Shown piece by piece: positions 1 to 42,204 of a DNA stretch of 42,204 nucleotides. The stretch is from assembly GCA_018240695.1 (NCBI GenBank), contig JAFEFH010000012.1, positions 1 to 42,204 of the forward strand, given 5' to 3'. The position numbers were made by a program, and so were the translations under genes. The notes under the pieces are model-generated. The model did not search any database and was not told the DNA's origin. It worked only from the letters and a program-made list of their open reading frames with translations. The DNA comes from Pseudomonadota bacterium. Lineage in GTDB: Bacteria; Pseudomonadota; Alphaproteobacteria; Reyranellales; Reyranellaceae. The stretch's first letter is position 1. The number at the start of each line of letters is the position of its first letter.

Positions 1-532
1 CCACGTCGAACCATGCCCCCAGCACCGGGCGCAGGTCGTCGCTCAAGGCGCGGCAGGCCGCGTCGGTCTTGCCCATGGCGAGCAGCTGCGCGCGCAGGTC
101 GACCACGAACTTCACGCCCTGCGGCACGCCCACGAACTCGCGCAGCAGCCGCACGTTGGGCGCCTCCAGCGCGCTCGCGAGGCTGCGCGCCGGCGCCTTG
201 GAGGCACGCCAGGCATCGACCTTGGCCAGCACCGCGTCGCGCGGCAGGCCGTATTCATGGGCGAGCGTCAGCAGGAACTTCTTGCGACCCGTCGCCGACA
301 GCGACAGGTAGGCCTGCCCCAGCTCGGCGGCGCGCGCCCGCCGCGCGGTCTCGCCGCCCTTGCCCTCGAGGCAGGCGTCGATGCGGCTCCTGAGGCGCGG
401 GACATCGTCGTCGGGAAGATCGGGACGCAGCGGTGCGCCTACGACCTCGCGGGCGCCACGGGCGGTTTCGATGAAGGCGTTGCGCAGGCGTTCGAGCGTG
501 CGGCCGGCGGTATTGGAGAAGGGAAGAGCCAT
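1..532 (-). CDS. malonyl-CoA decarboxylase, N-terminal part (runs off the left edge)
   Basis: The reading frame opens at the ATG at 532 (an in-frame stop lies just upstream) and is still open at base 1, giving about 177 residues. It begins MALPFSNTAGRTLERLRN. Near residues 130-150 it carries the stretch LREFVGVPQGVKFVVDLRA, which matches the conserved N-terminal helical domain of malonyl-CoA decarboxylases. These enzymes convert malonyl-CoA to acetyl-CoA and CO2. The catalytic GNAT-like C-terminal domain would lie outside the window. The gene follows the glutathione transferase on the same strand after 59 bases. No Shine-Dalgarno is obvious, but CATAAT (544-539) lies 6 bases before the ATG, so a leaderless transcript of its own is possible. 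Confidence 0.82.
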   Translation of the reverse strand, partial: MALPFSNTAGRTLERLRNAFIETARGAREVVGAPLRPDLPDDDVPRLRSRIDACLEGKGGETARRARAAELGQAYLSLSATGRKKFLLTLAHEYGLPRDAVLAKVDAWRASKAPARSLASALEAPNVRLLREFVGVPQGVKFVVDLRAQLLAMGKTDAACRALSDDLRPVLGAWFDV

Positions 533-591
533 GCGCCGATTATGTCATGCCGGATGTGTCATCGCAGTGGCGGCGTGCTCATTTCAGGAAT

Positions 592-1221
592 TCATTTCCA
601 ATGTGGCGGCAGGGTTTTTTGCACGATCGGCAGTTCGCGCATCCGGGCCGCCCAGGTCGCGACCCGGGGCGGCAGCAGGTCGGCGGGCATGGCGACCGGA
701 TTGCGCTGGCCGATCCGCTCGATCAGCGCGACCAGCGGGTAGAGCGTGAAATCCGCCGCCGACAGGCCGCCCACCAGATGGTCGCTGTCGAGGGCGGCCT
801 CCCAGTGCACCAGCTCGGCCCGCATCTTGTGCACGGCGGCGGCAATTTCCGTGGGCGACTTCTTCTCCATCACGGCTTCCAGCATGGTCTCCATCGGCGG
901 CGCGAAGTAGCTGTCGGCCTCGCGGATCAGGCGGCGCTGCGTGGCGCGTTCGCGCAAGTCGGCGGAGAACAGGCGCGCGCCGCCGGTCTTCTTCTCTTCG
1001 AGATACTCGACGATCGCCGCGGATTCGTAGAGCGCGAAGCCGCCATCGACGATCGCCGGCACCTTGTGGCGCGGATTGACCACCGTGTAGGCGGGCTTCT
1101 CGTGGTCGCCCGCGTCGAACGACAGCAGCTTGAAGGTGTAGGGGATGCCCTTGTGCTCGAGCGCGAGCCAGACGCGCCAGGCGAAGGGAGAACCGGAGCC
1201 GTAATAGAAATCGAGGGCCAT
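592..1221 (-). CDS. glutathione S-transferase family protein
   Basis: The 209-residue protein has the two-domain cytosolic GST layout. The N-terminal thioredoxin-like domain starts MALDFYYGSGSPFAWRV, with Ser residues at the usual catalytic position. It has the cis-proline glutathione-binding motif HKVPAIVD near residue 54 and YESAAIVEYLE near 65-75. An all-alpha C-terminal domain follows. Such enzymes conjugate or reduce electrophiles with glutathione in the cytoplasm. The start at 1221 is preferred over the upstream ATG at 1281 because the protein then begins at the family's first beta strand. Its ATG also overlaps the stop of the preceding glycosylase gene as TGATG, implying translational coupling. 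The substrate is unknown. Sitting behind two alkylation-repair genes, it may detoxify alkylating electrophiles (inference). Confidence 0.88.
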   Translation of the reverse strand: MALDFYYGSGSPFAWRVWLALEHKGIPYTFKLLSFDAGDHEKPAYTVVNPRHKVPAIVDGGFALYESAAIVEYLEEKKTGGARLFSADLRERATQRRLIREADSYFAPPMETMLEAVMEKKSPTEIAAAVHKMRAELVHWEAALDSDHLVGGLSAADFTLYPLVALIERIGQRNPVAMPADLLPPRVATWAARMRELPIVQKTLPPHWK

Positions 1222-1853
1222 CACTTCTGCTCCAATGCGCGCCAGAGATACCAGGAGGCGACCGTGCGGTAAGGCCGCCATTTCTCGCCGTGCCGCTCGA
1301 GGGTGCGCGGCGAGGGCAGGGTGCGCTTGCCGAAGGCGCGCGCATAGCCCTTGCGCAGGCTGTAATCGTCGAGCGGCAAGACATCCGGCCGGCCGAGCCG
1401 GAACATCAGGAACATCTCGGCGCTCCAGCGGCCGATGCCGCGCACCGTGACCAGCCGCTCGACCAGCTCGGCGTCGGCCAGGGTCACCGCCTCGTCGAGC
1501 GTCGGCAACGCGCCGCCGTGGACCTTGGCCGCGAGGTCCTGCACCGCCAGCACCTTGGCGCGCGACAGGCCGCAGCCGCGCAGCGCCGCGCCGTCGGCCT
1601 TCAGGATGTGGCGCGGCGTGAAGCCGTCTGTGGCACGCGGGAACAACGCCTCGACCCGGCCGTAGATCGTGGCCGCGGCCTTGTTGGAGAGCTGCTGGTA
1701 GACGATCGCCTCGGCCAGCGCGCCGAACAGGCTGCGCGACTGCTTCAGCTCCATGCGGAACGGGCCGATCGCGTCGATGACCGGCGCCAGCTCGGGATCG
1801 GCCTCGATCAGGTGCCGCACCGCCGCGCGCCGGTTGAAGCCGAAGCCGCTCAT
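1221..1853 (-). CDS. DNA-3-methyladenine glycosylase II (AlkA-type HhH-GPD)
   Basis: The 210-residue protein belongs to the HhH-GPD base-excision glycosylases, which remove alkylated purines from DNA. The hairpin-helix-hairpin is visible as VTVRGIGRWSAEMFLM (about 135-150). It is followed by PLDDYSLRKG, whose second Asp (about residue 163) corresponds to the catalytic Asp of AlkA. YQQLSNKAA near 52-60 is the conserved helix before it. The protein lacks the N-terminal TBP-like domain of E. coli AlkA, as many short bacterial homologues do. The ATG at 1853 lies 4 bases after the ogt stop. The longer frame reaching 1946 would overlap ogt and adds low-complexity sequence, so it is rejected. Confidence 0.9.
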   Translation of the reverse strand: MSGFGFNRRAAVRHLIEADPELAPVIDAIGPFRMELKQSRSLFGALAEAIVYQQLSNKAAATIYGRVEALFPRATDGFTPRHILKADGAALRGCGLSRAKVLAVQDLAAKVHGGALPTLDEAVTLADAELVERLVTVRGIGRWSAEMFLMFRLGRPDVLPLDDYSLRKGYARAFGKRTLPSPRTLERHGEKWRPYRTVASWYLWRALEQK

Positions 1854-1857
1854 GGCC

Positions 1858-2412
1858 CTAGGCGAGGCCCGCGAACAGCGGCCCGGCGCTGACGGCGGCC
1901 GCGCCCTCGATCTCGAGGATGCGCCGCTTGGTGCCGACGCCGCCATTGGCCGAGAAGCCGCCCATCTTGCCGTCGGCGCCCAGCACGCGGTGGCAGGGCA
2001 TCAGGATGGCGATCGGATTCTTGCCCATCGCCTGGCCGACCTCGCGCGATTCATGCGGCGCGCCGAGGCGCCTGGCGATCTCGCCGTAGGTCATGGTCTG
2101 GCCCGGCGGAATGGTGCGGGCGATCGCATAGGCGCGCTTGTGGAAGTCGGGCGAGGCGCCGAAGTCGAGCGCGACGTCCTCGAGGCTCACCTTCTCGCCG
2201 GCCAGCAGCCGCAGCACGCGGTCGATCACCGCCTGCATGGGCGCGGGCGCCGTGGGCTGCTCCGTGGCGCCCGGCCAGCGCTTGGCGATGCGCGCGCGCG
2301 TGGCGGCGGGGCTCGCCTCGGGCAGCCGCAGGCCCACGATCGTGTCCCCGGTCCAGACCAGGCTGCAAACGCCGATCGGCGTCTCGAACAGGGTGAAGGC
2401 GGGAACAGTCAT
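1858..2412 (-). CDS. ogt: methylated-DNA--[protein]-cysteine S-methyltransferase
   Basis: This 184-residue suicide repair protein transfers the methyl group of O6-methylguanine (and O4-methylthymine) to its own cysteine. The active-site motif PCHRV is present with Cys140. The DNA-binding helix-turn-helix region TMTYGEIARRLGAP (about 107-120) precedes it, and GGFSANGGVGTKRRILEIEG follows. There is no Ada-type N-terminal domain, so it is of the Ogt/MGMT class. It is the first gene of an ogt-glycosylase-GST run, which groups direct reversal and base excision of alkylation damage. The start codon lies inside the upstream region of btaA, which is transcribed the other way. Confidence 0.93.
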   Translation of the reverse strand: MTVPAFTLFETPIGVCSLVWTGDTIVGLRLPEASPAATRARIAKRWPGATEQPTAPAPMQAVIDRVLRLLAGEKVSLEDVALDFGASPDFHKRAYAIARTIPPGQTMTYGEIARRLGAPHESREVGQAMGKNPIAILMPCHRVLGADGKMGGFSANGGVGTKRRILEIEGAAAVSAGPLFAGLA

Positions 2413-2428
2413 GTCGCTACCTTGTCAT
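2412..2428 (+). promoter_or_regulatory. candidate Pho box upstream of btaA
   Basis: TGTCG (2412-2416) and TGTCA (2423-2427) recur with a period of exactly 11 nt, as in PhoB boxes (two TGTCA repeats 11 nt apart). About 11 of 18 positions fit the usual consensus. It lies some 60 bases before the btaA start codon and overlaps the ogt start on the other strand. No TATAAT-like hexamer sits at the ideal distance; TAATGT at 2450-2455 is the nearest. This is a call by eye, supported mainly by the expected phosphate control of btaA. Confidence 0.4.
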
Positions 2429-2488
2429 CAAACCGGCACGGACGCCCCGTAATGTTGGGGCGGTCGTTGTTAGTTTGGAGTCCCTGGC

Positions 2489-3721
2489 GTGATCTATCCG
2501 CGGGCCGAGAGCGATGTGCGGCTGAGCCGGGCGGTCCGCCGCCATCGGGCGCTGAGCCGGGAAGGGCTGCTGGAGCGGCTGTTCGAGCGGATGTTCCACG
2601 GGCTGGTCTACGCCCAGATCTGGGAAGACCCCGAAATCGACCTCGAGGCGCTGGAATTGCGGCCCGACAGCCATGTCGTGGCCATCGCCTCGGGCAGCTG
2701 CAACGTTCTCTCCTATCTGACCGCCGATCCCGCGCGCATCACGGCGGTCGATCTCAGCCAGGCCCACGTGGCGCTCGGCCGGCTGAAGCTGGTGGCGGCG
2801 CGTCGCCTGCCGGCGTGGGAGGATTTCCACCGCTTCTTTGGCGCGGCCGACGACCGCGCCAACATCGATGTCTTCGACCGGCTGATCGCCCCGCACCTCG
2901 ATGCCGGGAGCCTGGCCTACTGGAACGGCCGCAGCCTGCATCGGCTGGGCCGCCGCCGGATCTCGATCTTCGCGCGCAACGCCTACCGCCACGGCGCGCT
3001 CGGCCGCTTCATCGGCCTCGCCCATGCCGTGGCGCGCGCCCATGGCGTGCGGCTCGGCGATCTCCTGTCCGCGCGGACGCTGGAAGAACAGCGGCGTTTC
3101 TTCGAGACCATGCTGGCGCCGCTGTTCGACCGTCCCGCGGTGCGCTGGGCGACCTCCAATCGCCTGTCGCTCTACGGGCTCGGCATCCCGCCGGCGCAGT
3201 ACGCCGCACTGGCCGGCGACCGCGACATGCGGCATGTGCTGCGCGAGCGGGTCGAGCGCCTGTCCTGCGGCTTCAGCCTGGCCGACAACTACTTCGCCTG
3301 GCAGGCCTTCGGCCGCGGCTATGGGGACGGGCGCGACGCGCCGCTGCCGCCGTATCTCCGCGCCGAACATTTCTGGACGGTGCGCACGCGCGCCGACCGG
3401 GTCGAGGTGATCAACCGCTCGATCACCGAATATCTCGCGGCCTGTCCCGCCCGGTCGCGCGACCGCTACGTGCTGCTCGACGCGCAGGACTGGATGACCG
3501 ACGCGCAACTGGGCGCCCTCTGGACCGAGATCACGCGCACCGCGCGGCCGGGCGCGCGCGTGATCTTCCGGACCGCGGCCGAGCCCTCGCTGCTGCCGGG
3601 CCGCATCGATCCGGCGTTGCTCGCGCGCTGGCGCTACGAGGAAGAGGCGTCGCGCGCCTTCACCCGGCGCGACCGCTCCGCGATCTATGGCGGCTTCCAT
3701 CTCTATGTGTTGGGCGACTGA
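2489..3721 (+). CDS. btaA: S-adenosylmethionine:diacylglycerol 3-amino-3-carboxypropyltransferase (BtaA, DUF3419)
   Basis: BtaA transfers the aminocarboxypropyl group of S-adenosylmethionine to diacylglycerol, giving diacylglyceryl-homoserine. This is the first step to the betaine lipid DGTS at the inner membrane. The 410-residue length fits the DUF3419 family. Visible family features are LVYAQIWEDPEID (about 39-51), the SAM-binding loop VAIASGSCNVLSYL (64-77), AVDLSQAHVALGRLK (86-100) and LADNYFAWQAFGRGY (about 265-280). The start is a GTG with TTTGGAG 8 bases upstream. It is followed after 3 bases by btaB, as in Rhodobacter sphaeroides. Phosphate starvation is the usual inducer in other bacteria, and a possible Pho box lies upstream. 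Confidence 0.9.
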   Translation: MIYPRAESDVRLSRAVRRHRALSREGLLERLFERMFHGLVYAQIWEDPEIDLEALELRPDSHVVAIASGSCNVLSYLTADPARITAVDLSQAHVALGRLKLVAARRLPAWEDFHRFFGAADDRANIDVFDRLIAPHLDAGSLAYWNGRSLHRLGRRRISIFARNAYRHGALGRFIGLAHAVARAHGVRLGDLLSARTLEEQRRFFETMLAPLFDRPAVRWATSNRLSLYGLGIPPAQYAALAGDRDMRHVLRERVERLSCGFSLADNYFAWQAFGRGYGDGRDAPLPPYLRAEHFWTVRTRADRVEVINRSITEYLAACPARSRDRYVLLDAQDWMTDAQLGALWTEITRTARPGARVIFRTAAEPSLLPGRIDPALLARWRYEEEASRAFTRRDRSAIYGGFHLYVLGD

Positions 3722-3724
3722 CCG

Positions 3725-4420
3725 GTGAGCGACGCCGCCGTGTCCGCCGACCTGATGGATCGCCTCTACCGCAGCCAGCGCCATATCTACGATGTCACAC
3801 GCAAGTATTTCCTGCTGGGCCGCGACCGCCTGATCGCGCGGCTGGCGCCGCCGCCCGGCGGCCGCGTGCTCGAGATCGGCTGCGGCACGGCGCGCAACCT
3901 CGTGCGGGCCGCGCACGTCTGGCCCGACGCCGACTTCTTCGGCATCGACATCTCGCACGAGATGCTTGACACCGCGCGCCAGGTCGTGGTGCGCCGCGGG
4001 CTCACCGCGCACATCCAGCTCGCCCACGGCGACGCCACGCGCTTCGATCCCGCCCTGCTGTTCGGCGTGCCGGGCTTCTCGCGCATCTTCATCTCCTACA
4101 GCCTGTCGATGATCCCCGGCTGGCGCACGGTGCTGGGCCAGGCCGCCGCCTGCCTGCTGCCGGGCGGCGAGATCCATATCGTCGATTTCGGCGGCCAGGA
4201 GCGGCTGCCGCGCTGGTTCAAGGCAGGCCTGCGCCGATGGCTGGCCTTGTTCCATGTCCGGCCGCGCGACGATCTGGAGCGGGAATTGACCGATCTGGCC
4301 CGCCGGCGGGGCCTGTCGTGCTCCATCGAGCGCCCCTATCGCGGCTATGCCCAACATGCCGTTCTCGGCATGGCCCCCCTGCCCGGGGAGCATTGGGCGG
4401 GGCATTGGCAAGCCCCCTGA
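3725..4420 (+). CDS. btaB: diacylglyceryl-homoserine N-methyltransferase (BtaB)
   Basis: BtaB trimethylates the homoserine amino group of the BtaA product to form DGTS, using three S-adenosylmethionines. The 231-residue class I methyltransferase has the BtaB-typical N-terminus QRHIYDVTRKYFLLGRDRLI (18-37). Its SAM motif I is VLEIGCGTARNL (48-59) and motif II is FFGIDISHEML (about 75-85). The GTG start lies 3 bases after the btaA stop, so the two genes are certainly cotranscribed and probably coupled. Motif and context together make the specific assignment firm; a generic methyltransferase is the fallback. Confidence 0.87.
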   Translation: MSDAAVSADLMDRLYRSQRHIYDVTRKYFLLGRDRLIARLAPPPGGRVLEIGCGTARNLVRAAHVWPDADFFGIDISHEMLDTARQVVVRRGLTAHIQLAHGDATRFDPALLFGVPGFSRIFISYSLSMIPGWRTVLGQAAACLLPGGEIHIVDFGGQERLPRWFKAGLRRWLALFHVRPRDDLERELTDLARRRGLSCSIERPYRGYAQHAVLGMAPLPGEHWAGHWQAP

Positions 4421-4469
4421 GACGATGCTAACCGGCTAGGGACGACTGTTTCATGGGAGTTCCGCCGAG

Positions 4470-5672
<1,203 letters not shown>

Positions 5673-5680
5673 AAATCCCC

Positions 5681-5780
5681 GTCATCCCGAGCGTAGCCGA
5701 GGGACCTTATCATATCGGTGGCAGCGGAAGAGCAGGTCCCTCCACTGCGCCTCGCTGCGCTCGGCTCCGGTCGGGATGAC
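5681..5780. repeat. dispersed palindromic repeat (REP-like) between thiolase and OmpA genes
   Basis: GTCATCCCGA (5681-5690) and TCGGGATGAC (5771-5780) are a perfect 10-bp inverted pair. Inside them AGGGACCT (5700-5707) pairs with AGGTCCCT (5734-5741). The whole forms a roughly 100-base imperfect hairpin. Sequence of this type (GTCATCCCGAGCG...GAGGGACCT) is a familiar short interspersed repeat of GC-rich alphaproteobacteria. It has no coding content and may act as a transcript-end structure for the thiolase gene. Confidence 0.7.
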
Positions 5781-5804
5781 GAAGTTTTATCTATGAGGTT
5801 TTCC

Positions 5805-6881
5805 ATGCGCATCTCGTGCCGGTTGCTCGTCGTCGCCCTCATATTCCTTGCCTCGACCGCGCAGGCGCAGGTCGATCCCCGGTTCACCAAGGTCCTCGGC
5901 AGCAATGCGCCGGGGTCGGGAGACCAGCTGCTGCCGCGTTATGCCGGGTCCTTCATCCTGGCGCAGACGCGCAAGGACTTCGACGAACTCGCCCTGCCGC
6001 TCGGCAAGGCGATCGGCGCTTCCTACAACAGCGACACCGACAAGCTGCGCTATGAGAAGACGCAGACGGTCGAGGGCCGGCTGACGCGCACCGTCTATGT
6101 CGTGCCACCGGGCCGCTCGACACTGGAAGTGCTGCGCAACTACACCAACGAGCTCGAGGCCAAGGGCGCCAAGACGCTGTTCCAGTGCAGCAAGGCGGAG
6201 TGCGGCGAGGAGTTTCACAAGCTGCACGGCGCGCCGCGCGCGCTTAAGCCCGAGGGCACGGCCTACGACCGCGAGCGCCGCGACCTGACGCGCAACGTGC
6301 TGGAATATGTCGATCCCAACGCCGACCAGCGGCTGTGGGTCGGCCAGTTCACGCCGCCGAACGGCGGCGACGCCTATGTCTCGATCTATGTCGCGACCCA
6401 GACCGGCGGCTCGAACGGCGACGTCTCGGAGGCGCTGAAGGGCCGCGTGCTGGTGATGCTCGACGTGCTCGAGACCAAGGCGATGCAGACCAATCTCGCT
6501 TTCGTGTCGGCCGAGCAGATCGGCGGCGCGCTGGGCAAGGACGGCAGGGTCGCGCTCTACGGCATCCTGTTCGACTTCGACAAGGCCGACATCAAGCCGG
6601 AGTCCGACAAGCAGCTTGCTGAGATGGCCAACCTCCTGAAGTCGAGCGCCGGTCTCAAGGTCTTCATCGTGGGTCACACCGACAACAAGGGCACGCTCGC
6701 CTACAACACCGACCTCTCGCAGCGTCGCGCCGACGCGGTCGCGAAGGCGCTGGCCACGCGCTTCGGCATCGCCGCCGACCGCCTGGTGAGCAAGGGCGTC
6801 GGCCCGCTCAGCCCGCTCGCACCCAACGACACCGAGGACGGCCAGGCCAAGAACCGGCGGGTGGAACTGGTGCGGCAGTGA
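5805..6881 (+). CDS. OmpA family protein (probable DUF4892 domain plus OmpA C-terminal domain)
   Basis: The 358-residue envelope protein starts with a signal peptide (MRISCRLLVVALIFLASTAQA, cleavage before Q). A roughly 210-residue central region of DUF4892 type has VYVVPPGRSTLEVLRNYTNE and FQCSKAECG. The C-terminal OmpA peptidoglycan-binding domain occupies the last 115 residues (LFDFDKADIKPES, VGHTDNKGT, LSQRRADAVAKAL, NRRVELV). It should sit in the periplasm or outer membrane and bind diaminopimelate in the wall. ATG 5805 is chosen because GAGG lies 6 bases upstream; ATG 5793 is an in-frame alternative adding four residues. No partner gene is adjacent. Confidence 0.85.
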   Translation: MRISCRLLVVALIFLASTAQAQVDPRFTKVLGSNAPGSGDQLLPRYAGSFILAQTRKDFDELALPLGKAIGASYNSDTDKLRYEKTQTVEGRLTRTVYVVPPGRSTLEVLRNYTNELEAKGAKTLFQCSKAECGEEFHKLHGAPRALKPEGTAYDRERRDLTRNVLEYVDPNADQRLWVGQFTPPNGGDAYVSIYVATQTGGSNGDVSEALKGRVLVMLDVLETKAMQTNLAFVSAEQIGGALGKDGRVALYGILFDFDKADIKPESDKQLAEMANLLKSSAGLKVFIVGHTDNKGTLAYNTDLSQRRADAVAKALATRFGIAADRLVSKGVGPLSPLAPNDTEDGQAKNRRVELVRQ

Positions 6882-6884
6882 CTT

Positions 6885-6915
6885 GACAAATATTGCGGAT
6901 TATGCAATATTTGTC
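6885..6915. other. perfect 12-bp palindrome in AT-rich intergenic DNA
   Basis: GACAAATATTGC (6885-6896) and GCAATATTTGTC (6904-6915) are perfect inverted repeats around a 7-base centre. The site starts 3 bases after the ompA-family stop codon and is far more AT-rich than its surroundings. It overlaps TTGACA (6883-6888), which resembles a -35 box. It has the look of an operator, or of a transcript-end hairpin without a clear U-run. Confidence 0.5.
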
Positions 6916-6998
6916 GGCCGCTCTATCCATCGTGAAATCAGCCGCCGATCCCTGAAACACAAGGGCTGGTAGGCCGTTTTATCCCAATGTTATTTAAA

Positions 6999-7017
6999 CG
7001 GTTACCTGCGGTAACCG
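6999..7017. other. short stem-loop
   Basis: CGGTTACC (6999-7006) and GGTAACCG (7010-7017) form an 8-bp perfect stem with a 3-base loop (TGC). It lies in the geneless region 6882-7187 between convergent genes and could be a terminator stem or part of a small transcript. Confidence 0.35.
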
Positions 7018-7059
7018 CACTATATGTTGTGGTGAGCCAGAGACCGTCTCTTTCAGACT

Positions 7060-7159
7060 CCTCTCCCCCGCGAGGGGGAGAGGTTGGGTGAGGGGGCGTA
7101 CACGCGGTGGGTCTTCGCGAGTCCCCCTCACCTAGCCTCTCCCCCTGCGGGGGGAGAGG
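7060..7159. repeat. composite palindromic dispersed repeat
   Basis: Two near-identical hairpins, 7060-7083 and 7136-7159, each have arms CCTCTCCCCC and GGGGGAGAGG with a 4-base loop. Between them GGTGAGGGGG (7087-7096) pairs with CCCCCTCACC (7123-7132), so the whole 100 bases can fold as one large cruciform. This sequence style is a common dispersed repeat of alphaproteobacterial intergenic regions. Together with the two smaller palindromes it is all that was found between 6882 and 7187; no gene is visible there. Confidence 0.7.
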
Positions 7160-7187
7160 AACATGAGAGAGAAGAGGCGAGGCCCCT

Positions 7188-7796
7188 CTAAGCCGTCGCG
7201 TTCAGGTTGATGCCGGCCTGGCGCATGTCGGTGAGCATGCGCTTGCGGCTGCCGTCGAGGTCGATGGCGGCGGTGGCCTCGACCACCACGGCGACGTCGA
7301 AGCCCGCCTGGCGCGCGTCGATCGCCGACCACGCCACGCAGTAGTCGAGCGCGAGGCCGCAGAAGACCAGCTTGGTGAAGCCGCGCGCCTTCAGGTAGCC
7401 GTCGAGGCCGGTGCGCGTCATGCGGTCGTTCTCGCGGAACGCCGAGTAGGAATCGATGCCGGGGTGATAGCCCTTGCGCACGATGGTCTGCGCGCGCACC
7501 GCGTCGAGCTCGGGATGGAACTCCGCGCCCGGCGTGCCCTGCACGCAGTGGTCCGGCCACAGCGTCTGCGGACCGTAGGAGAACTTCGCGGTGGTGAAGG
7601 GCGCTGCGTCCTTCCACGCGCTGGCGAAGGAGGCGTGGCGCGGCGGATGCCAGTCCTGCGTGAGGATGATGTGGTCGTGGCGGCCGATCAGTCGGTTGAC
7701 CAGGGGAAGGATGGCGTTGGCGCCCGGCACGGCGAGGGCGCCGCCGTCGCAAAAATCGTTCTGCATGTCGACGACAATCAATGCCTCGTTCGGCAT
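7188..7796 (-). CDS. pncA: nicotinamidase (PncA-type isochorismatase-fold hydrolase)
   Basis: The enzyme deamidates nicotinamide to nicotinate for NAD salvage in the cytoplasm. The 202-residue protein has the catalytic triad Asp10 (IVVDMQNDF), Lys108 (VRKGYHPGIDSYS) and Cys153 (GLALDYCV). Asp48 and His50 (TQDWHP) and His83 (WPDHCVQGT) are metal ligands. Two starts are possible. ATG 7796 has GGGGAG 6 bases upstream and gives the usual PncA N-terminus, so it is chosen. ATG 7811 overlaps the tgt stop as TAATG and would add five residues. Pyrazinamidase activity usually accompanies this family. Confidence 0.9.
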   Translation of the reverse strand: MPNEALIVVDMQNDFCDGGALAVPGANAILPLVNRLIGRHDHIILTQDWHPPRHASFASAWKDAAPFTTAKFSYGPQTLWPDHCVQGTPGAEFHPELDAVRAQTIVRKGYHPGIDSYSAFRENDRMTRTGLDGYLKARGFTKLVFCGLALDYCVAWSAIDARQAGFDVAVVVEATAAIDLDGSRKRMLTDMRQAGINLNATA

Positions 7797-7810
7797 TCCG
7801 CTGCTCCCCA

Positions 7811-8941
7811 TTACGCTACAAGAGGTTCGATATCTCCTCGCCCTTGTTCCTCCTCGAATGCGGCGATGTAGTGGCCGAGTGCGCCGCGCTCGATGCTCTC
7901 GCGCAGCCCGCGCATGATGTCCTGATAGTAGTGGAGATTGTGCCAGGTCAGCAGCATCGCGCCGAGGATCTCGTCGGCGCGGATGAGGTGATGGAGATAG
8001 GCGCGGCTGTGATGCGTGCAGGCGGGACACGCGCACGCGGCATCGATCGGCCGCGGATCGTCGCGATGACGCGCGTTGCGCATGTTGAGCTCGCCGCGCC
8101 GCGTGAAGGCCTGCGCGGTGCGGCCGGCGCGCGTCGGCATCACGCAATCGAACATGTCGATGCCGCGCTTCACCGCGCCCACGATGTCGGCGGGCCGGCC
8201 CACGCCCATCAGATAGCGCGGCCGGTCGGCGGGCAGTTGTGGCAAGGTTGTGTCCAGCGTGGCGAACATCGCCTCCTGGCCCTCGCCGACGGCGAGGCCG
8301 CCCACGGCATAGCCGTCGAAGCCGATGTCGGTCAGCGCGCGCACGCTCTCGGCGCGCAGGGCGGGGAAGGTGCTGCCCTGGACGATGCCGAACAGGCCGT
8401 AGCCGGGGCGGTCCCGGAAGGCGCGCTTGCCGCGCTCGGCCCACTTCATCGACAGCCGCATGGAGAAGGCCGCCGCCGGCTCCTCGACCGGCCAGGTCGT
8501 GCACTCGTCGAACGACATGGTGATGTCGGCGTCGAGCAGGTGCTGGATCTCGATCGAGCGCGCGGGCGTCAGGCGGTGCTGCGAGCCGTCGGAGGGCGAG
8601 CGGAAGGTGACGCCGTCGGCGTCGAGCTTGCGCAGCTCCTTCAGCGACATGACCTGGAAGCCGCCCGAGTCGGTGAGGATGGGCTTGGGCCAGTTCATGA
8701 ACTTGTGCAGGCCGCCCAGGGCCGCGACGCGCTCGGCGCCGGGCTTCAGCATCAGGTGGAAGGTGTTGCCGAGCACGATCTCCGCCCCGGTCTCGGCGAC
8801 CGATTGCGGCAGCATCGCCTTCACGGTGCCAGCGGTGCCGACCGGCATGAAGGCCGGCGTCTCGACCGTGCCATGCGCCGTCGCGAGACGGCCGCGGCGG
8901 GCGGCGCCGTCGGTGGCGAGAAGCTCGAAGGAGAGGCTCAT
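7811..8941 (-). CDS. tgt: queuine tRNA-ribosyltransferase (tRNA-guanine transglycosylase)
   Basis: Tgt replaces guanine 34 of GUN-anticodon tRNAs with preQ1 in queuosine synthesis. The 376-residue protein carries [12 protein letters not shown] (Asp that binds and protonates the base), [15 protein letters not shown] (with the nucleophilic Asp) and the zinc site CACPAC followed by the His in [10 protein letters not shown]. All four zinc ligands are present. Its ATG overlaps the queA stop by four bases (ATGA), so queA and tgt are coupled as in many bacteria. The much longer frame reaching 9271 would run through queA and is rejected. Confidence 0.97.
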
Positions 8942-9948
8942 CGCCGCAACAAACAACAATCGCCGTAGGAATAGAAGCGGTATCGCTCCCGCACGGCGTG
9001 GGCGTAGGCGGCCTGCATGCGCTCCAGCCCGGCGAAAGCCGAGACCAGCATGAACAAGGTCGACTTCGGCAGATGGAAGTTGGTGAGCAGCAGGTCGACG
9101 GCGCGGAACCGGAAGCCCGGCGTGATGAAGATGTCGGTTTCGCCGGTCCAGGCGCGGACTGGTCCATTTCGCGCGACGCTCTCCAGCAGGCGCAGCGCCG
9201 TCGTGCCGATGGAAACCACGCGCTTGGCGGCGTTGATCGCGTCGGCCGTGGCCTGCGGGACCTCGCCCCATTCGGCGTGCATCGTGTGCTGGTCGGTGTC
9301 GTCGACCCTCACCGGCTGGAAGGTGCCGGCGCCGACATGCAGGGTGACCCCGGCGGTGGCGATGCCGGCATCGGCGAGGCGCTGCATCAGCTCGGGCGTG
9401 AAATGCAGGCCGGCGGTCGGCGCCGCCACCGAGCCGTCGCGCCTGGCGAACAGGGTCTGGTAGTCGGCGCGGTCGCGCGCATCGGCCGTGCCGCCGCGAA
9501 TGTAGGGCGGCAGCGGCACCGCGCCGGCGCGCTCGATCGCGGCCAGGAAGTCGGCGCCCTCTTTATCAAACGCCAGTACGATCGAGCCGTCCTCGTGCTT
9601 CTCGGCGAGCGTGGCCGACAGACCGGGAAAGGCGACGATGTCGCCCGGCCGCATCTTCTTGGTCGGCCGCGCGAAGCAGAGCCAGTGGGCGGCGCCGAGA
9701 TCGCGGATCAGCAGCACTTCGGCCTTGCCGCCGCTGCTGCGCGTGCCGATCAGGCGGGCGGGGATCACCTTGGTGTCGTTGAAGACCAGCAGGTCGCCGG
9801 GCGCCAGCAGGTCGGGCAGCTCGCGCACGATGCGGTCGCGGAGGCCGTCGCCGGTGACGTCGAGCAGCCGCGCGCTGTCGCGCGGCGAGACCGGCCGCTG
9901 GGCGATCAGCGCTTCGGGCAGCTCGAAGTCGAAGAGGTCGACCCGCAT
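8938..9948 (-). CDS. queA: tRNA preQ1(34) S-adenosylmethionine ribosyltransferase-isomerase
   Basis: QueA moves the ribosyl part of S-adenosylmethionine onto preQ1 in tRNA, giving epoxyqueuosine. The 336-residue length is normal. Family blocks visible are the N-terminus [31 protein letters not shown] (about 53-66), [14 protein letters not shown] (about 176-189), [12 protein letters not shown] and [14 protein letters not shown] near the C-terminus. It is the first gene of queA-tgt-pncA and starts 6 bases after the preceding hydrolase gene, so the metallo-beta-lactamase-fold gene may belong to the same transcript. Confidence 0.97.
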
Positions 9949-9954
9949 CGCGCC

Positions 9955-11082
9955 CTAGGTCGGGCCGATGTCCATGACCTCGGCGTCGCTGTCGTCGCGC
10001 GGCGGCTGGAGGTGCGGATCGAGATGGGCGACGAAGCGATGGACGCCGTCGACCACCACGCGCTTCACCCGCGCGCGGCTCTCCAGGCAATGCAGGTGCG
10101 CCAGCGTCTCGCCGAAGGCGAAGACGATCTGGTTGTTGTCGAGGTGGCGCGGGAACAGCACCGGCACCATGTCCCAGCCGGTCGCGCCCTTGGCGGCGGT
10201 GCGCGCGATGGCGTGCGTCATCTCGTTGAGACGTGCGTCATGGTGGGCGACGAGCTGGTCGAGGCGGGTGTGCATACCCACGAACGGGAAGCCGTGGCTC
10301 GGCAGCACCAGCGCGTCGGCCGGCAGGCGGCGGAAGCGCGAGAAGCCGTCGAGGAACCAGGTCAGCGCGTCGGCGAACGGCTCGTTGGGCCACACGCCGA
10401 CATTGGTGCTGATCTTGGGCAGCACCTGGTCGCCGGCGATCAGCACGTTGAGCTCGGGGCACCACAGCGAGGCGTGCTCGGGCGCGTGGCCGCGGCCGAC
10501 GATGACGTCCCAGCGATGGCCGCCCAAGGTGATCGGATGGGCGTGGATCAGGCGCTGGAAGGAACCCGGCAGCGGCGCCACGCCCTTGGCGTAGCCGCCC
10601 TTGTGGCGGTGGAAGAGCGCGATCTTGTCGGCCGGCACGCCGTTGCGTGCGAGATGGGCGGCGCGCAGGCTCTCGTTCTCGATCACGTCGTTGCGCGCGG
10701 CGACGGCGCTCATGTACTCGCCGAGCGTCATGTAGAGCGGCGCGTTCCAGCGCTCGCACAGCCAGCCGGCGAGGCCGACATGGTCGGGATGGAGATGGGT
10801 GGCGACGACGCGCGTGACCGGCTTGCCGGCGAGCTTGTCGGCGAAGATCTTCTCCCACAGCGCGCGCGTGTCGTCGGTGTTGATGCCGGTGTCGACGATG
10901 GTCCAGCCGCCGGTCTCCTCGATCAGCCACAGGTTGATGTGGTTGAGCTGGAACGGCAGCGGCATGCGCAGCCAGTAGATGCCGGGCGAGACGTTCTTGA
11001 TGTCGCCGGGTTCCGGCACGTCGCCGCAGGGGAAACGCAGTTGCGCCAGCAGGCGCTGCGAGAGGTCTGGAGAGTCGGGCAT
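9955..11082 (-). CDS. MBL fold metallo-hydrolase
   Basis: The 375-residue protein has a complete metallo-beta-lactamase dinuclear metal site. THLHPDHVG (about 95-103) is the HxHxDH motif. Further ligands are the His in GRGHAPEHASLW and the Asp in VLIAGDQVLP, with VLPSHGFPFVG as the last His region. The C-terminal 90 residues look like the winged-helix extension found in LACTB2/glyoxalase-II-like members (ARVKRVVVDGVHRFVA). The substrate is not identifiable; thioester or phosphodiester hydrolysis is typical of the family. It lies between purD and queA on one strand, only 6 bases before queA. Confidence 0.88.
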   Translation of the reverse strand: MPDSPDLSQRLLAQLRFPCGDVPEPGDIKNVSPGIYWLRMPLPFQLNHINLWLIEETGGWTIVDTGINTDDTRALWEKIFADKLAGKPVTRVVATHLHPDHVGLAGWLCERWNAPLYMTLGEYMSAVAARNDVIENESLRAAHLARNGVPADKIALFHRHKGGYAKGVAPLPGSFQRLIHAHPITLGGHRWDVIVGRGHAPEHASLWCPELNVLIAGDQVLPKISTNVGVWPNEPFADALTWFLDGFSRFRRLPADALVLPSHGFPFVGMHTRLDQLVAHHDARLNEMTHAIARTAAKGATGWDMVPVLFPRHLDNNQIVFAFGETLAHLHCLESRARVKRVVVDGVHRFVAHLDPHLQPPRDDSDAEVMDIGPT

Positions 11083-11115
11083 GGCGGTATCTCTAGGGGC
11101 TGGTGCGGCCGCCTG

Positions 11116-12393
<1,278 letters not shown>

Positions 12394-12450
12394 GGCGATG
12401 CTTTGACCATAGTTTCCGCAGGGTCCACAAGCGGCTAGGGTGACGCCCCA

Positions 12451-13914
12451 ATGGATAACCTCGAACCCTCCGCGGGACCCGGAAATGTCCCGGAATTCTC
12501 GGTTTCCGAGCTCTCCTTCGCCCTGAAGCGCGAGATCGAGACGGCATTCCCGCGCGTGCGCGTGCGCGGCGAGGTCAGCCAGCCGTCGTTCCCGCGCTCG
12601 GGCCACTGCTACTTCCGCCTGAAGGACGAGAACGCCGTGATCGACGGCGTCTGCTGGAAGGGCACGATCCCGCGGCTCGGCATCAAGATCGAGGAGGGGC
12701 TGGAGGTCATCGCGACCGGCAAGCTCACGACCTATGCCGGCTCCTCGCGCTACCAGATCATCGTCGACCGGCTCGAGCTCGCGGGCGAAGGCGCGCTGCT
12801 GAAGCTGCTGGAGGACCGGCGCAAGAAGCTCGCGGCCGAGGGCCTGTTCGACCAGGACCGCAAGCGCGAGCTGCCGTTCCTGCCCGAGGTGATCGGCGTC
12901 GTGACCTCGCCGTCGGGCGCGGTGATCCGCGACATCCTGCATCGCCTGTCCGACCGCTTCCCGCGCCGCGTGCTGGTGTGGCCGGTCGCCGTGCAGGGCG
13001 AGAAGGCGGCGGGCGAGGTGGCGGCCGCGATCAACGGCTTCAACCGCCTGCCCGAGGACGGCCCGGTGCCGCGGCCCGACGTGCTGATCGTGGCGCGTGG
13101 CGGCGGCAGCCTCGAGGATCTGTGGGCCTTCAACGAGGAGGTCGTGGTGCGCGCCGCGGCGGCGTCGACGATCCCGCTGATCTCCGCCGTCGGCCACGAG
13201 ACCGACACGACCCTGATCGACTTCGCCTCCGACCGCCGCGCGCCGACGCCGACCGCCGCCGCCGAGATGGCGGTGCCGGTGCGTGCCGACCTGCTGGCCG
13301 AGGTGCTGGACTACGGCAAGCGCACCGTCGCCTGCATGAACCGGAACCTGCGCGAGGCGAGCACCGAGCTGGCGGGCCTGGCGCGCGGCCTCGGCGATCC
13401 GCACCGGCTGATCGAGGAGCGCCAGCAGCGGCTCGACGTGGCGGGCGAGCGCCTGCTGCTGGGGCCGCGCCGCGTGATCGAGGTGAAGCAGCAGCTGATC
13501 GCCGGTGAGGCGCGCGCGTTGAAGGCCGCGGGCGAGCGCTTCAAGAGCGAGATGCGCCAGAAGATCGAGCACACGGGCGACCGGCTGAAACAGCACGGCG
13601 AGCGCTTGAAGCGCCACAGCACCGATCTGTTCGGGCGCGCTGCCGACCGGGTCGATCAGCTCGGCAAGCTGCTCGAGAGCTATTCGTTCCATTCCGTGTT
13701 GAACCGCGGCTTCGCGCTGGTGCGCGACCAGGACGGCCAGCCCGTCCTCGCCGCCGCCGGGACGCGTTCGGGCGACACGCTCAGCATCGAGTTCGCCGAC
13801 GGTCGCATCGGCGCGAAGGTGACCGAAGCCACGACTGCCACGCCGCGCCCCGCGCCAGCCGCACCCCCGCGCCGCCGCGACGGCGGCGGCGGCAACCAGG
13901 GCTCGCTGCTCTAG
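12451..13914 (+). CDS. xseA: exodeoxyribonuclease VII large subunit
   Basis: XseA with XseB degrades single-stranded DNA into short oligonucleotides. The 487-residue protein has the N-terminal OB-fold ([33 protein letters not shown]). The catalytic core follows ([54 protein letters not shown]). A long coiled coil from about 290 to 420 comes next, then [11 protein letters not shown] and a basic, Gly-rich tail. The small subunit gene xseB is not in the window. The region is divergent from purD and followed after 27 bases by the RraA-family gene. Confidence 0.97.
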
Positions 13915-13941
13915 CGAACGACTTCTCAGGAGGAAACGCAG

Positions 13942-14679
13942 ATGACCACCGCGCCGCTGTCGGCCGAGACCGTTAAGAATTTCCTGTATGCCAGCACCGC
14001 CACCGTCTCGATGCAGATGATGAAGCGGGGCTTTCGCAACTGCGCGATCGGCGGCGTGAAGCCGCTCAACCCGAAGGCGGCGCGCATGGTCGGACCGGCC
14101 TACACGTTGCGCTATATCCCGGCGCGCGAGGATCTCGACAAGCCGCCGACGCCCGCCGATCCGCCGTCGGCGCAGCGCGCCGCGATCGAGGAGACGCCCG
14201 CCGGCCACATCCTGGTGATCGGCACCGAGGGCAATACGCGCTCGGGCACCCTGGGCGACATCCTGGCGCTGCGTCTCAAGGTGCGCGGCGTGGCGGGCGT
14301 GCTGAGCGACGGCGCGATGCGCGACTCGCCGGTGATCGGCAAATTCGACTGGCCGGTCTATTGCACTGCCTCGGCTGCACCGCCCAGCATGGCCAACCTG
14401 CATCCGGTCGAAGTCCAGACGCCGGTCGGCATCTGCGACGTACCGGTCTATCCCGGCGACGTGATCGTGGCCGACGAGGACGGCGCCATCTGCGTGCCGC
14501 GCCATCTGGCCGATGAGGTGGCGCGGGACTCCTTCGAGCAGGAACGGCTGGAGAAGTTCGTCGCCATCCGCATCGGTCAGGGCCGCGAGATCCCGGGCGT
14601 CTATCCGCCCAACGACCAGACCAAGGCCGACTATGCGGCGTGGATCAAGGCGGGCGAACCCGCGACCTGGCCGAAGTAA
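13942..14679 (+). CDS. RraA family protein (HMG/CHA aldolase-like fold)
   Basis: The 245-residue protein belongs to the RraA/demethylmenaquinone methyltransferase-like fold. Members act as RNase E inhibitors or, more often, as 4-hydroxy-4-methyl-2-oxoglutarate/oxaloacetate-type aldolases or decarboxylases. Visible blocks are the [20 protein letters not shown] region with [21 protein letters not shown] (the metal and pyruvate-binding Arg-Asp pair), [18 protein letters not shown] and [20 protein letters not shown] good Shine-Dalgarno (AGGAGGAAA) precedes the ATG. It is followed after 9 bases by an FAH-family gene, which favours a catabolic enzyme over an RNase E regulator. Confidence 0.87.
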
Positions 14680-14688
14680 GAGGCGGCG

Positions 14689-15543
14689 ATGCGTTTCGCG
14701 ACGGTAGAACACAAGGGCAAGACGTTCGTCGGCCTGGTCGACAAGGCCGGCGAGAGTGTGACCGCGCTCAAGGGCGTCGCGGAGATGAACGATCTCTTCC
14801 GCACGCCGGGCAAGGTCGACGCCTCGGGCGAGACGGTCGCGCTCTCGGCGGTCAAGCTCAAGGCGCCGATTCCGCTACCGCTGCGCAACATCATGTGCGT
14901 GGGCAAGAACTACATCGAGCATGCCAAGGAGTTCACGGCCAGCGGCTTCGACAGCAGCGCCGCCGGGGCCGCCGACGCAGTTCCGACCGCGCCGATCATC
15001 TTCACCAAGGTGCCGCAGTCGGTGATCGGGCCGGGCGAGGCGATCCTCTATCCGACCGGGGTGAGCGAGCAACTCGACTACGAGGCCGAGCTCGCGGTGA
15101 TCGTCGGCAAGGGCGGCAGGGGCATCTCCAAGGCCGCGTCGATGGACCATGTCTGGGGCTACACGATCCTGAACGACGTGACGGCGCGCGACATCCAGGG
15201 CAAGCACAAGCAGTGGTTCCTCGGCAAGTCGATGGACACGTTCGCGCCGATGGGCCCGTTCTGCGCCACCGCCGACGAGGTCGACCTGGAGACCGGCGGC
15301 ATCAAGTGCTGGGTCAACGGCGAGCTGCGCCAGGACGCCAAGTTCGCCGACCTGATCTTCGACGTGCCGACCTTGATCGAGACGATCTCCGCCGGCATCA
15401 CCCTGATGCCCGGCGACATCATCGCGACCGGCACGCCGGTCGGCGTCGGCATCGGCTTCAAGCCGCCGAAGTTCCTGAAGAAGGGCGACAAGGTCGAGAT
15501 GGAGGTGGCCGGCATCGGCCGCCTCGCCAACCATGTCGCGTAA
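14689..15543 (+). CDS. fumarylacetoacetate hydrolase family protein
   Basis: The 284-residue protein has a short N-terminal domain and an FAH catalytic domain. That domain carries [15 protein letters not shown] (about 66-80), [15 protein letters not shown] with the metal-binding Glu pair, [14 protein letters not shown] with the metal-binding Asp, and [16 protein letters not shown]. Relatives hydrolyse or decarboxylate 2-oxo-diacids, for example 2-hydroxyhepta-2,4-diene-1,7-dioate isomerase and acylpyruvases. Its own substrate cannot be read from sequence. Its stop lies inside the first codons of the following methyltransferase gene (11-base overlap), so the two are coupled. Confidence 0.92.
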
Positions 15544-16396
15544 CGCGCCCTTGTCGCGTGAGCGCTCCGACATAGCGACCGCGCGCAAGGTCCTGGCCGA
15601 AGTGTGGCCGGGCCAGGCGCCGGAGAAGTCCGTCGAGCTGCTGAAGGCGCTGCACATCCTGACGCGCGAGGGCGGGCTGAACAGCGACTCGCGGCGCAAG
15701 CTGAAGCAGGTCCTGCATCTGGTGCAGTTGCTGCGGCCCGCGATTGACGGGCTGCTGGCCGACAAGCCCGAACCGGTCATCGCCGACCTCGGCACCGGCA
15801 AGTCGTATCTCGGCTTTCTCCTCTACGATCTGGTGATCGGGCCGGCGGGGCGCGGCAGCATCGCGGGCGTCGAAGTGCGCCGCGAGCTGGTCGAGAAGGC
15901 GCAGAAGCTCGCGGCCGAGTGCGGCTTCTCCCGCATGAGCTTCGTGGCGGGCGAGATCGCGGGCACCGTGCTGCCGGGCGGCCATGCCGACATGGTGACG
16001 GCACTGCATGCCTGCGACACGGCCACCGACGACGCCATCCGCTTCGCGCTGCGTCACGAGGCCAAGGTGATCGCGCTCATCCCCTGCTGCCAGGCCGAGG
16101 TCGCGACGTTGCTTGGCCACAGCAAGAGCGCGATCGACCAGCTCTGGCGTCACCCGATGCACAAGCGCGAGTTCGGCGCGCATGTCACCAACGTGCTGCG
16201 CGGGCTGGTGCTCGAGGCGCACGGCTACAAGGTGCGGGTGACCGAGTTCACCGGCCTGGAGCATTCGCTGAAGAACGAGCTGATCCTCGCCACGCGCCAC
16301 CAGCAGAGCAATCCGGTGGCCCGCCGCCAGCTCGACAAGCTCATCGAGCAGATCGGCGTGCGGCCGGGGCTGCTCGACGCCGTGCCGGGCTTCTAG
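15533..16396 (+). CDS. SAM-dependent methyltransferase (Methyltransferase_32/GSTCD-like)
   Basis: The 287-residue protein has a helical N-terminal part of about 75 residues, then a Rossmann methyltransferase. Motif I is IADLGTGKSYLGFLLY and the acidic loop is IAGVEVRRELVEKA. MVTALHACDTATDDAI and ALIPCCQAEV fit the family that includes GSTCD and predicted RNA methyltransferases. RNA is a guess for the substrate. The start ATG at 15533 overlaps the FAH gene. The gene ends convergently with the DUF1989 gene, both stops sharing the palindrome CTAG at 16393-16396. Confidence 0.82.
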   Translation: MSRNAPLSRERSDIATARKVLAEVWPGQAPEKSVELLKALHILTREGGLNSDSRRKLKQVLHLVQLLRPAIDGLLADKPEPVIADLGTGKSYLGFLLYDLVIGPAGRGSIAGVEVRRELVEKAQKLAAECGFSRMSFVAGEIAGTVLPGGHADMVTALHACDTATDDAIRFALRHEAKVIALIPCCQAEVATLLGHSKSAIDQLWRHPMHKREFGAHVTNVLRGLVLEAHGYKVRVTEFTGLEHSLKNELILATRHQQSNPVARRQLDKLIEQIGVRPGLLDAVPGF

Positions 16397-16980
16397 CCCT
16401 CGATCTGCACGCGAATCGGCGTCGGCTTGAAGTTGTTGCAGGGATTGTTGATCTGCGGGCAGTTGGAGATGACGGCAAGCGCATCCATCTCCGCCCGCAA
16501 CGCCACCTGACAGCCCGGCGGCGAGACGCCGGTCGCGATGGCGGCGCTGCCGTCGCCGGTCACCGGCACGCGCATGAACAAGTTGATGTTGGGAACGATG
16601 TCGCGCCGGCCGAGGCCATGCCGCGACAGGCCGGTGAGGAAGTTCTCGCGGCAGCCGGGGCAGTTCGCCACCCCGTAGAGCATCTGGTTGGACGGGCCGC
16701 TGCAACAGCCGCCGATCGTGTCGTGGCCGCCGAACTGGTCCTCGACGATGGTGAAGATCGGCCGGGCGATGTCGGAATAGAGCACGTGACCCGTGGTGAG
16801 GAAGATCGTGCCCGCCGCCTTCATCGTGTTGGGCGCGTGGTAGCGCTCCTCGGGCTGGGCGGCGTTGTAGCAGAGGAAGTCGACGGCCTGCTGGCCCTCG
16901 AGGTCGGTGATGCGCAGCACCTGGCCCGTGCGCACGAGGCCGGTCCAGGGCGCGCCGGCGGGCACGATCTCGTCGAGCAT
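16393..16980 (-). CDS. DUF1989 domain-containing protein (urea carboxylase-associated type)
   Basis: The 195-residue protein matches the DUF1989 family, often labelled urea amidolyase-associated protein. Blocks seen are GQVLRITDLEGQQAVDFLCY (about 19-38), GHVLYSDIARPIFTIVED, GGCCSGPSNQMLYG, INLFMRVPVTGDG and LAVISNCPQINNPCNNF at the C-terminus. It is rich in Cys and His, and family members are suspected metal-binding proteins. Classical partners (urea or guanidine carboxylase, allophanate hydrolase) are absent here, so a urea or guanidine role is not supported. It lies 10 bases downstream of the serine hydrolase gene on the same strand. Confidence 0.85.
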   Translation of the reverse strand: MLDEIVPAGAPWTGLVRTGQVLRITDLEGQQAVDFLCYNAAQPEERYHAPNTMKAAGTIFLTTGHVLYSDIARPIFTIVEDQFGGHDTIGGCCSGPSNQMLYGVANCPGCRENFLTGLSRHGLGRRDIVPNINLFMRVPVTGDGSAAIATGVSPPGCQVALRAEMDALAVISNCPQINNPCNNFKPTPIRVQIEG

Positions 16981-16990
16981 GTCCGTCTCC

Positions 16991-18082
16991 TCAGCCGAAA
17001 CCCGGCAGCACGACGTCGTCCAGCACCGCGCCGATCACCTGGGCCTGCTCGCGGCCGGGCAGGCGGTAATTGCCGCAGTTGATGCCGACCACGAGGTCGA
17101 GATTGGGGAACACGAGCAGCTGCTGGCCGCCCCAGCCGATGCCGCCGAACCACGGCTCCCGGCGCGGCGGCGTGCCGACCGCGCGCTGGCCGAGATACCA
17201 GTGGTATCCGTAGCGCCGTCCGTCCGGCAGCACGATCTTGGGCGTGAGCGACTGGCGCAGCCAGTCGACGGAGACGATCTGCCGGTCCTTCTCCTTGCCG
17301 CGCGCGAGGATGAGCTGCCCGATCTTCAGCAGGTCGCGTGGCAGCAGGCGCAAGCCGGAGGCGGCGATCGGCTCGCCGTCGCGGCCCGTCATCCATTCGA
17401 CCGGGCCGAAGCCCAGCGGCTCGAACAAGGCGCGCCGCGCATAGGCGAGCAGGGTGCCGCCGGTGCCGCGCGCGATCAGCCGGCCGAGCAGCGCGGTCGC
17501 GCCGCCGCAATAGGTCCACTTGGCGCCGGGCTCGCCCACGATCTTGCGCTCCAGGATGAAGCGATAGCGATCGGAGGCGTTGTCCATCTGCGTCTCGCTG
17601 TTGCGCGGATCGCTATAGGGCACCGAGCTTTCGTCCCACTCTAGGCCCATCGACATGCTGAGGACATGCTCGATCGTGATCCGGTCGCGGCCGGGCTGCG
17701 TGGCGAGGTCGGCATAGTCGGGGAACTGGGCGTAGAGGCCGGCGTCCGGCGCCGGCACCTTGCCCTCGGCGAGCGCGATGCCGTAGAGCAGCCCGACGAC
17801 GGTCTTCGACACCGAGCGCAGGTCGTGCAGCACCCTCGGTCCGAACGTGACGGTGCTCAACGGGCGGCCGCGCTTCTCGTCGGCGCCCTTGCCGTAATGC
17901 TCGAACACGAGATTCCCGCCCACGGAGACCAGCAACACATGCAGGCCGCCCAGCTTGCCGGCGGTATCGGCTGCGGCGAGACGGCGCGCGAAGTCCTCGG
18001 CCTTGGCCGGGGGCGCCGCCATCGCGTCGGCAGGAAAGAAGGCTGCGGCGGTGCCCAGCAACAGGTGTCGGCGATCGATCAT
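16991..18082 (-). CDS. serine hydrolase (class C beta-lactamase/PBP4* family), exported
   Basis: The 363-residue protein has a beta-lactamase-fold catalytic core. The SxxK motif is Ser90-V-S-Lys93 in LRSVSKTVVG. WTYCGGATALLGRL is the Tyr motif region, with Cys where Asn or Ser is usual. GINCGNYRLPG is near the C-terminus. The N-terminus DRRHLLLGTAAAFF resembles a Tat signal ending before AAPP. Such proteins act as esterases or peptidases in the periplasm, rarely as antibiotic lactamases. ATG 18082 is preferred over 18118 because it places the twin arginine normally. Confidence 0.87.
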   Translation of the reverse strand: MIDRRHLLLGTAAAFFPADAMAAPPAKAEDFARRLAAADTAGKLGGLHVLLVSVGGNLVFEHYGKGADEKRGRPLSTVTFGPRVLHDLRSVSKTVVGLLYGIALAEGKVPAPDAGLYAQFPDYADLATQPGRDRITIEHVLSMSMGLEWDESSVPYSDPRNSETQMDNASDRYRFILERKIVGEPGAKWTYCGGATALLGRLIARGTGGTLLAYARRALFEPLGFGPVEWMTGRDGEPIAASGLRLLPRDLLKIGQLILARGKEKDRQIVSVDWLRQSLTPKIVLPDGRRYGYHWYLGQRAVGTPPRREPWFGGIGWGGQQLLVFPNLDLVVGINCGNYRLPGREQAQVIGAVLDDVVLPGFG

Positions 18083-18127
18083 GGGGCGGGAGCCTACGAC
18101 CGTCCCGCCGGACTTCAACCGCTCGTT

Positions 18128-19180
18128 TCAGGTGGCGGCATTGGGCGTCACGCGGTGCTTGAGCGGCTGCCACGCGCCACGCGGGATCTGGCGCAGCGTG
18201 TCGCGGAACTGCCGCGCGCATTCGGCCCAGGTGAAGCTCTCGGCATGGGCGCGGCAGCGCTCGCGGTCGCCCTTGATGGCCTCGAGACAGGCCGTGCGTA
18301 AATCCGCGTCGACCGCGCCGACATCGGGTACGGTCACGACGTCGAGCGGGCCCGGCACGGGATAGCCCGCGACCGGCACGCCCGACGCCAGCGCCTCGAC
18401 CATTACCAGCCCGAACGTGTCGGTGCGGCTCGGGAACACGAAGCAATCGGCTTGCGAATAGCGATACGACAGTTCCTCGGTATCGACCGACCCAAAGAAG
18501 CGCGCATCCTTGTAGCGCCGCTGGAGTTCGCGCCTCTGCGGCCCGCCGCCCACCACCCACTTGGTGCCCGGCAGAGCGAGGTCGAGGAACGATTTGATGT
18601 TCTTCTCGATCGCCAGCCGCCCGGCATAGAGCCAGATCGGCCGGGCATCGCCCGGGTGATCGTCGCGCGGACGCGGATGGAAGGCCGCGATGTCGACGCC
18701 GCGCGACCACGGCACGAGGTTCCGGAAGCCGCGCGCCGCCAGCTCCTCGCGGATCGACTGTGCCACCACCAGCACGGCGGCCGACGGTGTATGGAAGCGG
18801 CGCACGAAGGCGTAGCTCCAGGAGAGCGGCAGGCGGATGCGCGCCCGCACATATTCGGGGAAGCGCGTGTGATAGGCGGTGGTGAAGGGCAGGCCGCGCC
18901 GGCGGCAGAAGGCCCGCGCGGCCCAGCCGAGCGGGCCTTCGGTGACGAGATGGATCGCGTCGGGCGCGAACAGCTTCAACATGTGATCGAGCCGTGCCGC
19001 CGGGAACAGCGACAGGCGGATCTCGGGATAGGTCGGGCACGGCAGGGTGCGGAAGCGGTCGGGACCGAAGACCTCGACGTCGTGGCCCTCGGCCTGCAGG
19101 AGCTTCACGATGGTCTCGATGGTGCGGACGACGCCGTTGATCTGCGGGCGCCAGGCATCCGACACGATGGCGATGCGCAA
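18128..19180 (-). CDS. glycosyltransferase family 4 protein (Agt-like glycolipid synthase candidate)
   Basis: The 350-residue GT-B enzyme opens with MRIAIVSDAWRPQINGVVRT and has ITEGP-like VTEGPLGWAARA. The donor-binding motif is DTFGLVMVEALASGVPVAG (Asp replacing the first Glu of the EX7E motif). The start is TTG at 19180. GGAG lies 8 bases upstream and overlaps the stop of the preceding phosphoesterase gene, and no ATG is possible in frame nearby. Similar GT4 enzymes next to PlcP-type phosphoesterases make glucosyl- or glucuronosyl-diacylglycerol in phosphate-starved alphaproteobacteria (known). The assignment here rests on that pairing. A mannosyl- or other sugar transferase is the alternative. 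Confidence 0.85.
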   Translation of the reverse strand: MRIAIVSDAWRPQINGVVRTIETIVKLLQAEGHDVEVFGPDRFRTLPCPTYPEIRLSLFPAARLDHMLKLFAPDAIHLVTEGPLGWAARAFCRRRGLPFTTAYHTRFPEYVRARIRLPLSWSYAFVRRFHTPSAAVLVVAQSIREELAARGFRNLVPWSRGVDIAAFHPRPRDDHPGDARPIWLYAGRLAIEKNIKSFLDLALPGTKWVVGGGPQRRELQRRYKDARFFGSVDTEELSYRYSQADCFVFPSRTDTFGLVMVEALASGVPVAGYPVPGPLDVVTVPDVGAVDADLRTACLEAIKGDRERCRAHAESFTWAECARQFRDTLRQIPRGAWQPLKHRVTPNAAT

Positions 19181-19185
19181 TGCTT

Positions 19186-20001
19186 CTACTCCGCGGCCAG
19201 GCGCGCCGGCGTGAAGGGCTCGAGCGAGGCGTTGGCGCGCGCCATCTCCTCGGCCCAGTGCACGATGCGCAGATGGCCGTCGAAATCCTCGACCAGCGCG
19301 GTGCAGCTCTCGACCCAGTCGCCGTCGTTGCAGTAGAGGACGCCGTCGATCGTGCGCATCTCGGCATGATGGATATGGCCGCAGACGACGCCGTCGACGC
19401 CGCGGCGGCGCGCCTCGCTCGCCACGGCCTTCTCGTAGTCGCCGATGAACTGGACGGCGTTCTTGACCCGGTGCTTCAGGTAGGCCGACAGCGACCAGTA
19501 GGGCAGGCCGAGCTTGCGGCGGCCCCAGTTGAACCAGGTGTTGAGGCGCAGCGCGCTCGTATAGGCCCAGTCGCCCAGGATCGCGAGCCAGCGGGCGTAG
19601 CGCACGATGCCGTCGAACTGGTCGCCGTGGATCACCAGCAGCTTGCGGCCGTCGGGCGTCTCGTGGATGGCTTCCTGCTCGACCCGCACGTCGCCGAAGG
19701 TGAGCTGGCAGTATTGCCGCGCGGCTTCGTCGTGGTTGCCGGGAATGTAGACGACGTCCGTACCCTTGCGCGCCTTGCGCATGATCTTCTGGACGACATC
19801 GTTGTGCGCCTGCGGCCAGTACCACCAGCGCTTCAGCCGCCAGCCGTCGACGATGTCGCCGACAAGGTAGAGATGCTCGCACTCGTTGTTCCTCAGAAAG
19901 TCGAGCAGGATCTCGGCCTGGCAGCCGCGCGTGCCGAGATGGATATCGGACAGGAAGATCGCGTGATGGCGCGCGGGGCTGTGGCGTTCGATAGCGGTCA
20001 T
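19186..20001 (-). CDS. UDP-2,3-diacylglucosamine diphosphatase-family metallophosphoesterase (LpxH-like; PlcP candidate)
   Basis: The 271-residue calcineurin-like phosphoesterase shows all metal-binding blocks: FLSDIHLGT (15-23), YLVGDIVDGW (about 45-54), VYIPGNHDE (about 84-92), VIHGDQFDG and VVCGHIHHAEM. It belongs to the LpxH-related COG2908 group. That group also contains PlcP, the phospholipase C-like enzyme that strips phosphate headgroups from phospholipids under phosphate limitation. The directly following GT4 gene, the DagK-like gene across the divergent promoter and a Pho-box-like site favour PlcP. LpxH of lipid A synthesis remains possible, since the family is often mis-assigned. 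Confidence 0.85.
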   Translation of the reverse strand: MTAIERHSPARHHAIFLSDIHLGTRGCQAEILLDFLRNNECEHLYLVGDIVDGWRLKRWWYWPQAHNDVVQKIMRKARKGTDVVYIPGNHDEAARQYCQLTFGDVRVEQEAIHETPDGRKLLVIHGDQFDGIVRYARWLAILGDWAYTSALRLNTWFNWGRRKLGLPYWSLSAYLKHRVKNAVQFIGDYEKAVASEARRRGVDGVVCGHIHHAEMRTIDGVLYCNDGDWVESCTALVEDFDGHLRIVHWAEEMARANASLEPFTPARLAAE

Positions 20002-20030
20002 GTGAACGGATACTCGACCGATACAAAATC

Positions 20031-20054
20031 CGGTCGGTGCGATTGCACCGACCG
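20031..20054. promoter_or_regulatory. 24-bp palindrome in divergent promoter region
   Basis: CGGTCGGTGC (20031-20040) and GCACCGACCG (20045-20054) are perfect inverted repeats around GATT. A further CGACCG at 20015-20020 repeats the half-site. It sits midway between the phosphoesterase start (20001) and the kinase start (20110), which are transcribed apart. It could be an operator for both genes, or a hairpin in the phosphoesterase 5' leader. Confidence 0.45.
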
Positions 20055-20097
20055 CCGCCGATTGTGTATGGGAGCCGTTGCGCCCCGGTGAATCGGT

Positions 20098-20116
20098 TGT
20101 GACGGTTCCATGACAT
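20098..20116 (-). promoter_or_regulatory. candidate Pho box upstream of the phosphoesterase-glycosyltransferase operon
   Basis: On the minus strand TGTCAT (20115-20110) is followed with an 11-nt period by CGTCAC (20104-20099). The 18-base window matches the PhoB consensus at about 14 positions. It lies about 97 bases before the phosphoesterase start and overlaps the annotated kinase start codon. No good -10 lies at the canonical 10-nt distance, so function is unproven. Confidence 0.4.
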
Positions 20117-21033
20117 TCGTGCCTCCGAAATCGATCCTGCTGATCCGCAATCCCATCGCCGGCCGACGGCGACGTGGGCTCGTCGACGACGTCGTGCGGC
20201 AGGTGCGGGCCGCCGGCTGGAGCGTCGATCTCGTCGACACGACCGCGCAAGGCGACGCGCAGCATCTTGCAAAGACCTGCGATGCCGATCGTTACGGCGT
20301 GGTCGCCGTCGCGGGCGGCGACGGCACCATCAACGAAGCAGTGAACGGACTCGCGTGTCGAGAAGGGCGCGCTCCGGCACTGGCGATCGTGCCGCTCGGC
20401 ACCGCGAACGTGCTGGCGCACGAGCTTGGATTGCGCCTCACGGCGCCCGAGATCGCACGCACGATCATGGCCGGCCGAGAGTTGCTGGTGCAGCCCGGTG
20501 AGGCTACCGGCGCCAGCGCGCCGCGGCATTTCTCACTGATGGCGGGCGCCGGGTTCGACGCCAAGGTGGTGGCGGGGGTGAGGGTGCCGCTGAAGCGTCG
20601 GTGGGGCAAAGGCGCATATGTCTGGCGCTCGATGGTCGAGGCGCGGCGCTACCGGCCGGTGCGCTATGCCGTCGAGATCGACGGTATACGCCACGAAGCG
20701 GCGTCGGTGATCGTGACGCGCGCGCGGCTCTATGCCGGTCCCTACGTCGTGGCGCCGGCGGCGGCGCTGGGCGAGCCGCTGCTGCATGTCTGCCTGTTCG
20801 AGCGCTGGGGCCGGGCGCACACGCTCCGCTTCGGCGTTGCCCTGCTGCGCGGCCGGCTGCCGGTCACCGGCGGCTATCGCGTGATCTCGGGCCGTGCGGT
20901 CAAGGTGTCGGTGGCGAGCGATGCCGGCGAGCGCCGCCCGCAACCCGTACAGGTCGACGGCGACGACGCGCTCACTCTGCCGGTATCGATCGCGCTCGCG
21001 GCGCGATCGATCCGTTTGCTACAGCCGGCCTAG
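20110..21033 (+). CDS. diacylglycerol kinase family lipid kinase (YegS/DagK type)
   Basis: The 307-residue lipid kinase has the DAGK catalytic domain: SILLIRNPIAGRRRRG (8-23), the nucleotide loop VAVAGGDGTINEAVNG (about 65-80), PLGTANVLAHELG and HFSLMAGAGFDAKVV. The C-terminal beta-sandwich ends with PVQVDGDD, the conserved Asp of the family. It would phosphorylate diacylglycerol or a related lipid at the inner membrane face. It diverges from the PlcP/Agt-like pair, consistent with recycling diacylglycerol. GTG at 20119 is an alternative start that would clear the putative Pho box. It ends 4 bases from the convergent transglycosylase gene. Confidence 0.88.
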   Translation: MTFVPPKSILLIRNPIAGRRRRGLVDDVVRQVRAAGWSVDLVDTTAQGDAQHLAKTCDADRYGVVAVAGGDGTINEAVNGLACREGRAPALAIVPLGTANVLAHELGLRLTAPEIARTIMAGRELLVQPGEATGASAPRHFSLMAGAGFDAKVVAGVRVPLKRRWGKGAYVWRSMVEARRYRPVRYAVEIDGIRHEAASVIVTRARLYAGPYVVAPAAALGEPLLHVCLFERWGRAHTLRFGVALLRGRLPVTGGYRVISGRAVKVSVASDAGERRPQPVQVDGDDALTLPVSIALAARSIRLLQPA

Positions 21034-21037
21034 GATC

Positions 21038-22240
21038 TCAGCGCGCCGTCTGCTGGAGCCGGGCGATCACCTCGTTGGTCGGGTGACCGTCGGCCGGCAG
21101 GCCGCTCTGCTTCTGGAACAGCCGCACCGCCGAGCGTGTCTTGGGGCCGAGCAGGCCGTCGGCCTCGTCGGTGTAGAAGCCGAGCCGCGCCAGGCGGTTC
21201 TGCATGTCGATGACGGTGTCGTGCGACAGCGGCTGGTCGTCGTCGGGCGGCAGGCGCGACACCTGCGGCCCGCCGGCGATCTGCTGGGCCAGCACGCTGA
21301 CGGCCAGCGCATACAGCGTGGAGCGGTTCCAGTTCATCACCGCCTTGAAGTTCGGATAGAGGATGAACGCCGGGCCGCGCCAGCCCGCCGGCAGGATGAT
21401 CGACGCATTCTCGTCGCTCGCCGGCAGCGCGCCGCCGGCGGCGCGCCTGACACCCATCTGCGCCCACGCCTTGACCGGCTTGTCGACCGTGGTGTCGGCC
21501 TGGTCGAGCGGGAAGTTCTGCGGCAGCACGACTTCTTCCGCCGCCGGCAGGCCGGGCTTGAAGCCGATGCCGCGCAGGAAGTTGGCGGCCGAAGCGAAGG
21601 CGTCCGGCAGCGAGTTCCAGATGTCGATCTTGCCGTTGCCGTCGCGGTCGACGGCATACTTCATGAACGTCGACGGCATGAACTGCATGTTGCCCATGGC
21701 GCCGGCCCACGAGCCCTTCATCTGCTGCGTGGTCATGTGGTTGTTGGCCAGGATTTTGAGGGCCTGGACCGTCTCGTTGGAGAAGAACGCCGTGCGCTTG
21801 GTCATGCAGGCGAGCGTCGCCACGGAACGCAGCGCCGAGAAGTCGCCCATGTACGTGCCGTAGTTGGTTTCCATGCCCCAGAAGGAGACGATGTATTGCG
21901 GCGGGATGCCATATTCGGACTGGAGCTGGCCGAGCAGCGTGCGGTGCTGCGCGAGCTTCTGCTGGCCCCGGGAAATGCGGTCGGCCGTCACCGCGTTGCC
22001 GACATACTTGCCGTAGGTCAGCGAGAATTCGGGCTGGCGTGAGTCGAGGTCGATGACCTTCTGGTCGGGCGTCAGGCCGCGGAAGCCCGCGTCGATGACC
22101 GGGGCGGGCACGCCCTGGCGCGTGGCTTCGGTGCGGATGTTTTGCAGGCAGGACTGGAAGTCGCCTGTCTGCGCCGCCGCGGGGACGGAAAGGATCGCCG
22201 TCGTTGCGGCGAGGAGGAGGGACTTGGAGAGGGGGGACAT
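21038..22240 (-). CDS. lytic murein transglycosylase (MltB family) with peptidoglycan-binding domain
   Basis: The 400-residue exported enzyme cleaves the MurNAc-GlcNAc bond of peptidoglycan with formation of 1,6-anhydro ends. It has a signal peptide (MSPLSKSLLLAATTAILSVPAAAQ) and a lipobox is absent. The SLT_2 domain has catalytic Glu124 in FWGMETNYGTYMG, then AGAMGNMQFMPSTF and VDRDGNGKIDIWNS. The C-terminal PG_binding_1 domain is at about 340-395 (MQNRLARLGFYTDEADGLLG, TRSAVRLFQKQSGL). It is a soluble periplasmic homologue of MltB. The gene begins 14 bases after the PmbA gene on the same strand. Confidence 0.94.
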   Translation of the reverse strand: MSPLSKSLLLAATTAILSVPAAAQTGDFQSCLQNIRTEATRQGVPAPVIDAGFRGLTPDQKVIDLDSRQPEFSLTYGKYVGNAVTADRISRGQQKLAQHRTLLGQLQSEYGIPPQYIVSFWGMETNYGTYMGDFSALRSVATLACMTKRTAFFSNETVQALKILANNHMTTQQMKGSWAGAMGNMQFMPSTFMKYAVDRDGNGKIDIWNSLPDAFASAANFLRGIGFKPGLPAAEEVVLPQNFPLDQADTTVDKPVKAWAQMGVRRAAGGALPASDENASIILPAGWRGPAFILYPNFKAVMNWNRSTLYALAVSVLAQQIAGGPQVSRLPPDDDQPLSHDTVIDMQNRLARLGFYTDEADGLLGPKTRSAVRLFQKQSGLPADGHPTNEVIARLQQTAR

Positions 22241-22253
22241 GCCCGTGATTCTA

Positions 22254-23750
22254 TCACGAGCTGGCGATCGTCATCCCTTCAATTCTCACGGAGGGGGCGT
22301 TGGTCGAGCTCTTGAATTGCAAGTCGTTCGCGGGGGTCAGGGCCAGGAACATGTTCTTGAGGTTGCCCGCCACGGTGATGCCGCTCACCGCATAGGTGCG
22401 CTTGCCGTTCTCGATCCAGAAACCCGAGGCGCCGCGGCTGTAGTCGCCGGTCACGCCGTTCACGCCCGAGCCGATCATCTCGGTGATGTAGAGGCCGCTC
22501 TTGATGTCGGCGATCAGCTCGTCGACCGACTTGTCGCCCTTTTCCAGGTGGAAATTCGAGGTCGTGGGGCCGGGCGGGCCCGAAGTGCCGCGCGAGGCAT
22601 GGCCGGTCGGCTTGAGGTTGAGCTGGCGGGCGGCGGCGAGGTCGAGCAGCCAAGTCGTCAGCATGCCGTCGTCGATCACCGCCATGGTGGTGCAGGGCAG
22701 GCCCTCGGCATCGAACGGCCGGCTGCCCAGCCCGCGCTTCTTGTGCGGCGTGTCGACGATGCGCACGCCGGGCGCGAAAATGCGCTCGCCCATCTTGTCC
22801 TTGAGGAACGAGGTGCCGCGCGCCACGGCACGGCCGTTGATCGCGCCGGAGAGGTGGCCGATCAGGCTGCCCGAGACGCGGCGGTCGTAGACTACCGGCA
22901 GCTTCGCGCTGGTGGCCTTGCGCGGGTGCAGGCGCTCGACGGCGAACTTGCCGGCGTTGCGGCCGACTTTGGCGGCCGGCATCAGGTCCTCGAAGTGCAC
23001 GGCGCTCGACCATTCGTAGTCGCGCTCCATGCCCGTGCCGTCGCCGGCCAGGACGGCGCAGGACAGCGAGAAGCCGCTGCGCGAATAGCCGCCGGAGAAA
23101 CCGTTGCTGGCCGCCAGCATGACCGACGAACGGCCCCAGGCCGCTTCGGCGCCTTCGGAGTTGGTGACGCCACGCACGGCGCGCGCGGCATCCTCGGTCT
23201 CGGCGGCGAGCTCGAGCAGCGCCTTGGCGGTGGGCTCGCGCTTGTCGTTCATGTCGAGGTCGGGCCATGACGTGGCCAGCAGTTCTTCCGGCGCGATGCC
23301 GCAGACCGGGTCTTCCGGCACGGCGCGCGCCATGTCGACGGCGCGCTCGGCCAGCACCTTCAGCGCCGCGGGCGAGAAGTCGGTCGACGATACGAAGGCC
23401 TGGCGCTTGCCGATGAAGACGCGCAGCCCGAGGTCGCGGCCCTCGCTGCTCTCGAGCTTCTCGCGCGCGCCGAGACGCTGGGCCACCGAGATCGATTCGC
23501 CATGGACGTAGAGCGCGTCGGCGGCATCGGCGCCGAAACCCTTGGCCCAGTTCATGAGATCGGCGAGCAGATTGGCGTCGGGTGCGCTGCTGCCGGCCGC
23601 GGCCGGCCGCGCGCGATTGGCGACGGTTTTGGCCTTGGCCTTTGGTTTTGCCCTGGCCTTGGCTTTCACCTTGCTCGCGGGCTTGCGCCTGGCGCTTTTC
23701 TTCGCCGGACGCTTCTTCGGGGCGGGGGCCTTCTTCTTCGCTTTTGCCAT
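22254..23750 (-). CDS. TldD/PmbA family protein with Lys/Ala/Pro-rich N-terminal tail
   Basis: Residues from about 55 to 498 form a normal PmbA/TldE protein (ALYVHGESISVAQRLGAREK, EGRDLGLRVFIGKRQAFVSS, FSGGYSRSGFSLSC, TGDYSRGASGFWIENG). Family members pair with TldD as a peptidase that processes peptides such as microcins and degrades CcdA. The catalytic HExxxH lies in TldD and is not expected here. TldD itself is not in the window. Residues 1-50 are an unusual basic tail made of Lys, Ala, Pro and Arg, resembling a histone H1 tail. ATG 23750 is the only start before the domain that keeps the tail. Initiation further in cannot be excluded because no strong ribosome site is visible. Confidence 0.88.
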   Translation of the reverse strand: MAKAKKKAPAPKKRPAKKSARRKPASKVKAKARAKPKAKAKTVANRARPAAAGSSAPDANLLADLMNWAKGFGADAADALYVHGESISVAQRLGAREKLESSEGRDLGLRVFIGKRQAFVSSTDFSPAALKVLAERAVDMARAVPEDPVCGIAPEELLATSWPDLDMNDKREPTAKALLELAAETEDAARAVRGVTNSEGAEAAWGRSSVMLAASNGFSGGYSRSGFSLSCAVLAGDGTGMERDYEWSSAVHFEDLMPAAKVGRNAGKFAVERLHPRKATSAKLPVVYDRRVSGSLIGHLSGAINGRAVARGTSFLKDKMGERIFAPGVRIVDTPHKKRGLGSRPFDAEGLPCTTMAVIDDGMLTTWLLDLAAARQLNLKPTGHASRGTSGPPGPTTSNFHLEKGDKSVDELIADIKSGLYITEMIGSGVNGVTGDYSRGASGFWIENGKRTYAVSGITVAGNLKNMFLALTPANDLQFKSSTNAPSVRIEGMTIASS

Positions 23751-23797
23751 GCCGCCAACTTACGCGCTCGGGACCGCCGCCGTCGAGGGTGGCGGGA

Positions 23798-24034
23798 TCA
23801 GCCGCCGGCGAAGTTGATGCCGAGTCGGGTCTGCTCGATGGCGCGGTCGACCGCCTCGATCGCGTGCTCGCGATGGCCACCCTTGTTGGGTGTCGCGCGC
23901 ACCAGTTCGGCCCGCGCGCTGCGCAGCATTTCCAGGGCGCTCACCATGTGCGGTTGCGCTGCCTGCGTGATCGTGGCGCCGGCGATGGTTCCGATGACGA
24001 GGCAGGCGACGGACGATGCAAGGCCGAAGCGCAT
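23798..24034 (-). CDS. small exported protein of unknown function
   Basis: The 78-residue protein has a clear signal peptide (MRFGLASSVACLVIGTIAG followed by ATITQAAQ). A short, mostly helical mature part begins QPHMVSALEMLRSARAELVRA and ends DRAIEQTRLGINFAGG. No domain is recognised. ATG 24034 is preferred; GTG 24073 would add 13 residues before the signal peptide. It lies between the PmbA gene (47 bases downstream) and the SGNH gene (57 bases upstream) on one strand. Confidence 0.7.
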   Translation of the reverse strand: MRFGLASSVACLVIGTIAGATITQAAQPHMVSALEMLRSARAELVRATPNKGGHREHAIEAVDRAIEQTRLGINFAGG

Positions 24035-24091
24035 GGTGAGGTCTCCGAGACAGGGCGCGGCGAAATTCCGCACGCATCATGCTAGCGGAGC

Positions 24092-25180
24092 CTAGCGGGC
24101 CTTGCCCAGCGCCTTGAACCAAGGTTCGAGCGCCTGCCAGGCAGCATCGGCGATCAGCTGGGCGCCGCGGGTGTTGGGGTGTCCGTCGTAGCGGATGAAG
24201 TAGGTTTCCGGTCCGTCGCGCAGCATGACCGGCTTCACGGTGTCTCCGAGATCGACGAAATCGATGCCGAGGTCCTTCATCGTGCCGGCGAGCCATGGAT
24301 AGTCGATCGAGTACCAGCCGGTGGTCAGCACGATCAGCGCGGCGTTGTGCTCGTCGCTCCAGCGCTTGATCCAGCGGAACAGCGCGTACGCCACTTCCTT
24401 CTGCGCCGCGACATCGGCGTCGGGGCTGGCTGGCCGGGTGTCGGGCGTGGTGACGACGCCGATGCCGCCCTTGAACACGATGGCCTGCCGGATGAGCTGC
24501 ACGAGGTGCGAGTGCTCGAGCAGCCAGTTGTAGACCGCCGAATCCTGGATGAACTTCTTGGCGTCTGATCCCGTGCGCTCGACCGGCACGCGGACGATGT
24601 CGCCCGTTGCGGGATCGATGTGAAACGACCGGCTCTTCAGCGCACGACGGAAGTCGTCGAAGCTCACGAAGACGATCACGCCCTTCGGCGCGATGTCGCC
24701 ACCGTACTTGCGTAGATAGGCGACCTCGTCCGCGGTGCCCCAGCCGCCGACCGCTGCGTTGAGCAACTGGACGCGACGCTCGCGCGGCACCGTATCGGCG
24801 CGCTTCTGGAGCAGGCTGACATAGGTCTGCTCCTGGGGAAGCCCCCAGCCGAAGGTGAAGGAATCGCCCAGCACGAGCACGCGATCGGCCGTCGGTGACG
24901 GATCCTCGGTGCCCCGCTGATGGGCGGAATTGAAGTCGTAGTAGGCGACACGGCCTTCGACGAGCTCGTGCCGGACCCGGCCGCCGCTGCGGTTGACCAG
25001 GTTGTTCTCGTCGTCGAGCACCGTCCACGTGCCGGTGCGCGGCTGCGGATGGAACAGTGCAAGTGCGGCTTCCGCCGCCAGCAGCCCGAAGCACGTGATG
25101 CAAGCGAGCAGAGCGACCGACCACCATCGCGAAGGTGGTGCGGATCGCCCTGGTTTTGCGTTCCCCGGCTTCATCGACAA
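24092..25180 (-). CDS. SGNH/GDSL hydrolase family protein, membrane-anchored
   Basis: The 362-residue protein has one N-terminal membrane segment (WWSVALLACITCFGLLAAEAAL, residues 19-40) and a periplasmic SGNH domain. Block I is VLVLGDSFTFGWGL with Ser107. The Gly block is NAAVGGWGTADEVAYL and the C-terminal catalytic pair is YDGHPNTRGAQLIAD. Such enzymes are esterases or acetyl-hydrolases acting on envelope glycans or lipids. The reading frame begins 20 bases after leuA, so it may be read from the leuA transcript. ATG 25174 is an equally possible start. Confidence 0.82.
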   Translation of the reverse strand: MSMKPGNAKPGRSAPPSRWWSVALLACITCFGLLAAEAALALFHPQPRTGTWTVLDDENNLVNRSGGRVRHELVEGRVAYYDFNSAHQRGTEDPSPTADRVLVLGDSFTFGWGLPQEQTYVSLLQKRADTVPRERRVQLLNAAVGGWGTADEVAYLRKYGGDIAPKGVIVFVSFDDFRRALKSRSFHIDPATGDIVRVPVERTGSDAKKFIQDSAVYNWLLEHSHLVQLIRQAIVFKGGIGVVTTPDTRPASPDADVAAQKEVAYALFRWIKRWSDEHNAALIVLTTGWYSIDYPWLAGTMKDLGIDFVDLGDTVKPVMLRDGPETYFIRYDGHPNTRGAQLIADAAWQALEPWFKALGKAR

Positions 25181-25199
25181 AGGGAGCCGGGGCAGCGGG

Positions 25200-26963
<1,764 letters not shown>

Positions 26964-26965
<2 letters not shown>

Positions 26966-26999
26966 AGCGAGTAAGTCGAAGCGTCTTCAGTCGGAGCAT
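26964..26999 (-). CDS. leucine-rich leader peptide upstream of leuA
   Basis: The 11-codon frame reads MLRLKTLRLTR and stops with TGA. Four of its eleven residues are Leu (codons CTC, CTG, CTT, CTT). The ATG lies 9 bases after a strong promoter -10 box, so the transcript would begin about three bases before it, nearly leaderless. Leaderless leader peptides are known for trp operons of rhizobia. Ribosome stalling on Leu codons would link leuA expression to Leu-tRNA supply. The frame is too short to prove by codon statistics. Position and composition are the evidence. Confidence 0.6.
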
Positions 27000-27008
27000 T
27001 GTGCGGGC

Positions 27009-27036
27009 ACAATAGGGGGCGCCGCGCAGGAGTCAA
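27009..27036 (-). promoter_or_regulatory. leuA operon promoter
   Basis: TTGACT (27036-27031) and TATTGT (27014-27009) are separated by 16 bases on the minus strand, a good sigma-70 promoter. The predicted start is near 27002, just before the leader ATG at 26999 and about 114 bases before leuA. No other promoter-like pair stands out in 26889-27114, which otherwise holds the leader and GC-rich sequence. Confidence 0.6.
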
Positions 27037-27114
27037 CTGGCTGGGGAAGGTCCCCGCCGGAGGGGGAGAGGATCTCCGGCGGGGTCGCGACCCGATCGAG
27101 GGGAGCGATCGGGA

Positions 27115-27414
27115 TTAATTGAGCGGGATGTTGAAGTTGAGGTTCAGGCCCGACGGACCCTGCTGCTGCTGGTACATCGGCGGGGCGACGAGCATCGGGG
27201 CGGCGTAGACCGGCCGTTCGCGGACATAGACCGGGCGCTCGACGACGCGATGCTCGATGATGCGGTCACGCCCGTGGTGCCAGCCGTGATCGTAGTGACG
27301 GTAGTAGCCGTGCTCGCGCTCCCAATGATCGCTCGCTTGGGCGGCGCCGGAGAAGGACAGAGCGACCGAGCCGATGAGGGCAGCAGCGAGAGAGAGCTTG
27401 CTAACAGTGCGCAT
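27115..27414 (-). CDS. small exported protein ending in FNIPL motif
   Basis: The 99-residue protein has a signal peptide (MRTVSKLSLAAALIGSVALSFSGAAQA). A His/Tyr/Arg-rich mature part (HGYYRHYDHGWHHGRDR, VYVRERPVYAAPM) and a Gln run (MYQQQQG) follow, and it ends GLNLNFNIPLN. The ATG has GGAGG upstream. Function is unknown. The mature part could bind metal, or associate with the outer membrane. The next gene upstream encodes a related protein with the same ending. Confidence 0.75.
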   Translation of the reverse strand: MRTVSKLSLAAALIGSVALSFSGAAQASDHWEREHGYYRHYDHGWHHGRDRIIEHRVVERPVYVRERPVYAAPMLVAPPMYQQQQGPSGLNLNFNIPLN

Positions 27415-27503
27415 GGACGTGAACCTCCGTTGACATCAAGGCTTACGCAGCGTGCTCCCCCGAACGTCCCCGACGAGATTTGGGCATTTCCGCCACAAAC
27501 GAA

Positions 27504-27527
27504 ACCGGCCGGGGATTCCCGGCCGGT
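27504..27527 (-). terminator. intrinsic terminator
   Basis: ACCGGCCGGG (27504-27513) and CCCGGCCGGT (27518-27527) form a perfect 10-bp stem with a 4-base loop. On the minus strand the stem is followed by TTTCGTTTG, a T-rich tract. It lies 35 bases after the stop of the small secreted protein gene at 27562, which it should terminate. Confidence 0.7.
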
Positions 27528-27561
27528 GTGACATTTCCGTGGCTCGACATGCCGCTGGAGT

Positions 27562-27855
27562 CTAGCCCAGCGGAATATTGAAGTTGATCGCGGGCGGCCC
27601 GTAATAGGCCGGCGGATACACCGCCTGCGGCGCGTAGTATCGCGGCGCATAATATCCGTTGCGGTACCAGCGCGCGTGATCCCAGCGATAGGGCTGGTTC
27701 CACCCGGGATGCCAACCATCGTGCCAGCCGCGGTCCCAACCGTAGTGACGGTACGGACCCGCCTCGGCGGTCGCGCCGAAGGCGGCGACGGCCAGACCCG
27801 CGATCGCGGCGATCGTCGCGGCCCGACCCAACGTGTTCTTGAGAATGCTGCTCAT
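27562..27855 (-). CDS. small exported Tyr/Pro/Trp-rich protein ending in FNIPL motif
   Basis: The 97-residue protein has a signal peptide (ILKNTLGRAATIAAIAGLAVAA, cleavage near AEAG). The mature part is dominated by Tyr, Trp, His, Arg and Pro (GPYRHYGWDRGWHDGWHPGW, YYAPRYYAPQAVYPPAYYG), ending AINFNIPLG. The ribosome site AAAGGAGG is strong. Its ending and composition match the neighbouring gene at 27115-27414, so the two are probably diverged duplicates. A terminator separates them, so each has its own transcript. Function unknown. Confidence 0.78.
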   Translation of the reverse strand: MSSILKNTLGRAATIAAIAGLAVAAFGATAEAGPYRHYGWDRGWHDGWHPGWNQPYRWDHARWYRNGYYAPRYYAPQAVYPPAYYGPPAINFNIPLG

Positions 27856-28027
27856 GGCAACCTCCTTTCACTGAAGAACAACGTTGGAGATACGGATCGA
27901 GAAGCTCCTGGAATGTGACCGTCGCGGGGAATTTCGCAGCCGCTTTCGCCATGTTTCGCAGGCGGTCGCGCGGCGGTTAAGATGCCGCCAACGAGACGGC
28001 GAGACGATCAAGGGGAAGGAACGCGCT

Positions 28028-29221
28028 ATGGCTGGCCCGCTGGCAGGACTTCGCATCATCGACTGCACGACGGTCGTGCTCGGGCCGTGGGCCGCGCAGC
28101 AACTCGGCGATCTCGGCGCCGACGTCATCAAGGTCGAGCCGCCCGAAGGCGACACGACGCGCGTGCTGGGACCGGGACGGCATCCCGGCATGGCCGCCTT
28201 CTATCTCGGCTGCAACCGCTCCAAGCGTTCGATCGTGCTCGACCTCAAGCAGGACAGCGGCCGCAAGGCGCTGTTCAAGCTCGCCGAGACGGCCGACGTG
28301 CTGATGCACAACTACCGGCCCGAGCCGGCCAAGCGTCTGGGCGTCGAGTACGAGAAGTTCGAGAAGATCAATCCGCGCCTCGTCTATGTCGCCGCCTACG
28401 GCTATCGCGCCGCCGGGCCGATGGGACCGAAGGCCGCCTACGACGACATCATCCAGGCGGGCTCGGGCCTCGCCTCGCTGCAGAGCGTCGTGGCCGGCCA
28501 GCCGCGCTTCCTGCCCAGCATCGTGGCCGACAAGACCAGTTCCAACGGCGTTGTCTCGGCGCTGCTCGCCGCGCTCTATGCGCGCGAGAAGACGGGCAAG
28601 GGGCAGGCCGTCGAAGTGCCGATGTTCGAGACGCTGGTCTCGTTCGTGATGGTCGAGCATCTCTACGGCGAGACCTTCGTGCCGGCCCTCGATACCGCCG
28701 GCTACAAGCGCGTGCTCAACAAGGAGCGCCGGCCCTATCCGTCGAAGGACGGCTACTTCGCGCTGCTTCCCTATACCGACGGACACTGGAAGGAGTTCTG
28801 CACCCTGGTCGGCCGGCCCGACCTCGCGGCCGACCAGCGCTTCCAGGGCATGGCCAACCGCCTGAAGCACGTCGAGCAGTATTACGCCACTCTGGCCGGC
28901 CTCTGTGCCGAGCGCACCAATGCCGAGTGGATCGAGCTCTTGAAGAACTCCAACGTCCCGCACGGGCCGGTCAACACGCTGGAGGACCTGTTCGTCGACC
29001 CGCAGCTCAACGCCACCGGCTATTGGCAGGAGGTCGAGCATCCGACCGAGGGCAAGCTGCGCCTGCCGGGCATTGCGCCCAAATTCTCCAAGACCCCGCC
29101 GGAGGTCACCCGGCTGCAGCCGCGGCTGGGCGAGCACAGCGTCGAGGTGCTGGGGGAGGCAGGCTTTACCCAGGCCGAAATCGCAGCCATGCTGAAATCG
29201 GGCGCGACCAAGACCGCGTAA
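28028..29221 (+). CDS. CaiB/BaiF CoA-transferase family III protein
   Basis: The 397-residue enzyme transfers CoA between carboxylic acids. Family blocks are LAGLRIIDCTTVVLGPWAAQ (5-24), LGADVIKVEPPEGD (28-41), NRSKRSIVLDLKQDSGR (about 65-80), LMHNYRPEPAKRLG and the region PRLVYVAAYGYRAAGP. The catalytic Asp is expected in AYDDIIQAGSGLASLQ. ATG 28028 has AAGGGGAAGGA upstream; the longer frame from 27884 lacks family similarity before this point. Forty-one bases downstream lies a TctC-type binding protein, a frequent pairing in this kind of genome that suggests uptake and activation of an organic acid. Confidence 0.9.
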   Translation: MAGPLAGLRIIDCTTVVLGPWAAQQLGDLGADVIKVEPPEGDTTRVLGPGRHPGMAAFYLGCNRSKRSIVLDLKQDSGRKALFKLAETADVLMHNYRPEPAKRLGVEYEKFEKINPRLVYVAAYGYRAAGPMGPKAAYDDIIQAGSGLASLQSVVAGQPRFLPSIVADKTSSNGVVSALLAALYAREKTGKGQAVEVPMFETLVSFVMVEHLYGETFVPALDTAGYKRVLNKERRPYPSKDGYFALLPYTDGHWKEFCTLVGRPDLAADQRFQGMANRLKHVEQYYATLAGLCAERTNAEWIELLKNSNVPHGPVNTLEDLFVDPQLNATGYWQEVEHPTEGKLRLPGIAPKFSKTPPEVTRLQPRLGEHSVEVLGEAGFTQAEIAAMLKSGATKTA

Positions 29222-29262
29222 ACGCGGCGTTAACGAGTCGTTGCCCGTACAGGGAGGCAACG

Positions 29263-30249
29263 ATGATCATCCGTCCGACAAGACGGCAAGTTCTGCGCGT
29301 GAGCGCAGCGGCTGCCGCTTCAACGCTAGCAGCGCCTGCCATCGCGCAGGCCTGGCCCAGCCGTCCGATCCGCATCATCTGCGGCTACCCGGCCGGCGGT
29401 CTCACCGACACCTTCGCCCGCGCCTACGGCGACTTCATCGCACAGAAGACCGGCCAGTCGGTGACGGTCGAGAACAAGGCGGGCGCGTCGGGCGCCATCG
29501 CCGCCGAGCAGGTGAAGAACGCGGCACCCGACGGCTACACGCTGATGTGGACCATCTCGACGACGATGGTCATGAACAAGGTGCTGTTCAAGAAGCTGCC
29601 CTACGATCCCGACAAGGACTTCGTGCCGATCTCGTGGATGGACGCGGGCCACCTGCCCACGATCGTGAACAAGAACGTGCCGGCCAAGAACCTCAAGGAG
29701 TTCGTGGCCTACGCGCGCAGCAACAAGGTCAGTCTCGGCACCTACGGTGCGGGCTCCTACAGCCATGTCGCGGTGGCCGCATTGAACCGCGCCTTCGATC
29801 TCAAGATGGAGGCCGTCCACTATCGCGGCGAGGCGCCGATGTGGAACGACGTCTCGTCGGGCTCGGTTCAGGGCGGCAGCGGCAGCTACGCGGCGGCCGC
29901 GTCGACCCTGCAGACCGGCAACGGCCACGCCATCGCCGTGCCGACCAAGACACGCATGCGCAAGCTGCCGGACGTCGGCACGTTCCTCGAGCAGGGCGTG
30001 ACCGACATCGCTTTCCAGGTCCAGGGCTTCATCTGCCTGGTCGGGCCTGCGGCGATGCCCAAGGACATCGTGAAGAAGCTCTCCGACATGATGGTCGAGG
30101 GCGGAAAGAGCGAGCGCATCCAGAAGATCCTCGACACGTTCGGCATCGACACCGCCGCGCAGGACCATGTGTTCTTCGAGAAGATCCTGGCCGAGCAGGG
30201 GCCGATCTGGCTCGATCTCGTGCGCGGTCTCGGGATCGAGCCGGCGTAG
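29263..30249 (+). CDS. tripartite tricarboxylate transporter substrate-binding protein (TctC/Bug family)
   Basis: The 328-residue periplasmic binding protein has a Tat-like signal (TRRQVLRVSAAAAAS, cleavage near AIAQA). The Bug fold shows WPSRPIRIICGYPAGGLTD (31-49), VENKAGASGAIAAEQVKNA and DGYTLMWT. The ligand is probably a carboxylate, unknown which. No TctA/TctB membrane genes are nearby, as is typical for the many orphan Bug proteins of such genomes. AGGGAGG precedes the ATG. Confidence 0.92.
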   Translation: MIIRPTRRQVLRVSAAAAASTLAAPAIAQAWPSRPIRIICGYPAGGLTDTFARAYGDFIAQKTGQSVTVENKAGASGAIAAEQVKNAAPDGYTLMWTISTTMVMNKVLFKKLPYDPDKDFVPISWMDAGHLPTIVNKNVPAKNLKEFVAYARSNKVSLGTYGAGSYSHVAVAALNRAFDLKMEAVHYRGEAPMWNDVSSGSVQGGSGSYAAAASTLQTGNGHAIAVPTKTRMRKLPDVGTFLEQGVTDIAFQVQGFICLVGPAAMPKDIVKKLSDMMVEGGKSERIQKILDTFGIDTAAQDHVFFEKILAEQGPIWLDLVRGLGIEPA

Positions 30250-30255
30250 CGCGCG

Positions 30256-31227
30256 CTACTTCAGCAGGGCCGCCGCCTCGGGGCCGGCTTCCGTCTGCCA
30301 TTTGGCGATCGTGCGCGCCGCGGCGCGCGCGAGGATGGCGCGCAGCTCGGGACTCACCTCGGCGACGGTGATGCCGCCGTCGCGCAGCCGCGTCATGGTC
30401 TCGGCGCGTCGGCGCGCGAGGACACGCCAGGCGTTTTCCTGCGTGGCGACGGCGGCGCGGTCGACGGCCTCGCGCAAGGCGTCCGGCAAACGGTCGTAGA
30501 GCGGCGTCGCCAGCGTCGCGAAGCAAAGCGGCACGGCGTAGCCGAGATTGGTGAAGCAGGGCAGGTGCGCGCCGATCTTGCGCATCGACGCCTCGTCCGC
30601 CGGTGCGAGCTCCGCCTCGCGCCGGTTGCCGGAGAAGGAGCCGACGTCGGCGTGGGCGGCATCGAACACCGCGCGCCCTGCGGCATCCTCGGCGCCGAGC
30701 TTCAGCGCGATGATGTCGCTGGGATTCCTGATCGGCCGCTTGCCCCACAGACCCATCGCCGGCAGCGGCACGGCGTAGAGCAGGCGCTGACCCTCGCGCG
30801 CGAGGCGGCGCGCGTAGAGATCGCGCGCGCGTCCCAGCACAGCGCGGGCATCGTCGTCGTCCTTCATCGCAAAGGGCAGACCGGAGAGGCAGAAGAGCGG
30901 ATCGACCGACTCCAGCGCGGTGGCGGGCATGGCGCCGGCAGCCAGCTTTCCATCGGCGATCGCACGGGCAATCTCTGCGGCCTTCACGCCGAACGCGCCG
31001 TCGTAGGACGGCAGCAGCATGAGCCGCCGTCCACTCTCCTCGCCCAGTCGCTCGGCGAAGAAGGCGATGCTCTCACCTGTCGCGCTGTCCTGGGCCTCGC
31101 CGGTCGCCATCGTCCACAGCGCGCCCTGGGCCTGCGCGGTCCGGTGCAGGATCGGCACCAGTATCGGCCCGGCAAGCAGTCCGCGTAGCAAGCGCCGTCG
31201 CGGCAACGGCATCGTTGGTCTCCCCAT
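30256..31227 (-). CDS. TRAP transporter substrate-binding protein (DctP-like), divergent
   Basis: The 323-residue exported protein has a twin-arginine-like signal (LPRRRLLRGLLAGPILVPIL, cleavage near AQAQ). The DctP-type pattern includes LWTMATGEAQDSATGESIAF, the Arg-containing IRNPSDIIALKLGAED, and a C-terminal helix-rich region (DALREAVDRAAVATQENAW). The similarity is weaker than for a standard DctP. No DctQ/DctM genes are adjacent. ATG 31212 is an alternative start. The gene ends 6 bases from the convergent TctC-type gene. Confidence 0.72.
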   Translation of the reverse strand: MGRPTMPLPRRRLLRGLLAGPILVPILHRTAQAQGALWTMATGEAQDSATGESIAFFAERLGEESGRRLMLLPSYDGAFGVKAAEIARAIADGKLAAGAMPATALESVDPLFCLSGLPFAMKDDDDARAVLGRARDLYARRLAREGQRLLYAVPLPAMGLWGKRPIRNPSDIIALKLGAEDAAGRAVFDAAHADVGSFSGNRREAELAPADEASMRKIGAHLPCFTNLGYAVPLCFATLATPLYDRLPDALREAVDRAAVATQENAWRVLARRRAETMTRLRDGGITVAEVSPELRAILARAAARTIAKWQTEAGPEAAALLK

Positions 31228-31392
31228 TTCTGCACTATAGGCGCGCGATAGCGGCTTTGCCTGTGCGTTTGAGTGGCCAAGCTATTTGCTTTTTGAAGGT
31301 GCGGGCGGGATGAAACGAGGTGTAAATCAACTACAGGTAGTGCCGGTGTCCGGTGTCGGACGCCCCAGGAAAATCAGGGGAACCCCTCGCCG

Positions 31393-32094
31393 ATGGGCTT
31401 GGATGTGTATGTCGGGCCGCTCGCGCGTTACTACGCGGGCGACTGGGAGAATGTCGCCGAGCGCGCCGCCCGTGAAAGGGTCGCCGCGCCGCCGCGCCGC
31501 AAGACCCGGGACAAGAAGGAAAGCGAACGCCAGCGTCAGGCGGTCCTGACATGGCGCACGACCTTGCACGCGTCGCTGGGCGACAATGCGCCGGGTCCGT
31601 TGGAGTGGGAGGAATCGTTCGACGCGCCGTACTTCACCGGCCGTCCCGGCTGGGACGGCTTCGGCGCGCTGGTCCTGTGGGCGGCCTATGTCGAGCATCC
31701 GACGATGCGACCGCCCGCCGTGCTGCCTGAAGACAAATGGGACAACGATCCCGCGCTGGTGCGCAGCAACGCCGAAGGATTCCGCTCGCGCTATTCCCAT
31801 CTTGTACGCAATGTCGAGCTATGGCTGCCGGTGTCGTTCACCTTCACCTTCGAAGGTGAGGACGTCGCGCGCCGTCGCGTCGTCGTTGGATCTTCAACGA
31901 CGCTTGCGCAGCAGCTCGCCGACCTGAACGCGGCGACGTGGAAGGTCGACGACCGCGAAGTCGCGATCTGGGGGCGGCGGCACCCCGACGACAAGGCGCC
32001 GCTCGAGCTGCATGCGCGCTACGCATTCGCCGTGATGAGCGATCTCGCCCGCAAGGCGGTGGAGCATCGCCTGCCGTTGAAGCTCGACTTCTAG
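31393..32094 (+). CDS. hypothetical protein (MGLDVYVGPL family)
   Basis: The 233-residue cytoplasmic protein starts MGLDVYVGPLARYYAGDWEN, a beginning seen in uncharacterised proteins of several bacteria. A charged stretch PPRRKTRDKKESERQRQ (about 33-49) follows, then FDAPYFTGRPGWDGFGALVLW and VELWLPVSFTFTFEGEDVARR. There is no signal peptide or membrane segment. I recognise no catalytic motif. It stands alone between a divergent TRAP-type gene and a convergent DUF2852 gene. The 165-base upstream gap contains no clear promoter. Confidence 0.72.
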   Translation: MGLDVYVGPLARYYAGDWENVAERAARERVAAPPRRKTRDKKESERQRQAVLTWRTTLHASLGDNAPGPLEWEESFDAPYFTGRPGWDGFGALVLWAAYVEHPTMRPPAVLPEDKWDNDPALVRSNAEGFRSRYSHLVRNVELWLPVSFTFTFEGEDVARRRVVVGSSTTLAQQLADLNAATWKVDDREVAIWGRRHPDDKAPLELHARYAFAVMSDLARKAVEHRLPLKLDF

Positions 32095-32106
32095 CGCACA
32101 TGAAAA

Positions 32107-32130
32107 CGCCCCCTCCGGTGGGAGGGGGCG
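32107..32130 (-). terminator. intrinsic terminator (stronger on minus strand)
   Basis: CGCCCCCTCC (32107-32116) and GGAGGGGGCG (32121-32130) form a 10-bp perfect stem with a GGTG loop. On the minus strand it is followed by TTTTC, so it terminates the DUF2852 gene. It also lies just after the hypothetical gene on the plus strand. Confidence 0.72.
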
Positions 32131-32153
32131 CCTTCGTCAGACGGCCTTCTGAT

Positions 32154-32615
32154 CTAGTACGTGGCGGGCGGTGTCGCCGGCGGCTCGCTGGTCGGAGCCG
32201 ACGGGCGGTTGCGCCGCTCGTTCATGAACTGGTCGAATTCCGCGCGATCCTTGGCCGAGCGCAGCCGGTCGAGATAGTCGTGGAACTCGCGCTGCTCCTC
32301 GTCGAGCTTGCGCAGCGTCTCCTCGCGATACTCGTCGAAGGCGACGTTGCCCGAGCCCTGGGGGCGGCCCCAGCGGACATTGCGCTTCCACGCCTTCCAC
32401 TCCTCGCGCGCGGCGCGGCGCGCCTCGCGATAGGAATCGCGTCCGTCGGGAGAAGTCCAGTAACCGTGCCGGCGACCACAGAACATGCGTCCACTCCATT
32501 TCAGGTAGATGAGAAGGGCGAGGCCGACCGGCCAGAACACGATGAAGCTCACCACCACCAGGGCGATCCAGGCGGGGCGGGGAAGGTCGTCTAGTCTGTC
32601 CATCAGGCCGTACAT
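32154..32615 (-). CDS. DUF2852 domain-containing membrane protein
   Basis: The 153-residue protein has one membrane segment (AWIALVVVSFIVFWPVGLALLIYL, about 14-37). The cytoplasmic part carries the DUF2852 ending GNVAFDEYREETLRKLDEEQ and LRSAKDRAEFDQFMNERR. Function is unknown. ATG 32615 is chosen because GGGGAG lies 6 bases upstream; the frame extending to 32678 crosses the promoter. The -10 box overlaps a palindrome shared with the TetR gene upstream, so it is probably repressed by that regulator. A terminator follows. Confidence 0.85.
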   Translation of the reverse strand: MYGLMDRLDDLPRPAWIALVVVSFIVFWPVGLALLIYLKWSGRMFCGRRHGYWTSPDGRDSYREARRAAREEWKAWKRNVRWGRPQGSGNVAFDEYREETLRKLDEEQREFHDYLDRLRSAKDRAEFDQFMNERRNRPSAPTSEPPATPPATY

Positions 32616-32634
32616 CGGGGTCTCCCCTATGTAA

Positions 32635-32653
32635 ATGTTAACGACATTTACAT
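32635..32653 (-). promoter_or_regulatory. promoter and operator site of the DUF2852 gene
   Basis: ATGTTAA-N5-TTTACAT (32635-32653, plus strand) is part of a longer perfect palindrome: ATGTAAATGT (32629-32638) with ACATTTACAT (32644-32653). On the minus strand TTGACT (32678-32673) and CAATGT (32655-32650) are spaced 17 bases apart, so the -10 box overlaps the palindrome. The same bipartite motif occurs at 33331-33349 beside the TetR start codon. Confidence 0.65.
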
Positions 32654-32696
32654 TGGTCATTCCAACGGGGGGAGTCAAGGGCCTCCAAGGGCCGGG

Positions 32697-33332
32697 TTAC
32701 GCTTTTTGCTGAAAACCCAGTCCCTGCAAGTAAACCAGCATCGCCGATTCGAGCAGTTCGTCGGCCGTCATGGGCAGGGAGCGGCGGCCGGCGTCGCCGC
32801 GGCCGAACAGCGAGGCGATGCCGTGCGCCATCGACCAGATGTGCAGGCTCATCATCAGGCCGGGCGGCCGCTTGCCGGCGGGCAGCAACGCGGCCAGCTG
32901 ATCGGCGGCCACCCGCAGCACGCCGAACGCGCGGTCGCCGGCGGCGCGCAGGTCGGGATTGGCGTCGGGCGGCAGGCCCGATTCGAACATGGCGGCGTAG
33001 TAGGCGGGCTCGGCGCGCGCGAAGGCGAGATAGGCGCGGCCGACATTGTGGAACGCCGTCAGCGCATCGGGCTTTCCGCCGTTCCAGCCGGTCGACAGCA
33101 TCGCCTCGAAGCGGCCGAAGCCCTCGCGCGCGACGTCGGCCAGCAACGCCTCGCGGTCGCGGAAATGACGGTAGGGCGCGGCCGGGCTGACGCCCGCCGA
33201 ACGCGCGGCATCGGCGAAGGTGAACCCTGCCGGGCCCTTCTCCTTGATCAGCTCCCTCGCGGCCTGGACCAGCGCTTCCTTGAGGTTGCCGTGATGGTAC
33301 GCACCCTCGCGGGCACGCCTTTTCCAACTCAT
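32697..33332 (-). CDS. TetR/AcrR family transcriptional regulator
   Basis: The 211-residue repressor has an N-terminal helix-turn-helix (YHHGNLKEALVQAARELI, then FTFADAARSAGVSPAAPYRHFRDREALLADVA, about 12-63). The ligand-binding part is of the WHG/TetR_C_33 type (GRAYLAFARAEPAYYAAMFE, LHIWSMAHGIASLF). The effector is unknown. The probable target is the DUF2852 gene just downstream, and itself, because both promoters carry ATGTTAA-N5-TTTACAT. Its start codon abuts the operator, so its 5' leader must be very short. Confidence 0.93.
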   Translation of the reverse strand: MSWKRRAREGAYHHGNLKEALVQAARELIKEKGPAGFTFADAARSAGVSPAAPYRHFRDREALLADVAREGFGRFEAMLSTGWNGGKPDALTAFHNVGRAYLAFARAEPAYYAAMFESGLPPDANPDLRAAGDRAFGVLRVAADQLAALLPAGKRPPGLMMSLHIWSMAHGIASLFGRGDAGRRSLPMTADELLESAMLVYLQGLGFQQKA

Positions 33333-33349
33333 GTTAAGCGAGTTTACAT
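33331..33349 (-). promoter_or_regulatory. operator site at the tetR start
   Basis: ATGTTAA-N5-TTTACAT (plus strand) lies immediately upstream of, and overlapping by two bases, the TetR gene start at 33332. It matches the site at 32635-32653 in all 14 fixed bases and in spacing. On the minus strand TAATGT within it could serve as -10. Autoregulation is the simplest reading. Confidence 0.6.
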
Positions 33350-33411
33350 TAGGCGCGCCGCACGCGCATCACTCTCGAAGAGCGGGCCCCGGAACCCCGA
33401 GGGCCCGGGCA

Positions 33412-33594
33412 TCAGCCCGCGATATTGGGCTTCGGCAGGGCGGTGGGGACGATCTCGATGACCGTGTAGCCCATGCGCTCCAGGGCGATCGCCTGGTCTT
33501 CCGCTTCCTTCAGGGTCGAATAGGTGACGCTGATGCGACGGCCTGCGGGCTTTTCGACCCAGACCATGTGCTTGCCGATGATGTCTTTTGCCAT
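33412..33594 (-). CDS. small conserved-looking hypothetical protein
   Basis: The 60-residue protein starts MAKDIIGKHMVWVEKPAGRR. It has an alternating beta-alpha-beta pattern (RRISVTYSTLKEAEDQAIAL, GYTVIEIVPTALPKPN). No domain is recognised. There is no signal peptide. ATG 33594 is preferred to 33630. It is isolated between the TetR gene and the MATE gene on the minus strand, 45 bases after the MATE stop, and may be read with it. Confidence 0.65.
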   Translation of the reverse strand: MAKDIIGKHMVWVEKPAGRRISVTYSTLKEAEDQAIALERMGYTVIEIVPTALPKPNIAG

Positions 33595-33639
33595 GGGCGC
33601 TCTTATGGACCGAAGCGCGGCAAACTGCACGAGATTCCG

Positions 33640-35070
33640 CTAACGCGGGCTCTCGTTGCTCAGGATCTCCTCGGAAACCTTGCCCGTCAGCACTTCCTCG
33701 TCGTCGAGCAGGCGCTTCTTGCGCCAGCCGCCGTGCAGATAGATCGCGGCGGCGACCAGCGTGATCAGGATGTTGGCCACCGGCGTCGACCAGTAGATGC
33801 CCTCGGCGCCCAGCGACGTGTGCTTGGACAGCACGTAGGCGAGCGGGAACTGCAGCACCCAGAGGGTCACGATGGTCAGCATCATGTTGACCACCATGTT
33901 GCCCGAGGCGCGGAACACGCCGGTGAGGGCGAACTGCGCGCCGATGAAGCCCCACGACAGCGCCATGATGCGCAGGAAGGTCGTGGCCTCGGCGATCACC
34001 GCCTTGTCGTCGGGGACGAAGAACGACACGAGCTGGGTGGGAAACAGGAAGACCAGCACACCGAGCACGGTCAGCACGCCGAAGCCCAGGGCGGCGCCCA
34101 GCCGGCCGATCGCCGCCGCGCGGTCGAGATTGCCGGCGCCGATGTTCTGGCCGGCCAGCGCCGACACGGCCATCGACAGGCCCATCGCGGGAATGATGAT
34201 GACCTGGAGGATGGTGCCGCCCACACCATAGGCCGCCAGCGTCGTGGTGCCGAAGCTGGTGACCAGGAAGGTCATCAGCATCAGGCCGAGCGCGCGCGCC
34301 GACATGTCGATCGAGGCGGGAAAGCCCAGGAAGAAGGCGCGCTTGACGTGCCCGAGGTCGGGAACGAAGTCGGCGCGCTTCACATGGATGCCGTGCAGGC
34401 CCATGCGCAGCACGGCGATGCCGATCGCCGCGGCGATGGCTTGCGTGAACAGCGTCGCCAGCGCCGCGCCCATCACGCCATAGGCGGGCACCGGCCCCCA
34501 GCCGAAGATCAGCAGCGGATCGAGCACGAAGTTCAGGCACACCGTGCCCAGCACGATGTAGACCGGCAGGGTCGCGCGGCCGATCGAGCGCATGATCGCG
34601 TTGAAGACGAAGAAGGCGAAGTTGAACACCAGGCCGACGAACGACACGCGCATGAAACCCAGCGCGCCATCGTAGACATCGGGCGGGACGCCCATCAGCC
34701 GCAGCAGCGCCGGCGCGGCGAGCAGGCCGCCGACGGTCAGCACCAACGCGCTCGCGATCACCATCAGCAGGGTCTGGCCCGCGACATGGCCGACCATCTT
34801 GTGGTTTCCCGCGCCGACGAACTGCGCGATCAGGGTCGAGCCCGCGATCGACAGGCCCGCGCCGACGGCGAACATCAGGAACATCACGGGAAAGGACAGC
34901 GACACCGCCGCGACCGCCGCGCCGCCCAGCCGTCCGACCCAGAAGGCGTCGATCAGCTGATAGCCCGATTGAAGTGTGTTCGCCGCCACGATGGGAATGG
35001 CCAGCGACAGGAGCGATCGCAGGATCGGTCCTTCGAGAAGCTTGTTCTTTGGGGGAGCCACGGTAACCAT
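33640..35070 (-). CDS. MATE family efflux transporter
   Basis: The 476-residue inner-membrane protein has about 12 membrane segments in two homologous halves, each starting with a MATE-like block (LSLAIPIVAANTLQSGYQLID, and GFPASIDMSARALGLMLMTF). Q-rich and Gly-rich repeats SALAGQNIGAGN and STLIAQFVGAGNH are typical of the family. It exports cationic or amphipathic compounds by Na+ or H+ antiport. The start at 35070 (MVTVAPPKNK) is chosen because the longer frame to 35193 enters the divergent oxidoreductase gene. Only 20 bases lie between the two start codons, so the promoters overlap. Confidence 0.93.
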   Translation of the reverse strand: MVTVAPPKNKLLEGPILRSLLSLAIPIVAANTLQSGYQLIDAFWVGRLGGAAVAAVSLSFPVMFLMFAVGAGLSIAGSTLIAQFVGAGNHKMVGHVAGQTLLMVIASALVLTVGGLLAAPALLRLMGVPPDVYDGALGFMRVSFVGLVFNFAFFVFNAIMRSIGRATLPVYIVLGTVCLNFVLDPLLIFGWGPVPAYGVMGAALATLFTQAIAAAIGIAVLRMGLHGIHVKRADFVPDLGHVKRAFFLGFPASIDMSARALGLMLMTFLVTSFGTTTLAAYGVGGTILQVIIIPAMGLSMAVSALAGQNIGAGNLDRAAAIGRLGAALGFGVLTVLGVLVFLFPTQLVSFFVPDDKAVIAEATTFLRIMALSWGFIGAQFALTGVFRASGNMVVNMMLTIVTLWVLQFPLAYVLSKHTSLGAEGIYWSTPVANILITLVAAAIYLHGGWRKKRLLDDEEVLTGKVSEEILSNESPR

Positions 35071-35090
35071 ATGGGCAGGGAGGAAATGCG

Positions 35091-36155
35091 ATGCAACTCT
35101 GGAACACGGGTGTCGCCTCTGCGCGCGGTGCAATGCGCCAGGCGCGCGAGCTCGAAGAGGCCGGCTGGGACGGGATGCTGGTCGTCGATTCACAGAATCT
35201 GTCGGGCGATCCCTATGTCTCGCTGGCGCTCGCGGCCTCGGTGACCAAGCGCATCGGCCTCGGCACCGGCGTCACCAACTCGATCACGCGCCATGCCGCG
35301 GCGACCGCGACCTCCATCGTCTCGGTCGATCGCGTCTCGGGCGGCCGGGCCGTACTGGGGATCGGCCGCGGCGACAGTGCGCTCGCCCATCTCGGCCGCG
35401 CGCCGGCGCGGCTGGCGCAGTTCGACCGCTACCTGCGCCAGCTCCAGACCTACCTGAAAGGCGAGTCGGTCGAGTTCGGCGAGATCGACATTCCGAAGGA
35501 GCACGCACCGCCCGCCTCGGCGCTCGAGCTGCACGACGCGCCGCCGGCCAGCCGCATCGCCTGGATAGCGGGCGGCCGCAAGGTGCCGGTCGAGGTCGCC
35601 GCCAGCGGGCCGAAGGTGATCGCGATGGCGGCCCTGCACGGCGACCGCGTGATGTTCACCGTCGGCGCCGATATCGAGCGCCTGCGCTGGGGCATCGAAC
35701 TCGCGCGCAAGACCCGCAAGGATGCGGGCCTCGATCCCGACGCCATCAGGTTCGGCGCCTTCCTCAACATGGGCTGCCACACGAACATGGAGGCGGCGCG
35801 CAGCCTGGTGCGCGGCGGCCTCACGACCTACGCGCGCTTCTCGGTGATGCATGGCAAGGCCAACGGCCCGGTAACCGACAAGGACCGCGGCCTGCTCGAG
35901 TCGCTGCGCACCAACTACGACATGAAGCAGCACACCCGCGGCGACTCGCGCCAGGCCGGCATCCTGACCGACGACTTCATCGACCGTTTCGCCATCGTCG
36001 GCACCCCCGAGCGCTGCATCGAGCGGCTGAAGTCGCTGGCCAAGCTCGGTCTCGACAAGGTCGCGATCAGCGGCGGCATGCGCGGCGCGCCGGAGGAGCA
36101 CATCCCGCTCGGCAAGGAGCTGGTGGTGAAGGAAGTGATCCCGGGGATGCGATGA
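35091..36155 (+). CDS. LLM class flavin-dependent oxidoreductase
   Basis: The 354-residue protein belongs to the luciferase-like TIM-barrel flavoenzymes, including F420-dependent methylene-H4MPT reductase relatives. Visible are EEAGWDGMLVVDSQNLSGDP, RIGLGTGVTNSITRHAAATA, VSGGRAVLGIGRGDSA and FAIVGTPERCIERLKSLAKL at the C-terminus. The cofactor (FMN or F420) and substrate cannot be settled. GGGAGGAA precedes the ATG. It diverges from the MATE gene with a 20-base gap, a pairing that suggests linked regulation. Downstream the base composition drops sharply. Confidence 0.9.
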   Translation: MQLWNTGVASARGAMRQARELEEAGWDGMLVVDSQNLSGDPYVSLALAASVTKRIGLGTGVTNSITRHAAATATSIVSVDRVSGGRAVLGIGRGDSALAHLGRAPARLAQFDRYLRQLQTYLKGESVEFGEIDIPKEHAPPASALELHDAPPASRIAWIAGGRKVPVEVAASGPKVIAMAALHGDRVMFTVGADIERLRWGIELARKTRKDAGLDPDAIRFGAFLNMGCHTNMEAARSLVRGGLTTYARFSVMHGKANGPVTDKDRGLLESLRTNYDMKQHTRGDSRQAGILTDDFIDRFAIVGTPERCIERLKSLAKLGLDKVAISGGMRGAPEEHIPLGKELVVKEVIPGMR

Positions 36156-36218
36156 GGTGCGACGGCAGTGAGGAATGCCAGATAGTCGTTAGTGTGAGCT
36201 GCATATCAAACGCATTAG

Positions 36219-36246
36219 TTGACCGCGCAGCAACCATTGGTAAGTA
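36219..36246 (+). promoter_or_regulatory. candidate promoter of the AT-rich island
   Basis: TTGACC (36219-36224) and TAAGTA (36241-36246) are spaced 16 bases apart, 36 bases before the small-protein start at 36282. The surroundings (36156-36281) are otherwise without features. Confidence 0.4.
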
Positions 36247-36281
36247 TGGAATTGAGAGCAATTAGCGGGGGTAAGGCAAAG

Positions 36282-36479
36282 ATGTCTGCAACAAAGAAGC
36301 AAAAGCCTAAGCGATTCAGGGCTGCGCGCACGGACGCATCCATTGGCAGTATTGTTCGTCGAATTGCGAAAGATCTAAAGTTACCGCCAAAATCAATTCA
36401 GTTTGTATTGCCTAACGGTAGCCGCGCGCATCGTGACGGCAAGATCAGCAACTTGCTGAGAAAATGGCGTACAGCATAA
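36282..36479 (+). CDS. small basic hypothetical protein, ubiquitin-like sequence pattern
   Basis: The 65-residue protein (MSATKKQKPKRFRAARTDAS...) has a Lys/Arg-rich N-terminus, then SIGSIVRRIAKDLKLPPKS, IQFVLPNGS and RDGKISNLLRKW. The order helix, LPP turn, strand, NG turn, DGKIS matches the ubiquitin-like beta-grasp pattern by eye; no terminal Gly-Gly is present. ATG 36282 follows GGGGGTAAGG; ATG 36246 would add 12 residues. The region is much less GC-rich than flanking genes. It lies 40 bases before the next gene and is likely cotranscribed. Function unknown. Confidence 0.68.
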   Translation: MSATKKQKPKRFRAARTDASIGSIVRRIAKDLKLPPKSIQFVLPNGSRAHRDGKISNLLRKWRTA

Positions 36480-36519
36480 CATGAACGTGGTCTCTCTTCT
36501 TTTTGAGGCCCGTTAAGTC

Positions 36520-37254
36520 GTGAGGCCAGCATTCAGCGAGCGTACGTTCGAATTCTGCTTTAATGCGGAGTTTTGTAGAAAGTTTTCAGGCCGACTTGCA
36601 AGTCATCCGCAGATTCCTTCCCAGAAAATGGAGAAGGATCTTGGATACGACGTCGAATTTGAGATTCAAGCAGGGCGCTTTACTGGGTCAATTTTCTTTC
36701 AGCACAAAGTCGCAAGCTTTGCTGAGCACCGAGTTGGAACTAATGCGCATTTCTTTGATGCGCATGGCGGTTCTTACTACCGGTTTGGCGTAGACAATCC
36801 GCAGCACAACGTTCTGCAAGATCTTAGCCTAACAAAAGGTAACGCATTTTATTGTGCGCCAGCGTTCCACAAGCGAGATGACCTGAGTACTTATTTTTTT
36901 GCAGACCGAGTCGGAAACTATTCGGTTTTGCTAGATCCGGCAGATGTGGGTGCCATACAAGACAATGCTCGGCATAACGTTTCATACGTGCAAGGTGGTG
37001 CAGCCTTTTTGCATTCGGAACAGCGTCGATTCGAAAAGAGTGTTAGCGCAAGCCGCGAAAAGCCGCCTGAGTTTCGTAGGCAAAAGATCAATGAAGACTA
37101 CGTGATCCGACTGAAAGATGAACTCATTAGGAAAACCCCAGAAAGGCGTGTCAGACGAGCAATTTCGGCGGGCGTCGACGCTCTTCGCCCCTTGGAACAA
37201 GTTCAACTGGTTCTCGCGCGTGTCTATGATGTTTCTTGGATATTGATCGAATAG
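36520..37254 (+). CDS. hypothetical protein with possible D...QxK nuclease-like motif
   Basis: The 244-residue protein starts at a GTG (MRPAFSERTFEFCFNAEF). Residues 34-64 read as PSQKMEKDLGYDVEFEI, then a short loop and GSIFFQHKV. The pattern E38, D44, then Q61-x-K63 at the end of a beta strand resembles the core of Mrr-like members of the PD-(D/E)XK superfamily. The rest has YYRFGVDNPQHNVLQDL, YCAPAFHKRDDLSTYFF and a charged C-terminus. It differs clearly from its neighbours in GC content and codon use, suggesting acquisition by transfer. The nuclease reading is inference only. Confidence 0.7.
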   Translation: MRPAFSERTFEFCFNAEFCRKFSGRLASHPQIPSQKMEKDLGYDVEFEIQAGRFTGSIFFQHKVASFAEHRVGTNAHFFDAHGGSYYRFGVDNPQHNVLQDLSLTKGNAFYCAPAFHKRDDLSTYFFADRVGNYSVLLDPADVGAIQDNARHNVSYVQGGAAFLHSEQRRFEKSVSASREKPPEFRRQKINEDYVIRLKDELIRKTPERRVRRAISAGVDALRPLEQVQLVLARVYDVSWILIE

Positions 37255-37400
37255 TCGGCGGTAGTCGGTGCGAATCTGGGCGACTCGCGCGCTCTTGTCG
37301 ACTGGCCTTACTGCCGTCCTTTCGACCTGGCAGCTAAGCTTGACGGTCTACTTACGCTCTAGAGCTTGCACGTCGTCGCGCTCTGTGGCCCCCTGCCGGC

Positions 37401-37826
37401 ATGCCGATTGCCTTCGAACTCCGCCCCGCCGAAAAAGCCGATCTCGCCTTCTGCTGGCCGATCTATCGCGACGCCGTCCAGCCGCTGACGGCCAACTGGA
37501 AAGAGGCGGACCACCAGCGCGTCGTCGAAAAGGCGGTCGGCCATGCCGGCACCTCCATCCTACGATCGGACAATGCCAACAAGGGCTGGGTCGAAGTCTC
37601 CGAGAATGGCGGCTCTGTCGAGCTGAGGCAGCTCTTCATCGCGGCCGAGGCGCGCAACAAGGGCCTCGGCACCAGCTTCCTGAACTGGATGAAGGAACGC
37701 GCCGACCGCAAGCGCAAGGACCTGCTGGTCGAGCTGCCGGCCAACAGTCCGGCCCGCGCGCTCTGCGAGCGTCTCGGCTTCAAGGCGGTGAAGACCGCCG
37801 GCGACAAGGTGACAATGCGCTATTAG
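37401..37826 (+). CDS. GNAT family N-acetyltransferase
   Basis: The 141-residue protein has the GNAT fold. Motif A is LRQLFIAAEARNKGLGTSFLNWM (about 75-97), with the acetyl-CoA loop R-N-K-G-L-G. Motif B is LLVELPANSPARALCERLGFKAV. The acceptor is unknown. GC content is back to the chromosomal level, so it is not part of the island. The 146 bases before it (37255-37400) show no gene or clear promoter. A short hairpin follows. Confidence 0.88.
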   Translation: MPIAFELRPAEKADLAFCWPIYRDAVQPLTANWKEADHQRVVEKAVGHAGTSILRSDNANKGWVEVSENGGSVELRQLFIAAEARNKGLGTSFLNWMKERADRKRKDLLVELPANSPARALCERLGFKAVKTAGDKVTMRY

Positions 37827-37830
37827 CTAC

Positions 37831-37849
37831 GAGCGCGTCTGACGCGCTC
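37831..37849. terminator. hairpin between convergent GNAT and UbiD genes
   Basis: GAGCGCG (37831-37837) and CGCGCTC (37843-37849) form a 7-bp stem around TCTGA. It lies between the two stop codons, ending just before that of the UbiD-family gene. No U-run is visible, so it is a weak bidirectional terminator candidate. Confidence 0.4.
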
Positions 37850-39352
37850 TCAGCGCCAGATCTTCTTGCCGCTGCCCGGCAGTCCGAGTTCGCCCCACAT
37901 TCTGTCGACCTTCTCGACGACCGCCGGGTCCATCGCGATCTGGCGGCCCCATTCGCGGTTGGTTTCGCCCGGAAGCTTGTCGGTCGCGTCGAGGCCGATC
38001 TTCGAGCCGAGGCCCGAGACCGGACTCGCGAAGTCGAGATAGTCGATCGGCGTGTTCTCGATCACGGTGATGTCGCGCGCCGGGTCCATGCGGGTCGACA
38101 GCGCCCACATCACGTCCTTCCAGTTGCGCGCGTCGATGTCGGCGTCCACGACGATCACCCACTTGGTGTACATGAACTGCCGCAGATAGCTCCACACGCC
38201 CATCATCACGCGCTTGGCGTGGCCTGCGTAGGCCTTCTTCATCGACACCACGGCGATGCGATAGGAGCAGCCCTCGGGCGGCAGCCAGAAGTCGACGATC
38301 TCGGGGAACTGCTGCTGGAAGAGGGGGATGAACACCTCGTTCAGCGCCTCGCCCAGGACGCTGGGCTCGTCGGGCGGCCGGCCGGTGAAGGTCGAGAGGT
38401 AGATCGGCTTGCGGCGCATGGTGATCGCGCTGATCGTGAAGACCGGAAACTGCTCGACCGAGTTGTAGTAGCCGGTGTGGTCGCCGTACGGCCCCTCGTC
38501 GCCATAGTCGTCGAGGCTGACATGGCCCTCGAGCACGATCTCGGCCTCGGCGGGCACCTTGAGCGGCACCGTCTTGCAGTCGACCAACTCGACCTTCTTG
38601 CCGCGCAACAGGCCCGCGAACTGATACTCCGACAGCGTGTCGGGCACCGGCGTCACCGCCGCCAGGATCGTGCCGGGATCGGCGCCGATCACGACCGCCG
38701 CGGGCAGCGGCTCGCGCTTGCCGGCTTTCTGCCAGCGCTGGTGGTGCTGGGCGCCGCCGCGATGCTTCAGCCAGCGCATCAGCGTCGTGTTCCTGCCCGT
38801 CACCTGGAGACGGTAGATGCCGAGATTGTAGCTATCCTGCTTGTCGCCTTTCGGATTCGGGCCCTGCGTTACGACGAGCGGCCAGGTGATCAGCGGCGCG
38901 GGCTCGCCCGGCCAGCAGGTCTGGATCGGCAGCTTCGCCAAATCGATGTCGTCGCCGGTCAGCACGACTTCCTGGCAGGGCGCGGTGCCGACCGTCTTGG
39001 GCTTCATCGCCATCACGGTGCGCAGCATCGGCAGCATGTCGAGCGCCTCGCGCCAGCCGCCCGGCGGCTCGGGCTGGCGCAGGAAGGCCAGCGTCTCGCC
39101 GACGCCGCGCAGCTCGTGCGGCTCGCGGTCCATGCCCCAGGCGACGCGCTCGACCGTGCCGAACAGATTGACCAGCACGGGGATATCCGAACCCACCACG
39201 TTCTCGAACAGCACCGCCGGGCCCTGCTCGGCCAGTAGGCGCGTCTGGATCTCGGTCATCTCGAGATGCGGCGACACCGGCGCCGTCACGCGCACGAGGC
39301 GGCCGCTCTTTTCCAGACGGTCGATGAAATCGCGAAGCGAGGCGTAGGGCAT
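37850..39352 (-). CDS. UbiD family decarboxylase
   Basis: The 500-residue enzyme is a prenylated-FMN-dependent (de)carboxylase. The N-terminus [21 protein letters not shown] is typical. Other blocks are [20 protein letters not shown] (substrate and cofactor region), [43 protein letters not shown] and the catalytic loop [17 protein letters not shown] with its Glu and Asp. UbiD of ubiquinone synthesis and aromatic-acid decarboxylases both fit. The length agrees with UbiD proper. The prenyltransferase gene ubiX is not in the window. Confidence 0.93.
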
Positions 39353-39382
39353 GATGGGAATGTCCTTTAGAGTGGCCCGCGC

Positions 39383-40108
39383 ATGAGATCAAACCGGGCC
39401 ATTCCCGCCGAATTCGAGGACCTGCTGAACCGCGAGGGGCGGCGCGTGCTGGCCGCCACGCACGACCTCTGCGGCGCGCTGGCTGATCCGAAGCGACGCT
39501 TCCTGATGCGCGACGACCTGCTCGACCGCGCCAAGGCGGCGAAGGTGCGCGGCGTGTTGCAGGCGGCATTGGCCGAGACGCTGGAGCCGCTCGACAAGCC
39601 GATCCCGCCCGAGAGCATCTGGGACATGACGCGCGACTATGGCGAGCTGCTGCCCAAGACTGCGCGCAGCCGCACGATCTTCTTCGACAGCCGCCGCGAG
39701 GCCGGTGTGAAGGCGGCGGAGAAAATCGGCCTCGCGCGGCTGATGCGCTCTGAAAGTTTCCGCGCCTTCGCCTCCGCGCTCGCCGGCCGCCCGCTGCGCC
39801 GCGGCTGGGGCACGCAGGTGCTGCGCTACGGGCCGGGCGACTATGCCGGGCCGCACAACGATCACCATCCGCAGAACGCGGCCGCGAAGAAGGGCTATAT
39901 CGACCTGCATGTCAGCCTGTGCACGCCGGGCGTCGCGCACCAGTGGCTGGTCTACTCACGCGCCGGCCACTTCAGCGAGATCGTCCCGATGGCGGCACCG
40001 GCCACGGTCACGGCCTACAGGTTGCCGTTCTGGCACTACACGACGCCGCTGGCCGGAACGGCGCGGGCGGCGCGCTGGGTTTTACTCGGTACGTTCCTGT
40101 ACCGATAG
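39383..40108 (+). CDS. predicted Fe(II)/2-oxoglutarate-type oxygenase
   Basis: The 241-residue protein has the facial-triad pattern of these oxygenases: HxD is His158-Asn-Asp160 in [10 protein letters not shown], the distal His is 218 in FWHYTTPL, and Arg231 (ARWVLLGTF) is in the place of the 2-oxoglutarate anchor. The N-terminal 130 residues are helical and unlike known members. No substrate is suggested. It diverges from the UbiD-family gene with 30 bases between starts and precedes the DUF899 gene. The family call is by motif only. Confidence 0.7.
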
Positions 40109-40143
40109 AGGCAACCGCGCCAGCGCCCTGTCGTTTCCTCGAT

Positions 40144-40875
40144 ATGGCCGACGTTCTGCACCACCTGACCTTCCCGAACGAGACGCAGCGCTATCGCGAG
40201 GCCCGCAACGAGCTGCTGGCCGAGGAGATGGAGCTGCGCCGTCACCTGGAGCGTGTCGCGGCGCGCCGCCGGCTGCTGCCGCTCGGCGGCGAGGTGCCGG
40301 AAGACTATGGCTTCGACGCGCCGGGCGGCCAACGCCGCAAGTTCTCCGAGTTGTTCGCAACGAAGAAGGACACACTCGCCGTCTACAGCTTCATGTATGG
40401 GCCGGAACGGGCGCAGCCCTGTCCCGGTTGCACGCATTTCCTCGACGGCATCGACGGCTCGATGCCGCACATCCTCGAGCGCATCAATTTCGTCGTGGTC
40501 GCCAAGTCGCCGATCGAGCGGATCGTCGACTTCGCCAGGGAGCGCGGCTGGCGCCATCTGTCGTTCCTCTCGACCGCCGGCAACAGCTACTCGCGCGACT
40601 ATTTCGGCGATTCGACCAGCCTGTCGCCGCAGATGCGCGTGCAGCAGGAATTCAAGGACGGCGAGGAATGGGACATGCCGATCCTCAACGTCTTCCGCCG
40701 CCAGGGCGGGCCGAGCGGCGACACGATCCGGCATTTCTGGGGCTCGGAGATGCTCTACGTGCCGCCGGAAGCCGGCCAGCAATACCGGCACAACGACCTG
40801 CTCGATCCGCTGTGGAACATGCTCGACCTGTCGCCCGAGGGGCGCGGCGATTTCGAGCCGAAGCTCGTCTACTAG
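40144..40875 (+). CDS. DUF899 family thioredoxin-like protein
   Basis: The 243-residue protein matches the DUF899 family: LLAEEMELRRHLERVAARRR with LPLGGEVPEDYGFDA near the N-terminus, LAVYSFMYGPERAQPCPGCTHFLDGIDG (Cys93-Pro-Gly-Cys96 at the thioredoxin position), LSTAGNSYSRDYFGD and a C-terminal VFRRQGG region. The family resembles thioredoxin-fold proteins, and its activity is not established. It starts 35 bases after the oxygenase gene and its stop overlaps that of the convergent creA at CTAG. ATG 40144 is the start; earlier ones enter the oxygenase gene. Confidence 0.9.
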   Translation: MADVLHHLTFPNETQRYREARNELLAEEMELRRHLERVAARRRLLPLGGEVPEDYGFDAPGGQRRKFSELFATKKDTLAVYSFMYGPERAQPCPGCTHFLDGIDGSMPHILERINFVVVAKSPIERIVDFARERGWRHLSFLSTAGNSYSRDYFGDSTSLSPQMRVQQEFKDGEEWDMPILNVFRRQGGPSGDTIRHFWGSEMLYVPPEAGQQYRHNDLLDPLWNMLDLSPEGRGDFEPKLVY

Positions 40876-41330
40876 CGCTCGCCCACCGGCACGACGCTGA
40901 TCGAGTTGCGCGGGCTGCCGTCGATGATGCGGTCGGTGTAGACGAGATAGACCAGCGCCTTGCGCTTGGCGTCCCAGAAGCGCGTGACCTGCGTCGACTT
41001 GAAGATCAGCGAGGCGCGCTCGCTGAACACCTCGTGCGGGCTCTTGATCTTGTCGAGCTTGGCGATGTCGACCGGACCGACCTGGCGGCAGGCGATCGAG
41101 GCTTCGCCGGGATCTTCGGCCAGGCCGATGGCGCCCTTGATGCCGCCGGTGCGGGCGTGGCTCATGTAGCAGGTGACGCCCGGCACGTCGGGATCATCGA
41201 ACGCCTGCACCACGATCTTGTCGTTGGGCCCGAGCCACTTGAAGCGGTAGCCGACTGAGCCGATGTCCTCGGCTGACGCCGGTGTGGCAGCGGCGAAAGT
41301 GAGCAGGGCGGCGAGGACGAGGCGGCGCAT
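40872..41330 (-). CDS. CreA family protein
   Basis: The 152-residue exported protein has a signal peptide (MRRLVLAALLTFAAATPASA) and the CreA pattern: IGSVGYRFKWLGPNDKIVV, AFDDPDVPGVTCYMSHARTG, IACRQVGPVD and RFWDAKRKALVYLVYTDRII. The molecular function of CreA is unknown. It starts 2 bases after the EamA transporter stop and is probably cotranscribed with it. No creBCD genes are nearby, as is usual outside enterobacteria. Confidence 0.92.
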   Translation of the reverse strand: MRRLVLAALLTFAAATPASAEDIGSVGYRFKWLGPNDKIVVQAFDDPDVPGVTCYMSHARTGGIKGAIGLAEDPGEASIACRQVGPVDIAKLDKIKSPHEVFSERASLIFKSTQVTRFWDAKRKALVYLVYTDRIIDGSPRNSISVVPVGER

Positions 41331-41332
41331 CT

Positions 41333-42204
41333 TCAGGCTCCTTTGGCGGGCGGCCGTGTGGCCAGGAACAGTCCCGGCAGCACCAGCGCGATCCCGAGGA
41401 AATGGTACCACTGGGGCGTTTCGCCAAGGAGCGCCCACGCCATCAGCCCGACATAGGGCGGGCCGAGATAGAGCGAGATGCTGGTGCGCGACGGCCCGAG
41501 CTCGTGCACGCAGAAGGAATAGGCGGTGTAGGCGCCGACGCCGGGCACGACCGCCATCACCAGCCACACCGCCCACAGACGCCAGTCGCTGAAATCCGGC
41601 GGACCCCACAACACGGCCTCCCCGGCCGTGAACGGCAGCAGGATGATGCAGCCCGCGATCGAGGTGGCGCAGAGCCGCGCCGTCGGATCGAGCCGGCTCG
41701 GCCGATGCTTCAGCAGCACCGAGTAGAGGCCCCAGCTCATCGAGCCCGCCATCACCCAGAGATCGCCCACCGCGAAGCGCACCGCCAGCAGATTGCCGAG
41801 CTGGCCCTTGGCGAACACCGCCGCGACGCCCGCGAGACACAACAGGATGCCGGCGAGGCGGGCGGGCGTGAGCTTCTCCTTGTCGACGACCCGGCCCACG
41901 AGGACGACCAGGATCGGCGAGGCGGCGTAGATCAGGCCCATGTTCAGGGCCGGCACCGTGTGCGCGCCGATATAGACCCAGGCGCCGCAGATCCACATGC
42001 CGAGCGCGCCGAACAGGAAGAGGTCGGGCCATTCGCGCGCGATCGCGTCACGGCGCGCGGAGAGGGCCTTCCAGCAGAACGGCAGCAGGATCAGCGAGAC
42101 GAAGAACCAGCGGCCGAGCGCCAGCGCGTTGGCCGGCACGAACACCGCGTAGCGCGCCGCCAGCATGTTCACGCTGAACAGCGCCGGCGACAGCAGCAGC
42201 AGGA
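41333..42204 (-). CDS. EamA/DMT family transporter, truncated by the right edge
   Basis: The frame is open to base 42204, giving 290 C-terminal residues of a drug/metabolite transporter. The sequence includes VNMLAARYAVFVPANALALG, ALNMGLIYAASPILVVLVGR, LAGILLCLAGVAAVFAKG and GAYTAYSFCVHELGPSRTSI. About nine membrane segments in two EamA repeats are visible. The N-terminus is missing. The apparent start at 42172 is an internal GTG, because hydrophobic sequence continues upstream (LLLLSPALFS). It probably moves a small metabolite across the inner membrane. Confidence 0.87.
   Translation of the reverse strand, partial: LLLLSPALFSVNMLAARYAVFVPANALALGRWFFVSLILLPFCWKALSARRDAIAREWPDLFLFGALGMWICGAWVYIGAHTVPALNMGLIYAASPILVVLVGRVVDKEKLTPARLAGILLCLAGVAAVFAKGQLGNLLAVRFAVGDLWVMAGSMSWGLYSVLLKHRPSRLDPTARLCATSIAGCIILLPFTAGEAVLWGPPDFSDWRLWAVWLVMAVVPGVGAYTAYSFCVHELGPSRTSISLYLGPPYVGLMAWALLGETPQWYHFLGIALVLPGLFLATRPPAKGA

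Follow-up and report, generated by a model that had tools for sequence, protein, structure and literature searches.

Nucleases with a D...(E/Q)-x-K active site are known from prokaryotic defense. For the Mrr catalytic domain the motif is given as (D/E)..(D/E/Q)xK (PMC3874153), and such domains are also termed PD-QXK (PMC11037411). The catalytic residues are D50, E67, and K69 in Cap4 and D45, Q58, and K60 in AbpA, in which the substitution Q58A or K60A leads to loss of phage defense (PMC10732053). Another group, the putative nucleases of COG4636, has been proposed to consist of selfish elements (PMC551604). The window described here, i.e., the whole stretch of 42,204 nucleotides that was analyzed from a contig of an alphaproteobacterium of the family Reyranellaceae, carries an AT-rich island with a gene whose product has a D...Q-x-K arrangement of residues. 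The island gene is read as encoding a stand-alone, mobile QxK-type PD-(D/E)XK nuclease of an undescribed family, most likely serving as a one-gene defense, with a probability of roughly 0.6.

An AT-rich insertion at a variable site

Between two genes assigned by Pfam as luciferase-like and GNAT, the GC content fell to 48.2% (positions 36156 to 37255 of the window), compared with a mean of 68.1% (standard deviation, 2.1; minimum, 62.7%) in 1,100-nucleotide segments of the remainder of the contig. GC3 was 0.45 to 0.47 in both ORFs of the island and 0.86 to 0.93 in four neighboring genes (luciferase-like, GNAT, UbiD-like, and MatE-like, the last two named by eye). These values bear out the low GC content and the odd codon use of two ORFs on which the original prediction was based. 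In a genome of the same genus (G037), only 12 bases separate the luciferase-like gene from the GNAT-side sequence, with nothing between them, and the window therefore carries an insertion of approximately 1.2 kb; the relative lacking the island with which the insertion point was to be compared thus exists. Based on the GC profile and this nearly empty site, the AT-rich insertion between the luciferase-like monooxygenase gene and the GNAT gene (not assigned to a strand) was placed at positions 36156 to 37366, with a right edge that is uncertain and lies somewhere within positions 37320 to 37366. The left edge proposed earlier, 36156, was retained, while the proposed right edge, 37260, was not, the insertion being slightly longer. 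The DNA from position 36156 to approximately 37366 is inserted DNA of foreign composition.

Luciferase-like and GNAT genes were separated by about 200 bases in genome G028 and by about 1.1 kb of other DNA, not AT-rich, in genome G001, so this spot is variable among relatives. The gap type of about 200 bases among the same-genus sequences (L043, L044, and L045) contains inverted repeats. In the window, a 13-nucleotide inverted repeat with 12 of 13 positions matching was found, with a left arm near the left island edge (positions 36161 to 36173, forward strand) and a right arm at positions 37306 to 37318 (reverse strand), for which an end role was considered. Equal scores were reached in 38 of 1,000 shuffles, which makes the repeat weak evidence, and the window's genome held no other exact copy of it; a transposon with terminal inverted repeats was rejected for these two reasons. 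An integron cassette was likewise set aside after a simple attC pattern scan, which is crude, returned none at the island or at homolog locus L053.

An uncatalogued protein family with invariant residues

The larger ORF of the island (positions 36520 to 37254, forward strand) is predicted to encode a nuclease-like protein of 244 amino acids from a GTG at position 36520, a start consistent with the starts of its homologs. The protein had no match in Pfam, NCBIfam, PADLOC, or PHROGs, and PADLOC comparison of 18 family members returned a single stray match to GajA (E value, 0.034). Close homologs, with 42 to 55% identity over the full length, were found in Halomonas, Burkholderia, Billgrantia, Halobacillus, a deltaproteobacterial metagenome-assembled genome (MAG), a Rhodoferax MAG, and a Lysobacterales MAG. 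More distant homologs were found on plasmids of Cupriavidus, Pseudosulfitobacter, Sulfitobacter, Sinorhizobium, Agrobacterium, and the archaeon Halolamina, as well as in further genomes, such that the range of the family includes Pseudomonadota, Bacillota, and plasmids, one of them haloarchaeal. The 244-amino-acid protein is a member of a real, uncatalogued family.

This family is rare, patchy, and scattered. With the query genome counted in each case, members were present in 4 of 398 genomes of the phylum, in 2 of 349 genomes of the family to which the Burkholderia record belongs, and in 3 of 250 genomes of the family to which the Billgrantia record belongs; in one search of relatives, only G013 and G022 were accepted as clear, and weaker rows were not counted. 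The family gene was AT-richer than its own flanks at 19 of 20 loci. A phage or prophage origin was rejected, as no relative was found among 50,697 phage records or in eight scans of IMG/VR with various family members.

In an alignment of 18 family sequences, the invariant columns were P33, E38, D44, Q61, K63, Q95, and H152, with one row (L023) badly aligned near D44. A 19-sequence alignment made with different settings, from which L023 was dropped and to which L053 and L054 were added, had P30, P33, E38, G42, D44, Q61, K63, Q95, and H152 as invariant columns. The original prediction had singled out E38, D44, and Q61-x-K63 and would have been abandoned if the D and QxK residues varied among homologs; all four occur at the named positions, and the D and QxK residues were invariant in both alignments. 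The invariance of E38, D44, Q61, and K63 held down to 17% identity. The chance that four randomly drawn residues would all fall among the nine invariant ones is approximately 9e-7, a value that ignores type-dependent conservation. The spacing from D to Q was 17 residues in the near clade and 10 to 15 residues, mostly 13, in the distant clade. The motif of the PD-(D/E)XK superfamily, an invariant Asp followed by (D/E/Q)-x-Lys, is thus present in its Q-x-Lys form with a spacing of 10 to 17, and the spacings of 17 and 13 equal those of Cap4 and AbpA, respectively, as calculated from the published residues (PMC10732053).

Profile and structure comparisons

Comparison of the family profile with Mrr_cat proteins taken from relatives gave an alignment confined to a single short segment, where D44 and Q61-x-K63 paired with the D and QxK of Mrr. 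Scores ranged from 15.8 to 20.1 (E values, 0.018 to 0.069), and 1 of 240 column shuffles scored as high; a first hhalign run with insertions kept gave E values of 0.05 to 0.34, and hhalign probabilities against Mrr were below 3%. This profile alignment supports a putative homology with Mrr_cat without proving it. Pfam searches of the 18 members at an E value of ≤0.1 returned neither Mrr_cat (PF04471) nor Mrr_N (PF14338), and matches to PF14130, SAVED, and HamA were likewise absent from these 18 members. DUF4365 (PF14280) was rejected, as it had no Pfam match and the region aligned by hhalign was short and did not include the QxK (E value, 0.35 or worse). Searches of solved structures by sequence returned chance matches only.

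AlphaFold2 models built with eight sequences were of low confidence, with a mean pLDDT of 43.4 for the full-length protein and 56.8 for residues 1 to 172 of the L003 homolog (other four models, 33 to 36). In both models, D44 was at or beside the start of a strand and Q61 ended the next strand, followed by a helix with Q95, and the order of predicted elements fits a PD-(D/E)XK core at the low confidence of these models (mean pLDDT, 43 and 57). Foldseek returned no match at an E value of 0.001 for either model; rows for the N-terminal model were mainly phosphotransferases and kinases (E value, 0.68 or worse; TM-scores mostly about 0.2). The highest Z scores given by VIA for the N-terminal model (4.1 at most) belonged to stretches of AMPK alpha at approximately residues 403 to 567, which we take to fall outside its catalytic domain, a SAD kinase fragment, and kinetochore subunits. 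With the full-length model, VIA ranked highest a docking domain aligned to the C-terminal helices (Z score, 5.3), and TnsA, PaqCI, MspJI, and Cap4 had Z scores of 2.2 to 2.6 (Cap4, 2.2). A viral structure library gave no significant match. The folds listed by Foldseek and VIA were at noise level, and no fold was taken from them.

Genomic neighborhoods of the homologs

The surroundings of the homologs are rich in defense genes. At least 9 of 82 proteins flanking 20 homologs had PADLOC matches at an E value of ≤1e-20, compared to 0 of 93 proteins in 20 random regions (Fisher test, P = 0.00085), in a comparison in which the random regions came from five of the homolog genomes and form a small control, several PADLOC matches share a locus, and doubtful ORFs were removed by hand from both sets (from 128 to 82 in the flanks and from 118 to 93 in the controls). 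The nine matches included two type I methyltransferases, two Old proteins, and one each of type IIG, PifA, SduA, PDC-S19, and PrrC. By locus, neighbors included an OLD-like ATPase downstream of the family gene (L004), PDC-S19 with DUF3644 (L007), Shedu SduA (L053), a type I methyltransferase and an AAA_13 protein (L054), a type IIG enzyme, an Mrr-like protein, and PifA (L056), and an HsdM-like protein recognized by eye (L003). Neighbors varied by locus, and no constant partner gene was seen among methyltransferases, ATPases, antitoxins, cyclases, helicases, or recombinases.

Several of these loci had further features. A compact defense island was observed at L056:4511-12077, where genes for the type IIG enzyme, the family member, the Mrr-like protein, and the PifA-like protein stand in a row near integrase-like genes. 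At L024:6138-8684, an OLD-like ATPase gene (identified by eye) ends 19 bases 5' of the nuclease-like gene; the OLD-like gene precedes the family gene in L024 and follows it in L004, which may represent a recurring, nonconstant pairing. A short recombinase-like ORF, resembling a fragment of an integron integrase by eye, is followed at L053:3896-8669 by several AT-rich genes on one strand, Shedu, and the family member, with no attC pattern found there. At L055:4041-5246, near the homolog, a protein of 402 amino acids bears the motif IFEHK; it, too, may belong to the PD-(D/E)XK type.

Proposed function and alternatives

The insertion, the family, its invariant residues, and its defense-rich surroundings were demonstrated, whereas the fold, nuclease activity, defense function, and recognition mode of the 244-amino-acid protein are inferred. 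As the family is uncatalogued and nuclease-like and its genes frequently have antivirus genes as neighbors, we regard it as a candidate new defense formed by a single gene. In the proposed mechanism, D44 and Q61 of the N-terminal domain (approximately residues 1 to 170) would bind a divalent metal with the assistance of E38, and K63 would act in the cleavage of a phosphodiester bond, with DNA as the most likely substrate. The C-terminal part, which is variable from approximately residue 170, would supply recognition. Since neither a methyltransferase nor an ATPase nor an antitoxin was seen as a constant partner, the protein probably recognizes some property of incoming DNA unaided, as type IV (Mrr-like) restriction enzymes do. 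Such direct recognition in a type IV mode is our tentative first choice of mode; a modified-base reader domain was not recognized in the family. It is also possible, at less than even odds, that the family constitutes a hitherto undescribed immune system of one gene, i.e., a compact QxK nuclease family of bacteria and a haloarchaeal plasmid that recognizes and cuts incoming DNA unaided and moves by itself in the form of an AT-rich insertion.

Second to the type IV mode, and rather less likely, is that the same nuclease fold acts as an abortive-infection effector resembling AbpA or Cap4, which would be inactive before a signal made by a phage or DNA damage triggers it and would then cut DNA broadly. 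The catalytic spacing is the same as in Cap4 and AbpA, and the eleven best Foldseek rows for the full-length model were Cap4 chains, but with E values of 0.11 to 0.35 and TM-scores of ≤0.20, which are not significant. Moreover, Cap4 and AbpA act together with a cyclase or helicase partner, whereas no constant one was seen for the family.

It is unlikely that the protein, whether of a PD-(D/E)XK-like or another fold, is not a nuclease and that its invariant residues do something else. H152 and Q95 show the same invariance as the residues of the proposed active site, and neither the predicted models nor the fold searches confirmed a fold; however, the order and spacing of the motif and the predicted strands fit a nuclease core, and the Mrr profile aligns in catalytic register.

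A nuclease serving the mobility of its own DNA, as a selfish or transposition-linked element with defense genes nearby since mobile islands gather both, is improbable. Foreign composition throughout, neighboring genes for TniB, TniQ, and a Mu-type transposase (L025) or for insertion-sequence transposases (L027), and the selfish role proposed for COG4636 are consistent with it, but the family gene was single-copy in the window's genome and in each of seven homolog genomes, with no proliferation, and lacked a constant recombinase, and the inverted repeat of the island is weak and has no other exact genomic copy.

The smaller ORF of the island (positions 36282 to 36479, forward strand) would encode 65 amino acids from an ATG or 86 from a TTG at position 36219. 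Its domain, which has no Pfam match, contains two similar half-motifs, R-x-D-A-x-V-G-S-I and R-A-D-A-x-I-x-x-L, in several copies. Elsewhere, the domain forms the C-terminal tail of larger proteins, such as those on a Vibrio ponticus plasmid (L030:5001-5156), with SIR2 and AAA genes close by, and in genomes G383 and G290 (L120:7067-7885 and L121:7406-8101), where, judged by eye, the adjoining genes encode a DUF262-like protein and a type III methyltransferase-like protein. A weaker, stand-alone match of 76 amino acids was found in genome G223, and the recorded sites of the domain include L122:1570-1800. Both the small ORF and the nuclease-like gene look like defense-island genes. Control or targeting of the nuclease-like protein by the small ORF, as parts of a two-gene system, is the least probable alternative: the two ORFs lie on one strand, 40 bases apart, and the company of the domain elsewhere would suit such a role, but the domain was absent within 2.5 kb upstream and 3.5 kb downstream of 17 homologs and was present in 1 of 143 relatives searched, namely, the window's own genome. 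Because the domain is missing around these 17 homologs, the two ORFs of the island are probably associated by chance or only locally. The two-gene or toxin-antitoxin form put forward in the original prediction was accordingly given up, no other constant partner being seen; the foreign insertion and the four residues that it had named are upheld, and the flanks of the homologs are rich in defense genes.

Comparison with known systems

If the stand-alone nuclease is an active one-gene defense, an uncatalogued family would be added to the known bacterial immune repertoire, in the form of a small nuclease that is easy to test and in which the recognition of foreign DNA would have to reside on the same chain. 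Since the models of PADLOC (2023 version), Pfam, and NCBIfam miss the family, surveys built on them would overlook it. The short invariant set P33, E38, D44, Q61, K63, Q95, and H152 makes the catalytic hypothesis testable by point mutants.

The family resembles Mrr (Mrr_cat, PF04471; type IV) in its D...Q-x-K motif, alignment in catalytic register, defense context, and lack of need for a methyltransferase, and it differs from Mrr in having no Mrr_cat or Mrr_N Pfam match, a nuclease-like domain at the N terminus, and the additional invariant residues Q95 and H152. With the double-stranded DNA endonuclease domain of Cap4 and AbpA (PF14130) it shares the N-terminal position and the spacing (17 + 2 in Cap4 and 13 + 2 in AbpA), and with AbpA also a Q in place of E. 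Unlike these proteins, family members have a total length of approximately 240 to 300 amino acids, lack PF14130, SAVED, and HamA matches, and were seen with no cyclase or helicase partner. The family was not filed under Mrr or Cap4 because the Pfam profiles of both fail to match. Some members of DUF4365 (PF14280) also have a D...Q-x-K pattern. Like the COG4636 putative nucleases (PMC551604), the family consists of horizontally moving solo genes of PD-(D/E)XK type; in COG4636, however, the lysine of the active site has changed its position and copies multiply, whereas the present family has a conventional QxK and one copy per genome.
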